This document shows, in pieces, positions 1-50,461 of a stretch of DNA of 50,461 nucleotides; position 1 is the stretch's first letter; each line of letters starts with the position of its first letter. The position numbers and the translations under genes are program-made. The DNA lies in assembly GCA_003551645.1 (NCBI GenBank), contig PUND01000114.1, positions 1 through 50,461 on the forward strand, in the 5' to 3' direction. The notes below the pieces were generated by a model. That model saw only the letters and a program-made list of their open reading frames with translations. It did not search any database and was not told the DNA's origin. Source of the stretch: Phycisphaerae bacterium (lineage in GTDB: Bacteria; Planctomycetota; Phycisphaerae; SM23-33).

Positions 1-410
1 CTCCGGCTCCAGGGACCGGTCAAAACCTCATCGTAATCGTCCCTGGAAAACGACTCGCCGAGGTAATCAGACGCCGAACGGAACAATCCTGCGTCGTCGG
101 GCATCTCGTCGATGCCCAGCCCCTTCAGCACCTCGTCTCTGACCTCGTCCGCAAAGAACTCCGGCCCGAACACCCGGACCAGCGGCACGGCCGCGTTGTT
201 TTCCGGCGTGATGCCCTCGCTGTGCTTTTCGTTAAGCCAGGCGACGTAGTTCGGCGTGCCGTCTTCATTGAGCGGTTCGGTTATGAAGGTTGTCTCGCGC
301 CCCAGCGGCAAAACGCCGCGCTCGCGCGTCGGCTCCTGCTCGTCGCCAAGCCCCGTCGCGGCCAGCACCAGCAAAACCGCGAGTCCGGCCGAACCCGTCG
401 CCTTGATCAT
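1..410 (-). CDS. N-terminal part of a secreted hypothetical protein, truncated by the left edge
   Basis: Read by hand on the minus strand from ATG at 410: MIKATGSAGLAVLLVLAATGLGDEQEPTRERGVLPLGRETTFITEPLNEDGTPNYVAWLNEKHSEGITPENNAAVPLVRVFGPEFF...; open to the window edge, GGAGG upstream of ATG, signal-peptide-like start. Absent from the ORF track because no stop is in the window. Confidence 0.8.
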   Translation of the reverse strand, partial: MIKATGSAGLAVLLVLAATGLGDEQEPTRERGVLPLGRETTFITEPLNEDGTPNYVAWLNEKHSEGITPENNAAVPLVRVFGPEFFADEVRDEVLKGLGIDEMPDDAGLFRSASDYLGESFSRDDYDEVLTGPWSR

Positions 411-521
411 GATGCTTCCTCCACCTGTATTACCTGGTGGGAGTGTTTATTCTAACCGCGCCGGGCGTCGATTGCAACGCTGTTTCGGGGTCTCTATAAT
501 CCCGCCGCGAAGGGAGATGCG

Positions 522-1499
522 ATGAACGTACTGGTTACAGGCGCGGCCGGCTACATCGGCGCTCACATACTGCGGGCCTTGCAGGGAGCCGGGCACAGGC
601 CCGTCGGCTACGACAATCTCGTCAAGGGCCATCGCGCGGCCGTGGGCGATGCGGAGCTTATAGAAGCCGACGTCACCGACGCCGAAGCCATGACCGCGGC
701 CCTTGCGGACAACGAAATCGACCTGGTGATCCACCTGGCCGCTTTCGCCGAGGCGGGCGAGTCGTGCCGCCGGCCCGACAAGTACTTCCACAACAACACC
801 GTCGCCGGTCTGACGCTGCTGGATGCGATGCGCGAAGCCGGCGTTGGTAAGCTGGTCTTCTCCTCGACGGCCGCGGTCTATGGCGAGCCGGAGAGCATAC
901 CCATCCGCGAGACCGACCGGCTGGCGCCAATCAACCCCTACGGCGCCAGCAAGCTGTGCGTGGAATACATGCTGCAAAGCTACGCGGCCGCGTTCGACAT
1001 GGGCTTCGTGTCGCTGCGGTACTTCAACGTCGCCGGGGCCGACCCCGCCGGGGATATCGGCGAGGACCACCGCCCCGAGACGCACCTGATACCGCTTCTG
1101 CTGCAGGTGGCGCTGGGCAAGCGCGAGCAATTCAGCATCCTCGGCGACGACTACGACACGCCCGACGGGACCTGCATCCGCGATTTTATACACGTCTGCG
1201 ACCTCGCGGACGCCCACCTGCTGGCCGCCGAGGCAATCGAACCCGGCCGCGCAAAGGCCTACAACCTCGGAAGCGGCGAGGGCTTTTCGGTAAAGCAGGT
1301 ACTCCAGACCTGCCGGGAGGTGACAGGGGCGGAAATCCCCGCCGATATCGCCGAGCGCCGTCCCGGCGACCCGCCGCGGCTGGTTGCATCCTGTGAAAAG
1401 GCCCGCGACGAGCTTGGCTGGCGGCCGAGCTTCCCCGACCTGCGAACCATGGCCGACCACGCCTGGAACTGGCACAGCAAACACCCCGAAGGGTATTAG
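522..1499 (+). CDS. galE: UDP-glucose 4-epimerase
   Basis: Rossmann start VTGAAGYIGAHI, SSTAAVYGEP, YGASK (YxxxK), RYFNVAGADPAG, GDDYDTPDGTCIRDFIHVCDLADAH. Confidence 0.95.
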   Translation: MNVLVTGAAGYIGAHILRALQGAGHRPVGYDNLVKGHRAAVGDAELIEADVTDAEAMTAALADNEIDLVIHLAAFAEAGESCRRPDKYFHNNTVAGLTLLDAMREAGVGKLVFSSTAAVYGEPESIPIRETDRLAPINPYGASKLCVEYMLQSYAAAFDMGFVSLRYFNVAGADPAGDIGEDHRPETHLIPLLLQVALGKREQFSILGDDYDTPDGTCIRDFIHVCDLADAHLLAAEAIEPGRAKAYNLGSGEGFSVKQVLQTCREVTGAEIPADIAERRPGDPPRLVASCEKARDELGWRPSFPDLRTMADHAWNWHSKHPEGY

Positions 1500-1850
1500 T
1501 GTTTGGGAATTTCGATTGCTGACCCCGCTTCGCCCGCCGCTATGCTAAGCTCCCCGGCCGCCCCAGCAGTGCACTCCGCGGAGCAGGACCGGCGGCCGGC
1601 GGAAAGCCGGCGCGGAACGGCGGCGTTTTGCTCTGGTGGCAAATGCCCATTACGATGCGTGATTCGAGCCGGCTAGCATGGTAATATGAGTGGCTCTTGT
1701 CGGCCACGCCGGCGAACACCAACATTAGCTGTCCGCCTGAGTCGGCACCGGCTTTTGGCCCATCAGCGCAAGCCAGGGCCAAACACCCGGCACGAGTCAG
1801 GATGCCGGCCCTGCCTCCAAGAGCATCGCGGACAGCCCAACAGGAGAAAC

Positions 1851-2690
1851 ATGTTTAAGGTTCTGCAAAACGAGGAGCTGGCCCCGGATGTCCATCGGCT
1901 GGTGGTCGAAGCCCCGCTGGTGGCGGCGGCACGCGAGCCGGGACAGTTTGTAATCGTCCGCCCCGAGGAAGGCGCCGAGCGGATACCCCTTACCATCGCC
2001 CACGCCGAACGTGAGCAGGGCACCATAACGCTCGTCGTCCAGGCGGTCGGGCACACGACTCGACTGATAGCCGAAACGCCCGTCGGCGGCGGCATACTCG
2101 ACGTGGCAGGCCCGCTCGGAAAGCCCACGGAAATCCGCAACTGGGGCAAGGTGGTCTGCATCGGCGGCGGCGTTGGGACCGCGGTGCTTTACCCCCTGGC
2201 CGAGGCGCTGGCCGAGGCGGGCAACCACGTAGTTACCATTATCGGCGGCAGGACGGAAAAACACCTGATTATGCGCGACGAGCTGGCCGCCATCAGCGAC
2301 GAGCTGCTACTGACCACCGAGGACGGCTCGGCCGGCGCCAGGGGCTTCGTGACCGCCGAGCTTGAGAAGCTGCTTTCCGACCAGACCACCCGACCGGACG
2401 CGGTGTACGCCGTCGGGCCTGTGCCGATGATGGCCGCTGTAGCCGACATGACCCGCCCGCACTCACTCAAGACAATCGTAAGCTTGAACCCGATCATGGT
2501 TGACGGGACCGGCATGTGCGGCGGCTGCCGCGTGAGCGTCGGCGACGAGGTGAAATTCGCATGTGTTGACGGGCCTGAGTTCAACGCCCACCAGGTGGAC
2601 TTCAGTGAGCTTTCCACACGCCAGCGGACCTACCAGGAAGAATACTGCCGGCTGGACGAGCAGCTACGCGACAAAGAGAAAGGCAAATGA
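1851..2690 (+). CDS. Sulfide dehydrogenase / ferredoxin-NADP+ oxidoreductase alpha-like subunit (NfnA/SudB-like FAD/NAD-binding)
   Basis: Start ATG 1851 (caggag RBS) preferred over track start 1686; MFKVLQNEELAPDVHRLVVEAP, GQFVIVRP, GGGVGTAVLYPLAEAL, C-terminal GTGMCGGCRVSVGDEVKFACVDGPEF; stop overlaps next start (ATGA). Confidence 0.9.
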   Translation: MFKVLQNEELAPDVHRLVVEAPLVAAAREPGQFVIVRPEEGAERIPLTIAHAEREQGTITLVVQAVGHTTRLIAETPVGGGILDVAGPLGKPTEIRNWGKVVCIGGGVGTAVLYPLAEALAEAGNHVVTIIGGRTEKHLIMRDELAAISDELLLTTEDGSAGARGFVTAELEKLLSDQTTRPDAVYAVGPVPMMAAVADMTRPHSLKTIVSLNPIMVDGTGMCGGCRVSVGDEVKFACVDGPEFNAHQVDFSELSTRQRTYQEEYCRLDEQLRDKEKGK

Positions 2691-4090
2691 CCGAGAAGCT
2701 TTCGCCCAAAGACCGAATGGCCATCGACCGGGTTGAGATGCCCGAGCAGGACCCGCAGGAGCGGGCCGCGAATTTTAGTGAGGTCAACCTGGGCCTGCCC
2801 GAATGGGCGGCCATTCAGGAGGCCAAGCGCTGCATCCAGTGCAGGAACCGTCCGTGCGTCGCCGGCTGCCCGGTGGCGGTGCGCATACCGGAAATGCTGG
2901 AGGCGGTCGCCGAAGGCGACTTCGCCACCGCCGCGGAGATACTCCGCGCCGACAACGCCCTGCCGGCCACCACCGGACGGGTCTGCCCCCAGGAGGAGCA
3001 GTGCGAGGGCGTCTGCATTCGCGGCAACAAGGGCGAGCCGGTGGCTATCGGCTGGATTGAGCGGTTCGTGGCCGACTGGGCCGACGAACACCTCGACCCG
3101 GACGAGGCGCCCGCCGAGGAGACCGGCCGCAGCGTCGCCGTCATCGGCTCCGGTCCCGGCGGCCTGACCGCCGCGGGAGAGCTTGCCCGGCTGGGTCACG
3201 ATGTCACCGTCTTCGAGGCGCTGCACGCGCCGGGCGGCGTGCTGCGTTACGGCATACCGGAGTTCCGGCTGCCCAAGCGTATCGTGGACCGTGAGTTGGA
3301 GAACCTCCGCTCGCTGGGCGTGAAGATTCAGTGCAACGTCATCGTCGGCAAGACCATCACCATAAGCCAGGTGATGGAGCAATTCGACGCGTGCTTCATC
3401 GCCAACGGCGCCGGGCTGCCGATGTTCCTGAACCTGCCCGGAGAGAACCTCAAGGGCGTTTATTCGGCGAACGAATACCTGACCCGCGTGAACCTGATGC
3501 GCGCCTACGAAGATCGTCCCGGCGGCACGCCTGTCGCCCGCGGCGCTACAAGCGTGGTCTTCGGCGGCGGAAACACCGCCATGGACGCCGTGCGGACATC
3601 GAAACGGCTCGGCTCACGGCGAGCGGTAATCGCCTACCGTCGCGGACGCGAGGAAATGCCCGCACGCGCCGAGGAGATCAAGCATGCCGAGGAGGAAGGC
3701 ATCGAGTTCATGTTCCTGGTTTCCCCGCTGGAGTTTCTGGGCGACGCCGACGGCTGGGTCCGCGCGGTGCGGCTGCAGCGGATGAAACTTGGCGAGCCGG
3801 ACGATTCCGGCCGACGCCGCCCCCAGCCGGTAGCCGGGAGCGAGTTCGAGCTGCCCTGCCAGCTTGCGATACTCGCCGTCGGCACCCAGGCAAACCCCCT
3901 GCTGACCGCCACAGTGCCGGAGATGGAGCTTGGCCGCTGGGGCAACATCGTCACCGACGACAACCACATGACCTCGATGCCCGGCGTCTTCGCCGGCGGG
4001 GACATCGTCCGCGGCGGAGCGACCGTCATCCTTGCGATGGGCGACGGCAAGGAAGCGGCGCGGAACATCGACGATTACCTTGGGAAATAG
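2687..4090 (+). CDS. NADPH-dependent glutamate synthase small-subunit-like / NfnB-like flavoprotein
   Basis: CIQCRNRPCVAGCPV, CPQEEQCEGVC, VIGSGPGGLTAAGELA, VFGGGNTAMDAVRTSKRLGS, VFAGGDIVRGGATVILAMGDGKEAA. Confidence 0.92.
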   Translation: MTEKLSPKDRMAIDRVEMPEQDPQERAANFSEVNLGLPEWAAIQEAKRCIQCRNRPCVAGCPVAVRIPEMLEAVAEGDFATAAEILRADNALPATTGRVCPQEEQCEGVCIRGNKGEPVAIGWIERFVADWADEHLDPDEAPAEETGRSVAVIGSGPGGLTAAGELARLGHDVTVFEALHAPGGVLRYGIPEFRLPKRIVDRELENLRSLGVKIQCNVIVGKTITISQVMEQFDACFIANGAGLPMFLNLPGENLKGVYSANEYLTRVNLMRAYEDRPGGTPVARGATSVVFGGGNTAMDAVRTSKRLGSRRAVIAYRRGREEMPARAEEIKHAEEEGIEFMFLVSPLEFLGDADGWVRAVRLQRMKLGEPDDSGRRRPQPVAGSEFELPCQLAILAVGTQANPLLTATVPEMELGRWGNIVTDDNHMTSMPGVFAGGDIVRGGATVILAMGDGKEAARNIDDYLGK

Positions 4091-4364
4091 CAGGGACGCA
4101 GCGTTATTCGCAGAGATGCGCGAGATACAGGGGATGGTTTCCGGTGGCCGGTTACCGGTTCGGGAAGCCGGCGGGTGGAAAACTCGAAATACGAAGCACG
4201 AAATACGAAATCCGAATGTCCTAAACGCAGCACACCAATCAGCCCTTTGATAAATACTGGGCAGGCAATTCTTTCTTCCGTGGAGTCAAGGGAACAATCC
4301 GCAATCCGAAATTCGCAATCCGCAATCTGTTCATTCCCTGAATCCCTGCTATCGTGCTGTGTCG

Positions 4365-6215
4365 TTACATCCGCAGGGCGTCGGCAACTTCCTGCGGCGA
4401 AGTGACACCGGCACGGAGTTTTTCGACGGCGGCTTGCCCGAGCAATTCTCTTTCGGGCTTGCCCAGTAAGCGTCGGATCGATTCGGCGTCCGCCCTGGAC
4501 CTCAGGCCAAGCCGCATTGCCTGGGTCTGGTCTCGAATTGCGAACACCGCCGTCCGCCCGGCGTAGCCGGAGCCGTCACACACATCACAGCCGACGGGCG
4601 TGTATGCACCAAAGTCCTCCCGCTCCCCCAGGCCGATAGCGGCAAGCTGGTCGTCACCCAAGGTAATCTCTCGCCGGCACTCCGGACATATCGTGCGTAC
4701 CGCCCGCTGGGTAATGACGCACCGTAACAGGCGCGCCGCCAACCACTCGCCGACGCCCATGGCGACAAGCTCAACAATGGCGGCCGCCGCGTCCGTCGCA
4801 CGCATGCCGGCCAGGACGGTCGCCCCGTCCTCCGCGGCAGCCAAGGCGGCCGAGGCGACCGGAGGTTCGGTAAGATCTTCGATCAACAGGGTGTCGCAGT
4901 CCATCCCGGCCGCGGCTCGGGCCGCCTCGCCAAAGGGCGTGCCGCCGGAGGCCGTCGGCACCTGCAAGACGCCCTCAAGCGGCGTCGCCGGCGGTTTCTC
5001 AACGGCGATGACGCTGCGGTTCAGCCGCACCCCCTCCCCCGCCAGTGCTCGCAGCGTGGTCCGCCTGCCGCTGCGAGGCGGCGCTGTTACCAACACCAGA
5101 CCGCCAGGTGCATCCAGAACTGCTCGCACGCGGGCAAGCTGCTGGGCGTCAAATCCCAGATCCGAAAGGCCGACGGGCGGCGCCGACGGCGATACCTGCA
5201 GCAGCAACTTTTCGCCGCGAAGCGTCGGACAGGTTGACAGCCGAACCTCGACGTCGCGACCTTCCACGGTCCTGGCGAAGCTGCCAAGCAGCGGACGGCC
5301 TCCGCCGGCCGGCACACCGGCAAGCGCCTTTATGTGTTCTACCACATCGATCCCCCCCTTACCGGCCAGCCGCGGACGGTACCTGTCCCGCTCAACAAGA
5401 CCGCGGGCGGACCTCATCAGGACCGCGTAACCCTCTCCCGACGGGTCCAGGTGCACGTACTCAGCGCCGTTTGCCAGAGCATCGCGCAACATGACCTCGA
5501 CCAGCGCATCCGGGGCATCCGGCAGAGCCGGCTGCCGGACGGGTGGCTCGGCCTCCTCCGGGGCCGGCGGCTCTTCCGGCTCCTTCGGCTGTTCCGAGGC
5601 CTCCTGTTCCGACGGTTGTTCGGGCGACTCCGGCGGAGCCGGCATCTCCGATACTTCATCATCCTGATTCTCTTCGGCTTCGGTGCCCCATGCCGCGGGT
5701 GCCTCGGACTCGGCGGCTAGTTGCTCGGACGGCTCCTGCTCGGCAGGGGCTTCAGCAGCCGCTTCAGCCGCCGGCTCCTCTGCCGTTTCCGGTTCGACCG
5801 GTGTTTCCACTGACTCGGTCTCGGCCTCGGGACCGTCCATATACGGCTCCTCCGCCTCAAGCGGGTGATCGGCGGGCGATTGGTTTTCGCCGATTTGCTG
5901 GTCTTGCCCGTCGGTGTCGTTGACCGGCAGCGCGGTTGGCCGTCTGTCCTGCCGGTGTCCGGCGTCCGGCTGTTCGGGCTGGTATTCGCCTTCTGGCTCA
6001 TCGCCGTTGCCTGTGGCGACCTTGGCCATTATCTGCGCCAGATCGATACCCTGATTCTTGAGGAATTCGATGAGCTGCCGCTCGGCGATGCGGACCGGCC
6101 CGTCGGACAGGCGTTTGAAGGGCAGCCAGCCCTTATCCATCCATTCAACGACTGTCCCGGGCGTTGTCTGAAGCAATTCCGCGATTTGGTACGTCGTGAA
6201 AAGACGTTCGGCCAT
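4365..6215 (-). CDS. HTH-domain protein fused through an acidic Pro/Glu-rich linker to a degenerate GspE/PilB (T2SS/T4P ATPase)-like domain
   Basis: N-term LFTTYQIAELLQTTPGTVVEWMDKGWLPFKRLSDGPVRIAERQLIEFL (MerR/excisionase-like HTH); C-term follows GspE order: LVLVTAPPRSGRRTTLRAL (altered Walker A), DTLLIEDLTEP (altered Walker B), CPECRREI...CDVCDGSGYAGRTAVF (zinc motif kept). Confidence 0.8.
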   Translation of the reverse strand: MAERLFTTYQIAELLQTTPGTVVEWMDKGWLPFKRLSDGPVRIAERQLIEFLKNQGIDLAQIMAKVATGNGDEPEGEYQPEQPDAGHRQDRRPTALPVNDTDGQDQQIGENQSPADHPLEAEEPYMDGPEAETESVETPVEPETAEEPAAEAAAEAPAEQEPSEQLAAESEAPAAWGTEAEENQDDEVSEMPAPPESPEQPSEQEASEQPKEPEEPPAPEEAEPPVRQPALPDAPDALVEVMLRDALANGAEYVHLDPSGEGYAVLMRSARGLVERDRYRPRLAGKGGIDVVEHIKALAGVPAGGGRPLLGSFARTVEGRDVEVRLSTCPTLRGEKLLLQVSPSAPPVGLSDLGFDAQQLARVRAVLDAPGGLVLVTAPPRSGRRTTLRALAGEGVRLNRSVIAVEKPPATPLEGVLQVPTASGGTPFGEAARAAAGMDCDTLLIEDLTEPPVASAALAAAEDGATVLAGMRATDAAAAIVELVAMGVGEWLAARLLRCVITQRAVRTICPECRREITLGDDQLAAIGLGEREDFGAYTPVGCDVCDGSGYAGRTAVFAIRDQTQAMRLGLRSRADAESIRRLLGKPERELLGQAAVEKLRAGVTSPQEVADALRM

Positions 6216-6580
6216 GACAGACCCTCCTGTCGGCTGATGCTACATTCTGGAACAATACAGGACTATCGTCAAACGCAAACTTTGAGGCACGAGCCAGGAG
6301 CTAACGGGCGTCAGTCACGAGTCGCTGGCAACATGCGCCTTTGTTTCAAGTTTCGTGCTTAGGATTTACGGGGATGTCCGAAAATTCTGGTACTTGCCAA
6401 CACCCACAGCAACCCAGGCGACATGGTATGCCAGACTTCCGGCGGCTTAGGCCTTCGCCTGTTTCCTTTCGGCCCATCGGGCCTGTTTCTGACGCATGTG
6501 TGTTGATTTCCCAGCAACTGCAACATGCTCTCGAATGATCGGACACCCTCGGTTACTGGCTGCCGGCTACCGGCCGCCGA

Positions 6581-7708
6581 CTAGGATTTTTCCTTCTTTT
6601 CTTCCTGCTGCTTTTCCAGGTCGCCGCCGGCGATTGCGGCGATCTCCTTGAGCCGTTCGCGGATGGGAATGTGCTGGGTGCACTTTTTCTCGCAGGCCCC
6701 GCACAATGAGCATGCCAGGGCATCCTCGGGCGACAGCGCCCAGTGATACTTCAGCCGGTCGGTGATGTGCCTTTCCTCCCGGCCCTGGAGGATGCGCATG
6801 TTGTAGGCATCCATCATCTTGGGTATCTCAACGCCCAGCGGGCACGGCAGGCAGTACCCGCAGCCGGTGCAAAGCCCTTCGAAGCTGCCGAGTAGTTTTT
6901 CGCGTATCCGCTCTACGTGCTCCTGGGGGTACGGCTGGAAGTCCTCGACGGCCTCGACCGCCTCATCCACGTGCTCGGTGGTGGTGCAGCCGACCAGCGC
7001 GCAGGTGATATCGGGGTGCGAGACGTTGAAGCGTATCGCCGCGCTTACCACCGAGGGGTCTTCCGGTTCCCGGAGGAAGTCGAAACGCTCGGCGTTCTGC
7101 GGGATCATCCCCCCGCCGAGGGGGTTCATCGTCACCACGCCCATGTTCTTCTCGGCCGCGGCCTGTACCGCCACCTCACGGAACGGGAAGTTGATGGCGC
7201 AGTAGCCCAGCGTTACGCCCTCGAAAGGTCCTTCATCCAGGACAACCTTCAGCTCGTCGCCGATCAGGTGGCTGGAGACCACCACGTGCTCCACCAGCCC
7301 CTCCTCCTTTGCCTTCAGCGCCTCCGCGACCGCCCCGCCGTCCTGGCGCTTCTTCCACTGGTCAAGCGTCACCAGACACCAGATGTGGTGGAAGTGCAGC
7401 TTCTCGACGCCCAGCCGCTTCAGCGACTTCTCCAGGTCCTTGCGGAACCCGGCGGCGTCCGAGGCCATCGACTTGCTGGACAGATAGAACGTGCCCGGGG
7501 TCATGTGGGCCACGGCCGCCCCGACGATGTCCTCGCTCTTGTCCTTGCAGTAGCCGGGGGCGGTGTCGAAGTAGTTGATTCCGCGCTTGTAGGCGTGCAG
7601 CACGACCTCGGCGTTGGCGTCTATATCCTCGGGGTTGTCGAACCGCATCCCGCCGAAACCGACAACCGAAATATCCTTACCTGTGCTTCCGTATGGCTTG
7701 GTCCACAT
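6581..7708 (-). CDS. Aldo/keto reductase with C-terminal 4Fe-4S ferredoxin-like domain
   Basis: MWTKPYGSTGKDISVVGFGGMRFDNPEDID..., INYFDTAPGYCKDKSEDIVG, CTGCGYCLPCPLGVEIP, CSLCGACEKKCTQHIPI; start at 7708 preferred over 7876. Confidence 0.9.
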   Translation of the reverse strand: MWTKPYGSTGKDISVVGFGGMRFDNPEDIDANAEVVLHAYKRGINYFDTAPGYCKDKSEDIVGAAVAHMTPGTFYLSSKSMASDAAGFRKDLEKSLKRLGVEKLHFHHIWCLVTLDQWKKRQDGGAVAEALKAKEEGLVEHVVVSSHLIGDELKVVLDEGPFEGVTLGYCAINFPFREVAVQAAAEKNMGVVTMNPLGGGMIPQNAERFDFLREPEDPSVVSAAIRFNVSHPDITCALVGCTTTEHVDEAVEAVEDFQPYPQEHVERIREKLLGSFEGLCTGCGYCLPCPLGVEIPKMMDAYNMRILQGREERHITDRLKYHWALSPEDALACSLCGACEKKCTQHIPIRERLKEIAAIAGGDLEKQQEEKKEKS

Positions 7709-7811
7709 GTAGCGATGCTGCTCCTTCCGCGTCTTTGGGCAAAGGCGACGAAACCATCTTAAGCGCCGCGCCGACTCTTGTCCACAGTGGCATCTCCAGT
7801 GCTCGCTGTGG

Positions 7812-7847
7812 CACGGGCTACCAGCCCGTGAAGCCGGATAAACCGGC
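7812..7847. repeat. Two adjacent perfect hairpins (CACGGGCT-ACC-AGCCCGTG and GCCGG-ATAAA-CCGGC)
   Basis: Inverted repeats 7812-7819/7823-7830 and 7833-7837/7843-7847, read directly, in the gap between minus-strand genes. Confidence 0.65.
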
Positions 7848-7914
7848 GGAAGGGGCGACATGGGTATGATGCCCATGCCACTTCACCGCAACACCGCAAA
7901 TGGCTCCGCCGTGT

Positions 7915-9216
7915 TTACTCGGCCGGCTGCCGGTCGTCGCTTTCCGGCGGCAACCGGCGCACGCCCGGTGTGCGGACCGGCTCTTCGGGAAGCGGCTCTT
8001 CCTGGCGCGGATCGGCGTAGAGGTGGACGTTGTCCCAGAGATACTCGCCCGGCGGCCAGTAGCTGTATATCTGTATCTGGAGGTACTCGACGTCGGCCGG
8101 CAGCCCGCCCCGCGGCGGGAAGGGCTTGGCGAAGCGCTTCCACTCACCGTCCGAGGCGCCGCAGTTCAGATACGTCCGGTAGCACTCCACCAGGTAGCGC
8201 ATCGGGTTGGCCTCGGCGTCGGCGGCGATGATCTTTTCACGGCGCTTTTCGGGCAGTTCGGCGAACTGCCTCGGCGTCAGATCAAGCTCGGCCAGCGAGC
8301 TTTCCGGCAGCCCGTCGATGGCGTCGGCGAGCCGGCGGAAGCCCTTGACGAACACCTTCGCCCCGCCGGGGCCTTTGTGGTCGGCGACTATCCAGTATCT
8401 TTGGCCCGGCGTCGCCTCGAGAAAGTCGCTGCGGAAGTGCACGCCCTCCAGCCCGGCGACCGATGCGTAGCTTCTGTCGCGGCCGATAGAGGGCGGGTCG
8501 TCGGGGTCGGCCCGGCCCATGCGAAGCGCCCGGCGGTATCTCAGCCAAGGCCCGCGCTGAAGGTCCGTGCGGATGCGGAGTATCCGGCTCTGCCTGTCGG
8601 GGCATTGCTCGATGAAGGTGCCGACGTTGTCCGGCCGCTCCCAGCCGGCGGTGCCGCTCTCGAAATCGCCGTTGACGTTGATCGGATCGCCGTAGTCTTC
8701 CGGCTCCGGCTCATCGCCATATTGCGGCGGGATCCATTCAGGCCGACCGGTAAAATCCTCCACGATATTGCGGACGATGACGGCCCGGGCGCGTTCGGTT
8801 TCGTCAACGTAGGCCCGGTCGAAATCCAGCGGCTCCCCGCTCCGCAGGTCAATTCGCCTGGCCTGCACCACAAGCCCGTCGCCTCGCGGCCGGACCGTGC
8901 CGTAGAAGACAACGTTCACACCCAGACGTCGCAGCATCAGCCGGAGCACCTCGTCACGGTCGGCATCGGCGCCGGTGGGGACGGACATTCGCTGGGTGGT
9001 CAGCCGGTCGATGACGGTGAACTCGTCGTGGCGGCGCAGCCGCAGGCGCAAGCTGTCGGCCAGCCGTTCGCCCCGCTCGCCGCCGGCGAAATCCAGGACC
9101 GCGATGTAGGGATTCACCTCCGAGGGACGGGTCTCCGGCTCGTCCGCGGACAAACCCGCCGACACACAAGCCGCCAGAACAGCCAATATGCTTGTCCGGC
9201 TCCACATGGCTTCCAT
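7915..9216 (-). CDS. Secreted hypothetical protein with FlgO/TolB-N-like domain
   Basis: Signal-peptide-like MEAMWSRTSILAVLAACVSAGLSA; YIAVLDFAGGERGERLADSLRLRLRRHDEFTVIDRLTTQRM...GVNVVFYGTVR resembles FlgO/CsgG/TolB-N folds; C-terminal half with NGDFESGTAGW resembles galactose-binding domains. Confidence 0.75.
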   Translation of the reverse strand: MEAMWSRTSILAVLAACVSAGLSADEPETRPSEVNPYIAVLDFAGGERGERLADSLRLRLRRHDEFTVIDRLTTQRMSVPTGADADRDEVLRLMLRRLGVNVVFYGTVRPRGDGLVVQARRIDLRSGEPLDFDRAYVDETERARAVIVRNIVEDFTGRPEWIPPQYGDEPEPEDYGDPINVNGDFESGTAGWERPDNVGTFIEQCPDRQSRILRIRTDLQRGPWLRYRRALRMGRADPDDPPSIGRDRSYASVAGLEGVHFRSDFLEATPGQRYWIVADHKGPGGAKVFVKGFRRLADAIDGLPESSLAELDLTPRQFAELPEKRREKIIAADAEANPMRYLVECYRTYLNCGASDGEWKRFAKPFPPRGGLPADVEYLQIQIYSYWPPGEYLWDNVHLYADPRQEEPLPEEPVRTPGVRRLPPESDDRQPAE

Positions 9217-9275
9217 TATACGATTTGGACACGCCGGCGACACTCTCGGCGTAGCGGGCCGGCAGGCACACCCTG

Positions 9276-10565
9276 CTACTCGAACATCACCCGCTTAAGC
9301 GCCGCGGCAACCTCGGTAACGCCGGGCCGTTCGCCCCGCAGCGGGACATCGCCGGTGGCCGCTATCACGCAGTCGTCGGCCGCTTCGATATCGTCCCGCC
9401 CGCGGCAGGCCCGGACTCGCGAGGGGTCCGGGTCGATGTCGCCCGGCGAGCGGCCGGGGAACAGTTCACACGGGTCGTATCCGCATCGCCCCGCGAAGTC
9501 GGGGCGTGCGGCTTCTCGAGGTGGTCGGTCTTCGGCGTCCCACCACGGATACGCCAGCCAAGCGTCAGGCCGGGCCACGGCGATGCGCTCGCCGGCGCGG
9601 TCGTGTCCCAGCCCCGGCTCGAACAGCTCATCACGCGGGCGGACCGACTCGACGGCCGGGTCTTCGGCGACCGCCTCGGCGGCGTCAGCCGCAACCGATT
9701 CATCTTCGCAGAACAGGTGGGCGACCTGGTGGTCCACCATCGCTATCGCCCTCGAGCGGTCCAGGTCCGGCACCAGCCCGTCGGGCGTATCGACGAACTC
9801 CAGCAGCCCGGCGCGTCGCAGCCGCTCGTTCGGCCGACCCACATTGGAGACGGCCAGGTACCCTCCGCCCCCCACCACGACGGTCTCTCCGCCAAGCTCG
9901 CCGACACACTCGGCTATGCGCCCCGAAAGGCCGAGCACACCGGCGACCGCCTCGGCCGCCCGCGACGAGTCCGGCCCGTGGCGGATCATCTCGAACTGCG
10001 CGCCGGGCAGGTGAACCCACATCAAGTCCGGCTTCCGGTCCCTCAGCAACTCACACGCGGCCGAGGCAATCCACTCGCCTGCGCGCCAGTCGGCCGCCGG
10101 GCCTCGAATACCGCGGGCCTCGGCGCGACCCAGCTTTTCGCTGAGCGACCGGCCGACGCTGACCGGCTGTGATACGACATGCCCGCAGGAGGCGCCGTAA
10201 CTGCTGACTCCGACCACCACGTCCGCCCCGCCGGCAAGAGGATGGTAACAGAACAGCATCGCCACCGTCGGACGTGCCGGCAGGTGCCGGCTGTGCCAGA
10301 AGCGTTTCTTGTTCAGCAGCGTGTTTGAGCGATCATCCAGCCCCAGCCGCCTGCTCTGGCGACGGAACAGGCCGCCGCCGATTATGCCGTGTACGCCGGG
10401 ACCGACGCCTGTGGTCATGCTCGCCTGGACCGTCGGCGGCACGGATGGAAAGACCGTCCGCAGCGGCTTAGGCCCGAACGTCAGAGAGCTTAGCCACCCA
10501 TCGCCGGAGGCCGACAGCGAACGCAAGCTCAGACCCGCGACATCAATGACACATACTCGTTTCAT
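9276..10565 (-). CDS. Alkaline phosphatase superfamily / type I phosphodiesterase-nucleotide pyrophosphatase-like protein
   Basis: MKRVCVIDVAGLSLR..., VFPSVPPTVQASMTTGVGPGVHGIIGGGLF motif, LMWVHLPGAQFEMIRHGPDS, ETVVVGGGGY. Confidence 0.8.
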   Translation of the reverse strand: MKRVCVIDVAGLSLRSLSASGDGWLSSLTFGPKPLRTVFPSVPPTVQASMTTGVGPGVHGIIGGGLFRRQSRRLGLDDRSNTLLNKKRFWHSRHLPARPTVAMLFCYHPLAGGADVVVGVSSYGASCGHVVSQPVSVGRSLSEKLGRAEARGIRGPAADWRAGEWIASAACELLRDRKPDLMWVHLPGAQFEMIRHGPDSSRAAEAVAGVLGLSGRIAECVGELGGETVVVGGGGYLAVSNVGRPNERLRRAGLLEFVDTPDGLVPDLDRSRAIAMVDHQVAHLFCEDESVAADAAEAVAEDPAVESVRPRDELFEPGLGHDRAGERIAVARPDAWLAYPWWDAEDRPPREAARPDFAGRCGYDPCELFPGRSPGDIDPDPSRVRACRGRDDIEAADDCVIAATGDVPLRGERPGVTEVAAALKRVMFE

Positions 10566-10806
10566 GGCAGACCGCCCGGCAGTTGCATTACGTGGACTCG
10601 CCGGAACATAATGTAACCCTAAGGCGTTCGGTTCGCGATGGCAAACATCCGCGCGGCGACAGACCGGTGAGCTTCCCGGCCGAACACCGAGACACTGATC
10701 TCAAGGGCTGTTCGCGGAACGGCGTGTCCATGAATGGGCGTGAGGGATCAGTGGACGCGAGCTTCCGCGTTTGAGCCATCACAGCAGGACCGGCAGGGAG
10801 AGCCAG

Positions 10807-11535
10807 ATGCACAGGACAGCCAGGACAGTTTTGCCGGTGATAGCGGGGCTTTTGCTGGCCTGGCTTTGCCCGCTGGCCGCCGAACCACCCGCCGCCGCTG
10901 AGACGACAGAGACCGACGACACGCCGCCGGCGACAAACCTGGACTACTGGCTCCGGCAGGCAGAGCCGGCCGACGACACCGACAAGGGGATCACCAGAGG
11001 CGCCAGGCCCTTCGGCGCCGGGACCGGGCCTGCCAGGGAAGACGCCGTGCCGGGGGCCGTGCAGCTTACCGACGGGCGCATCCTGGCCGGCTGGCTCTAT
11101 ACCACCCGCGAACAGCCCTGGGAGGTCTTCGACGCACGGACCGAGCGGTGGCGGCGGGTGCCGCTGGCGGCGATTCTGAGTGTAAGCGCGGAGGTCGTCA
11201 GAGAGGATATGGAGCTTGAGTGGCGATGGAAGGACATGGGGGTCCCCGAGCGCGTCTATACCGGTAGGATGTACCCTACGCGGCGGCTCATGTGGCGGTT
11301 CCGGCTTGCCGACGGCTCGACACTGACCGGTGCGGTGAAGGGCCGGCCGCTGTGGATACTGATGCCCGGCGGCGGGCGACAGGGTCCGTTCGTTCTGCAT
11401 GAGAGGATGCGGGGCGAGCCGGGCCAGGGGCTGGACGACCTGGTGCATATCCGCCGGGCGGTCGTCTCGCGACGCGTTCTGGAGCTGCTGGAGGACCAGG
11501 ACGGCGCAAACCGAGACGGGGAGGAATCACCTTAG
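10807..11535 (+). CDS. Secreted hypothetical protein
   Basis: MHRTARTVLPVIAGLLLAWLCPLAAEPPAAA signal peptide; repeated 'G..L.G.L' LTDGRILAGWLYTT / LADGSTLTGAVKGRPL motifs. Confidence 0.65.
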   Translation: MHRTARTVLPVIAGLLLAWLCPLAAEPPAAAETTETDDTPPATNLDYWLRQAEPADDTDKGITRGARPFGAGTGPAREDAVPGAVQLTDGRILAGWLYTTREQPWEVFDARTERWRRVPLAAILSVSAEVVREDMELEWRWKDMGVPERVYTGRMYPTRRLMWRFRLADGSTLTGAVKGRPLWILMPGGGRQGPFVLHERMRGEPGQGLDDLVHIRRAVVSRRVLELLEDQDGANRDGEESP

Positions 11536-11758
11536 ATCAGGCGGGATAAGTCCCACCGCGGGGTACGACAGGGGTAATGGCCGCAAGGCCGTAGCGGACG
11601 GGGGCGGAAGACCCGACTTGGCCCGGAGAAGATATCAGCGGAAGGTCTAAACTTGACTCAGGGGGTCGTCGAATAGTAGGTCGGGTCTTGACAAGCCCGA
11701 CCCGCGGCCGAAAGATGTGCCGCCTTTTGCCTGCCGCGGTGTAGGGCGGAGGAGCCGC

Positions 11759-14500
11759 ATGGCGAAGTCGCAAGCCAAAAAGAAGAAGGCCTCCCGGAAG
11801 CGTTCCGGCGCCGGGCGAGGTACGTCCGGGCCGACGAACGGCCGGTCGCTGGTGGTGGTGGAGTCCCCGGCAAAGGCCAGGACCATCAACCGCTACCTGG
11901 GCGACGACTACCTGGTGAAGGCCTCGATGGGTCACGTCCGCGACCTGCCCAAGAAGGACATGGGCGTGGATGTCGAGCACGACTTCCGCCCCACCTACGA
12001 ACCGCTGCACGGCCGAAAGAAGGTCCTCACAGAGCTTCGCAAGACCGCCGCCAAGGCGCCGGCCGTGTATCTGGCGACAGACCTGGACCGCGAGGGCGAG
12101 GCGATCGCCTGGCATCTGAAAGAAGCGCTGGGGCTTGAGGACGACCGGGCCAGGCGGGTCATTTTCAACCAGATTACCGCCGACGCCATACGCAAGGCGT
12201 TCGAGCATCCATCCGACGTTGACATGAACAAGGTCAACGCCCAGCAGGCCAGGCGCATCCTCGACCGGATAGTGGGTTACATGATCTCGCCGCTTCTCTG
12301 GCGGAAGGTGGCGCCGGGGCTTTCGGCCGGGCGGGTGCAGTCGGTGGCGGTCCGGCTGATAGTCGAGCGGGAGCGGGAGATAGAGGCCTTCCAGCCGGAG
12401 GAATACTGGCGGATAACGTCGGTGTTCACGCCCCGGCCGGCAGAGGCCGGCGAGCTGGGCCGGGCGTGGCGAGAGCTGCTCGCGCGGCGCGACGAGGACG
12501 GCAAGGGGCCGACCCAGGCGGAGCGGCAGGAGTTTCTGGCCGACAGGTGCGCATTCGAGGCCGAGCTTATCCGCCTGGAAGGCGAGCGGTTCAAGGCCGG
12601 AGACCGCGACGATGCGCTGGCGGTGGCCGAGTCGCTGGGCATGGCGGTCGAGAAGATCGACCAGACCGAGGACGAGAACGCCAAGCCGCCTGCCAACCGG
12701 CTTGTTACCGTCCACGGGCGCGTCGGAGAGGACGCCCCGGAATACACCATCCGGAACGTCAAGCAGCGGGACAGCCGCAGCCGCGCGCCGGCGCCGTTTA
12801 CCACCGCGTCGATGCAGCAGACGGCGTCGGTTCGGATGCGTTTCGCGGCTTCACGCACCATGCGAATAGCCCAGCAGCTCTATGAGGGCGTCGAGGTCGC
12901 CGGCGAAGGCAGCGTCGGTCTGATAACCTACATGCGGACCGACAGCACCAACCTCGCTGACGAGGCGGTCTCCGCGGCCAGGTCGTACATCTCCGAGCAG
13001 TTCGGCGATGCGTACGTTCCCGACAAGCCAAACCGTTTCAGCTCCGCCGCCCGCGCACAGCAGGCGCACGAGGCCATCCGCCCCACCGACGTCCGCCGCA
13101 CGCCGCAACAGCTCCGCGACGGGCTGGACCGCGACCAGTACCGGCTCTACGAGCTTATATGGAACCGCTTCGTCGCCTGCCAGATGGCCCCGGCGGTGTG
13201 GAAGGTCACCGAGGCCGAGATTGTCGCCCGCGCCCGCGGGCCGCGCGAGGGCGAGGCGGTGTTCAAGGCGATGGGCCGCCGCCTGGCGTTCGACGGGTAC
13301 ATGAAGGTTGCCGGCATGCCCAAAAGCGGCGAGCAGATTCTGCCGGAGCTTACCGAAGGCGCTGGGGTGGCGCCGGCGGCCATCGAGCCGAGCCAGCACT
13401 TTACCCAGCCGCCGCCGCGATATACCGAGGCGTCGCTGGTGAAGGCCCTGGAGGCCGAGGGTATAGGCCGGCCCAGCACATACGCCCAGATTATCCAGAC
13501 CATCGAGGACCGCGACTACGTCCGCAGGGAGGGTCGCAGCTTCCGGCCGACCGACCTTGGAACGGTCGTTACAGACAAGCTTATCAAGCACTTTCCGAAG
13601 ATATTCGACGTTCGCTTCACCGCGCACATGGAGGATGAGCTGGACCGCGTTGAGGAGGCCGAGCTGGACTGGGTGGCCGTGCTGCGGGAGTTCTACGAGC
13701 CGTTCAGCAAGAACCTCGAATCCGCCACCGAGAACATGGTCCACGCCAAGGCCGAGCAGGAGCCGAGCGAATACACCTGCGAGAACTGCGGCAAACCGAT
13801 GGTGTATCGTTTCAGCAAGAACGGCAAGTATCTCGCCTGTACCGGCTACCCCGAATGCAAGACCACCCACCCGATCGATGACAAGGGCCGGAAGATCGAG
13901 CGCAAGGACGTGGATGTGCCCTGCCCCGACTGCGGCAAAAGCCCTATGGTGCTCCGGCGGAGCCGGTACGGGCCTTTCCTGGGATGCGGCGACTACCCCG
14001 AATGCAAGGGCACCATGCCGGCGACCGAGGACGGCCGGCCGGTCAAGACCGTCAAGCCGGAGGAAATAAAGCAGACCTGCGACGAATGCGGCGCGCCGAT
14101 GGAGGTGAAGTTCAAGGGGCGGCGGTCGTTCCTGGGCTGCTCGCGGTATCCGGAGTGCAAGAATACCTCGAAGCTTCCCGAGGGCGTCCGTGTCGAGCCG
14201 CCGCCGAAGCCCAAGCCCAAAGAAGCCGGCGTCAACTGCCCCAAGTGTGGCAAGCCCATGGTCATCCGCACCGGCAAGCGCGGTGAGTTCCTGGCGTGCT
14301 CGGGTTTCCCCAAGTGCCGCAACGCGATGGACGTGGATAAGCTCGACGATTTGAAGCGCCAGCAGAGCCAGGGGCAACAGGCCGGCGACGATAAGGCCTC
14401 CGAGCCGGCCGCTAAGAAGTCCTCAAAGAAGTCAAAAAAGTCGAAGAAGAAGTCGAAGAAGAAATCCAAGAAGAAGCGGTCGTCGAAGAAATCGAGTTGA
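11759..14500 (+). CDS. topA: DNA topoisomerase I
   Basis: TOPRIM LVVVESPAKARTINRYLG, DLDREGEAIAWHL, active-site region SVGLITYMRTDSTNLAD, four C-terminal C4 zinc-ribbon repeats, Lys-rich tail. Confidence 0.97.
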   Translation: MAKSQAKKKKASRKRSGAGRGTSGPTNGRSLVVVESPAKARTINRYLGDDYLVKASMGHVRDLPKKDMGVDVEHDFRPTYEPLHGRKKVLTELRKTAAKAPAVYLATDLDREGEAIAWHLKEALGLEDDRARRVIFNQITADAIRKAFEHPSDVDMNKVNAQQARRILDRIVGYMISPLLWRKVAPGLSAGRVQSVAVRLIVEREREIEAFQPEEYWRITSVFTPRPAEAGELGRAWRELLARRDEDGKGPTQAERQEFLADRCAFEAELIRLEGERFKAGDRDDALAVAESLGMAVEKIDQTEDENAKPPANRLVTVHGRVGEDAPEYTIRNVKQRDSRSRAPAPFTTASMQQTASVRMRFAASRTMRIAQQLYEGVEVAGEGSVGLITYMRTDSTNLADEAVSAARSYISEQFGDAYVPDKPNRFSSAARAQQAHEAIRPTDVRRTPQQLRDGLDRDQYRLYELIWNRFVACQMAPAVWKVTEAEIVARARGPREGEAVFKAMGRRLAFDGYMKVAGMPKSGEQILPELTEGAGVAPAAIEPSQHFTQPPPRYTEASLVKALEAEGIGRPSTYAQIIQTIEDRDYVRREGRSFRPTDLGTVVTDKLIKHFPKIFDVRFTAHMEDELDRVEEAELDWVAVLREFYEPFSKNLESATENMVHAKAEQEPSEYTCENCGKPMVYRFSKNGKYLACTGYPECKTTHPIDDKGRKIERKDVDVPCPDCGKSPMVLRRSRYGPFLGCGDYPECKGTMPATEDGRPVKTVKPEEIKQTCDECGAPMEVKFKGRRSFLGCSRYPECKNTSKLPEGVRVEPPPKPKPKEAGVNCPKCGKPMVIRTGKRGEFLACSGFPKCRNAMDVDKLDDLKRQQSQGQQAGDDKASEPAAKKSSKKSKKSKKKSKKKSKKKRSSKKSS

Positions 14501-14572
14501 GCCGACGCGGCTATCTCCGCCATCTTACCGCCGGGGGCAACCGTCCGCCACACCGACGGGTCGCCTGCCTGC

Positions 14573-14604
14573 AAAAACGCGGCGGCCGGATATCGACCGC
14601 CGCG
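14573..14604 (-). terminator. Rho-independent-like terminator downstream of hydA
   Basis: Stem CGCGGCGG/CCGCCGCG (14578-14585/14597-14604) followed on the minus strand by TTTTT (14577-14573). Confidence 0.65.
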
Positions 14605-14633
14605 CAAAACTCGAGACTCGACACTCGCGATTC

Positions 14634-15938
14634 TTACACCCAATCGACCTTCAGCAGGTGGACCGAGCAGGAGATACACGGGTCGTAAGCCCGTACGAGC
14701 ATCTCCAGGTCGTGCTCGATCTGGTCCTGCGAGCGGTCCTCGATGACCTCCGGGACGTATTTCTGCATGTCCCGGTCGATGTTTCCGAGGTTCATGCCGG
14801 TGGGGATGATGCAGTTGGCCTCTGTGCAGACGCCGTTTTCGTCGTAGGTGTAGTCGTGTATCAGCAGCCCGCGCGGCGCCTCGGTGGCGCCGACACCCCG
14901 CCCGGCCTTTGGCACCACGTTCGGCGCGAGCTTTTCCTCGGTCAGGTCGGCAGCGATAAGCTCATCCAGGCAGTTGACCGCCTCCTGGTACGCGTGGGCG
15001 GCCTCAACCACCTGCGCGACGTTGTTCAGGTACGGGTTGTGGCAAGGCGCCTCCAGCCCCAGCGCCTTGGCCGCGGCGACGCCGAACTCGTTGAGCTGGG
15101 CGCTGTTGTTGTTGAACCGCGAAAGCGCCCCGACCGCGAACGACTCCTCCACGTTGTAAACGTGCTTGCTGGTGGAGTGCTCGACGCACTTTTCCTTGAT
15201 AAACTCCAGGTAGTCGCGGTGGTCTATCTGTCCGGCCTTCGAGCTTTTCAGCTCACCGTTGTAGATGGCATACTCATCGTCGCGGACCAGGGAGATGTCC
15301 TCGCGCTCTCGCTCGAACGACGGGAACTTATCCAGCACGCCGGAGATGGTCTCGACCGTGGCCTCGATGTCGGCGCGGGCGTCGGCGTACAACTGCTTCA
15401 GTTCCACAAGGCCCTTCTTTGGCGGGACATAGGTGAACCCGCCAGGGACCAGCGAGATCGGGTGCACGTGCCGGCCGCAGAGTACCGCGCAGGTGTAGTT
15501 GGCGAGCTTCTTGAGCTTCAGCGCCCGCTTGACCACCTCCGGGTGCGACGACGCCAGCGGGATCACGCTCGGTGCGCCGAAGGCGTCCGGCGCGGCCAGG
15601 AAATACACGTGCAGCACGTGGCTCTGGAGCACCTCGGCGTACATCAGCAGCTTGCGCAGCGTCAGCGACTCCGGCGAAAGCTCCAGGCCGAAGGCCTCGT
15701 CGGTGGCCAGAATGCTCGCCGTCGTATGAGCGACCGAGCAGATGCCGCATATCCGGCAGGTCAGCAGCGACGTGTCCCGCCAGCGCAGGCCCTCGATCAT
15801 GCTCTCGAAGACCCGCGGGGTCTCGACGATCTCCAGAACGCACTTCTCGACCTTCCCATCGGAGGCCCGCACGACGATGTTGCCGTGTCCTTCCACGCGG
15901 GTGAGGTGATGAACATTGATATCCAGTGACTTCGCCAT
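14634..15938 (-). CDS. hydA: [NiFe] hydrogenase large (alpha) subunit, probable group 3b
   Basis: LLTCRICGICSVAHTTAS and C-terminal DPCISCSVH nickel-binding motifs; gene context hydB-G-D-A. Confidence 0.92.
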   Translation of the reverse strand: MAKSLDINVHHLTRVEGHGNIVVRASDGKVEKCVLEIVETPRVFESMIEGLRWRDTSLLTCRICGICSVAHTTASILATDEAFGLELSPESLTLRKLLMYAEVLQSHVLHVYFLAAPDAFGAPSVIPLASSHPEVVKRALKLKKLANYTCAVLCGRHVHPISLVPGGFTYVPPKKGLVELKQLYADARADIEATVETISGVLDKFPSFEREREDISLVRDDEYAIYNGELKSSKAGQIDHRDYLEFIKEKCVEHSTSKHVYNVEESFAVGALSRFNNNSAQLNEFGVAAAKALGLEAPCHNPYLNNVAQVVEAAHAYQEAVNCLDELIAADLTEEKLAPNVVPKAGRGVGATEAPRGLLIHDYTYDENGVCTEANCIIPTGMNLGNIDRDMQKYVPEVIEDRSQDQIEHDLEMLVRAYDPCISCSVHLLKVDWV

Positions 15939-15960
15939 CGATTATCTCCCGTAGTCGGAG

Positions 15961-16737
15961 CTACTGCTTCTCCACTCGCGCCTCTGTGGGCGGCTGCGAA
16001 ACGTCGTAGACGCCGTTGAACAGTCGGAACTCGGTCAGCACGTCGTCTATCGTCAGGCCGAACTCCTCGAGCACGTCGAAGGCGGCCTGGTTGTTCGGGT
16101 CGCTTATCAGCCCGCGGCAGGCGTAGCACCGCCCGCCGTAGCTGGGGCACCAGGCGTCGCAGCCGGCGCGGGCCAGCGGACCCATGCAATACTGGCTCTT
16201 GTGGTACAGGCACTCGTTCTCGCGGAGCTTGCACTCCACGCAGACCGGGTGGTCCGGTATCCGCGGCGTGCGACCGGCGAGCAAGCTGGTTACGACCTCC
16301 AGGAACTCCTGCCGCGGAATCGGGCAGCCGTGGACCTTGTAGTCCACCTTGATCGCCGCCTCAACCGGAAGCGCCTGGGAAGTCTCGTACCAGTCGGCGC
16401 TGTCGCCATATACGGTCTTCATCGACTTTTCGAGGCCGCGGAAGTTCTTGAGCACGTTCAGCCCGCCCGTGCAGGCGCACGCGCCGAGAGCGACCACGAT
16501 TCCGGCCTTGGAGCGTATGGTCTCCAGACGCTTGCGGTCGGATTCGCGAGTGAAGGCGCCCTCGATAAAGGCCACGTCGTAGCTGTCCGCCTTGTCGTCG
16601 ATCGCCTCGCGGAACTCGACGATGTCCACCGCGCCGAGGATGTCCAGCAGCTCGTCCTCGCAGTTGAGAACCTGTAGCTGGCAGCCCTCGCAACTGGTGA
16701 AATCGTGAAACGATATAGTCGGTTTGCTCTCTGCCAT
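15961..16737 (-). CDS. hydD: [NiFe] hydrogenase small (delta) subunit
   Basis: FTSCEGCQLQVLNCEDELLDIL, ALGACACTGGLNVLKNF, CPIPRQEFLEVV, Cys-rich C-terminus. Confidence 0.9.
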   Translation of the reverse strand: MAESKPTISFHDFTSCEGCQLQVLNCEDELLDILGAVDIVEFREAIDDKADSYDVAFIEGAFTRESDRKRLETIRSKAGIVVALGACACTGGLNVLKNFRGLEKSMKTVYGDSADWYETSQALPVEAAIKVDYKVHGCPIPRQEFLEVVTSLLAGRTPRIPDHPVCVECKLRENECLYHKSQYCMGPLARAGCDAWCPSYGGRCYACRGLISDPNNQAAFDVLEEFGLTIDDVLTEFRLFNGVYDVSQPPTEARVEKQ

Positions 16738-16802
16738 CGGCTGTCACTCCTCGCGGCCGCAACGGCCGCGCTTCTGTTCCAAAGCAAATCCAAGCGGCGC
16801 CC

Positions 16803-17654
16803 CTAGATGCCCTCCCGAAGGCGCATCACCTCGGCGTAGCTGAATATTGGCCCGTCCTGGCAGACGTACACGTTGCGTATCTGACAGTGTCCGCACTTGC
16901 CCAGACCGCACTTCATCCGCCGCTCCAGCGAGCAGTAGATGTTGTTCTTGCGAAGGCCCATCGCCAGGGCCTCCAGGACGGTGAACTTGAACATAACAGG
17001 CGGACCGATGATGAACGCGGCCGTGTTGGCCGCGTCCGGGCGGTCTATCTTCCTGAAAAGCGTGGTTATGACGCCGGTGTTGCCGGTCCAGTCATCGTCG
17101 CCTCGGTCCACGGTAACCAGGAACTCGCAGTCGTCCCTGTCCCGCCAGGCATCCAGATCGTATGCGTAGAGCAGGTCCTTCGGCGTGCGGGATCCGTAGA
17201 GTATGGTCACCCGGCCGAACTTCTCGCGGTTCTCCAGCGCCGTGAGGATGAAGCTCCTGCACGGAGCCAGGCCCAGTCCGCCGGCGACGAACAGCAGGTC
17301 CATGCCTTCCATGGCGTCCATGTCCAGCCCGTTGCCCATAGGTCCGCGCAGCCCCACGGTGTCGCCGACGTTAAGCTCGTGCAGCGCGTTGGTCACGTCG
17401 CCCGCCGAGCGGATGCACATCTCCAGGTCGTCGCGCTTACCGCCGGAAGAGCATATCGAAATCGGCGCCTCGCCGATGCCGAATACGCTGACCTCCATGA
17501 ACTGTCCGGGCAGATACTCGATGCCCTGCCCATCCTCGAACTCGAAGCGGAAATACTTCTCCTGCTCGGTGAAATCCTTTGCCTCGACGATCTTCGCCGC
17601 CCTCGGAAGGTAAGGCGAAACCGCTTCCGCCGGCTGTTGCGTTGCCTGACTCAT
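16803..17654 (-). CDS. hydG: Hydrogenase gamma subunit, FAD/NAD(P)-binding
   Basis: MSQATQQPAEAVSPYLPRAAKIVEAKDFTEQEKYFRFEF, GQFMEVSVFGIGEAPISICSS, FVAGGLGLAPCRSFI, CGLGKCGHCQIRNVYVCQDGPIFSY; start 17654 overlaps preceding stop (ATGA). Confidence 0.9.
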   Translation of the reverse strand: MSQATQQPAEAVSPYLPRAAKIVEAKDFTEQEKYFRFEFEDGQGIEYLPGQFMEVSVFGIGEAPISICSSGGKRDDLEMCIRSAGDVTNALHELNVGDTVGLRGPMGNGLDMDAMEGMDLLFVAGGLGLAPCRSFILTALENREKFGRVTILYGSRTPKDLLYAYDLDAWRDRDDCEFLVTVDRGDDDWTGNTGVITTLFRKIDRPDAANTAAFIIGPPVMFKFTVLEALAMGLRKNNIYCSLERRMKCGLGKCGHCQIRNVYVCQDGPIFSYAEVMRLREGI

Positions 17655-18742
17655 TGTGACTCCTCCCGGGCGGCCGCGATTTCCATCGCCGAAACCGCCG
17701 CCTCGTCGGCTATCTGTTGGTATGCCTCCAGGATCGATATATCGGCCACGCAGTGCACGCTGCATCGCCCGCATCCGACACAGCCGGGCTTGCCGGTCTG
17801 CTCGTATATGAACTTGCCCTTACGGAACATCCTGTGCCTCAGCCGGCTGGAGCGATGCTCGCGGAAGTTCTCCCCGCCGGCGACCTCGGCGAACGTGTGA
17901 AGCTGGCAGGAGTCCCACTGCCTGCGGCGCACGCCGCTGGCGGCGTCCAGATTCAGCTTGTCCTGAACGTCGAAGCAGTAGCACGTCGGGCAGACGTTGG
18001 TGCACGTTCCGCAACTGAAGCATCGCCGGGCGACGGCGTCCCACAGCAGCGAATCGTAGCTCTCGGACATCAGTTCCGGCAGGTAGCGCGTGTCGTAAGG
18101 CAGTCGCTTGGGCAGGTTGGAGGCCTTTTCGTTGTCGAAGGCCTGTTTGGCCTTGTGGTCGTCGCCGGCGGCCTGGGTGAACATGCCCGCGGCCTGGTGC
18201 AGCTTGGAGCCGGCGTCGCTGCCTACCTCGACGTAGTACCTGTCTCCGAGGTCAGTCATGAACAGATCCCAGCCGCCTTCGGGCGGCTCGGTGGTGCGCA
18301 TGTCGGCCATGAACTGCTCGTCGTTGACATAGCCGCGGATGTTAATGCCGATAAGCAGCGTGGCGTCTCGCTTGGTGGCGTAATAGGGGTCCGCCGGCTC
18401 GGCGCGCATGGCCGCGTCGGTGGTGGCTATGGCGTGCAGGTCGTAGGGATGGGCGCCGAGAATCACGGTCGGCTCGGCCTGTATCGGCGCCTCCCCGGTG
18501 GCCGGGTCGCGCCCGCCGAAGCGAAGAAGCTCCTCGTACATCGGGTGAAGGAACTTCTTCGGCGGCAGGATGGTGATGTCGTAATCCATCCTTATTCGCC
18601 CGACATCCTCGGGCGTCTCGATAAACTCGAAGGCGAACTGGTGACCTTTGGCCACCGGCGCCGCCAGCCGATACTCGCCCATCAGGAATCGGGCGAAGTC
18701 GGCCAGTTTGTCCTTGGGCAGGATCTGTGGCAGCATCTGCAC
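17651..18742 (-). CDS. hydB: Hydrogenase beta subunit, 4Fe-4S dicluster domain
   Basis: CFSCGTCTNVCPTCYCFD and CVGCGRCSVHC iron-sulfur motifs; first of hydBGDA. Confidence 0.9.
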   Translation of the reverse strand: MQMLPQILPKDKLADFARFLMGEYRLAAPVAKGHQFAFEFIETPEDVGRIRMDYDITILPPKKFLHPMYEELLRFGGRDPATGEAPIQAEPTVILGAHPYDLHAIATTDAAMRAEPADPYYATKRDATLLIGINIRGYVNDEQFMADMRTTEPPEGGWDLFMTDLGDRYYVEVGSDAGSKLHQAAGMFTQAAGDDHKAKQAFDNEKASNLPKRLPYDTRYLPELMSESYDSLLWDAVARRCFSCGTCTNVCPTCYCFDVQDKLNLDAASGVRRRQWDSCQLHTFAEVAGGENFREHRSSRLRHRMFRKGKFIYEQTGKPGCVGCGRCSVHCVADISILEAYQQIADEAAVSAMEIAAAREESQ

Positions 18743-18774
18743 GTCCTTTCTATCACGGCTTGGACCGATACGAC

Positions 18775-19158
18775 TTATTCCAGAATCTCGGCGACCTTCG
18801 CCTTGAGCGTCTCGCCGTCCAGCGGCTTGCGAAGGAACGCTTGGACCGGCAGGTAGTCGCCGGCCTTGTCCGGCTCCAGCACCTCTCCTGTCTTTTCCTC
18901 GATGCAGGTCAGGATGATGATGGGGATGTCCTTAAGTTCCGGGTCTTCCCGCACGTTGTAGGCCATGTGGAAGCCCTCGGTCTCGGTCTCCATCATCACA
19001 TCCAGCAGAATCAAATCCGCCTTGTTCCGGCGCAGCTTCTCCATGCCCTCGGCGGCGCTTCCGGCGGTCTCGACCTCATAACCGGCGCCGCGGAGTATAA
19101 TCTGCGTGGCCTCCCGGATGTCCGGGTCATCATCCACTATCAAAATGCGTTTCGCCAT
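18775..19158 (-). CDS. Single-domain response regulator (receiver)
   Basis: MAKRILIVDDDPDIREATQIILRGAGYEVETA...DLILLDVMMETETEGF...IPIIILTCIEE...FLRKPLDGETL. Confidence 0.93.
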   Translation of the reverse strand: MAKRILIVDDDPDIREATQIILRGAGYEVETAGSAAEGMEKLRRNKADLILLDVMMETETEGFHMAYNVREDPELKDIPIIILTCIEEKTGEVLEPDKAGDYLPVQAFLRKPLDGETLKAKVAEILE

Positions 19159-19173
19159 ATCCGGCTCCTAAGT

Positions 19174-19186
19174 GAAAGTTACTTTC
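19174..19186. promoter_or_regulatory. Short perfect inverted repeat GAAAGT-T-ACTTTC just upstream of the response regulator
   Basis: 6-bp arms 19174-19179/19181-19186, 15 bp upstream of the ATG; function unknown. Confidence 0.3.
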
Positions 19187-19356
19187 CCAGCGGCGCGTGG
19201 CCTGATGCGACACATAGTCACAGGTAATGGGCCAGCGAGCAAGTCGGCTCTACTGCCCTTCTTTTAAGCTCCGCGTCCATGTGTGGCACTTTTTTGTTGT
19301 CTGCGCCGGCGTCGGTCGCGCCATCGGCAAAGAACCGCCAGCTTCCTGCCGCATCC

Positions 19357-20367
19357 TCAGCAGATTCTCGGCAGTTGCTCTCCATACGGCTTCTGAATCA
19401 CACGCCGCCCGCCGACGCGTGTAATCATCTCCACCAGTCCGCCGGCGGCTCCGACGGTGCCGATAACCGCCGCGCGGGCGGATATTTCGTGCCCGGCGAG
19501 CATCTCGCGGGCCTGCTCCGCGGCATCCTCGGCCACCACGGCCACCAGCTTGCCCTCGTTGGCGGCCGAGAGCAAATCCAGTCCGAGCATTTCCGCGGCG
19601 GCTTCGGCCGCCCGGTTGACCGGAATCGCGGATTCGTCAATCTCCACGTCCCGTCCGGTCGCCTCGGCTATCTCGGTCAGCGTCGCGGCCAGCCCGCCGC
19701 GCGTCGGGTCGCGCATGAACCGCACCCGCTCACCCAGCCGCTCCACAAGCTCCAGCGCCGGCCGGTGTATCGAGCAACAGTCACTGACGACCTCCGACGA
19801 AAAGCTCAGCCGCTCCCGCCGGCTCATCACGGCAATCGCATGCTCGCCCGGCGGCCCGGAAAGCAACACCCTGTCGCCGGCGCGGATCCGCTCGAATCCC
19901 AGCCGAGCGCCCGGCAGGATCTCGCCTATCCCGGCAGTGTTGATAATCATCCCGTCACAGGCGTCTCGCTCGACCACCTTGGTGTCGCCGGTAACAATAG
20001 TCACGCCGGCGTCTCTCGCTTCGGCGGCCGCCGAGGCCAGCACCCTCCGCAGAAGGTCTATCTCAAGCCCCTCCCGCAGCACCAGGGCCAAGCTCAAATA
20101 CCGCGGCGTCGCACCACAGACCGCCAGGTCGTTCACCGTGCCGCAGACTGCCAGCTTGCCGATGTCCCCGCCGGGAAACTCAAGCGGGCGGATAACAAAC
20201 GTATCGGTTGTAAAAGCGGCTTTCCCGGCCGTCTCAAATACGGCCGCATCCGTCAGCTTATCCGGCTGCTGCCCGCCGACAGCCGGCAGTATGACCTCAT
20301 CCAGCAACTCCGAGGTCAGTTGACCGCCGCCGCCGTGGGCTAGCTCTATGTAACCGCCGCGCATCAT
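19357..20367 (-). CDS. hypE: Hydrogenase maturation carbamoyl dehydratase HypE
   Basis: IELAHGGGGQLTSELLDEVILPAVG, DTFVIRPLEFPGGDIGKLAVCGTVNDLAVCGA, TGDTKVV, C-terminal PRIC; start 20367 overlaps hypD stop. Confidence 0.96.
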   Translation of the reverse strand: MMRGGYIELAHGGGGQLTSELLDEVILPAVGGQQPDKLTDAAVFETAGKAAFTTDTFVIRPLEFPGGDIGKLAVCGTVNDLAVCGATPRYLSLALVLREGLEIDLLRRVLASAAAEARDAGVTIVTGDTKVVERDACDGMIINTAGIGEILPGARLGFERIRAGDRVLLSGPPGEHAIAVMSRRERLSFSSEVVSDCCSIHRPALELVERLGERVRFMRDPTRGGLAATLTEIAEATGRDVEIDESAIPVNRAAEAAAEMLGLDLLSAANEGKLVAVVAEDAAEQAREMLAGHEISARAAVIGTVGAAGGLVEMITRVGGRRVIQKPYGEQLPRIC

Positions 20368-21455
20368 CGTTCCGTAGCCGCGGCCGGCGCCTCGTACTTG
20401 TATGCCGCCGCGCAGGCGCCTTCCGAGGATACCATGCACGGTCCGACCGGCTCGCGAGGCGTGCATTGCGTGCCGAACAGCCCACAGTCCCGCGGCCGGC
20501 AACGGCCGCATATAACATCGCCGCAGCGGCAGCCGGGCAACTCATAGCTCTCGGACTCCGGAAGATCGAGCTGCCTCGCCGCATCAAACCTCGCATACTC
20601 GTCGCGAAGCTCCAAGCCGCTGTCGGGTATCTTGCCCAGCGCCCGCCAGACGGCCGGGTCCGCGACAAAGACCTCATCCAGAAGCTCCATCGCCCGCCGG
20701 TTGCCTTCCCGCGTAACCGCCGGGTAAACAGAACACGCGGCCGACTCGCCCGCTTCAAGCTGGCGGAGAATCTCGGCGATGCCCGAAAGTATCTGCGCCG
20801 GGTCGAAGCCGGCAACCACGCACGGCGCGGAAAACTCCTTAACAAGCGACTCGTACGCGCCCCAGCCGAGTATCACGCTCACGTGCCCCGGGCACAGGAA
20901 CCCGTCGATACGTATATCCGGGCTGCTCAAAAGCGCCCTCATCGCCGGGACAATCAGCTTGTGAGCCGTAAACACCGAGAAGTTCCGCACGTCCTCTTCT
21001 GAAGCTCGCTTCACGGCAAGGGCCGTGCCCGGGGCGGTGGTCTCGAACCCGACGCCCAAGAACACCACACGGCTGTCCGGATTGTCCCGGGCGAGTTCCA
21101 CGGCCTGGTCGGCCGAGTACACCACCTCCACCTCGCCTCCGGCGGCACGGGCATCCGCGAGCGAGCCGGAGCGGCCCGGGACACGCACCATATCGCCGTA
21201 GGTCGCGACGATAACGCCCGGTCTCTTCGCAAGCGCCACGGCCGAGTCTATGTACGACTGGTCCGTAACGCAGACCGGACATCCCGGCCCGCTTATCAGG
21301 CGCAGCGGCTCCGGAAGCAGAGAACGCAGACCGTTGCGGGCGACGGACATCGTGTGCGTTCCGCAGACCTCCATGATTCGGACCGGTTGCGTATCGTCGA
21401 GGCGGGCGACGGTATCGTGAATTTTTTCACAAAGCTCGGCAACGGCTTTGACCAT
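20364..21455 (-). CDS. hypD: Hydrogenase maturation protein HypD
   Basis: VRIMEVCGTHTMSVARNGLRSLLPEPLRLISGPGCPVCVT, VFLGVGFETTAPGTA, GFLCPGHVSVILG, CRCGDVICGRCRPRDCGLFGTQCTP. Confidence 0.97.
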   Translation of the reverse strand: MVKAVAELCEKIHDTVARLDDTQPVRIMEVCGTHTMSVARNGLRSLLPEPLRLISGPGCPVCVTDQSYIDSAVALAKRPGVIVATYGDMVRVPGRSGSLADARAAGGEVEVVYSADQAVELARDNPDSRVVFLGVGFETTAPGTALAVKRASEEDVRNFSVFTAHKLIVPAMRALLSSPDIRIDGFLCPGHVSVILGWGAYESLVKEFSAPCVVAGFDPAQILSGIAEILRQLEAGESAACSVYPAVTREGNRRAMELLDEVFVADPAVWRALGKIPDSGLELRDEYARFDAARQLDLPESESYELPGCRCGDVICGRCRPRDCGLFGTQCTPREPVGPCMVSSEGACAAAYKYEAPAAATER

Positions 21456-21619
21456 CCGAATCCTCTACAACCTGGGGCATGGTCCACGGAAAGCCCCGAC
21501 CCTCGGCCGGGGTACACATGTCGCGGCGGATAAGCCGCGAAGCGCGGCAAACCATTCTATGAGACCGCGCGGTGGTTTTGCAGTATCTTTTGCCCTCTTT
21601 CAAAAGGTTTTCGCCCACA

Positions 21620-22672
21620 TCACCACCTGGCGGCGTCCATCATCTCATCGACTGTCGTAACCGCCGCGGCGCAGGCCTCATCGGCGGCGCCGTAGTAGAT
21701 CGTCATCCCGCCGTCGTCGTCCACGATAAGACCGTTGCAGAAGACCACGTTGTGCAGCACTCCGCTCAACTCGTAGTCCGCCTCGGCCCGCAGCACCGGC
21801 TCGGAGCCGACCGACAGCACGCGCTCCGGATGCTCAAGGTCGCTCAGCATCGCCACCAGGGAGTATCCGCCGAAATCATCCGCGCCGTGGATTATCTCCA
21901 GCCAGCCGGCGTCGGTGCGTATCGGCGGGGCGCCGGCGCCGACACGCTGGGCGCTCCACGTATGCGGCGTCGGAGCGAGCGTCTGCTCGTGCCGGCCCCA
22001 CGAGAGCATATCCGGCGAATACGCCGTCCAGATGCACGCGTCGTTGAACTCGCTCATATAAGGCCGGTGGCGGCAGACGTACATGCCGCGGACCTTCTCC
22101 GGGAAGATGCAGACATCCTTCTGATACGGCGGGAAGATGATGCCGTGCCTGGTGAAAGTCTGAAAGTCCTCCGTGGACGCCAGCGCCACTGTAACGCCCC
22201 TTTCGGACACGGCTGTGTAGGCGATCCAGTATTTGCCGTCGATGTGCGTAATGCGGGCATCCTCGCAGCCGTAGGCCTCGTAAGGGGTCGAGGGAAAGAT
22301 CGCCGGCTCCGGATCGAAAGTGAAGTTCACGCCGTCCTTGCTCCGCGCGATCCGCAGGTGCGACATGCTGGTCAGCAGCACCTGTCCCTTGTAGAAGAAC
22401 TTCCGCGGGTCGGTGGTATCCAGCTCCGGCGCATCCCGCGGGATATGGTCCACGCGGAGGTCTTCGTTTACCGGGTCATAGAGCAGGCACGCCAGGTTGG
22501 TTTCGCTCGCCGGCGCCCGCTCGCCGACGCGGACCAGCAGCAGTATCTCGTCACCGAAGCGCACGGCCGCGGGGTTCAGTGTACACATCACCTCCAGACC
22601 CGGCCGCGTCGGCCGGACGTCTTCGGGCGTCAGGATCGGATTCTGCTCGAAACGTTTCACGGGCATCGGCAT
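21620..22672 (-). CDS. Glycosidase-like protein, GH130 family (mannoside phosphorylase-like)
   Basis: MPMPVKRFEQNPILTPEDVRPTRPGLEVMCTLNPAAVRFGDEILLLVRVGER..., YEAYGCEDARITHIDGKYWIAYTAVSERGV, YYGAADEACAAAVTTVDEM. Confidence 0.88.
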   Translation of the reverse strand: MPMPVKRFEQNPILTPEDVRPTRPGLEVMCTLNPAAVRFGDEILLLVRVGERAPASETNLACLLYDPVNEDLRVDHIPRDAPELDTTDPRKFFYKGQVLLTSMSHLRIARSKDGVNFTFDPEPAIFPSTPYEAYGCEDARITHIDGKYWIAYTAVSERGVTVALASTEDFQTFTRHGIIFPPYQKDVCIFPEKVRGMYVCRHRPYMSEFNDACIWTAYSPDMLSWGRHEQTLAPTPHTWSAQRVGAGAPPIRTDAGWLEIIHGADDFGGYSLVAMLSDLEHPERVLSVGSEPVLRAEADYELSGVLHNVVFCNGLIVDDDGGMTIYYGAADEACAAAVTTVDEMMDAARW

Positions 22673-22790
22673 CCTCGCGCGATTGTGCCGCGGGCATCGC
22701 GGGTCGCGAAGTATTCCACCGACGGCGGCGCATTTCAAGGCCCGGGGGGTTGAACAGCAGCCGCCAACGGGCGATCATGTTTGACACACC

Positions 22791-23585
22791 ATGAGCGGAG
22801 TCGATGCACATACACACGCTTTTCCGGACTCACTCGCCGAGCGGGCGATAGCCAAGCTCGAAAGCGAGTGCCCCTGGAAGGCGCCCGGCGACGGCACTGT
22901 CGGCGGGCTGCTGGAGTCCATGGACGCCGCGGACCTGGACATCTCACTGGTCTGCGCGATCGCCACAAAGCCGGACCAGACCGACGGCATATTCAAGTGG
23001 TGCAAGTCGATCCGCTCCGACCGCATCGAGCCGCTGCCGTCGCTGCACCCGGACACGGAAAAGAAGGACAAATGGGTCCGAAAGTTCGCCAAGGCGGGCT
23101 TCGCGGGCATGAAGCTGCACCCGATGTACCAGGAGTTCCCGCTGGACGATGAGCGGATGGACGAGCTTTACTCGGCCGCGGCCGACGAGGGGCTGTTCAT
23201 CTCGCCGCACTGCGGGCTGGACATCGCTTACCCGCCGGACGACGACCGCGCATCGCCCGAGCGGATGCGCCGCGTGATAGACCGCCACCCGAACCTGACC
23301 GTCCTGTGCACCCACCTTGGCGGCTGGAAGAGCTGGGACGAGGTGGAAAAGCACCTCATCGGCACGGATGTGTACATGGAGACCAGCTTCACCGTCCAGT
23401 ACCTGCCGCCGGAGCGGCTGGTCGATATGATCCGCCGCCACGGGACCGACAAGGTGCTGTTCGGCACCGACTGGCCATGGGCCAGGCAGGACACCGAACT
23501 GGCAGAGTTCAAAAAACTGCCGCTGACACAACAGGAAACCGACGACATCCTCTACCGCAACGCGGCCAAGCTGCTGGGCTACTGA
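22791..23585 (+). CDS. Amidohydrolase family (TIM-barrel metal-dependent hydrolase)
   Basis: DAHTHAFP, GFAGMKLHPMYQEFPLD, LTVLCTHLGGW, DKVLFGTDWPW, ILYRNAAKLLGY. Confidence 0.88.
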   Translation: MSGVDAHTHAFPDSLAERAIAKLESECPWKAPGDGTVGGLLESMDAADLDISLVCAIATKPDQTDGIFKWCKSIRSDRIEPLPSLHPDTEKKDKWVRKFAKAGFAGMKLHPMYQEFPLDDERMDELYSAAADEGLFISPHCGLDIAYPPDDDRASPERMRRVIDRHPNLTVLCTHLGGWKSWDEVEKHLIGTDVYMETSFTVQYLPPERLVDMIRRHGTDKVLFGTDWPWARQDTELAEFKKLPLTQQETDDILYRNAAKLLGY

Positions 23586-24004
23586 TCCGATTGCGGATTG
23601 CGGATTGCGGAATGCGGATTTTTGATTGACGAGTGATGGAATGCGGGTCGGAATCGTGGGTCGGGCGTACGTGCTCGACAATACAGGCGATTGCGGGGTT
23701 TTGAAGTTACCAATCGTCATTATCATCAGGGATTCAGGAGATGCAGGGGATTGGCGAGTGCCGATTTTCGATTGGCGATTGAGCGCCTCGTGGTTGCTCG
23801 GTCACATGCCTCCGGCATGCTCACTCACAGCCCACGGCACCCCGACATGTTCCCCCGCAGCTCATGGCGCCTGGTCAAGTTGTTTGGTACCACCCGGACC
23901 GTTGCGTAGCGTAACAGCCCAAATACTATCCGCTGTTCTCTGCGTCCTCTGCGTCTCTGCGACCCATATTGAAGACTCACGATTCGCGACTCGCCACTCG
24001 CGAT

Positions 24005-25030
24005 TCAGCAGTATTTTCCGAACTCGACGAATGCTTCGCAGGCGATGTTTTGTATATCCTGCGTGATGCCGATGGCATCGGGCGTGGGGTAGTTTCCGGC
24101 GATGAATCCGCCTCTGCCACGGCCGGGGTCGTCGCGGCCGGCGTTGCCGAGCTTCTCGACCATCAGCTTCGCATCGGCCCGGATTTTCTCGCGGTCGCGG
24201 GTCTGTAGCGTCCGCTGCGTATCCACCGGGCACCAGAACGCCACCCGCCCGCCGAAGCGCTCGGCGAGCAGGTCTATCCCGTGCACCCTCGGCTGGTCGA
24301 ACTGGAGGCACCCGACGCCTAGCGCGATGAGGTCTTCGATGATGTCGGTCATCTTCCCGCAGGTGTGCATGATGACCGTCAGCCCGCGCCGCCTCGCTCG
24401 GCCGGCGAGCGCCTCGAACTCCGGCGCGAAAAACTCCCGCCACATCGCCGGGGATATCATCAGCCCCTGCTGCGTGCCCCAGTCTTCGGGAAACATCACC
24501 GCGTCGGCCCCGGCGTCAGCCAGCCGGTCGATGGCCTTGAGAAGCTCCGCCCGGACAAGCTCGTTGAGTCGGCGCACGCGGTCCGGCTCCAGCACCAGGT
24601 CGCAGAGGTAGTTGTCCAGCCGGCGCAGCTTGCGGGCGACGTTGAAGGTGAACCCCGGCAGGTGGCCTATTCGGTAGCGGTGCGGGTCGGCGGCGAAGGC
24701 GGCGGCCACGTCGGCGTAGTCGTCGGCCTGGCCGAGGTCCGGCGGCCGGTAGCCGTCCAGGTCGGCCCAGTCGGCGATGGCCGGCTCGACGACCTCGCCC
24801 TTGTCGAACTCCGTCAGCGACGCCCACGTGCAGCCCCATTCGTCGGTCCATCTCCTGCGCTCGTGCGACATCGGCTCAAGCCGCTGTTCGGGCGTCGGCG
24901 GCGTGCGCGCGGCGTGCACCGTGTCGTCCGGGTACGGGTCCGGCATGGCGTAGCCGATCCGCGGCGGGTCGGCGAATGTCAGCACATCCCGGAAAATCCC
25001 GCGCGGCGCAGGCGTCTGGTCGGCAATCAT
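24005..25030 (-). CDS. Uroporphyrinogen decarboxylase (UroD/MtaA/CmuA) family protein
   Basis: GADAVMFPEDWGTQQGLMISPAMWREFFAPEFEAL, LTVIMHTCGKMTDIIEDLIALGVGCLQFDQP; start 25030 overlaps upstream stop. Confidence 0.85.
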   Translation of the reverse strand: MIADQTPAPRGIFRDVLTFADPPRIGYAMPDPYPDDTVHAARTPPTPEQRLEPMSHERRRWTDEWGCTWASLTEFDKGEVVEPAIADWADLDGYRPPDLGQADDYADVAAAFAADPHRYRIGHLPGFTFNVARKLRRLDNYLCDLVLEPDRVRRLNELVRAELLKAIDRLADAGADAVMFPEDWGTQQGLMISPAMWREFFAPEFEALAGRARRRGLTVIMHTCGKMTDIIEDLIALGVGCLQFDQPRVHGIDLLAERFGGRVAFWCPVDTQRTLQTRDREKIRADAKLMVEKLGNAGRDDPGRGRGGFIAGNYPTPDAIGITQDIQNIACEAFVEFGKYC

Positions 25031-25578
25031 AGTATCTCGATCCCGGTCCTGGGCGTGTCCATGTCGATTATGCGCCAGCCGTCCGGCCGTCGGACCCACT
25101 GGATGTTCCACATCAGCGATACACGCCCTGTTCCGGCCGCGGTGCCGGCGAAGGTGACCACCGTGCTGAACACGGTCTCGGCGCGGTCGCCGTCAACCTC
25201 CACGCGAAGGTTGACGAAGCCGACCTGCTCGACGGCGTATCTGTCGATTGCGTTGCCGGCCCGGGAGATGATGCCCTCCTTGCTGCCGCCAAATCCCCTG
25301 TATTCATCGTCCAGGTAAAGCTCGCCCGCGGCGGTGCTGCCGGCTACGGCGTCGTCGGCTATCTCATTAAGGGCGCGGGTTATCTGCTCCCGGTCCGTCT
25401 CCACGATGGTCGATATCGCGAACACCGCCCCCGCGAGCGCCACCGGGATCAGCAGCGACAAGGCCCAGTTACGCCCGCGACGCTCGTACCATATCGCCAG
25501 CAGCACGAGCCAGCCGAAGCCCAGACCCAGGTAAATATAAAACGGGTCCTCGAAAAGCGCCGTCTTGATGGTTTCCAT
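25027..25578 (-). CDS. Membrane-anchored hypothetical protein
   Basis: Two predicted TM segments in YIYLGLGFGWLVLLAIWYERRGRNWALSLLIPVALAGAVFAIST; NTF2-like/DUF pattern in remainder. Confidence 0.65.
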   Translation of the reverse strand: METIKTALFEDPFYIYLGLGFGWLVLLAIWYERRGRNWALSLLIPVALAGAVFAISTIVETDREQITRALNEIADDAVAGSTAAGELYLDDEYRGFGGSKEGIISRAGNAIDRYAVEQVGFVNLRVEVDGDRAETVFSTVVTFAGTAAGTGRVSLMWNIQWVRRPDGWRIIDMDTPRTGIEIL

Positions 25579-25653
25579 GCGATGGATTGTAATCGCCCCG
25601 GCGACGGCGGCTAAAGCTTTTCCCCCGGCCGGGCGATAAACGAACGGTTACCC

Positions 25654-25902
25654 ATGGCGCGCAAGGGACGCTCAAAAAACGATCTGGTGCGGATATCGGC
25701 GGCAGCCGAGGCGGCCGGCGTCAGCAAGCAGACAGTCGAGTATTACATCCTGCTGGGGCTGATAAAGCCGATACGCGTGCCCGGGAAGCGCAGCCGATAC
25801 TTCGACCGCGAGCTTATCCGTCGCATCCGGCTCATCCGACGGCTCAACAAATCCGGCTACACCCTGAGGGACATCCGTGAGACCTACCTGCGCAACCGCT
25901 GA
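25654..25902 (+). CDS. MerR-like helix-turn-helix regulator (short)
   Basis: LVRISAAAEAAGVSKQTVEYYILLGLIKPIRVPGKRSRYFDRELIRRIRLIRRLNKSGYTLRDIRETYL. Confidence 0.82.
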   Translation: MARKGRSKNDLVRISAAAEAAGVSKQTVEYYILLGLIKPIRVPGKRSRYFDRELIRRIRLIRRLNKSGYTLRDIRETYLRNR

Positions 25903-26043
25903 CGGCCGCGATACGTCGGCGAAGGCGTGCTCGGCTATCCGTATGCCGCCGCGGAAGATGGCTCGCCCGCGCCGATCCGCCATACGCCTGTCGGCGGGCC
26001 GAAGACGTGCAAAGGCGGCCTCGGAGCCGTTAGAATACGCACC

Positions 26044-27633
26044 ATGGCCAAGCGGTTCGTAAAGATATCCCTGGCGATCAAGTTTCGCCTTCTTTTCGGG
26101 GCGGCGGTTCTGGGCATTATCGCCGTGGCTCTGGCGGTCCCGTGGACGTTCGCCGCGCGGCTGGCCGAGCAGACCGCCCAGCGGCCCGGCGACGAGCTGA
26201 CCCGGCTGCGGCTGAACGAGTGGCTGGCCAAGCATCCCACCAACATCGCCGCGGCCGAAGACACCGCCAGCAGCGTGGTGGCAATGCACACCGCCGGCGA
26301 CGCCAGGGGTCGAAAAGGCCCGCTGCTGATAAGGCTCCGTCCGGACATGACCACCGACCGGCTCGACGGCCCGCGGGAACAGGCGCTGCGGGCGTTCGTC
26401 GGTAACGTGAACCAGCGGGTGGCGATGGTACGAACCGAGGATGACGCCGGAACGACAATCTACCGCTGCTTCCGCGCCGTCCGCGTGGAGCAGACCTGCA
26501 TGCACTGTCACGGGGCAACCGAGCCGCTAGAGCGTCAGTACCAGCCGGGACAGCTCGTGGGGATAATCGACGTGGCGATCCCGGGCGAGGAGGCCGGCGG
26601 GTGGATGGTCAAGGCCACCTGGTGGGCTTTCATCATCGGCGGCGTGCTGTCGGGCCTGCTGGCGTTCTTCCTGTTCTCGCTGATCAGTCACCGGCTTGTG
26701 CTCCGGCCGGTGCGACAACTGCGCAACCTCGCCGACAAGGTGGCCGACGGCGACCTGGCGGTCCGCAGCAGGGTCCGCACCGGCGATGAGCTGCAGCACC
26801 TCGGCGACAGCTTCAACGAGATGCTCAACGCCATATCCAGCCAGCATGAGAAGCTCCGGTCCGCTAACCGGGCTTTGGACCTGAAGCTGGACGAGCTTGC
26901 ACAGGCCAACGTGGCGCTGTTTCACGCCAACAGGGTCAAGACGGAGTTCCTGGCCAACATCTCACACGAGCTGCGAACGCCGCTTAACAGCATCATCGGC
27001 TTCGCCGACCTGCTGGCCGAGTCCGACGACGAGCGCACCAGCCGCTACTGCCGGAACATCGGCTCGGCCGCCAGGAACCTGCTGAATATGATCAACGACC
27101 TGCTGGACCTGGCGAAAATAGAGGCCGGCAAGGCGGTCATCAGCCGCGAACAGGTCGCGATAGCCGACATATGCAAGACGCTCCTGGCGCTGATGCAGCC
27201 GCAGGCGGACAAGCACCGCATCGTTCTGCACTCGAAACTCGACAAAAACCTGCCGGTCATCTCCACCGATCCGGGCAAACTCCAGCAGATCCTCTACAAC
27301 CTGCTTTCCAACGCCATCAAGTTCACCCCCGCCGGAGGGGAGGTCACGCTGTCGGCGGGACAACACGCAACCACGCGCGGCGGCCAGCGGATAAAGGAAG
27401 TCTCGATTTCGGTCGCCGACACCGGCCCCGGAATACCCGAAGCCGAACAGCAGCGAATCTTCGAGAAGTTCTACCAGGCCGAACGCTCGCTTACCCGCTC
27501 ATCCGGCGGAACGGGACTTGGACTGGCAATCTCGCGTGAGCTGGCGAACCTGCTCGGCGGGCGTCTGTCGCTTAGAAGCTCGCCGGGACACGGAGCGGTA
27601 TTCACAGTCACCCTGCCGGTGGACCAGGACTGA
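26044..27633 (+). CDS. Sensor histidine kinase with Tll0287/DUF3365-like sensor carrying a CxxCH motif, HAMP, HisKA and HATPase_c
   Basis: VEQTCMHCHGATEPLERQYQPGQLVGIIDVAIP, HAMP RPVRQLRNLADKVADGDLAVRS, H-box FLANISHELRTPLNSIIGFADLL, VADTGPGIPEAEQQRIFEKFYQ, GGTGLGLAIS. Confidence 0.93.
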   Translation: MAKRFVKISLAIKFRLLFGAAVLGIIAVALAVPWTFAARLAEQTAQRPGDELTRLRLNEWLAKHPTNIAAAEDTASSVVAMHTAGDARGRKGPLLIRLRPDMTTDRLDGPREQALRAFVGNVNQRVAMVRTEDDAGTTIYRCFRAVRVEQTCMHCHGATEPLERQYQPGQLVGIIDVAIPGEEAGGWMVKATWWAFIIGGVLSGLLAFFLFSLISHRLVLRPVRQLRNLADKVADGDLAVRSRVRTGDELQHLGDSFNEMLNAISSQHEKLRSANRALDLKLDELAQANVALFHANRVKTEFLANISHELRTPLNSIIGFADLLAESDDERTSRYCRNIGSAARNLLNMINDLLDLAKIEAGKAVISREQVAIADICKTLLALMQPQADKHRIVLHSKLDKNLPVISTDPGKLQQILYNLLSNAIKFTPAGGEVTLSAGQHATTRGGQRIKEVSISVADTGPGIPEAEQQRIFEKFYQAERSLTRSSGGTGLGLAISRELANLLGGRLSLRSSPGHGAVFTVTLPVDQD

Positions 27634-27723
27634 CCGGTCTCGGCCGTCGGAGACCGCCCTCCCGATAAAACGCGGCCACATCCGCTATTCCGATCGCCTG
27701 CGGCCGGGGATGCGCCGTACCGC

Positions 27724-28206
27724 CTAATACCACACGGTGACGATCAGGTTCGGCTCGGTGGTCTTGCCCTCGAAATTGCCCACGATCTGCCCGACGTGCT
27801 TGACCTCTATCTCCTCGTCGTCGAGCCACGCGTTTATCTGGTTCTGCATGTAGTTCAGCGGTGCCTCGGCAATCTTCGAGTGAAAGATCCGACAGCGTAT
27901 GGCCCCCTGACCGGTAACATTGGGCGTGCGGGAGAACCCGCTCTCGGTGCTGACGGCCGGACCGCCGGCGGCCGAGCCGAACGCCTTGATGTGCCCGCGC
28001 TTGGTGCCCTGTTCGGCCTCGTCGGCATCGACCAGCCCGATCGGCTCCACGTCTTCTTCCTCTTCTTCCGGGGTAACCGGCGCAAGCTCCTCGTCCTGGT
28101 CCTGCTGTTCGGGCGGTTCGGCGGGATGATCCTGCTGTTCGGGCGGCTCCGAGGGACGGTCCTGTGACTGCTGCTGGTCGGGATCGAAAGGTTTCTTTTT
28201 TCGCAT
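27724..28206 (-). CDS. Hypothetical protein with acidic/Gln-Pro repetitive N-terminus and conserved-looking C-terminal domain
   Basis: MRKKKPFDPDQQQSQDRPSEPPEQQDHPAEPPEQQDQDEE...; C-term IRCRIFHSKIAEAPLNYMQNQINAWLDDEEIEVKHVGQIVGNFEGKTTEPNLIVTVWY. Confidence 0.7.
   Translation of the reverse strand: MRKKKPFDPDQQQSQDRPSEPPEQQDHPAEPPEQQDQDEELAPVTPEEEEEDVEPIGLVDADEAEQGTKRGHIKAFGSAAGGPAVSTESGFSRTPNVTGQGAIRCRIFHSKIAEAPLNYMQNQINAWLDDEEIEVKHVGQIVGNFEGKTTEPNLIVTVWY
28101..28146. repeat. Two direct copies of cctgctgttcgggcgg
   Basis: 28101-28116 and 28131-28146, 30-bp period, encode PPEQQD copies. Confidence 0.7.
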
Positions 28207-28360
28207 AATAAAGCTCCTGGATATGACCCTTGTAAACTTGCCGACGCGCGCTGCGCCGGCGATGTGCAGCCAACCGCGCGCATTATAGCAGCCGCCCCTG
28301 GCGGGTCAACACGCACGGCCACGATAGTTTTGACAAGCCCGCACCGAAAAATCATCATAG

Positions 28361-28385
28361 GGGTTCCTACCGACGGTAAGGACCC
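28361..28385. other. Intergenic hairpin GGGTTCCTACC-GAC-GGTAAGGACCC
   Basis: 10 of 11 possible pairs including one G-T; just downstream of a TTGACA (28330-28335). Confidence 0.4.
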
Positions 28386-28659
28386 GACATGCCAGGCACC
28401 CGACACACAGCGAGCAAAGGCAAGCTGATTGGGGCTGTTCGTGATACTTGTGGCCGCGGCGATGGGGCCTGGGCTGCCGGGAACCGACCGGACCGGCGGA
28501 TACCTCCTATGTGCCTATCGGCAAGCCCGCTCTGGATGTCATAATGGAACATTGCTCTGGACCGAGAAGAACGAGACTGACCCAGGCGGCCGCGCAGCCG
28601 AGGGCCGCTGAACCGCCTACGGCCGGTTTGACGGAGGCCCCGGCCGCCGAAGACCAACC

Positions 28660-31623
28660 ATGACAGCACGAGCCAGGATAGGATACGCGTCAGTATGCCT
28701 GTTGCTCGCCTCGACCGCCGCAGGCGGCGACGGCGCCATACGCTCCCTTCACGTAGATGGCGGGACCATCTGGGCCGCAGGCGACGCTTCCACCGTCCTG
28801 GTCAGCAGGGACTCAGGCAACAGCTTCAGTCGCGTGGAGGTTCCGATTAAGGCCGACTTCGAGGCCGTCTCCGTCGAGGGCGACACCGTCCGCCTGCTCG
28901 GTGGACAGGCCGTTTACGGCCACCCGGACGCGCGCGAACGCGCCGTCATCCTCCGCAGCGACGACGGCGGAAAGACCTTCGAGCAGGCGCCCGCCCCGCC
29001 GGGAGGACGGCTCTACGGCGGTGCGTTCGATGCCCGCGCGGCCGTTGTCTTCGGTGAAGCCACGCCGAACGCCCCCTCCGGCGTCTGGCGAACCGTAACC
29101 GCCGGGGCCAGATGGACGCCCGTTGAGTCAGAACAGGACGGATACCTGCTCGGCGGCGATTTCTCCGGCGTACGGCTGGGTTACGCCGTCGGCGGTAATC
29201 GCCGCATCATGAGCATCCGCAGACTCAAAGAGCCGGACATCCGCCCCCCTCCGCTGAACTCGAGGCACGCCCTGCGGGCAGCGGCACTGTCGGACGAGCA
29301 GACCTGCTGGGCCGTCGGCGACGCCGGAACGGTGCTCAAAAGCCGCCCGGGCGGTCAGCCATGGGATAAGCAAGCCCTCCCGGCCCCGCCGGAAACGGAA
29401 ACGCTCGCCGACTTTAGTGCCGTCTGCTCACCATCGCCCGAAACCGTCTATGTCGGCGGTGGCGTCATGGGGAGCATCTTCCGCACCACCGACGGCGGCG
29501 AAAATTGGCGGCGGCTGGATGCGCCCGGCCCCGGCGCCGTCCATACACTGACCGCCGTTGACGACGATGTCGTGTTCGCCGGCGGCGATTCCGGCCGAAT
29601 CTGGCGCAGCAACGACGGAGGCCTGAACTGGAAGCGCCTGCACGGGCCGGAGAGCACCGACGTCCTGTTCATCATCTCACCGGCCGAAACGACGGTGTAC
29701 CCGGCAATCGTCGCCCACGCGCTCTCCGGTGCGGATGTGGCGGTGGTTTTTGCCACTTGCCCGGAAGGCCCGGCCGGTGCAGCCCCGGACCAGGCGCTGC
29801 GCGCGGCGGCCGCCGAAGCCGGCGCCGGCGGGATAACCGTATTCGGCAGCTTCCCCTCGCTGGCCGCGAGTGATTATCACACGCTCACGGCCGATCATGC
29901 GCTGGAGGAGTGGACGGACGCTCTGAACGCCCCGGCCAGAGATGAAATGCTTCGGCACATGGCCGCTGTGATACGCCTTTATCGCCCGGCGGTGGTAGCA
30001 CTGGGACCGGATACATCGCACAAATCCGGAGCGGCGGCGGAGCGCGGCTTCGTTTCGGAACTGGCCCGGGAGGCGGTCGATCTGGCGGCCGACGAGGGCG
30101 CCTTCGACGAACTTGAGCAGGTGAACCTGCCGCCGTGGAAGGTTCAGCGGGTCTTCACGGGCATGGAAGGCAACGACCGATGGACCGGTCCGTGGCGCCG
30201 CCGGGAGAGCGACGGCAGAGACGGCAACTTCAGCATCGACGCAACCGCCTTCGCCGCCGCGGCCGACAATCACCCCATAGAGATGCTCTCGCAGCGGGCG
30301 ATCTGGCGACTGCCGGGAACCGGCCCGACGGACCGACCCGCCACGATTACCAACTACCGGTGCGAAGACGAGCATCGTCGCCTGCCGCTGTTCACCACCG
30401 GCCTTACGTCTCACTCCCTTCGAGCCGATCGCGTTGACGACCACCTGAGCCAACTCGCCTCGGCCGCGCAAGTCCGCTTCGCATCTGCGCGGGGCAATCT
30501 GGTCACCGCGCTAGGCCCCCTGATGCGGATCGCCGAACACCAGGACGCCGACGACGCCGCACGCGTACTCGCCGCCGACCGCATACTGCTGACATGGTGC
30601 GGACTGCTGGAGCAGGGACGCTTCCAGGAGGCCGGCCAGGCGGAGAGAAAGTTTCTGCGGATAGGCCGGTCTCATCCGCTCTACGAACAGGTCAGAGTTA
30701 CGGCGCTTGTGCGCGCAACCTCGCGGGAGTGGCTGGCTCAGCTCACCGCCGAGGGTCCGCAGCAGCCGTTCGCCCACGAGGAACGGGAACAGGCCATTGG
30801 ATCATTCGCCGAAATGCCCGCCTGGTCGCTGTCAGCCCCGGGGCGCATGCTTCATGGGCGGGCGCTTGCCACGGCCGGACGTCAGGCCGACGCGGCCGAT
30901 GTGTACCAGCGACTGGCGGACGGACCTTACCCGCCTTACTGGCGAAACCGGGGGTTGCTGGAGCTTGTGGACACCATCGAGCGTCTGCCGGATGAGGACA
31001 GGCCCCGCGTCGTACAGGCCATGCCCATAAACATCCGCGGGCAAATCGACGGGCGGATGGATGAGGACTTCTGGTCCGACGCGACAACAACCGCCCTGCT
31101 GAAGCCGGACGGCTCAACCCCGCGCTACCTTCCTTCGGCTACCATGAAGGCCGTGCGCGCGCAGGCCCTCGTGGTGCTGGGCTTCCGCCTGCCGGCCTAT
31201 GACGACGAGCACTGGCGGCTGGACGTTGCCGTCGACGGCGACCGGGACGGCTGGACACAGCTTGTCGTCACCTGCGATACACGCGGGGACAGCTCCGTAC
31301 GCCTGGTAACCCGCTGCGGCCCGGATGCCAGCCCCGCACCGGATACCGCGATGGTCGCCGTCGCCGAAGACAATGACGGCTATTCCGCGGAGATTGCAAT
31401 ACCTGTCGCGGCCGTGGGGTCGGACAGCGGACCTGACGCATGGGGCTTCCAGGTCCGCGCGACGTTCGACGACGGCGGCCGCAGGCAATGCCTATACGCC
31501 CAGCCGCAGGACGACCCGCGGCTACTGCCGGAACGCTACGGGCTGCTCGTGCTGCCGCGGGCGGCCGGGCCGCCGAGCAATGGCGACGAAGACCCGCCGC
31601 CACAGACCCCCGCCCGCCGATAG
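28660..31623 (+). CDS. Secreted multidomain protein: YCF48/BNR-like repeats, PIG-L-like degenerate domain, helical region, C-terminal CBM9/DOMON-like domain
   Basis: Signal peptide; repeated DGGKTFEQ / TDGGENWRRL / NDGGLNWKRL; DVLFIISPAETTVYPAIVAHALSGADVAVVFAT...IRLYRPAVVALGPDTSH; C-term INIRGQIDGRMDEDFWSDA...DVAVDGDRDGWTQLVVTCDTRGD...YSAEIAIPVAAVG. Confidence 0.75.
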   Translation: MTARARIGYASVCLLLASTAAGGDGAIRSLHVDGGTIWAAGDASTVLVSRDSGNSFSRVEVPIKADFEAVSVEGDTVRLLGGQAVYGHPDARERAVILRSDDGGKTFEQAPAPPGGRLYGGAFDARAAVVFGEATPNAPSGVWRTVTAGARWTPVESEQDGYLLGGDFSGVRLGYAVGGNRRIMSIRRLKEPDIRPPPLNSRHALRAAALSDEQTCWAVGDAGTVLKSRPGGQPWDKQALPAPPETETLADFSAVCSPSPETVYVGGGVMGSIFRTTDGGENWRRLDAPGPGAVHTLTAVDDDVVFAGGDSGRIWRSNDGGLNWKRLHGPESTDVLFIISPAETTVYPAIVAHALSGADVAVVFATCPEGPAGAAPDQALRAAAAEAGAGGITVFGSFPSLAASDYHTLTADHALEEWTDALNAPARDEMLRHMAAVIRLYRPAVVALGPDTSHKSGAAAERGFVSELAREAVDLAADEGAFDELEQVNLPPWKVQRVFTGMEGNDRWTGPWRRRESDGRDGNFSIDATAFAAAADNHPIEMLSQRAIWRLPGTGPTDRPATITNYRCEDEHRRLPLFTTGLTSHSLRADRVDDHLSQLASAAQVRFASARGNLVTALGPLMRIAEHQDADDAARVLAADRILLTWCGLLEQGRFQEAGQAERKFLRIGRSHPLYEQVRVTALVRATSREWLAQLTAEGPQQPFAHEEREQAIGSFAEMPAWSLSAPGRMLHGRALATAGRQADAADVYQRLADGPYPPYWRNRGLLELVDTIERLPDEDRPRVVQAMPINIRGQIDGRMDEDFWSDATTTALLKPDGSTPRYLPSATMKAVRAQALVVLGFRLPAYDDEHWRLDVAVDGDRDGWTQLVVTCDTRGDSSVRLVTRCGPDASPAPDTAMVAVAEDNDGYSAEIAIPVAAVGSDSGPDAWGFQVRATFDDGGRRQCLYAQPQDDPRLLPERYGLLVLPRAAGPPSNGDEDPPPQTPARR

Positions 31624-31657
31624 CGTCTGGGCGAGATTCGTTCCCCACGCCGGTGGC

Positions 31658-32458
31658 TTATTCGCCTGTCACGCGGACCTCGGCGCCCACGCCCGCGGAC
31701 ATCGCATAGGACGCCCTATCCTGGTTGATAGCAACCTCAAGAAGCCCCATCGAGTTTATCAGCGCAAGCGGCTCTCCCGGCTCGACGTGGCCGTAGCTTA
31801 TTCTCAACGGTCCTATCCGCGTCCGGGCGCACCAGACTACGGCCCTGGCGGGGTCCTGCCAGCGACGTGATATCGCATCCGCCGGTATGTTGCTAACCAG
31901 GTTGCCGAAATGGTCCACGTATATGACCTGGCCGATGATTGCGTCCACATCCTCGCTCGGCTCCGGGGTCTGGAGCATCTTGTAGGTCTGCGGCGTGGGG
32001 CCTAGCCGACGCGGGTCCAGCCCTTCCAGCAGCCGGACGGCCAGCGGCGCGAATACGTCGCGACCGTGAAACGTGCTCGATGGCGGGGCCGACGGGACGT
32101 AATCGGCGTTGCGGCAGAGGCGGATCAGCTCCAGCGGCGCCGACCTGGCCACGAACGTGATGACGCCGTTGTCCGGAAACAGGAACTGCCGCCCGCCGAA
32201 ACGCGCGTACAGCAGTTGGCGATCAGTCCCGACCGTCGGGTCAACGACTACCACGTTCAGCGTCCCAGGCGGGAACCACGGCGCCGTATGCGCCAGGACC
32301 AGCCCCGCAGCCAGCACATCATGGGCGGGTATGTCGTGGCTGATGTCCACTATACGGAGGTCCCGGGAGCCGCTGAGCAGCACGCCCTTCATCGCGGCCA
32401 CATAAGGGCCTTCTCGGCCGAAGTCGGTCAGCAGTGTCAGAAGTTTTTGCTTGGCCAT
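31658..32458 (-). CDS. SAM hydrolase / SAM hydroxide adenosyltransferase family (DUF62)
   Basis: LLTLLTDFGREGPYVAAMKGVLLSGSRDLRIVDISHDIPAHDVLAAGLVLAH, PPGTLNVVVVDPTVGTDRQLLYA, FLFPDNGVIT, GQVIYVDHFGNLVSNI. Confidence 0.93.
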   Translation of the reverse strand: MAKQKLLTLLTDFGREGPYVAAMKGVLLSGSRDLRIVDISHDIPAHDVLAAGLVLAHTAPWFPPGTLNVVVVDPTVGTDRQLLYARFGGRQFLFPDNGVITFVARSAPLELIRLCRNADYVPSAPPSSTFHGRDVFAPLAVRLLEGLDPRRLGPTPQTYKMLQTPEPSEDVDAIIGQVIYVDHFGNLVSNIPADAISRRWQDPARAVVWCARTRIGPLRISYGHVEPGEPLALINSMGLLEVAINQDRASYAMSAGVGAEVRVTGE

Positions 32459-32511
32459 CTCTTCCTGCTCGCTTTGACGGTTGCCCTCCGCCGCCGGTCC
32501 TTATAATAAAA

Positions 32512-33174
32512 ATGACCATGAACGACCAGAAAGACAAATACGCCGCCGACCGTCGCCGCATGGTCGAACGTCAGCTTCGCTCGCGCGGAATCTCAAACCC
32601 TCGACTGTTGGAAGCTTTTGAACGCGTTCCGAGGGAGCTTTTCGTACCGGCCGATCACGCGCACGAGGCCTACAGAGACCACCCTGTGCCTATCGGCAAC
32701 GGCCAGACCATTTCCCAGCCGTATATCGTGGCCCTGATGATACAGGAGCTTGACCCCGGACCGGGCGACCGGATTCTCGATGTCGGCGCCGGCAGCGGCT
32801 ACCAGACCGCGATTCTGGCGCATCTGGCCGGCCACGTGTACGCCATGGAGCGGATCGAGTCGCTGGCCGAACAGGCGACCGGGGCAGTCGGCGCGTTGAA
32901 CCTGACCAACGTCAGCTTCCGCACCGGCGACGGTACGCTCGGCTGGCCAGAAGAAGCCCCCTTCCACGGCATCATTTGCGCTGCGGCCGCCCCGGAGGTG
33001 CCCCACGCCTGGACAGACCAGCTCGCCGACGGCGGCCACATCGTGGTCCCGGTAGGCGAACCGGGCGCCCAGAAGCTTATCCGCCTCGATAAGAGCGAAG
33101 GTCGAATTCTCCGCCAGGACATCTGCAACGTGCGTTTCGTCAAGCTCATCGGGCAGGAGGGCTGGCCGGATTAG
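32512..33174 (+). CDS. pcm: Protein-L-isoaspartate O-methyltransferase
   Basis: MVERQLRSRGISNPRLLEAFERVPRELFVP, YRDHPVPIGNGQTISQPYIVALM, RILDVGAGSGYQTAILA. Confidence 0.96.
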   Translation: MTMNDQKDKYAADRRRMVERQLRSRGISNPRLLEAFERVPRELFVPADHAHEAYRDHPVPIGNGQTISQPYIVALMIQELDPGPGDRILDVGAGSGYQTAILAHLAGHVYAMERIESLAEQATGAVGALNLTNVSFRTGDGTLGWPEEAPFHGIICAAAAPEVPHAWTDQLADGGHIVVPVGEPGAQKLIRLDKSEGRILRQDICNVRFVKLIGQEGWPD

Positions 33175-33403
33175 CGTTAGTGAGAATGCGCCGGCAGGAC
33201 CAGGACACACCCCCTTACGAAACAGATCATCGCTGGGGCGGATACGGATACACTACCTCGCGCGCACGATGGTCATCCCTGTTACCTTAGGGTTTTTGGT
33301 TTGCAAATGCCGCGTCGCCGGTCCATATAGTCAGGTCGGTAATGCGCCCGGCTTAAGCGGCCGCACAGGCGCATACGACGTGTTCAAGCCCCAGGAGGCA
33401 ATC

Positions 33404-35356
33404 ATGCCCCAGCAGCAGGCGCAACTGATGAATCTTACGGATAAGTCGCTACGCCGCACCACGCAGCGCTACGAGACCTTCTTCGGAGGCGGCGGCGGGA
33501 TGGTGGAGACTACACTGGTCTCGCTCGACCGCGCCGACTGCGACGCCGCCGACGGCCTGGCGCGGGTTACCTTCCACGAGAGTGGCGCATCCGTCGAGTG
33601 GCTGCCCGAGGCGGTCGAGCTTCCGGAGAACTGGCAGGGCTTCGACGCCCTGACTCTCTCGGCCGTCGGCGCCGACAAGCCGTTGAAGCTCACACTGACA
33701 ATACTGCACGCCCGCTGCCGGCTGGTCGAGACCGCAGAGCTTGGCGCGGGCGATGAGGCCGAACTGAACATAGACCTCATCGACCTGCCCCTTGCCGCCG
33801 GCATAAAGCCGCTCTTTGAGCCGACCGGGCTTAAGATATCGGCCGAGTGGGAAGGCGAAGGCCCTCGAAGCGTGGCACTGCGGGAGATGCGGCTGGTCCC
33901 GGCCACATCTGAAAGACCCCGACCTTGTGTGGACCGCTTCGGCCAGAGGGTCAACGGCGACTGGCCCGGCAAGGTCAGGTCCGAGGATGAACTTCGGGCC
34001 GCGGCCGAAAAGGAAGTCGAGAAGCTTGCCGACTTGTCCCCCCCTCCCGATCGCGACGCCTACGGCGGCTGGACCGGCGGCCCCGACGCGCCGCGATTTG
34101 AAGCGACGGGCTTTTTCCGCGTGGAGCAGAACGACGATGGGCGATGGTGGCTGGTGGACCCCGAAGGCAACCCCTTCATATCGGTCGGAACAACCGGCGT
34201 GCGAACCACCGACCAGACACCGGTCGAAGGCAGGGAGTTTCTGTACGAGGAGCTGCCCGACAAGGACGGGCCTTACGGCTCGGCGTGGCTGGATAAGGGG
34301 CTGAGCTTCTACAAGCTTAACGCGCTGCGCAAGTACGGCTCGCTGGAGGCCTGGCGCGACCGCGTGCTGGAGCGTTTCCGCAAGTTGGGCTTCAATACAA
34401 TCGCCAACTGGTCGGAGGAGATAATGCTCCGCCAGCAGGTGGTCCCCCACGTGCGGACGCTCAGCTCCCGCCTTGAAGGCGCCCCAATGGCGAGCCGCAG
34501 ATTCGCCGACGTATTCGACCCGAAGTGGGAGCGGGTGCTGGACGAATCATTCGCCGAGCTGGCCGCCCCGAATAAGGACGACCCGTGGCTAATCGGCTAC
34601 TTCGTGGACAACGAGATGCCGTGGCGCAATCTGCGCCTGCTGTCGGCGCCGCCGGGCGCCGCCGTGCGCAAGGCGTGGGCGGACTTCTGCCGGGAGCGCT
34701 TCGCCGACCTCCAGGAGGCGCGGAAGGTCCTGGGCGCGGAGTTTTCGGACTGGTCGGACGTCGCGGAGATGACCCAGGAGCAGATTCCCGACTCCGGCCC
34801 CGCGAGAGAGGCGATGGACGGCTTCGAGGCCGTGTACGCGGACAGATACTTCTCGGCCGTTCGCCGCATCCTCAAGAGCCACGACCCCAACCACATGTAC
34901 ATGGGCTGCCGGTTCGTAAGGCGGATGCCGGCCGAGGAGATAGTCACCGCCGCAGGGAAGTATTCAGACATCGTCAGCGTCAACTGCTACGGGCCGTATC
35001 CGCAGCGGAAGGAGTTCCAGCCGTGGCACGACGTCAGCGGCCGGCCGATACTCATCGGCGAGCACCATCTGCCGCTATGGAGCGAGCGTCAGCTACAGCC
35101 GCTATACCGGGCCTTCACACCGGCCGAACGGCGGACCGGATACGTCAAATACGTCAGCGAGTTCGTGAAGATGCCCTTCGGGCTTGGCTGCCACTGGTTT
35201 CAGCACGCCGACCAGCCGCTGACAGGCCGCTTCCAGGACGGCGAGGACCAGCCGGTGGGATTTGTCGATATCACCGACCAGCCGCACCCGGAGCTTTTCG
35301 AGGCGGCCCGCGAGGTGACCGAGAACATGTACCGCTGGCACGCCGCCAGCGAGTAG
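33404..35356 (+). CDS. GH50 agarase-like glycoside hydrolase
   Basis: GFFRVEQNDDGRWWLVDPEGNPFISVGTTGV, FNTIANWSEE, DDPWLIGYFVDNEMPWRN, RPILIGEHHLPLW, GLGCHWFQHADQPLTGRFQDGEDQPVGFVDITD; no evident signal peptide. Confidence 0.82.
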   Translation: MPQQQAQLMNLTDKSLRRTTQRYETFFGGGGGMVETTLVSLDRADCDAADGLARVTFHESGASVEWLPEAVELPENWQGFDALTLSAVGADKPLKLTLTILHARCRLVETAELGAGDEAELNIDLIDLPLAAGIKPLFEPTGLKISAEWEGEGPRSVALREMRLVPATSERPRPCVDRFGQRVNGDWPGKVRSEDELRAAAEKEVEKLADLSPPPDRDAYGGWTGGPDAPRFEATGFFRVEQNDDGRWWLVDPEGNPFISVGTTGVRTTDQTPVEGREFLYEELPDKDGPYGSAWLDKGLSFYKLNALRKYGSLEAWRDRVLERFRKLGFNTIANWSEEIMLRQQVVPHVRTLSSRLEGAPMASRRFADVFDPKWERVLDESFAELAAPNKDDPWLIGYFVDNEMPWRNLRLLSAPPGAAVRKAWADFCRERFADLQEARKVLGAEFSDWSDVAEMTQEQIPDSGPAREAMDGFEAVYADRYFSAVRRILKSHDPNHMYMGCRFVRRMPAEEIVTAAGKYSDIVSVNCYGPYPQRKEFQPWHDVSGRPILIGEHHLPLWSERQLQPLYRAFTPAERRTGYVKYVSEFVKMPFGLGCHWFQHADQPLTGRFQDGEDQPVGFVDITDQPHPELFEAAREVTENMYRWHAASE

Positions 35357-35438
35357 CACGAAGCGGCGCGGAACTCGCGTTCCGGACTGGTGCCGGACAA
35401 TCGCAGGGGTAACCCAAAATGATTGCCCGGCAGATTGC

Positions 35439-35466
35439 TTGACACAGTCGGCGACGATGGTATTAT
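35439..35466 (+). promoter_or_regulatory. Sigma70-like promoter (TTGACA-16-TATTAT) for the LysM lipoprotein gene
   Basis: TTGACA 35439-35444, TATTAT 35461-35466, 42 bp before ATG. Confidence 0.7.
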
Positions 35467-35507
35467 CGGACCGTCAGTTAATCGCGAACCTTCATGGAGG
35501 ATGCACA

Positions 35508-35900
35508 ATGCGCTACACACTGACAGCAGTCGCGCTAGTGGGGCTTCTGATCGGCTGCAACGGCCAGGACGGCCCCCAGACCACCGAGATCGACCCGCCC
35601 ACTCGCACACTGGATCAGCTTTCGCCGGAGCATGACGGCCCGGCGGACATGCACCAGCGAGACAGGGACGGTATGCCTCCGCCGGCCACCTTCGAGGCCG
35701 AATCGCCGGACAACGACCTTCCCGCCGGAGTCGTCCCCGGCGAGCAGAGCTACGTTGTCGAGGAGGGCGATACACTGTGGTCGATCGCCGAACGCCTGCT
35801 TGGCGACGGGCAGCGATGGCGGGACATCGTTGAGATGAACCCCGGCCTGGTCCCCGAAGAGCTTCATGCCGGACAGACCCTGAGTCTGCCGGAGGAGTGA
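35508..35900 (+). CDS. LysM-domain lipoprotein
   Basis: MRYTLTAVALVGLLIGCNGQ lipobox; YVVEEGDTLWSIAERLLGDGQRWRDIVEMNPGLVPEELHAGQTLSLP. Confidence 0.92.
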   Translation: MRYTLTAVALVGLLIGCNGQDGPQTTEIDPPTRTLDQLSPEHDGPADMHQRDRDGMPPPATFEAESPDNDLPAGVVPGEQSYVVEEGDTLWSIAERLLGDGQRWRDIVEMNPGLVPEELHAGQTLSLPEE

Positions 35901-35925
35901 ACCGGCGGATATCGGTCGCGACGCC

Positions 35926-38001
35926 GTGGGCGACATCACACTTGACACCGAGGTTCGGTTCGTAAAGGGCGTAGGCCCGAGGCGTGCCGAGCAGTTGTCG
36001 GCCTTGGGCGTCGAAACGGTCGAAGACCTCCTGACCTATTATCCGCGCCGGTTTGGACTGCGCCGACAGGCCCAGCCGATGGGCACCCTCCGCGGTGACG
36101 AGCAGACCGCCACGGTGGCCGGAGAGGTGGTCCACACAGGGTACAAGCCGTTCGGCCGTCGTCCCTACTTCGAGTGCACGCTGAGGGATGAGACCGGCTG
36201 GGTGGGCGTCAAGTGGTTCCACGGCGGCTATCTCCGCAGCCAGATCAGAGAAGGCATGACCATCGCCGTCAGCGGCAAGGTTGGCGTCTATCGTGAGGCG
36301 ATTCAATTCGTCAATCCGGAGTTCCAGACAATATGGGCTCCCGAGAGCACCGACCTGGACAAAGATGAGCTTATGCCGGTCTATCCGGCGGGCGGGCAGC
36401 TCAGCAGCGGACGGATAGCCCTGATAATCAAGAAGGTCCTGCCGAGGGCGAAGCATCTCATACCGGAAATACTGCCAGGGGACCTGCTCGCCGACCGGGC
36501 CTTGATGCCGCGGGCGGACGCCGTGGCCGCGATGCACCGGCCGGAGGACCGCGACCAGTGGGGACAGGCCCGCCGACGCATGGCATATGAGGAATGCCTG
36601 CTGATGCAACTGGGCATAGCCCTGGTGCGAATGCGCGAGGTCAGCAGGCCCGCACACCCGCTGGCCGGCAGCGAGGAAATCGACAGGCGCATCCGCGCCA
36701 GATTCCCGTTTGAACTGACGGCCGCACAGGACCGCGCCGTCTCCGACATCTCGGCCGACCTGTCTCGGGAGCGCCCGATGAACCGACTGCTCCAGGGCGA
36801 CGTCGGCTCCGGCAAGACCGTAGTGGCGCTATATGCGGCCCTGCTGGCCGTCGCCAATCGCAAGCAGGTCGCGATAATGGCGCCGACGGAGATACTCGCC
36901 GTCCAGCACTACCGCAATATCCGGCAGTACCTCGCCGGCAGCAGGGTTCGGATTGAGCTGCTGGTAGGCGGTCAAAGCCGGCAGCAGCGCCAGGAAACCC
37001 GCCACCGGCTGGCCGAAGGCGAGATAGACATAGTGGTAGGCACGCACGCGCTGGTGGAAGGCGACGTCCGCTTTAGTGAGCTTGCGCTGGTGGTGGTGGA
37101 TGAGCAGCACAAGTTCGGCGTCCGCCAGCGCAGCGGCATCCGCGGCAAGGGCCACGCGCCCCACTACCTTGTGATGACCGCCACGCCGATACCCCGGACT
37201 CTGGCGATGACTGTCTTCGGCGACCTCGACGTCTCGGTGATAGACGAGCTTCCGCCGGGCCGCGGCAAGACCGAAACCCGGGTAGCCCGCCGCAACGAAA
37301 TACCCGGGGTGCTGGAGTTCGTCAGGTCTCAACTGTCCGCCGACAGGCAGGCCTACTTCATCTACCCGCTGGTTAATCCCTCGGCGAACACCGACATGAC
37401 CGCCGCCCGGGACGCATACGAGGAGCTTGCCGGCGGCGAGCTGAAGGATTTCGGCGTGGCGCTTCTGCACGGACAGATGCCGGCCGATGAGAAGGACCGT
37501 GTGATGAGCGAATTCCGCGACGGTCGCGTGCGGGTGCTCGTGGCGTCGGTCGTGGTGGAGGTCGGCGTGGACGTTCCGTCGGCGGGCGTGATGGTCGTGA
37601 TGCACGCCGAGCGGTTCGGGCTTGCGCAGTTGCACCAGCTCCGCGGGCGCATCGGCAGGGGCGGAGACGATGCCGTCTGCATACTGGTCGCCGGCGGGAG
37701 CACCGACATGGCCGGGAAGCGTCTGGAAGTGCTCGAAAAGACCTCCGACGGATTCGAGATCGCCGAACAGGACCTTCGCCTCCGGGGGCCGGGAGAGCTT
37801 TTCGGCACGCGGCAGCACGGCCTGCCCGAACTCAAGGTGGCCGACCTTATCGAGGACTTCGATCTGCTCCGTCTGGCGAGGCGGGACTCATTCGCGATAG
37901 TGAAGTCCGACCCGGGACTGAACGCGCCGCACCACCAGCGTCTCCGCACCGAGATGCTCAAGGCCTACGCCGGGAAACTCGATCTGCTTACCGGCGGATA
38001 A
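35926..38001 (+). CDS. recG: ATP-dependent DNA helicase RecG
   Basis: VRFVKGVGPRRAEQLSALGV, LLQGDVGSGKTVVALYAALLA, VVVDEQHKFGVRQR, VMTATPIPRTLAMTVFGDLDVSVIDELPPGR, QLRGRIGRGG. Confidence 0.97.
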   Translation: MGDITLDTEVRFVKGVGPRRAEQLSALGVETVEDLLTYYPRRFGLRRQAQPMGTLRGDEQTATVAGEVVHTGYKPFGRRPYFECTLRDETGWVGVKWFHGGYLRSQIREGMTIAVSGKVGVYREAIQFVNPEFQTIWAPESTDLDKDELMPVYPAGGQLSSGRIALIIKKVLPRAKHLIPEILPGDLLADRALMPRADAVAAMHRPEDRDQWGQARRRMAYEECLLMQLGIALVRMREVSRPAHPLAGSEEIDRRIRARFPFELTAAQDRAVSDISADLSRERPMNRLLQGDVGSGKTVVALYAALLAVANRKQVAIMAPTEILAVQHYRNIRQYLAGSRVRIELLVGGQSRQQRQETRHRLAEGEIDIVVGTHALVEGDVRFSELALVVVDEQHKFGVRQRSGIRGKGHAPHYLVMTATPIPRTLAMTVFGDLDVSVIDELPPGRGKTETRVARRNEIPGVLEFVRSQLSADRQAYFIYPLVNPSANTDMTAARDAYEELAGGELKDFGVALLHGQMPADEKDRVMSEFRDGRVRVLVASVVVEVGVDVPSAGVMVVMHAERFGLAQLHQLRGRIGRGGDDAVCILVAGGSTDMAGKRLEVLEKTSDGFEIAEQDLRLRGPGELFGTRQHGLPELKVADLIEDFDLLRLARRDSFAIVKSDPGLNAPHHQRLRTEMLKAYAGKLDLLTGG

Positions 38002-38054
38002 GCGCCGCCCGGGGGCCGGGGGGCACATTCAGCGGCGACGTTCAAATTGTCGTG

Positions 38055-41000
38055 CTACTGTCCGCCCACCGCCTCGGCCGGGCCGGTCTCGACCCGGTAC
38101 ACCTCGCCGTCGCGGATGAAGGCGGTGAAGCGGCTGCTGCGGACGGTGCTCCGCCTGCCGGTTTGCGGGTCTTCGTAATCTATCTGAGCATTGGCGACGG
38201 GCCGACCTTCACGGTATCCCCAGACAACGGCAAGGTCGTTCTCCCGGTGATACAGCAGCCGTTCGCCCTGGATATGGGCCTCGTTGATCCGGAGGTTCAC
38301 CTGCTCGGTGGCGGTGAACATATCCAGCGGTCCGACTCTCGGCCCGGCCACATCATCGGCCGCCACGGCCCCAGCCGACGGGTCTTCGGACGGCTCGCCG
38401 AATCTCGCCACCATCTGCTCGCAGGTCAGCGTGGCGTGCCGTCCGGACGGGAGCTGCTCTATGGACCACTCCGGATGCGGAATGCCCTCGAGCAGGTCGT
38501 CCCTTTCGCCGAGCGCCCGCCCGCTGAGGTGGACCATCCTCACGTTGCCGGTCATGACCACCAACCGTTCCTCCTGAGCCAGTTTCATCGACTCATCCCA
38601 GGCGAACAGGGTCTGGAACGGCCGTTCGACGCCCTCGTCACCGGCGCCGTCGTCGTCCCGCGGCGGGCGGTAATCCTCAACCAGCAGAGTGCCTGCTTCA
38701 TAGACGTCGAACTCACCGTCCGGCACGTCCAAGCTCAGGCGCGCCCCGCGAAGCTGCAACCGCTGTGTAAGCGCCTCATCCGGATCGGTCCGGCTGCTGA
38801 AAAGCAACACATCGTCCCGTGCGCGTATCAGACGAATGCTACGGTCGCTGTAGCTTTCCATGCCAAGCCCGACTCGTCCTGTCGAGGTCCTGTCCGGCTC
38901 AGCCGGCGGCGCCTCGGCCACCGTTTCGACTTCGGCAGCTTCGGCTTGCGCCGAATCCGCTTCATGGGGTTCCCCCTCGCCGGTTTCGCCTTCGGCCAAC
39001 GGCTCGTCGGTCGCTTCCGCGGGTTCATCCGGCGTCGGGGAGAAGAATATATCCATCTCTCCGCATTCCAGGCGGTCCATGTCGCTTATAAGCTCCACAC
39101 CGCCACGGAATTCCGCCAGGCCCTCGTCGTCGGCGCCGGGGCCGTAATTCATGGAATCCCGCCAACTGATGCGAACCGGGCGGGATTCGTCAAGCTCGGC
39201 CCCGCTAAGGTCCCTGTCGAACTCGAACTCCAGCACGCCGGCGCCCGGGACCATCAGCGTCCGCTCACGGTCATCGAGGTATATGGCCTCACCGGAAAGC
39301 GAGTCCCTGCCGCGGATGATGGAGGCGTTCCCGGTAAGTTCAGCCCTTTCGTCCTCCGGCCAGACCTCCAGCCGGTCGGCGGAGGCGGTACCGGGTTCTT
39401 CTTCGTCTTCGGCCGAGCTGCCTAGGACGGTAACATTGCCTTCCGCCAGCAGCCGCACCGGTTCCCTCTGAGACGAAAGCCACAGGGAGGCCCTGTCGGC
39501 TTCGATTTCGTCGTCGCCCTGTATCGCCCGAACCGAGCCGGATGCCACCGCACGTTCGACGTACAGAGAGCCACCGTTGACCCGCGCGGTCCGGACATGC
39601 AGTTCATCGCTGGTGATGAAGTCGTCCGTGTCGGCCTGTGTCAGCTCGACACCTCCGGTGAAAATCGCCTCTCGCAGCCCCCTTCGGCGTTCACCATCGC
39701 GGTCAAACGCAGCGATTACCTCCCCTCCGAAGGTGATGGCGTCGTAGTCCGTCTCGGCCGGTTGTGCTTCGGGAATATCCTCCGGCCGGTCCTCCTCACC
39801 CTCGTCCGCCAGGGCCTGCCCTGCGGAGTCCGCCGGCTGGAGTAGCCGGCCTGGTCCGGTCAGATGGGCCACTCCTCGAGCGTCGTCGAAGCGTATCCGG
39901 CGACAGGCGATTATCGCGCCGTCGTCCAGGTCCAGCCGGGCGGGAGTCTCGTCAACGCCCAGCAACCAGGCGACTCCGGCGTCCCCGTCGTGGTCATAGA
40001 CCATCCTGCGACAGGTCGCTATGTTTCCGTCGGATACCAGCGAGACCCTCTCGCCGTCTGCCTCGATAATGTAGCGGTCCGATGACGGCGTGGGCGTATG
40101 TCCCTGGGGCTGTATGACCAGCGGACCGCTCCAGAAGACCTCCAGCGGCTCGGCCTCGGTTTCATCCGGCTCCTCTTCTTCGTCTATTTCCGGCGACTCG
40201 CCCGGAGTCGGCTCGGCCGGCGTTGAGACGTCCGGTTCGCCGGGAGAGCGGAAGTCATCCGTGCCGTTGAACTGCCCTTCCCACTGGAAGGTGATGGCAA
40301 TCGTGTCCGCCCCATTAACCTGTCCCTCGGGCGAGCGGACACGTACGCTACCGGCGTCGCTGCCGTGAAAGACGGCCTGATAAATGTTCCTCGGCTCACC
40401 CTCCGGGGCATCTTGTATATCCATCTTCGGTGGAACGAACTCTGCCTCAGCCAGCTCCGTCGGCGGCGCTTCGGGCGGCATGGCGGCCGGGTCGATGTCC
40501 ACGACCGGCATGGTCGTCGGCCACAGGTCCTCCGGCAATGCCGTCAGTTTCTCCAGGTCCGGGACGGCCGGTTCGGCCTCCGGCGGCTCGTCGGTGGTAT
40601 CTTCGACCGCTGTGGAAAGCCCGGTGATCTGCCGGGCGCCCGTATAGACGGCCAGGTATTCGCCCTGTTCGATCCGCAACAGGCGAAGCTCCCTCTGCTG
40701 GCCTTCGCCAAGCCCCTCGTTCCAGGCAATGGTCAGGCCCGTGCCGAAGATATCCGCCTCCGCGGAGTAAAGCTCCACCCTGTCCTCGGTGTTGATTTCG
40801 AGCCGTTCGTTGTCGAACTCGATGGAATCGGTGTATATCCGCACCACCTCATGCAGCCGCTGATCCATGGGCGGCGGGTCCGGCTCGGTGGACTGGTCGA
40901 AGTATATCTGCACATCGCCGCTGAGCCGCCCGCTTCGGATGGTCATCCGACCGCCCGCTTCCAGGGGCTGAGCCAGTCCATGCTCTGCGGTGATGGTGGT

Positions 41001-41318
41001 CTGCTGTCCGCCGGGATGATGGAAAATCACCTTCGGTTTTTCCAGTCGGATGTTGTCGTCCGGGAGTTTTTCCCATCGAGCCGCGGTGTACAGGCCGCGA
41101 AGACTGCCCTCGTCGTCGCGATCCACGATTTCAAGGTCGGTACCGGCCGGCGCATCCAGGGGGCTGGCTTCCTGGCCCGGCTCCGAGACTTCTTCCAGGG
41201 TGTCCGGTTCACTCGGAAGTTGCCGATCCTCGCCGACCTCCTCGAAGGCGCGATAGACCAGGAATGTCATAAGCACCAGCGCGAACGAACCGACCAGAAG
41301 TAGCACGCGCCGTTTCAT
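38055..41318 (-). CDS. Very large LptC/OstA(LptA)-like LPS transport/organic solvent tolerance protein
   Basis: N-terminal TM anchor MKRRVLLLVGSFALVLMTFLVYRAFEE; repeated OstA-like strands (ITAEHGLAQPLEAGGRMTIRSGRLSGDVQIYF..., RASLWLSSQREPVRLLAEGNVTVLGSS..., ADRLEVWPEDERAELTGNASIIRG); downstream of kdsD-kdsC. Confidence 0.78.
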   Translation of the reverse strand: MKRRVLLLVGSFALVLMTFLVYRAFEEVGEDRQLPSEPDTLEEVSEPGQEASPLDAPAGTDLEIVDRDDEGSLRGLYTAARWEKLPDDNIRLEKPKVIFHHPGGQQTTITAEHGLAQPLEAGGRMTIRSGRLSGDVQIYFDQSTEPDPPPMDQRLHEVVRIYTDSIEFDNERLEINTEDRVELYSAEADIFGTGLTIAWNEGLGEGQQRELRLLRIEQGEYLAVYTGARQITGLSTAVEDTTDEPPEAEPAVPDLEKLTALPEDLWPTTMPVVDIDPAAMPPEAPPTELAEAEFVPPKMDIQDAPEGEPRNIYQAVFHGSDAGSVRVRSPEGQVNGADTIAITFQWEGQFNGTDDFRSPGEPDVSTPAEPTPGESPEIDEEEEPDETEAEPLEVFWSGPLVIQPQGHTPTPSSDRYIIEADGERVSLVSDGNIATCRRMVYDHDGDAGVAWLLGVDETPARLDLDDGAIIACRRIRFDDARGVAHLTGPGRLLQPADSAGQALADEGEEDRPEDIPEAQPAETDYDAITFGGEVIAAFDRDGERRRGLREAIFTGGVELTQADTDDFITSDELHVRTARVNGGSLYVERAVASGSVRAIQGDDEIEADRASLWLSSQREPVRLLAEGNVTVLGSSAEDEEEPGTASADRLEVWPEDERAELTGNASIIRGRDSLSGEAIYLDDRERTLMVPGAGVLEFEFDRDLSGAELDESRPVRISWRDSMNYGPGADDEGLAEFRGGVELISDMDRLECGEMDIFFSPTPDEPAEATDEPLAEGETGEGEPHEADSAQAEAAEVETVAEAPPAEPDRTSTGRVGLGMESYSDRSIRLIRARDDVLLFSSRTDPDEALTQRLQLRGARLSLDVPDGEFDVYEAGTLLVEDYRPPRDDDGAGDEGVERPFQTLFAWDESMKLAQEERLVVMTGNVRMVHLSGRALGERDDLLEGIPHPEWSIEQLPSGRHATLTCEQMVARFGEPSEDPSAGAVAADDVAGPRVGPLDMFTATEQVNLRINEAHIQGERLLYHRENDLAVVWGYREGRPVANAQIDYEDPQTGRRSTVRSSRFTAFIRDGEVYRVETGPAEAVGGQ

Positions 41319-41857
41319 CGTCGCTGTTCCCTTCCGGCCGGGAAGTAGCGCGACAATATGTCGTTCCACTTGCCGGCTCGTTTGAGCAGAAGTTCGATAA
41401 CTTCACGGACGCACCCGGCGCCGCCGCCGAGATGCGTAACGTAGTCGGCCATCGCGCGGACTTCCTCGGGCGCGTCGGGGGTCGTGGCCGCGAAGCCGCA
41501 CCTGCGCATCACGGGGATATCCGTCAAATCGTCGCCGACAGCCGCGGCACGCTCGGCCGGGATGTCCAGCTCGACAAGCACTTCCTCCAGCGCGGGCAGT
41601 TTGTCCTTCGCGCTGAGCCGCACCGCATCGACCGAAAGCTCCTTCGCCCGTATCTTCACCGCCGCCGAGCCACGACCGGATATGATAGCCAGCTTCCCGC
41701 CGGCCCTTTTCCAGTACTTCATGCCGGCGCCGTCGCGAGCGTTGAATACCTTGGCCTCCTCGCCGCTCGGCGAAAGTATGATGCGGCCGTCGGTGAGCAC
41801 GCCGTCAACATCCAGCACCAGCAACTCGATATTTGTGAACTCATCCACGTTCATCAT
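41315..41857 (-). CDS. kdsC: 3-deoxy-D-manno-octulosonate 8-phosphate phosphatase, KdsC-type HAD
   Basis: ELLVLDVDGVLTDGRIILSPSGEEAKVFNARDGAGMKYWKRAGGKLAIISGR, AAVGDDLTDIPVMRRCGFAATTPDA. Confidence 0.94.
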   Translation of the reverse strand: MMNVDEFTNIELLVLDVDGVLTDGRIILSPSGEEAKVFNARDGAGMKYWKRAGGKLAIISGRGSAAVKIRAKELSVDAVRLSAKDKLPALEEVLVELDIPAERAAAVGDDLTDIPVMRRCGFAATTPDAPEEVRAMADYVTHLGGGAGCVREVIELLLKRAGKWNDILSRYFPAGREQRR

Positions 41858-42869
41858 TGAAGGTCTTCAAAGCCAGCAGGTCCTGGACATCGATTATACC
41901 GACGGGCCTACCTTGTCCATCGAGCACCGGCAGCTCATCCACGCGATACTGGTTCAGCACCGCCATTGCTTCACTGGCCAGGTCGTCGGCGCGAACGGTC
42001 TTGGGGTCGCGCGTCATCAACTCGGCCACCGGGCGTTTTAGCAGACTCTCGGCAGGCCCGGTCAACAGCAGGCGGCGCAGGTCCGCGTCGGTGATTATCC
42101 CGCTGAGACGTCCGTCTTCATCCACAAGCAGCACCGCGCCGCTTCGGCGGGGTACGTCGCGTTCGGCCTCGACCAGCGCCTCGCCCAGCGTCAGGGAGTC
42201 GGACGCCACGTTCAGCCACTCGCCCCGGCGGAACCACATGGCCTCCCGAACCTTCAGCAGCCGCCTGCCGATCGAGCCGGCCGGGTGGAAGGCGGCAAAC
42301 TCATCCGGGGTGAAGCTGCGCATTTTCATTACAGTCAGGGCAATCGCATCGCCCAGAGCCAGCATACACGATGTCGATACGGTCGGCGCCAATCCCAGCG
42401 GGCAGGCCTCGTCCACACAGCCGTAACACACAGATACATCCGCATTACGCGCCAGCGGCGAGTCCGGCTCGGCTGTTATGGCTATCAGCGAAGCGCCGCG
42501 GGACTTGATATGGTCCAGCAGCCGCAGCAGTTCGTCGGTCTGTCCGCTGTGGCTCAGTGCTATGGCCACATCGCCGCGCTGGACTCTGCCCAGGTCGCCG
42601 TGCAGCGCCTCCACCGGGTGTAGGAAGATGCTCTGTGTTCCCGTGGAGGCGAGCGTCGCCGAGACCTTCCGTGCGACTATGCCCGCCTTGCCGATGCCGG
42701 TGAGCACAACCTTGCCGGCACAGGCGTGAACCGCGGCGGCGGCGCGAGCGAACTCGTCGCCGACCTTTTCGGCCAGTGCGGCGATGGCGTGTCCCTCGGC
42801 CGACAAGGCCCGCCGGGCGGTGTCGAGTTCCGACCGGGCGAGGTCGATTTCGTTCTGGTCCAAGCTCAA
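41841..42869 (-). CDS. kdsD: Arabinose-5-phosphate isomerase (KpsF/GutQ/KdsD), SIS + two CBS domains
   Basis: GKVVLTGIGKAGIVARKVSATLASTGTQSIFLHPVEALHGDLG, ALSHSGQTDELLRLLDHIK, CBS repeats; annotated start is TTG and uncertain. Confidence 0.94.
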   Translation of the reverse strand: MSLDQNEIDLARSELDTARRALSAEGHAIAALAEKVGDEFARAAAAVHACAGKVVLTGIGKAGIVARKVSATLASTGTQSIFLHPVEALHGDLGRVQRGDVAIALSHSGQTDELLRLLDHIKSRGASLIAITAEPDSPLARNADVSVCYGCVDEACPLGLAPTVSTSCMLALGDAIALTVMKMRSFTPDEFAAFHPAGSIGRRLLKVREAMWFRRGEWLNVASDSLTLGEALVEAERDVPRRSGAVLLVDEDGRLSGIITDADLRRLLLTGPAESLLKRPVAELMTRDPKTVRADDLASEAMAVLNQYRVDELPVLDGQGRPVGIIDVQDLLALKTFNDERG

Positions 42870-42984
42870 GCGATAAACCCGTTCCTTGGGGCAATTTGCG
42901 CACCACCGCCGATGGGCGTTGCAAGTTCGCGCGCATTATCGGCGGACGGCGCGGTCCGGTCAAGCAAAACGCCCGCCGGCTGTT

Positions 42985-43581
42985 TCACGCGGACCGTCCA
43001 TGTTCGCATTCGTCGCAAGCTTCAAATGTCGCCCGCCCGCAGCCGTCCAGCACCCTGGGACACCGCTCGTTGAGCAACATGAAGTATGGCGTCACTATCG
43101 GCTCGCCTACAAGCTCAAGCTCACGGCTGACGGCCTCTATGGCCTCCGGGGACGGACCTTCTATCTCCACGAACGTGCCCAGCAACGGCAGCTCATCCAG
43201 CGATACCTCGCAGTCGTGAAGACGCCATCGGCGACGCCGCTTCTGGATGGTCACCTTCGAGATCAGTCCGCAGGCCCGCAGAAGCTCGCCCATCGCATCG
43301 ATATCGCCGACTGTCGATTCGATTTCCTCGCGCTGCTTGGAGCCGCCGCTGTGTTGGCGCGGCCCTTTGTAGGTCAGCGAGCCGCGCGGTTCGCCGCGGT
43401 CGGCCCGCGACGATCGCAGCCGCAGTCCCCTGTCGCCACGGCTCAGATCGCCGGCGGGCGTATCGAAGAAGGTGTCGGTCTCGGTCACCTCGCCGGCCGG
43501 CTCGGCGCCGAGCGAGCTAAGCTTCGCCTCGACCTCGTCCAGGGACGCCGCCTCGTATTTGGCCTCTATCTCCGCAGGCAC
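42985..43581 (-). CDS. CYTH-domain protein (class IV adenylate cyclase/triphosphatase-like)
   Basis: EIEAKYEA (ExExK), TDTFFDTPAGDLSRGDRGLRLRSSRAD, LPLLGTFVEIEGPS; GTG start at 43581 proposed, track start is 43665. Confidence 0.82.
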   Translation of the reverse strand: MPAEIEAKYEAASLDEVEAKLSSLGAEPAGEVTETDTFFDTPAGDLSRGDRGLRLRSSRADRGEPRGSLTYKGPRQHSGGSKQREEIESTVGDIDAMGELLRACGLISKVTIQKRRRRWRLHDCEVSLDELPLLGTFVEIEGPSPEAIEAVSRELELVGEPIVTPYFMLLNERCPRVLDGCGRATFEACDECEHGRSA

Positions 43582-43612
43582 AGTGGCATTGTACCGTCCC
43601 AGGGCCGCAAGT

Positions 43613-45307
43613 TCAGCCGGCATTCGTGGAATCTCCCGGGCCATCCGAACCACCTTTGCCGTCACGTGGGCGTCGGTGGTGCGGTATCAGCAAGCCCAGT
43701 CCGATCAGCCGGCCCGCGAAGGCCACTCGCGGCGCCAGTATGTTGTACACGTTTCCACGGGCCAGGCGGACAATGTCGCGAACTCTGGCGGCACCCGGTT
43801 CGGACATCCGCACAGCCAGCACCAGCGCAGTCACCCTCGCAGCCAGTGACAGCACGAACGTGGCGTGCCAGTTGTTCCACAGGAACGGGCCGGCAACTAT
43901 CGGCTCCCGCTGAAGGAACTCCAAAGACTGGGCGAGCAGTCCGCCGGCCAGCCCGCCGAGCACGCCCCCGAAGCTGATAATGACGGCCTGGGCCGCGACG
44001 TAGCGGCTTCGGCCGGGACCATCGGCGAAGCCCATCATGATGCCCTCGCGCGCCAGGTTGATGCCCGTCCAGCCGGTTCCGCCGATGAGGACCGACACGG
44101 ATATTATCAGCCAGGCCCCCATCGGCGTGGCTTCCCCCACTGGTTGCCAGTCCCCGCCGAACAACCCCGAAAGCCAGGCAGCGGCCGCGTTGACGGCATC
44201 GGCCAGCCACTGCGGGTTCGGCGTATGCGGCGACGCCAGCAGGTGAGGCAGGTCCGAAAAGACGATGCAAACGCACGCGATGATCAGCACCGGCCGCCGG
44301 CCCCAGCGGTCTATGGTCCGGCCCCATATCAGCGTGGAGGCGATGCCCGCCAGCGGACCTATGACCAGGAACAGCCCGTCGGCGCCGAGCTGGCCGAATC
44401 GAAGATTCTCCAGACAGTTCCGCCAGAAAAACGCACCCGCGCTGGTCATGGCGAAGGAGGCCACAGCGTAGAAGCCGGCCACCTGCCGGAACTGCTTGTC
44501 TCGCAACGGGGCTATCAGCAATGTCTCGGTTTGGCGCCACAGACCGCCGATTGCTCCACCGGACTTGCTTGCGGCGGCTTCCTCAACGCTCTGCGCGGGC
44601 CTGGGGGCACAAGGAAGTGGACGGAAGACCTCGCGCATTTTGCGGAACAGTAGTATATCGATCGCGCCGAAGACCGCGCCGATGGCGAAGACGATAGAAA
44701 TGCCCATCAGCAGCGGCCTCTGGTGTTCGGCCGTCAGCGGCAGGTCCGGGCGCATCAGCCGGTCCATACCCCAGGCCAGCACGATGACCGCGGGTATGTG
44801 CACCGCCTGGGTGATGCGCACCCGGTTTGCGAGGAACCGCCCGCGGACTCGCCGTGGGATGATGTCGCCCATCCACATCAGCCATGCCGGCGTCGCCAGA
44901 TGCGACAGGAACCAGCTAAGCGTCAGTATTCCCAGCATGGTCAACACGGCCGCCCTGGAAGGCACGGGCATTATAAGCGGCACCGCCGCCACGGCGACCC
45001 ACAACAGACGGTGGATGGTTGCGCACTGGAGGAACTGGAACTTGCGCAACCCGGTCCGCTCGATGAGCATAGCCGCGGCCAGTTGGGCCAGAGTCGCCAC
45101 AAACGGCAGGGCCGCCAGCACCCCGAATTCAAAATCGCTGAAACCAACCATTCTGGCGAACAGCGTGATGCGGCTTCCGGTCACGCACGTCATCCAGACG
45201 ATGCCGTACATCCATGCGATGATGACCGTCCGCAAGGCCCGTCGCAGTTGCGGACCACGGACGCTGAGCGCCGGCAGTTCGTCGAAGGTTTTCCTGCGCC
45301 AGCTCAT
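43613..45307 (-). CDS. Major facilitator superfamily transporter
   Basis: Many hydrophobic helices; MDRLMRPD, SVLIGGTGWTGINLAREGIMMGFADGPGRSRYVAAQAVIISFGGVLGGLAGGLLAQ. Confidence 0.83.
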   Translation of the reverse strand: MSWRRKTFDELPALSVRGPQLRRALRTVIIAWMYGIVWMTCVTGSRITLFARMVGFSDFEFGVLAALPFVATLAQLAAAMLIERTGLRKFQFLQCATIHRLLWVAVAAVPLIMPVPSRAAVLTMLGILTLSWFLSHLATPAWLMWMGDIIPRRVRGRFLANRVRITQAVHIPAVIVLAWGMDRLMRPDLPLTAEHQRPLLMGISIVFAIGAVFGAIDILLFRKMREVFRPLPCAPRPAQSVEEAAASKSGGAIGGLWRQTETLLIAPLRDKQFRQVAGFYAVASFAMTSAGAFFWRNCLENLRFGQLGADGLFLVIGPLAGIASTLIWGRTIDRWGRRPVLIIACVCIVFSDLPHLLASPHTPNPQWLADAVNAAAAWLSGLFGGDWQPVGEATPMGAWLIISVSVLIGGTGWTGINLAREGIMMGFADGPGRSRYVAAQAVIISFGGVLGGLAGGLLAQSLEFLQREPIVAGPFLWNNWHATFVLSLAARVTALVLAVRMSEPGAARVRDIVRLARGNVYNILAPRVAFAGRLIGLGLLIPHHRRPRDGKGGSDGPGDSTNAG

Positions 45308-45457
45308 CCTTCGCCTCTTGCGAATAAGGGCGGCCGCCCCGGTGTATCAACACCCAGAAGCTACCCTCGGCCCTTCCGGCGGCAAGAAAAAAGCGGCTTT
45401 TGGGGCAAAATCAGCAAAGTTTCCCCTCGTTGTGGCAAAAACAGACCATTGAAGGGC

Positions 45458-45486
45458 TTGTCAGGAGAGCCGGAGGTCCGTATTAT
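45458..45486 (+). promoter_or_regulatory. Sigma70-like promoter (TTGTCA-17-TATTAT) for rpmH
   Basis: TTGTCA 45458-45463, TATTAT 45481-45486, 47 bp upstream of the GTG start. Confidence 0.65.
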
Positions 45487-45533
45487 GTGTGGCTCACACA
45501 CACACGGCAGGACAACCCAGAGGAGCAAGCAAC

Positions 45534-45668
45534 GTGCATTACCCCAGAAAGATATCGAAGGTGAAGCGGGCCAAGAAAATCGGCTTTCGCAGCCGGATGA
45601 AGACCAGCAGCGGACGGAAGCTCATCAAGCGCAAGCGCCGTCGCGGCCGGCAGGTCCAGGTCGCCTGA
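45534..45668 (+). CDS. rpmH: 50S ribosomal protein bL34 (44 aa, GTG start)
   Basis: Hand translation MHYPRKISKVKRAKKIGFRSRMKTSSGRKLIKRKRRRGRQVQVA; GFRxRM...GRK...RRRxGR signature of bL34; aggag RBS at 45521; absent from the ORF track (below length cutoff). Confidence 0.9.
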   Translation: MHYPRKISKVKRAKKIGFRSRMKTSSGRKLIKRKRRRGRQVQVA

Positions 45669-45733
45669 GTCGCATAGCCCCCTTCAGCCCACACCAATTG
45701 ATTGGCGGGCGTGTCATACTCCGCGCACCAATG

Positions 45734-45768
45734 CAACACACCGGGCCGCCTTGCGACCCGGTGTGTTG
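45734..45768. terminator. Strong hairpin between convergent rpmH and metK (possible bidirectional terminator)
   Basis: Perfect 12-bp stem CAACACACCGGG (45734-45745) / CCCGGTGTGTTG (45757-45768), 11-nt loop; no strong U-tract. Confidence 0.6.
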
Positions 45769-45855
45769 ATGTTACCGCTTTATACCTGTCTTGCGACCTT
45801 TTCCGGTCCACGAGCCGCGGTATGACAGCCGCGACTGCTCACCGACGGCGCTTAC

Positions 45856-47082
45856 TCAGACACCGCAGGCCTTGCGAAGGTCGTCGGCCCGGTCGGTCTT
45901 CTCCCAGGTGAAATCCTCGGTCTCACGGCCGAAGTGCCCGTCGTGAGCGGTCTCGCGGTAGATCGGCCTGAGCAGGTTCAGATGCGATATAATCCCGCTC
46001 GGCTTCAGCGGGAACAGTTCGCGCACCACCTCCGAAAGCTTCGCCTCCGGGACCTTCGCGGTGCCCTCGGTATTCACAAGCACGCTGACCGGCTCCGCAA
46101 CACCAATGGCGTAGGATAGCTGCACCTCGCATACGTCGGCCAGGCCGGCGGCCACCACGTTCTTGGCGACGTAACGCGACATGTAGCTGGCCGAGCGGTC
46201 CACCTTGGAGGGATCCTTTCCGGAGAAGGCCCCGCCGCCGTGGGCGCCGCGACCGCCGTAGGTATCGACGATTATCTTGCGCCCGGTCAGGCCGGTATCA
46301 CCGTGGGGGCCTCCGACCACGAAACGGCCGGTGGGGTTGATGTGGAACTTCATGCCGTCGTTCCAGAGGGCGGCATTCTCACGCTCAACGACCGGTCGGA
46401 TGACCTTCTCAATCAGCTCCTGCTTCGCGGCGTCGGACATGTTGTCTGTGGCCGGGTCCACCACCTCTTCGGTGTGCTGGGTGGACAACACCACCGCGTC
46501 GATGCGGACCGGCTTGTTGCCCTGATACTCAATAGTCACCTGGCTCTTGCCGTCGGGCCGCAGCCAGGAAACCTCGCCCTGCTCGCGGACCTCCGAGAGC
46601 CGGGCCGTCAACCGCTGGGCGAGATAGATGGGCATCGGCATCAGCGCCTTGGTCTCGTTGCAGGCGAAACCGAACATCAGTCCCTGGTCGCCGGCGCCCT
46701 GCTCCTTGTCCTTGTCCGCGTCGGCACTCACGCCCTGGGAGATGTCCGGCGACTGGCTGTGCAGCGTCCGGACGACGGCGCAGGAGCGATGGTCGAAGCC
46801 GGTGGCGGGGTCGTCGTAGCCGATGGCACTGACGGCCTCCCGCGCCGTGTCCTCGATATTAAGCAGCGCCTTCTCCGCCTCGTGGTTATGGACGGTGATC
46901 TCGCCGGCCAGCACGATAAGCCCCGTCGTCACCAGCGTCTCGCATGCAACGCGGGCGTTCTGGTCTTTGGACAGAAGCTCATCCAGAACCGCATCCGAAA
47001 TCTGGTCGGCCACCTTGTCGGGATGTCCCTTGGTAACCGACTCGCTTGTAAAAAAGTACTTCCTGTTGGAGTCTTCCATCAT
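45856..47082 (-). CDS. metK: S-adenosylmethionine synthetase
   Basis: [79 protein letters not shown]. Confidence 0.98.
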
Positions 47083-47266
47083 GGTTCGTTCAGTTCCTTT
47101 CTGTACCTGCGTTGAAACCTCCCACAAATCAGGCCCGGTAGTTTATACACCCGCCGACCAAACTGCAAGCTTCCCGAAGGCGGCTTTCCGACTGCTCGAC
47201 GAGCTCGGGGAAAGGAACGTTTTTTGGCCGGTATTCAGGACCGCCCGCGCGGCGGTTGCCGGAAAT

Positions 47267-48376
47267 CTACTCCAACGTAGCTACGAGCCGGCCGTAGCGC
47301 GCCAGTTTGTCCTGCAGGACCCTCACGCCAGCCCCGCGACCCAGCGGTCGGAGCCGCCCGCCAAAGCCGAACCGCGGACTCGGACGTGTCAGGTCGTCCC
47401 TTAGCAGCAGCCGGCCGTAGTTGCCCTCGACAAAACGCGGCTCTGGTATCATCTGCAGCAATCGCCGCTGGGCGGCCGAGAGGATGCCGCTTTCTCCGAC
47501 CATGCAGCCGACGGTGAAGGGCACGCCTCGGGCCTGGGCAAGCTCGGCGAGTTGCCGACAGCGTGCGAGTCCGCCGTTCTTGCTCAGCCGGATGTTCCAC
47601 CACAGGCGTTTCGGCTCGGCCAGCAGCAGTCCGGCGTCCGCTTCGGTCAGCAGCGACTCATCGGCCATCAGCGGCAGCTCGCAGAGCCGGGCAAGCTCGA
47701 GGAGTTGCTCGGCCGGCGCGAAGACCGGCTGCTCGACTACGCAGACGCCCCTGCCTGCCAGCTCGGCGACTCGCCCCGGCGTCTGGTCCGCCGTCCACGC
47801 GCCGTTTACGTCCACCCGCAGCGAGGCCCGCCGCGCGGCCATGGCCCGGCGCAGCCGCCCACAGACGATATCCAGGTTCGCCTGGTCGACCCGATCGCCG
47901 AATCCGAGCTTGAGCTTGAAGTCGCGCAGCCCGATAAGCCGCATCAGCCGCAGTCGCCGGGCGGTGCGGGATGGATCGTCGGAGCCGAGCACGCCGGAGA
48001 CACGAGCGTTGATACGCCGCGATGAGGCGTCCGGCGGCAATCGCCCCCCGCCCGCAAGGTCGATCGCGCAGGCGGCCGCGTTGATGCAGCTTCCGTCGCC
48101 GTCGCGGGCCGGCAACTCCGGCGGTTCGCCCGGCGAAAAGCCCCGCTTACGGAGCATCGGCCAGAGGGTGTCCGTTATGGTCCGCACCACACCATCCAGC
48201 GTCTCGCCGGTTACATACTCACGCGGAAGCGTCTCGCCCCAGCCGACGGTCCCGTCGGCGAACCGCATGCGCGCCAGGACCGCCTCGGACAGGTCGCGCT
48301 TTGCGGCGGCATGGGCAAAGCCCCGCGTTGGAATGGCCGTGCGGTAAATATCCAGACGGATCGGATGAACACTCAT
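47267..48376 (-). CDS. Enolase superfamily, mandelate racemase/muconate-lactonizing enzyme-like
   Basis: DFKLKLGFG (KxK), RVDVNGAW, VVEQPV, LMADESLLTE, WWNIRLSKNGGL, CMVGESGI. Confidence 0.88.
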   Translation of the reverse strand: MSVHPIRLDIYRTAIPTRGFAHAAAKRDLSEAVLARMRFADGTVGWGETLPREYVTGETLDGVVRTITDTLWPMLRKRGFSPGEPPELPARDGDGSCINAAACAIDLAGGGRLPPDASSRRINARVSGVLGSDDPSRTARRLRLMRLIGLRDFKLKLGFGDRVDQANLDIVCGRLRRAMAARRASLRVDVNGAWTADQTPGRVAELAGRGVCVVEQPVFAPAEQLLELARLCELPLMADESLLTEADAGLLLAEPKRLWWNIRLSKNGGLARCRQLAELAQARGVPFTVGCMVGESGILSAAQRRLLQMIPEPRFVEGNYGRLLLRDDLTRPSPRFGFGGRLRPLGRGAGVRVLQDKLARYGRLVATLE

Positions 48377-48429
48377 GGCAAGCCCGCGAGAATCGGTTCA
48401 GCGACGGCGAGTTTAACCTCGGCGGGCGC

Positions 48430-48464
48430 ATAAACAAAGGCCCCGCCCGGGAAAGCGGGGCCTT
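48430..48464 (-). terminator. Rho-independent terminator of the PEP-CTERM gene
   Basis: Perfect 10-bp stem AAGGCCCCGC/GCGGGGCCTT (48437-48446/48455-48464); minus strand continues TGTTTA. Confidence 0.75.
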
Positions 48465-48497
48465 GGCGGAAAGGAGAAGGGAAGTTCTCCAATCTTA

Positions 48498-49211
48498 TCA
48501 GTCGCGTCCGCGTCTGCGGCGGCAGACAAGGGCGCCGGCGCCGAGCGCCAGCAGCGACAGCGTCGCCGGCTCGGGAATCGGAAGCTGCTTCAGTGCGAAC
48601 CTGTAGTTCTCGAAGGTATTTTCCACATCGACGTTGATCTCGAGATAGCCGCTGGAGTAGATGCCCGGGCGGAAGATGTCCCCATCCTCTACCAGGCCGT
48701 CAAAGACGCTGAGCTTCTCGGTAGTCTCGCCGATGTCCCAGGCGTGCTGGTTGAACGGATGGACGTCCCAGACGCCTTCGGGCGCATCGGGCGGATAGCC
48801 GGTGTACACGGGAATATCGGTGTTGAAGGAGGAGTGCTGGAAGTTGGACAGGATCCAGTTGTATCCGGTCCAGTCGGCGCCGGTGGCGTTGAAGATATCC
48901 TCATCCCTGATGCGGATGTTGGGGACCGGCGCGGCATCCTCCGCCGTCTGGATGAAAGACAGCGTAATCGGGCTGAAGTTGCCGTCGGCATCCGGGGAGA
49001 CCCAATGGTTCTTGTGGATCTCGATCAGGACGTACGAATCATCGGGGTCGTCGGCCCAGTGGACCGCGTCGGTGATGACGTTGAGATCCATGAAATCAGG
49101 CCCGGAGACCTTCCATCCACTGTCGCCGAGGTCATCTACGGCGCTTCCAAAAGCCGGGACAGACAGAGACACTACTACCAGAACGAGCGCGATTTGTCGG
49201 GCCTTGAGCAT
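48498..49211 (-). CDS. PEP-CTERM sorting domain protein, secreted
   Basis: Signal peptide MLKARQIALVLVVVSLSVPAFGSA; C-term PIPEPATLSLLALGAGALVCRRRRGRD. Confidence 0.92.
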   Translation of the reverse strand: MLKARQIALVLVVVSLSVPAFGSAVDDLGDSGWKVSGPDFMDLNVITDAVHWADDPDDSYVLIEIHKNHWVSPDADGNFSPITLSFIQTAEDAAPVPNIRIRDEDIFNATGADWTGYNWILSNFQHSSFNTDIPVYTGYPPDAPEGVWDVHPFNQHAWDIGETTEKLSVFDGLVEDGDIFRPGIYSSGYLEINVDVENTFENYRFALKQLPIPEPATLSLLALGAGALVCRRRRGRD

Positions 49212-49427
49212 GGCCGTCCTCCTTCTACATTAAGCTGCCTAACATCTATGCTCGGTGAGATGGTGAGCCGAGCTGTTCACCTCCCTGCCGAGCCACTTGA
49301 GCTTACGACATTATACCGCGCATCCCGCATGCGACAAGAAAAAAATGCAAAAAATTCATCCGCTTCCTGCATCGGTCCGCCGGGCAGCCCGCTGAAGCCG
49401 TATTCGGCATAATTTCGGCGTTCGCAC

Positions 49428-49457
49428 TTGACGCGGCAGCCCCCGGCCCGCTATTAT
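49428..49457 (+). promoter_or_regulatory. Sigma70-like promoter (TTGACG-18-TATTAT) for tRNA-Glu
   Basis: TTGACG 49428-49433, TATTAT 49452-49457, about 53 bp before tRNA 5' end. Confidence 0.6.
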
Positions 49458-49509
49458 CCCCTGCGTCGGAATCCCCATCAGGGCACCCGACAAGAAAAAG
49501 CTGACAGAC

Positions 49510-49582
49510 GCCCCCATCGTCTAGTGGCCTAGGATACCAGGTTCTCATCCTGGCGACAGGGGTTCGAATCCCCTTGGGGGTG
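49510..49582 (+). tRNA. tRNA-Glu (anticodon CTC)
   Basis: GCCCCCATCGTCTAGTGGCCTAGGATACCAGGTTCTCATCCTGGCGACAGGGGTTCGAATCCCCTTGGGGGTG; acceptor, D, anticodon (CCAGG-TTCTCAT-CCTGG) and T (GTTCGAATC) arms present; CCA not encoded. Confidence 0.96.
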
Positions 49583-50343
49583 TTTGCCGTACCCTCTTCA
49601 GCCACCGGAGCTTGTGCAATATCCGGCAAGCTCCCGCAAGCCCCCATGCGTCGGGGTTTTTGCTTTGCCCGGCCGTCGGCCCGTCCTGTGCTTCGCCCCG
49701 CCCTTGCGGGCCGTTGCGGCCCAATGCCGACCTATGATGCAGCGCTTTTTGTAGCGCACTGCAAGGTTCGCCGACCGCCCCGGCGCCGACAGACAGCCAA
49801 TCGCGCAGTCAGTAGCGGTTGCTGTTCGTCGTGGAGCAGCTTTGCCCGCGGCCTCTGGATCGCCGGCCGACGCGACTGACGACTTACGGCAGCGCACATC
49901 ACAAAACGCGGGGATGAACGCGGATGCGGGTTGGCCGTTCAAAGAGAAAGCAGGGATGCATGGGATTCAGGGGATGTTTTTGAATACCAGGAGACGTGAT
50001 GGGTGAAATCCGCAATCCGCAATTAGAAAAGCCAGCAGAGATGCACAAGAAGCGGGGGATTCATCACAAAGCCCACAAGCCCGCGAATTTCACGCAGCAT
50101 TTGCACAGGGTCCTGCAGTGGTTGTTTGCGACTTGCCGACGCGATCGCCAGCCGCAAACACATGCTCGCGCATATGGCCATGCTCAGCCGGTTGGGCAAG
50201 CGACACAGTTGCCCGTCCTACCCGAGCACTGCGGCCGGCCTGGCCCCCGCGGCGGGGCGTCCGGGATACCTCCGACAGCGCCCCCGGGCGGAGCCGCCAG
50301 AACCGGGCGGCCGTGAACAGCCGGTCAGGCGCCATGCCCGGCG

Positions 50344-50461
50344 ATCGGGTAGGCAGGGGCGATTGCTCGCCCCGGCCTCCCACACCACCGTACGTACGGT
50401 TCCGTATACGGCGGTTCAGCAGGTGCTCTCAAGTCGTCGATGCTCGGCAAGCAGGCTTACA
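50344..50461 (-). mobile_element. 3' end of a group II intron (domains V and VI), intron body extends past the right edge
   Basis: Minus strand DV (50415-50384) ACCGCCGUA-UACG-GAAC-CGUA-CG-UACGGUGGU: 9-bp stem, 2-nt bulge, 4-bp stem, tetraloop. DVI (50381-50344) GGGAGGCCGGGGCGAGCAATCGCCCCTGCCTACCCGAT: 7-bp stem with GCAA loop, basal stem with bulged A 7 nt from the 3' end. Confidence 0.87.
50416..50461 (-). CDS. Putative C-terminal end of the intron-encoded reverse transcriptase (partial)
   Basis: Minus frame ending ...VSLLAEHRRLESTC* with TGA overlapping the 5' edge of domain V; only 15 codons visible. Confidence 0.5.
   Translation of the reverse strand, partial: VSLLAEHRRLESTC

Follow-up and report, generated by a model that had tools for sequence, protein, structure and literature searches.

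The HTHp gene and its surroundings

The window, that is, the whole stretch of 50,461 nucleotides from a Phycisphaerae bacterium analyzed here, carries on its reverse strand a gene whose product joins a helix-turn-helix (HTH) domain, through an acidic linker, to a region resembling the ATPases GspE and PilB. Proteins of this kind, HTH-pseudo-PilB proteins, are hereafter called HTHp. The features of the gene, together with a nearby gene pair that served as a synteny marker only, are as follows.

4365..6215, reverse strand: HTHp gene (HTH, acidic linker, pseudo-GspE/PilB), 616 aa, ATG start, coordinates including the stop codon
6223..6228, reverse strand: Shine-Dalgarno sequence AGGAGG of the HTHp gene, 7 nt upstream of the ATG
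6051..6203, reverse strand: winged HTH of the MerR/BldC/excisionase type, residues 5-55
5520..6020, reverse strand: Glu/Pro/Ala-rich linker, predicted to be disordered, residues ~66-232
5181..5510, reverse strand: N2D-like domain, residues 236-345
4368..5180, reverse strand: RecA-like ATPase domain without ATPase motifs and C-terminal part, residues 346-616
5055..5084, reverse strand: Walker A remnant APPRSGRRTT, residues 378-387 (canonical GPTGSGKTT)
4986..5003, reverse strand: Asp box remnant VEKPPA, residues 405-410 (canonical EDPVE)
4863..4889, reverse strand: Walker B region LLIEDLTEP (canonical VGEIRD), with IEDLTEP at residues 445-451 and Asp in place of the catalytic Glu
4788..4808, reverse strand: His box remnant GMRATDA (canonical TLHTNDA), with RATD at residues 472-475
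4677..4688, reverse strand: CPEC, first half of the tetracysteine (Cys4) motif, residues 510-513
4578..4589, reverse strand: CDVC, second half of the tetracysteine motif, residues 543-546
1851..4090, forward strand: NfnA/NfnB-like pair (DHODB-type FAD/FeS protein and Fer4_20/Pyr_redox_2 protein)

In Pfam, T2SSE was matched at residues 238-610 of the window protein (E 3e-44, 151 bits, cut-off 24.9) and HTH_17 at residues 5-55, just below its cut-off (E 2e-5, 25.2 bits, cut-off 27). The NCBIfam models of GspE and PilB matched at 170 bits, far below their equivalog cut-offs, and the matches among PDB sequences were PilB, PilF, and GspE. PilB also headed the Foldseek matches of a full-length model, which, with an AF2 pLDDT of 49 and a two-row alignment, bears on the fold class only. 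An N1D-type domain was not found by Pfam in the window protein or in the other HTHp members, whose N-terminus consists of HTH_17 and the linker. All motifs quoted in the original prediction (Walker A, Asp box, Walker B region, His box, CPEC, and CDVC) were recovered in the window protein, as was its Glu/Pro/Ala-rich linker (39 E, 29 P, and 25 A among the 166 residues 67-232). The substitutions are Lys to Arg in Walker A, EDPVE to EKPPA in the Asp box, Glu to Asp at the catalytic position, and His to Arg in the His box; the Walker B region is the least damaged, the change from Glu to Asp being conservative.

The assembly of the window's genome (2.83 Mb, 94% complete) contains 12 T2SSE matches. 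Intact pilB/gspE genes are present elsewhere in it: five copies are full-length, motif-intact GspE/PilB proteins, and these mostly adjoin genes for platform proteins, pilins, or PilT-like proteins. The remaining copies are shorter PilT-like proteins, one degenerate protein (L010), and HTHp. L010 (541 aa; locus L100, G000:C76:5861-7486) has a hydrophobic N-terminus and a Walker A sequence, GRRRTGVTST, that has lost its Lys, and its gene immediately follows an intact PilT-like gene. Kinship of this second degenerate copy with HTHp was rejected by the tree, in which L010 grouped with the intact copies on a very long branch. Elsewhere in the window, the gene adjoining HTHp (6581-7708) encodes an aldo/keto reductase whose C-terminal domain is of the 4Fe-4S dicluster type, and four genes at 14634-18736 look by eye like the large, small, FAD/NAD-binding, and FeS components of one multi-subunit NiFe hydrogenase.

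A lineage-restricted family with altered ATPase motifs

HTHp sequences were collected by a search of relatives and then by an HTH profile search. They were present in 19 of the 35 genomes of the window's family (f1) and in three genomes of a second family (f12), both belonging to Phycisphaerae, and spanned at least 14 related genera, while an evenly drawn set of 392 genomes from across the phylum yielded no further carrier. A wide score gap separated them from unrelated HTH proteins of about 200 residues. In trees built with and without the HTH columns, all HTHp clustered together and separately from the intact PilB/GspE (supports of 99 and 100); HTHp has a single origin. The nearest neighbors of the window protein in the tree were those of L085 and L086 (support 92), both of which are flagellum-linked.

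The HTH is the most conserved part of HTHp, with a mean pairwise identity of 50%; the values are 36% for N2D, 35% and 33% for the remainder, and 22% for the linker, which varies from 33 to 203 residues in length. Family-invariant residues occur in the HTH (R4, Q10, A12, L15, L31, L48, F51, and L52) and in N2D (A246, R268, L283, and G319), and none was found in the ATPase domain. N2D is present in all full-length members. Two members from f12 (L093:468-1211 and L097:8325-9029) end after N2D and lack the ATPase domain; because a convergent gene follows closely behind the end of N2D, we regard them as HTH-N2D proteins, in which the ATPase domain is dispensable. L095 was rejected as a further member of this type, its ATPase domain continuing in another frame. 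C-terminal truncations were seen in L091, where the Cys4 region is lost, and in L094. A pair of HTHp copies per genome was found in two members of a single genus (L090/L092 in G207 and L091/L098 in G115).

Because the window copy scores below the Pfam cut-off, its HTH could have been a chance match. This was rejected at the family level, since 16 of 19 HTHp members matched HTH_17 independently and the HTHp profile matched MerR-like, Xis, and BldC chains in the PDB, which together make the HTH secure for the family; RacA was also matched (E 0.04). A model of the HTH (AF2 pLDDT 74, built on 2 sequences) led in Foldseek to BldC and NmlR with a best E of 0.03. Model and profile were thus closest to BldC, NmlR, and Xis, and MerR/BldC relatives have been solved on DNA. 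The fusion of a MerR/excisionase-like HTH to a GspE/PilB-like region, as originally proposed, was therefore confirmed, and HTHp is by sequence a MerR/BldC-type protein with putative DNA binding, predicted from homology. The nearest HTHs outside HTHp belong to HTH-REC response regulators. One HTH_17-REC regulator of 189 aa is encoded in the window's genome (L106:7690-8259, G000:C71), and HTH proteins of about 189 residues, which carry the nearest HTH to that of HTHp, are widespread in Phycisphaerae.

Pilus motors are ATP-driven machines; in one reported case, PilB also serves as a signal. Motifs were counted over the 17 HTHp members that possess an ATPase domain, T2SSE being matched in Pfam by 18 of all 19 members. 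The Walker A Lys is kept in one of the 17 and is Arg in 11, the Asp-box Asp and the His-box His are kept in none, the second Glu of the Asp box is found in two, and the catalytic Glu is kept in nine and replaced with Asp in seven. The single protein with the Walker A Lys, that of L085, is without the Asp, catalytic-Glu, and His boxes, and no homologue with intact Walker A and B was found. Two arginine fingers have been described in N2D of PilB (PMC5424180); at the positions assigned to them by motif spacing, which is our inference, the second (R325 in the window protein) is kept in 6 of 19 members, and the first is Ser in the window protein and Arg in 2 of 19. Over 104 columns that are nearly invariant in intact copies, retention in HTHp averages 30% in the ATP-site motifs and 47% elsewhere, and the catalytic boxes decay differently from one HTHp lineage to another. 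The pseudo-ATPase reading of the original prediction is thus supported throughout the HTHp homologues. To judge from these residues, the ATPase part can no longer hydrolyze ATP, and its binding of Mg-ATP is probably gone as well. The window protein belongs by homology to the T2SSE superfamily, yet we do not call it a PilB, because it lacks the catalytic features that define PilB/GspE. The tetracysteine motif, which had been singled out as retained, is indeed kept in 15 of the 17 proteins, the window protein included, but it is not a hallmark of HTHp: given this count and the two f12 members without an ATPase domain, neither Cys4 nor the ATPase domain defines the family, whereas HTH plus N2D does.

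In two sets of close relatives, dN/dS of HTHp was mostly 0.2-0.4 in every folded domain, the ATPase domain included. Between L080 and L083, it was 0.39 for HTHp, 0.41 for the adjacent fliK, and 0.17 for flgE. Since these values resemble those of neighboring fliK, HTHp is maintained; it evolves fast yet stays under purifying selection. A single decayed copy or pseudogene was rejected on the basis of this selection and the monophyly of HTHp, which is a real, maintained, and lineage-restricted family.

Flagellar gene clusters around HTHp

In 7 of 17 genera, HTHp was located at or near the head or the tail of one flagellar supercluster, the head lying before fliK-flgD-flgE and the tail after flgK-flgL-TPR-FliT-like. 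In L077, L080, L083, and L085, HTHp lies directly or almost directly upstream of fliK-flgD-flgE-(PilZ protein)-flgF-flgG on the same strand, with two ORFs between HTHp and fliK in L080 and che genes preceding HTHp in L085. HTHp of L088 ends the run flgG-flgA-flgH-flgI-flgJ-FlgN-flgK-flgL-TPR-124aa and overlaps the preceding gene. In L093 and L097 of f12, it is convergent with the flgK-flgL-TPR tail, near flgJ-N-K-L in the former and near flgL and the TPR gene in the latter. A single isocitrate/isopropylmalate dehydrogenase gene (Iso_dh) separates HTHp from the flagellar tail in L086, where the genes run NfnA-NfnB / HTHp / Iso_dh / FliT-like-TPR-FlgL-FlgK.

Flagellar neighbors were not seen for the window HTHp or in the remaining genera within the fetched flanks, several of the contigs being very short. 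The window retains NfnA-NfnB / HTHp from the L086 order, and contig C137 of the window's genome begins within Iso_dh and runs on through FliT-like-TPR-(glycosyltransferase)-FlgL-FlgK-...-FlgE-FlgD-FliK. Because the L086 order splits between the window and C137 in this way, we consider that the window HTHp and the flagellar tail were once together and that a rearrangement between HTHp and Iso_dh probably separated HTHp from the supercluster.

Flagellar clusters with 4 kb flanks make up an estimated ~2% of the window's genome. Against this background, flagellar linkage in 7 of 17 genera has a p value of ~2e-8 (1e-5 at a background of 5%) assuming independence, although the genera are not fully independent. 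FlhA was found in 21 of 22 HTHp carriers versus 11 of 19 non-carriers across f1 and f12 (Fisher p 0.006) and was also associated with HTHp within f1 alone (Fisher p 0.03), shared ancestry being ignored in both cases. The sole carrier without FlhA is a genome that is 73% complete. Ten flagellated f1 genomes are without HTHp, and flagella therefore do not need it.

We also sought a pilus or secretion operon context. No T4P/T2SS genes (platform protein, pilins) were adjacent to HTHp in the window or in any of the 17 genera. In the original prediction, the protein was taken as a possible regulator or adaptor of a pilus/secretion system rather than its motor. Regulator rather than motor still holds, whereas the pilus/secretion link gives way (0 of 17 genera versus 7 of 17 for flagella), and a flagellar link in its place is partly supported.

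Further proteins recur in these clusters. At the end of the flgK-flgL operon, immediately ahead of HTHp, stand a TPR protein and a protein of 110-124 aa (L115:396-728, L088:8867-9241, and L086:12054-12401 for the latter); one copy of the small protein is weakly FliT-like, and the two may be a chaperone or partner pair. Between flgE and flgF lies a protein of 376-381 aa (L085:14701-15831, L077:11017-12162, and L115:11473-12615); a PilZ domain in the copy from L085 makes it likely that the flagellum is controlled by c-di-GMP.

Proposed role and comparison with known systems

Our preferred reading, to which we assign an even chance, is that HTHp would be a DNA-binding flagellar regulator in which an HTH is fused to a dead PilB/T2SS ATPase serving as a platform for oligomerization or partner sensing. 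A type IV pilus/T2SS extension ATPase would have been duplicated and then fused to a winged HTH of the MerR/BldC type, and its ATPase part, N2D above all, would have been kept as a folded platform. The HTH would bind DNA, its likeliest targets being genes of the flagellar hook/filament stage, at whose cluster ends HTHp tends to lie. We infer DNA binding, targets, direction of control, and oligomerization alike. Overall, a dead pilus motor has probably taken on a new role as a regulator, and flagella are its likely target. A checkpoint function is possible but doubtful: the dead motor would sense the state of a nanomachine, either a pilus or a flagellum, as it assembles and would signal to DNA via the HTH, with HTH plus N2D as the minimal form.

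If HTHp were instead an adaptor of pilus or secretion systems, the pseudo-PilB would dock on T4P/T2SS platforms or on intact PilB and signal the pilus state through the HTH, for instance in a switch between pili and flagella. The PilB-type fold and the Cys4 motif are retained, every HTHp carrier examined also has an intact PilB/GspE, and nucleotide-free PilB has been reported as a signaling protein in Myxococcus (PMC11656802). We nevertheless consider this unlikely, as no genus examined has a T4P/T2SS gene beside HTHp, the Arg fingers that contact neighboring subunits are mostly lost (Arg in 6 of 19 and 2 of 19), N1D, the named N-terminal regulatory domain, is missing, and two members have no ATPase domain at all.

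The resemblance of the HTH profile and model to RacA and BldC, which are cooperative or structural DNA binders, and the very long disordered linker would also fit a RacA-like tether, in which the HTH would cover or hold a stretch of the chromosome while the C-terminal part attached to a complex in the membrane, for instance in placing the flagellum or the chromosome. By analogy this could hold, but a membrane-binding segment or partner was not found in HTHp and the linkage to flagellar operon ends is equally consistent with a gene regulator; we rate the tether very unlikely. Least probable of all is a relic, that is, a decaying ATPase behind an HTH that alone, if anything, still matters. The lineage-specific decay of the catalytic boxes, the C-terminal truncations in L091 and L094, and the absence of any ATPase domain from L093 and L097 point in this direction; however, frames of ~500 codons stay open in at least 14 genera, Cys4 is kept in 15 of 17 proteins, four N2D residues (A246, R268, L283, and G319) are invariant, and dN/dS of 0.2-0.4 within the ATPase domain too already disfavors it.

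If the flagellar regulator reading is true, HTHp would clearly exemplify the conversion of a secretion ATPase into a gene regulator, being maintained, catalytically dead, equipped with its own DNA-binding domain, and placed at flagellar operon ends. It would also offer a starting point for learning how Phycisphaerae control their flagella, and the two ATPase-less members would point to N2D as the working part. We found no earlier report of an HTH-pseudo-PilB fusion and no specific account of flagellar control in Phycisphaerae among the open-access papers covered.

Among known proteins, PilB/GspE (G. metallireducens PilB, 5tsg/5tsh; M. xanthus PilB, 3jc8) share with HTHp an N2D and a RecA-like domain, colinear over ~375 residues, and the zinc-type Cys4 motif. 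In HTHp, however, an HTH and an acidic linker replace N1D, the Walker A, Asp box, His box, and Arg fingers are lost, and the genes lie outside T4P/T2SS loci. The winged HTHs of BldC, excisionase, and MerR are of the same HTH_17 type. Classic members of that group are small or bear ligand or coiled-coil parts, and we know of none with a secretion-ATPase domain. The HTH_17-REC response regulators of Phycisphaerae also combine an N-terminal HTH with a C-terminal signaling domain, but this is a receiver domain instead of a pseudo-PilB, and these proteins of ~200 aa are far more widespread. RacA, the chromosome-anchoring protein of B. subtilis, likewise joins a MerR-type HTH to a separate part, in its case for anchoring; it has a coiled coil rather than an ATPase fold and acts in polar anchoring during sporulation. 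Finally, M. xanthus PilB has been reported as a signaling protein that controls exopolysaccharide (PMC11656802). Although it is itself an active motor without an HTH, it provides a precedent for signaling by the PilB fold apart from motor work.
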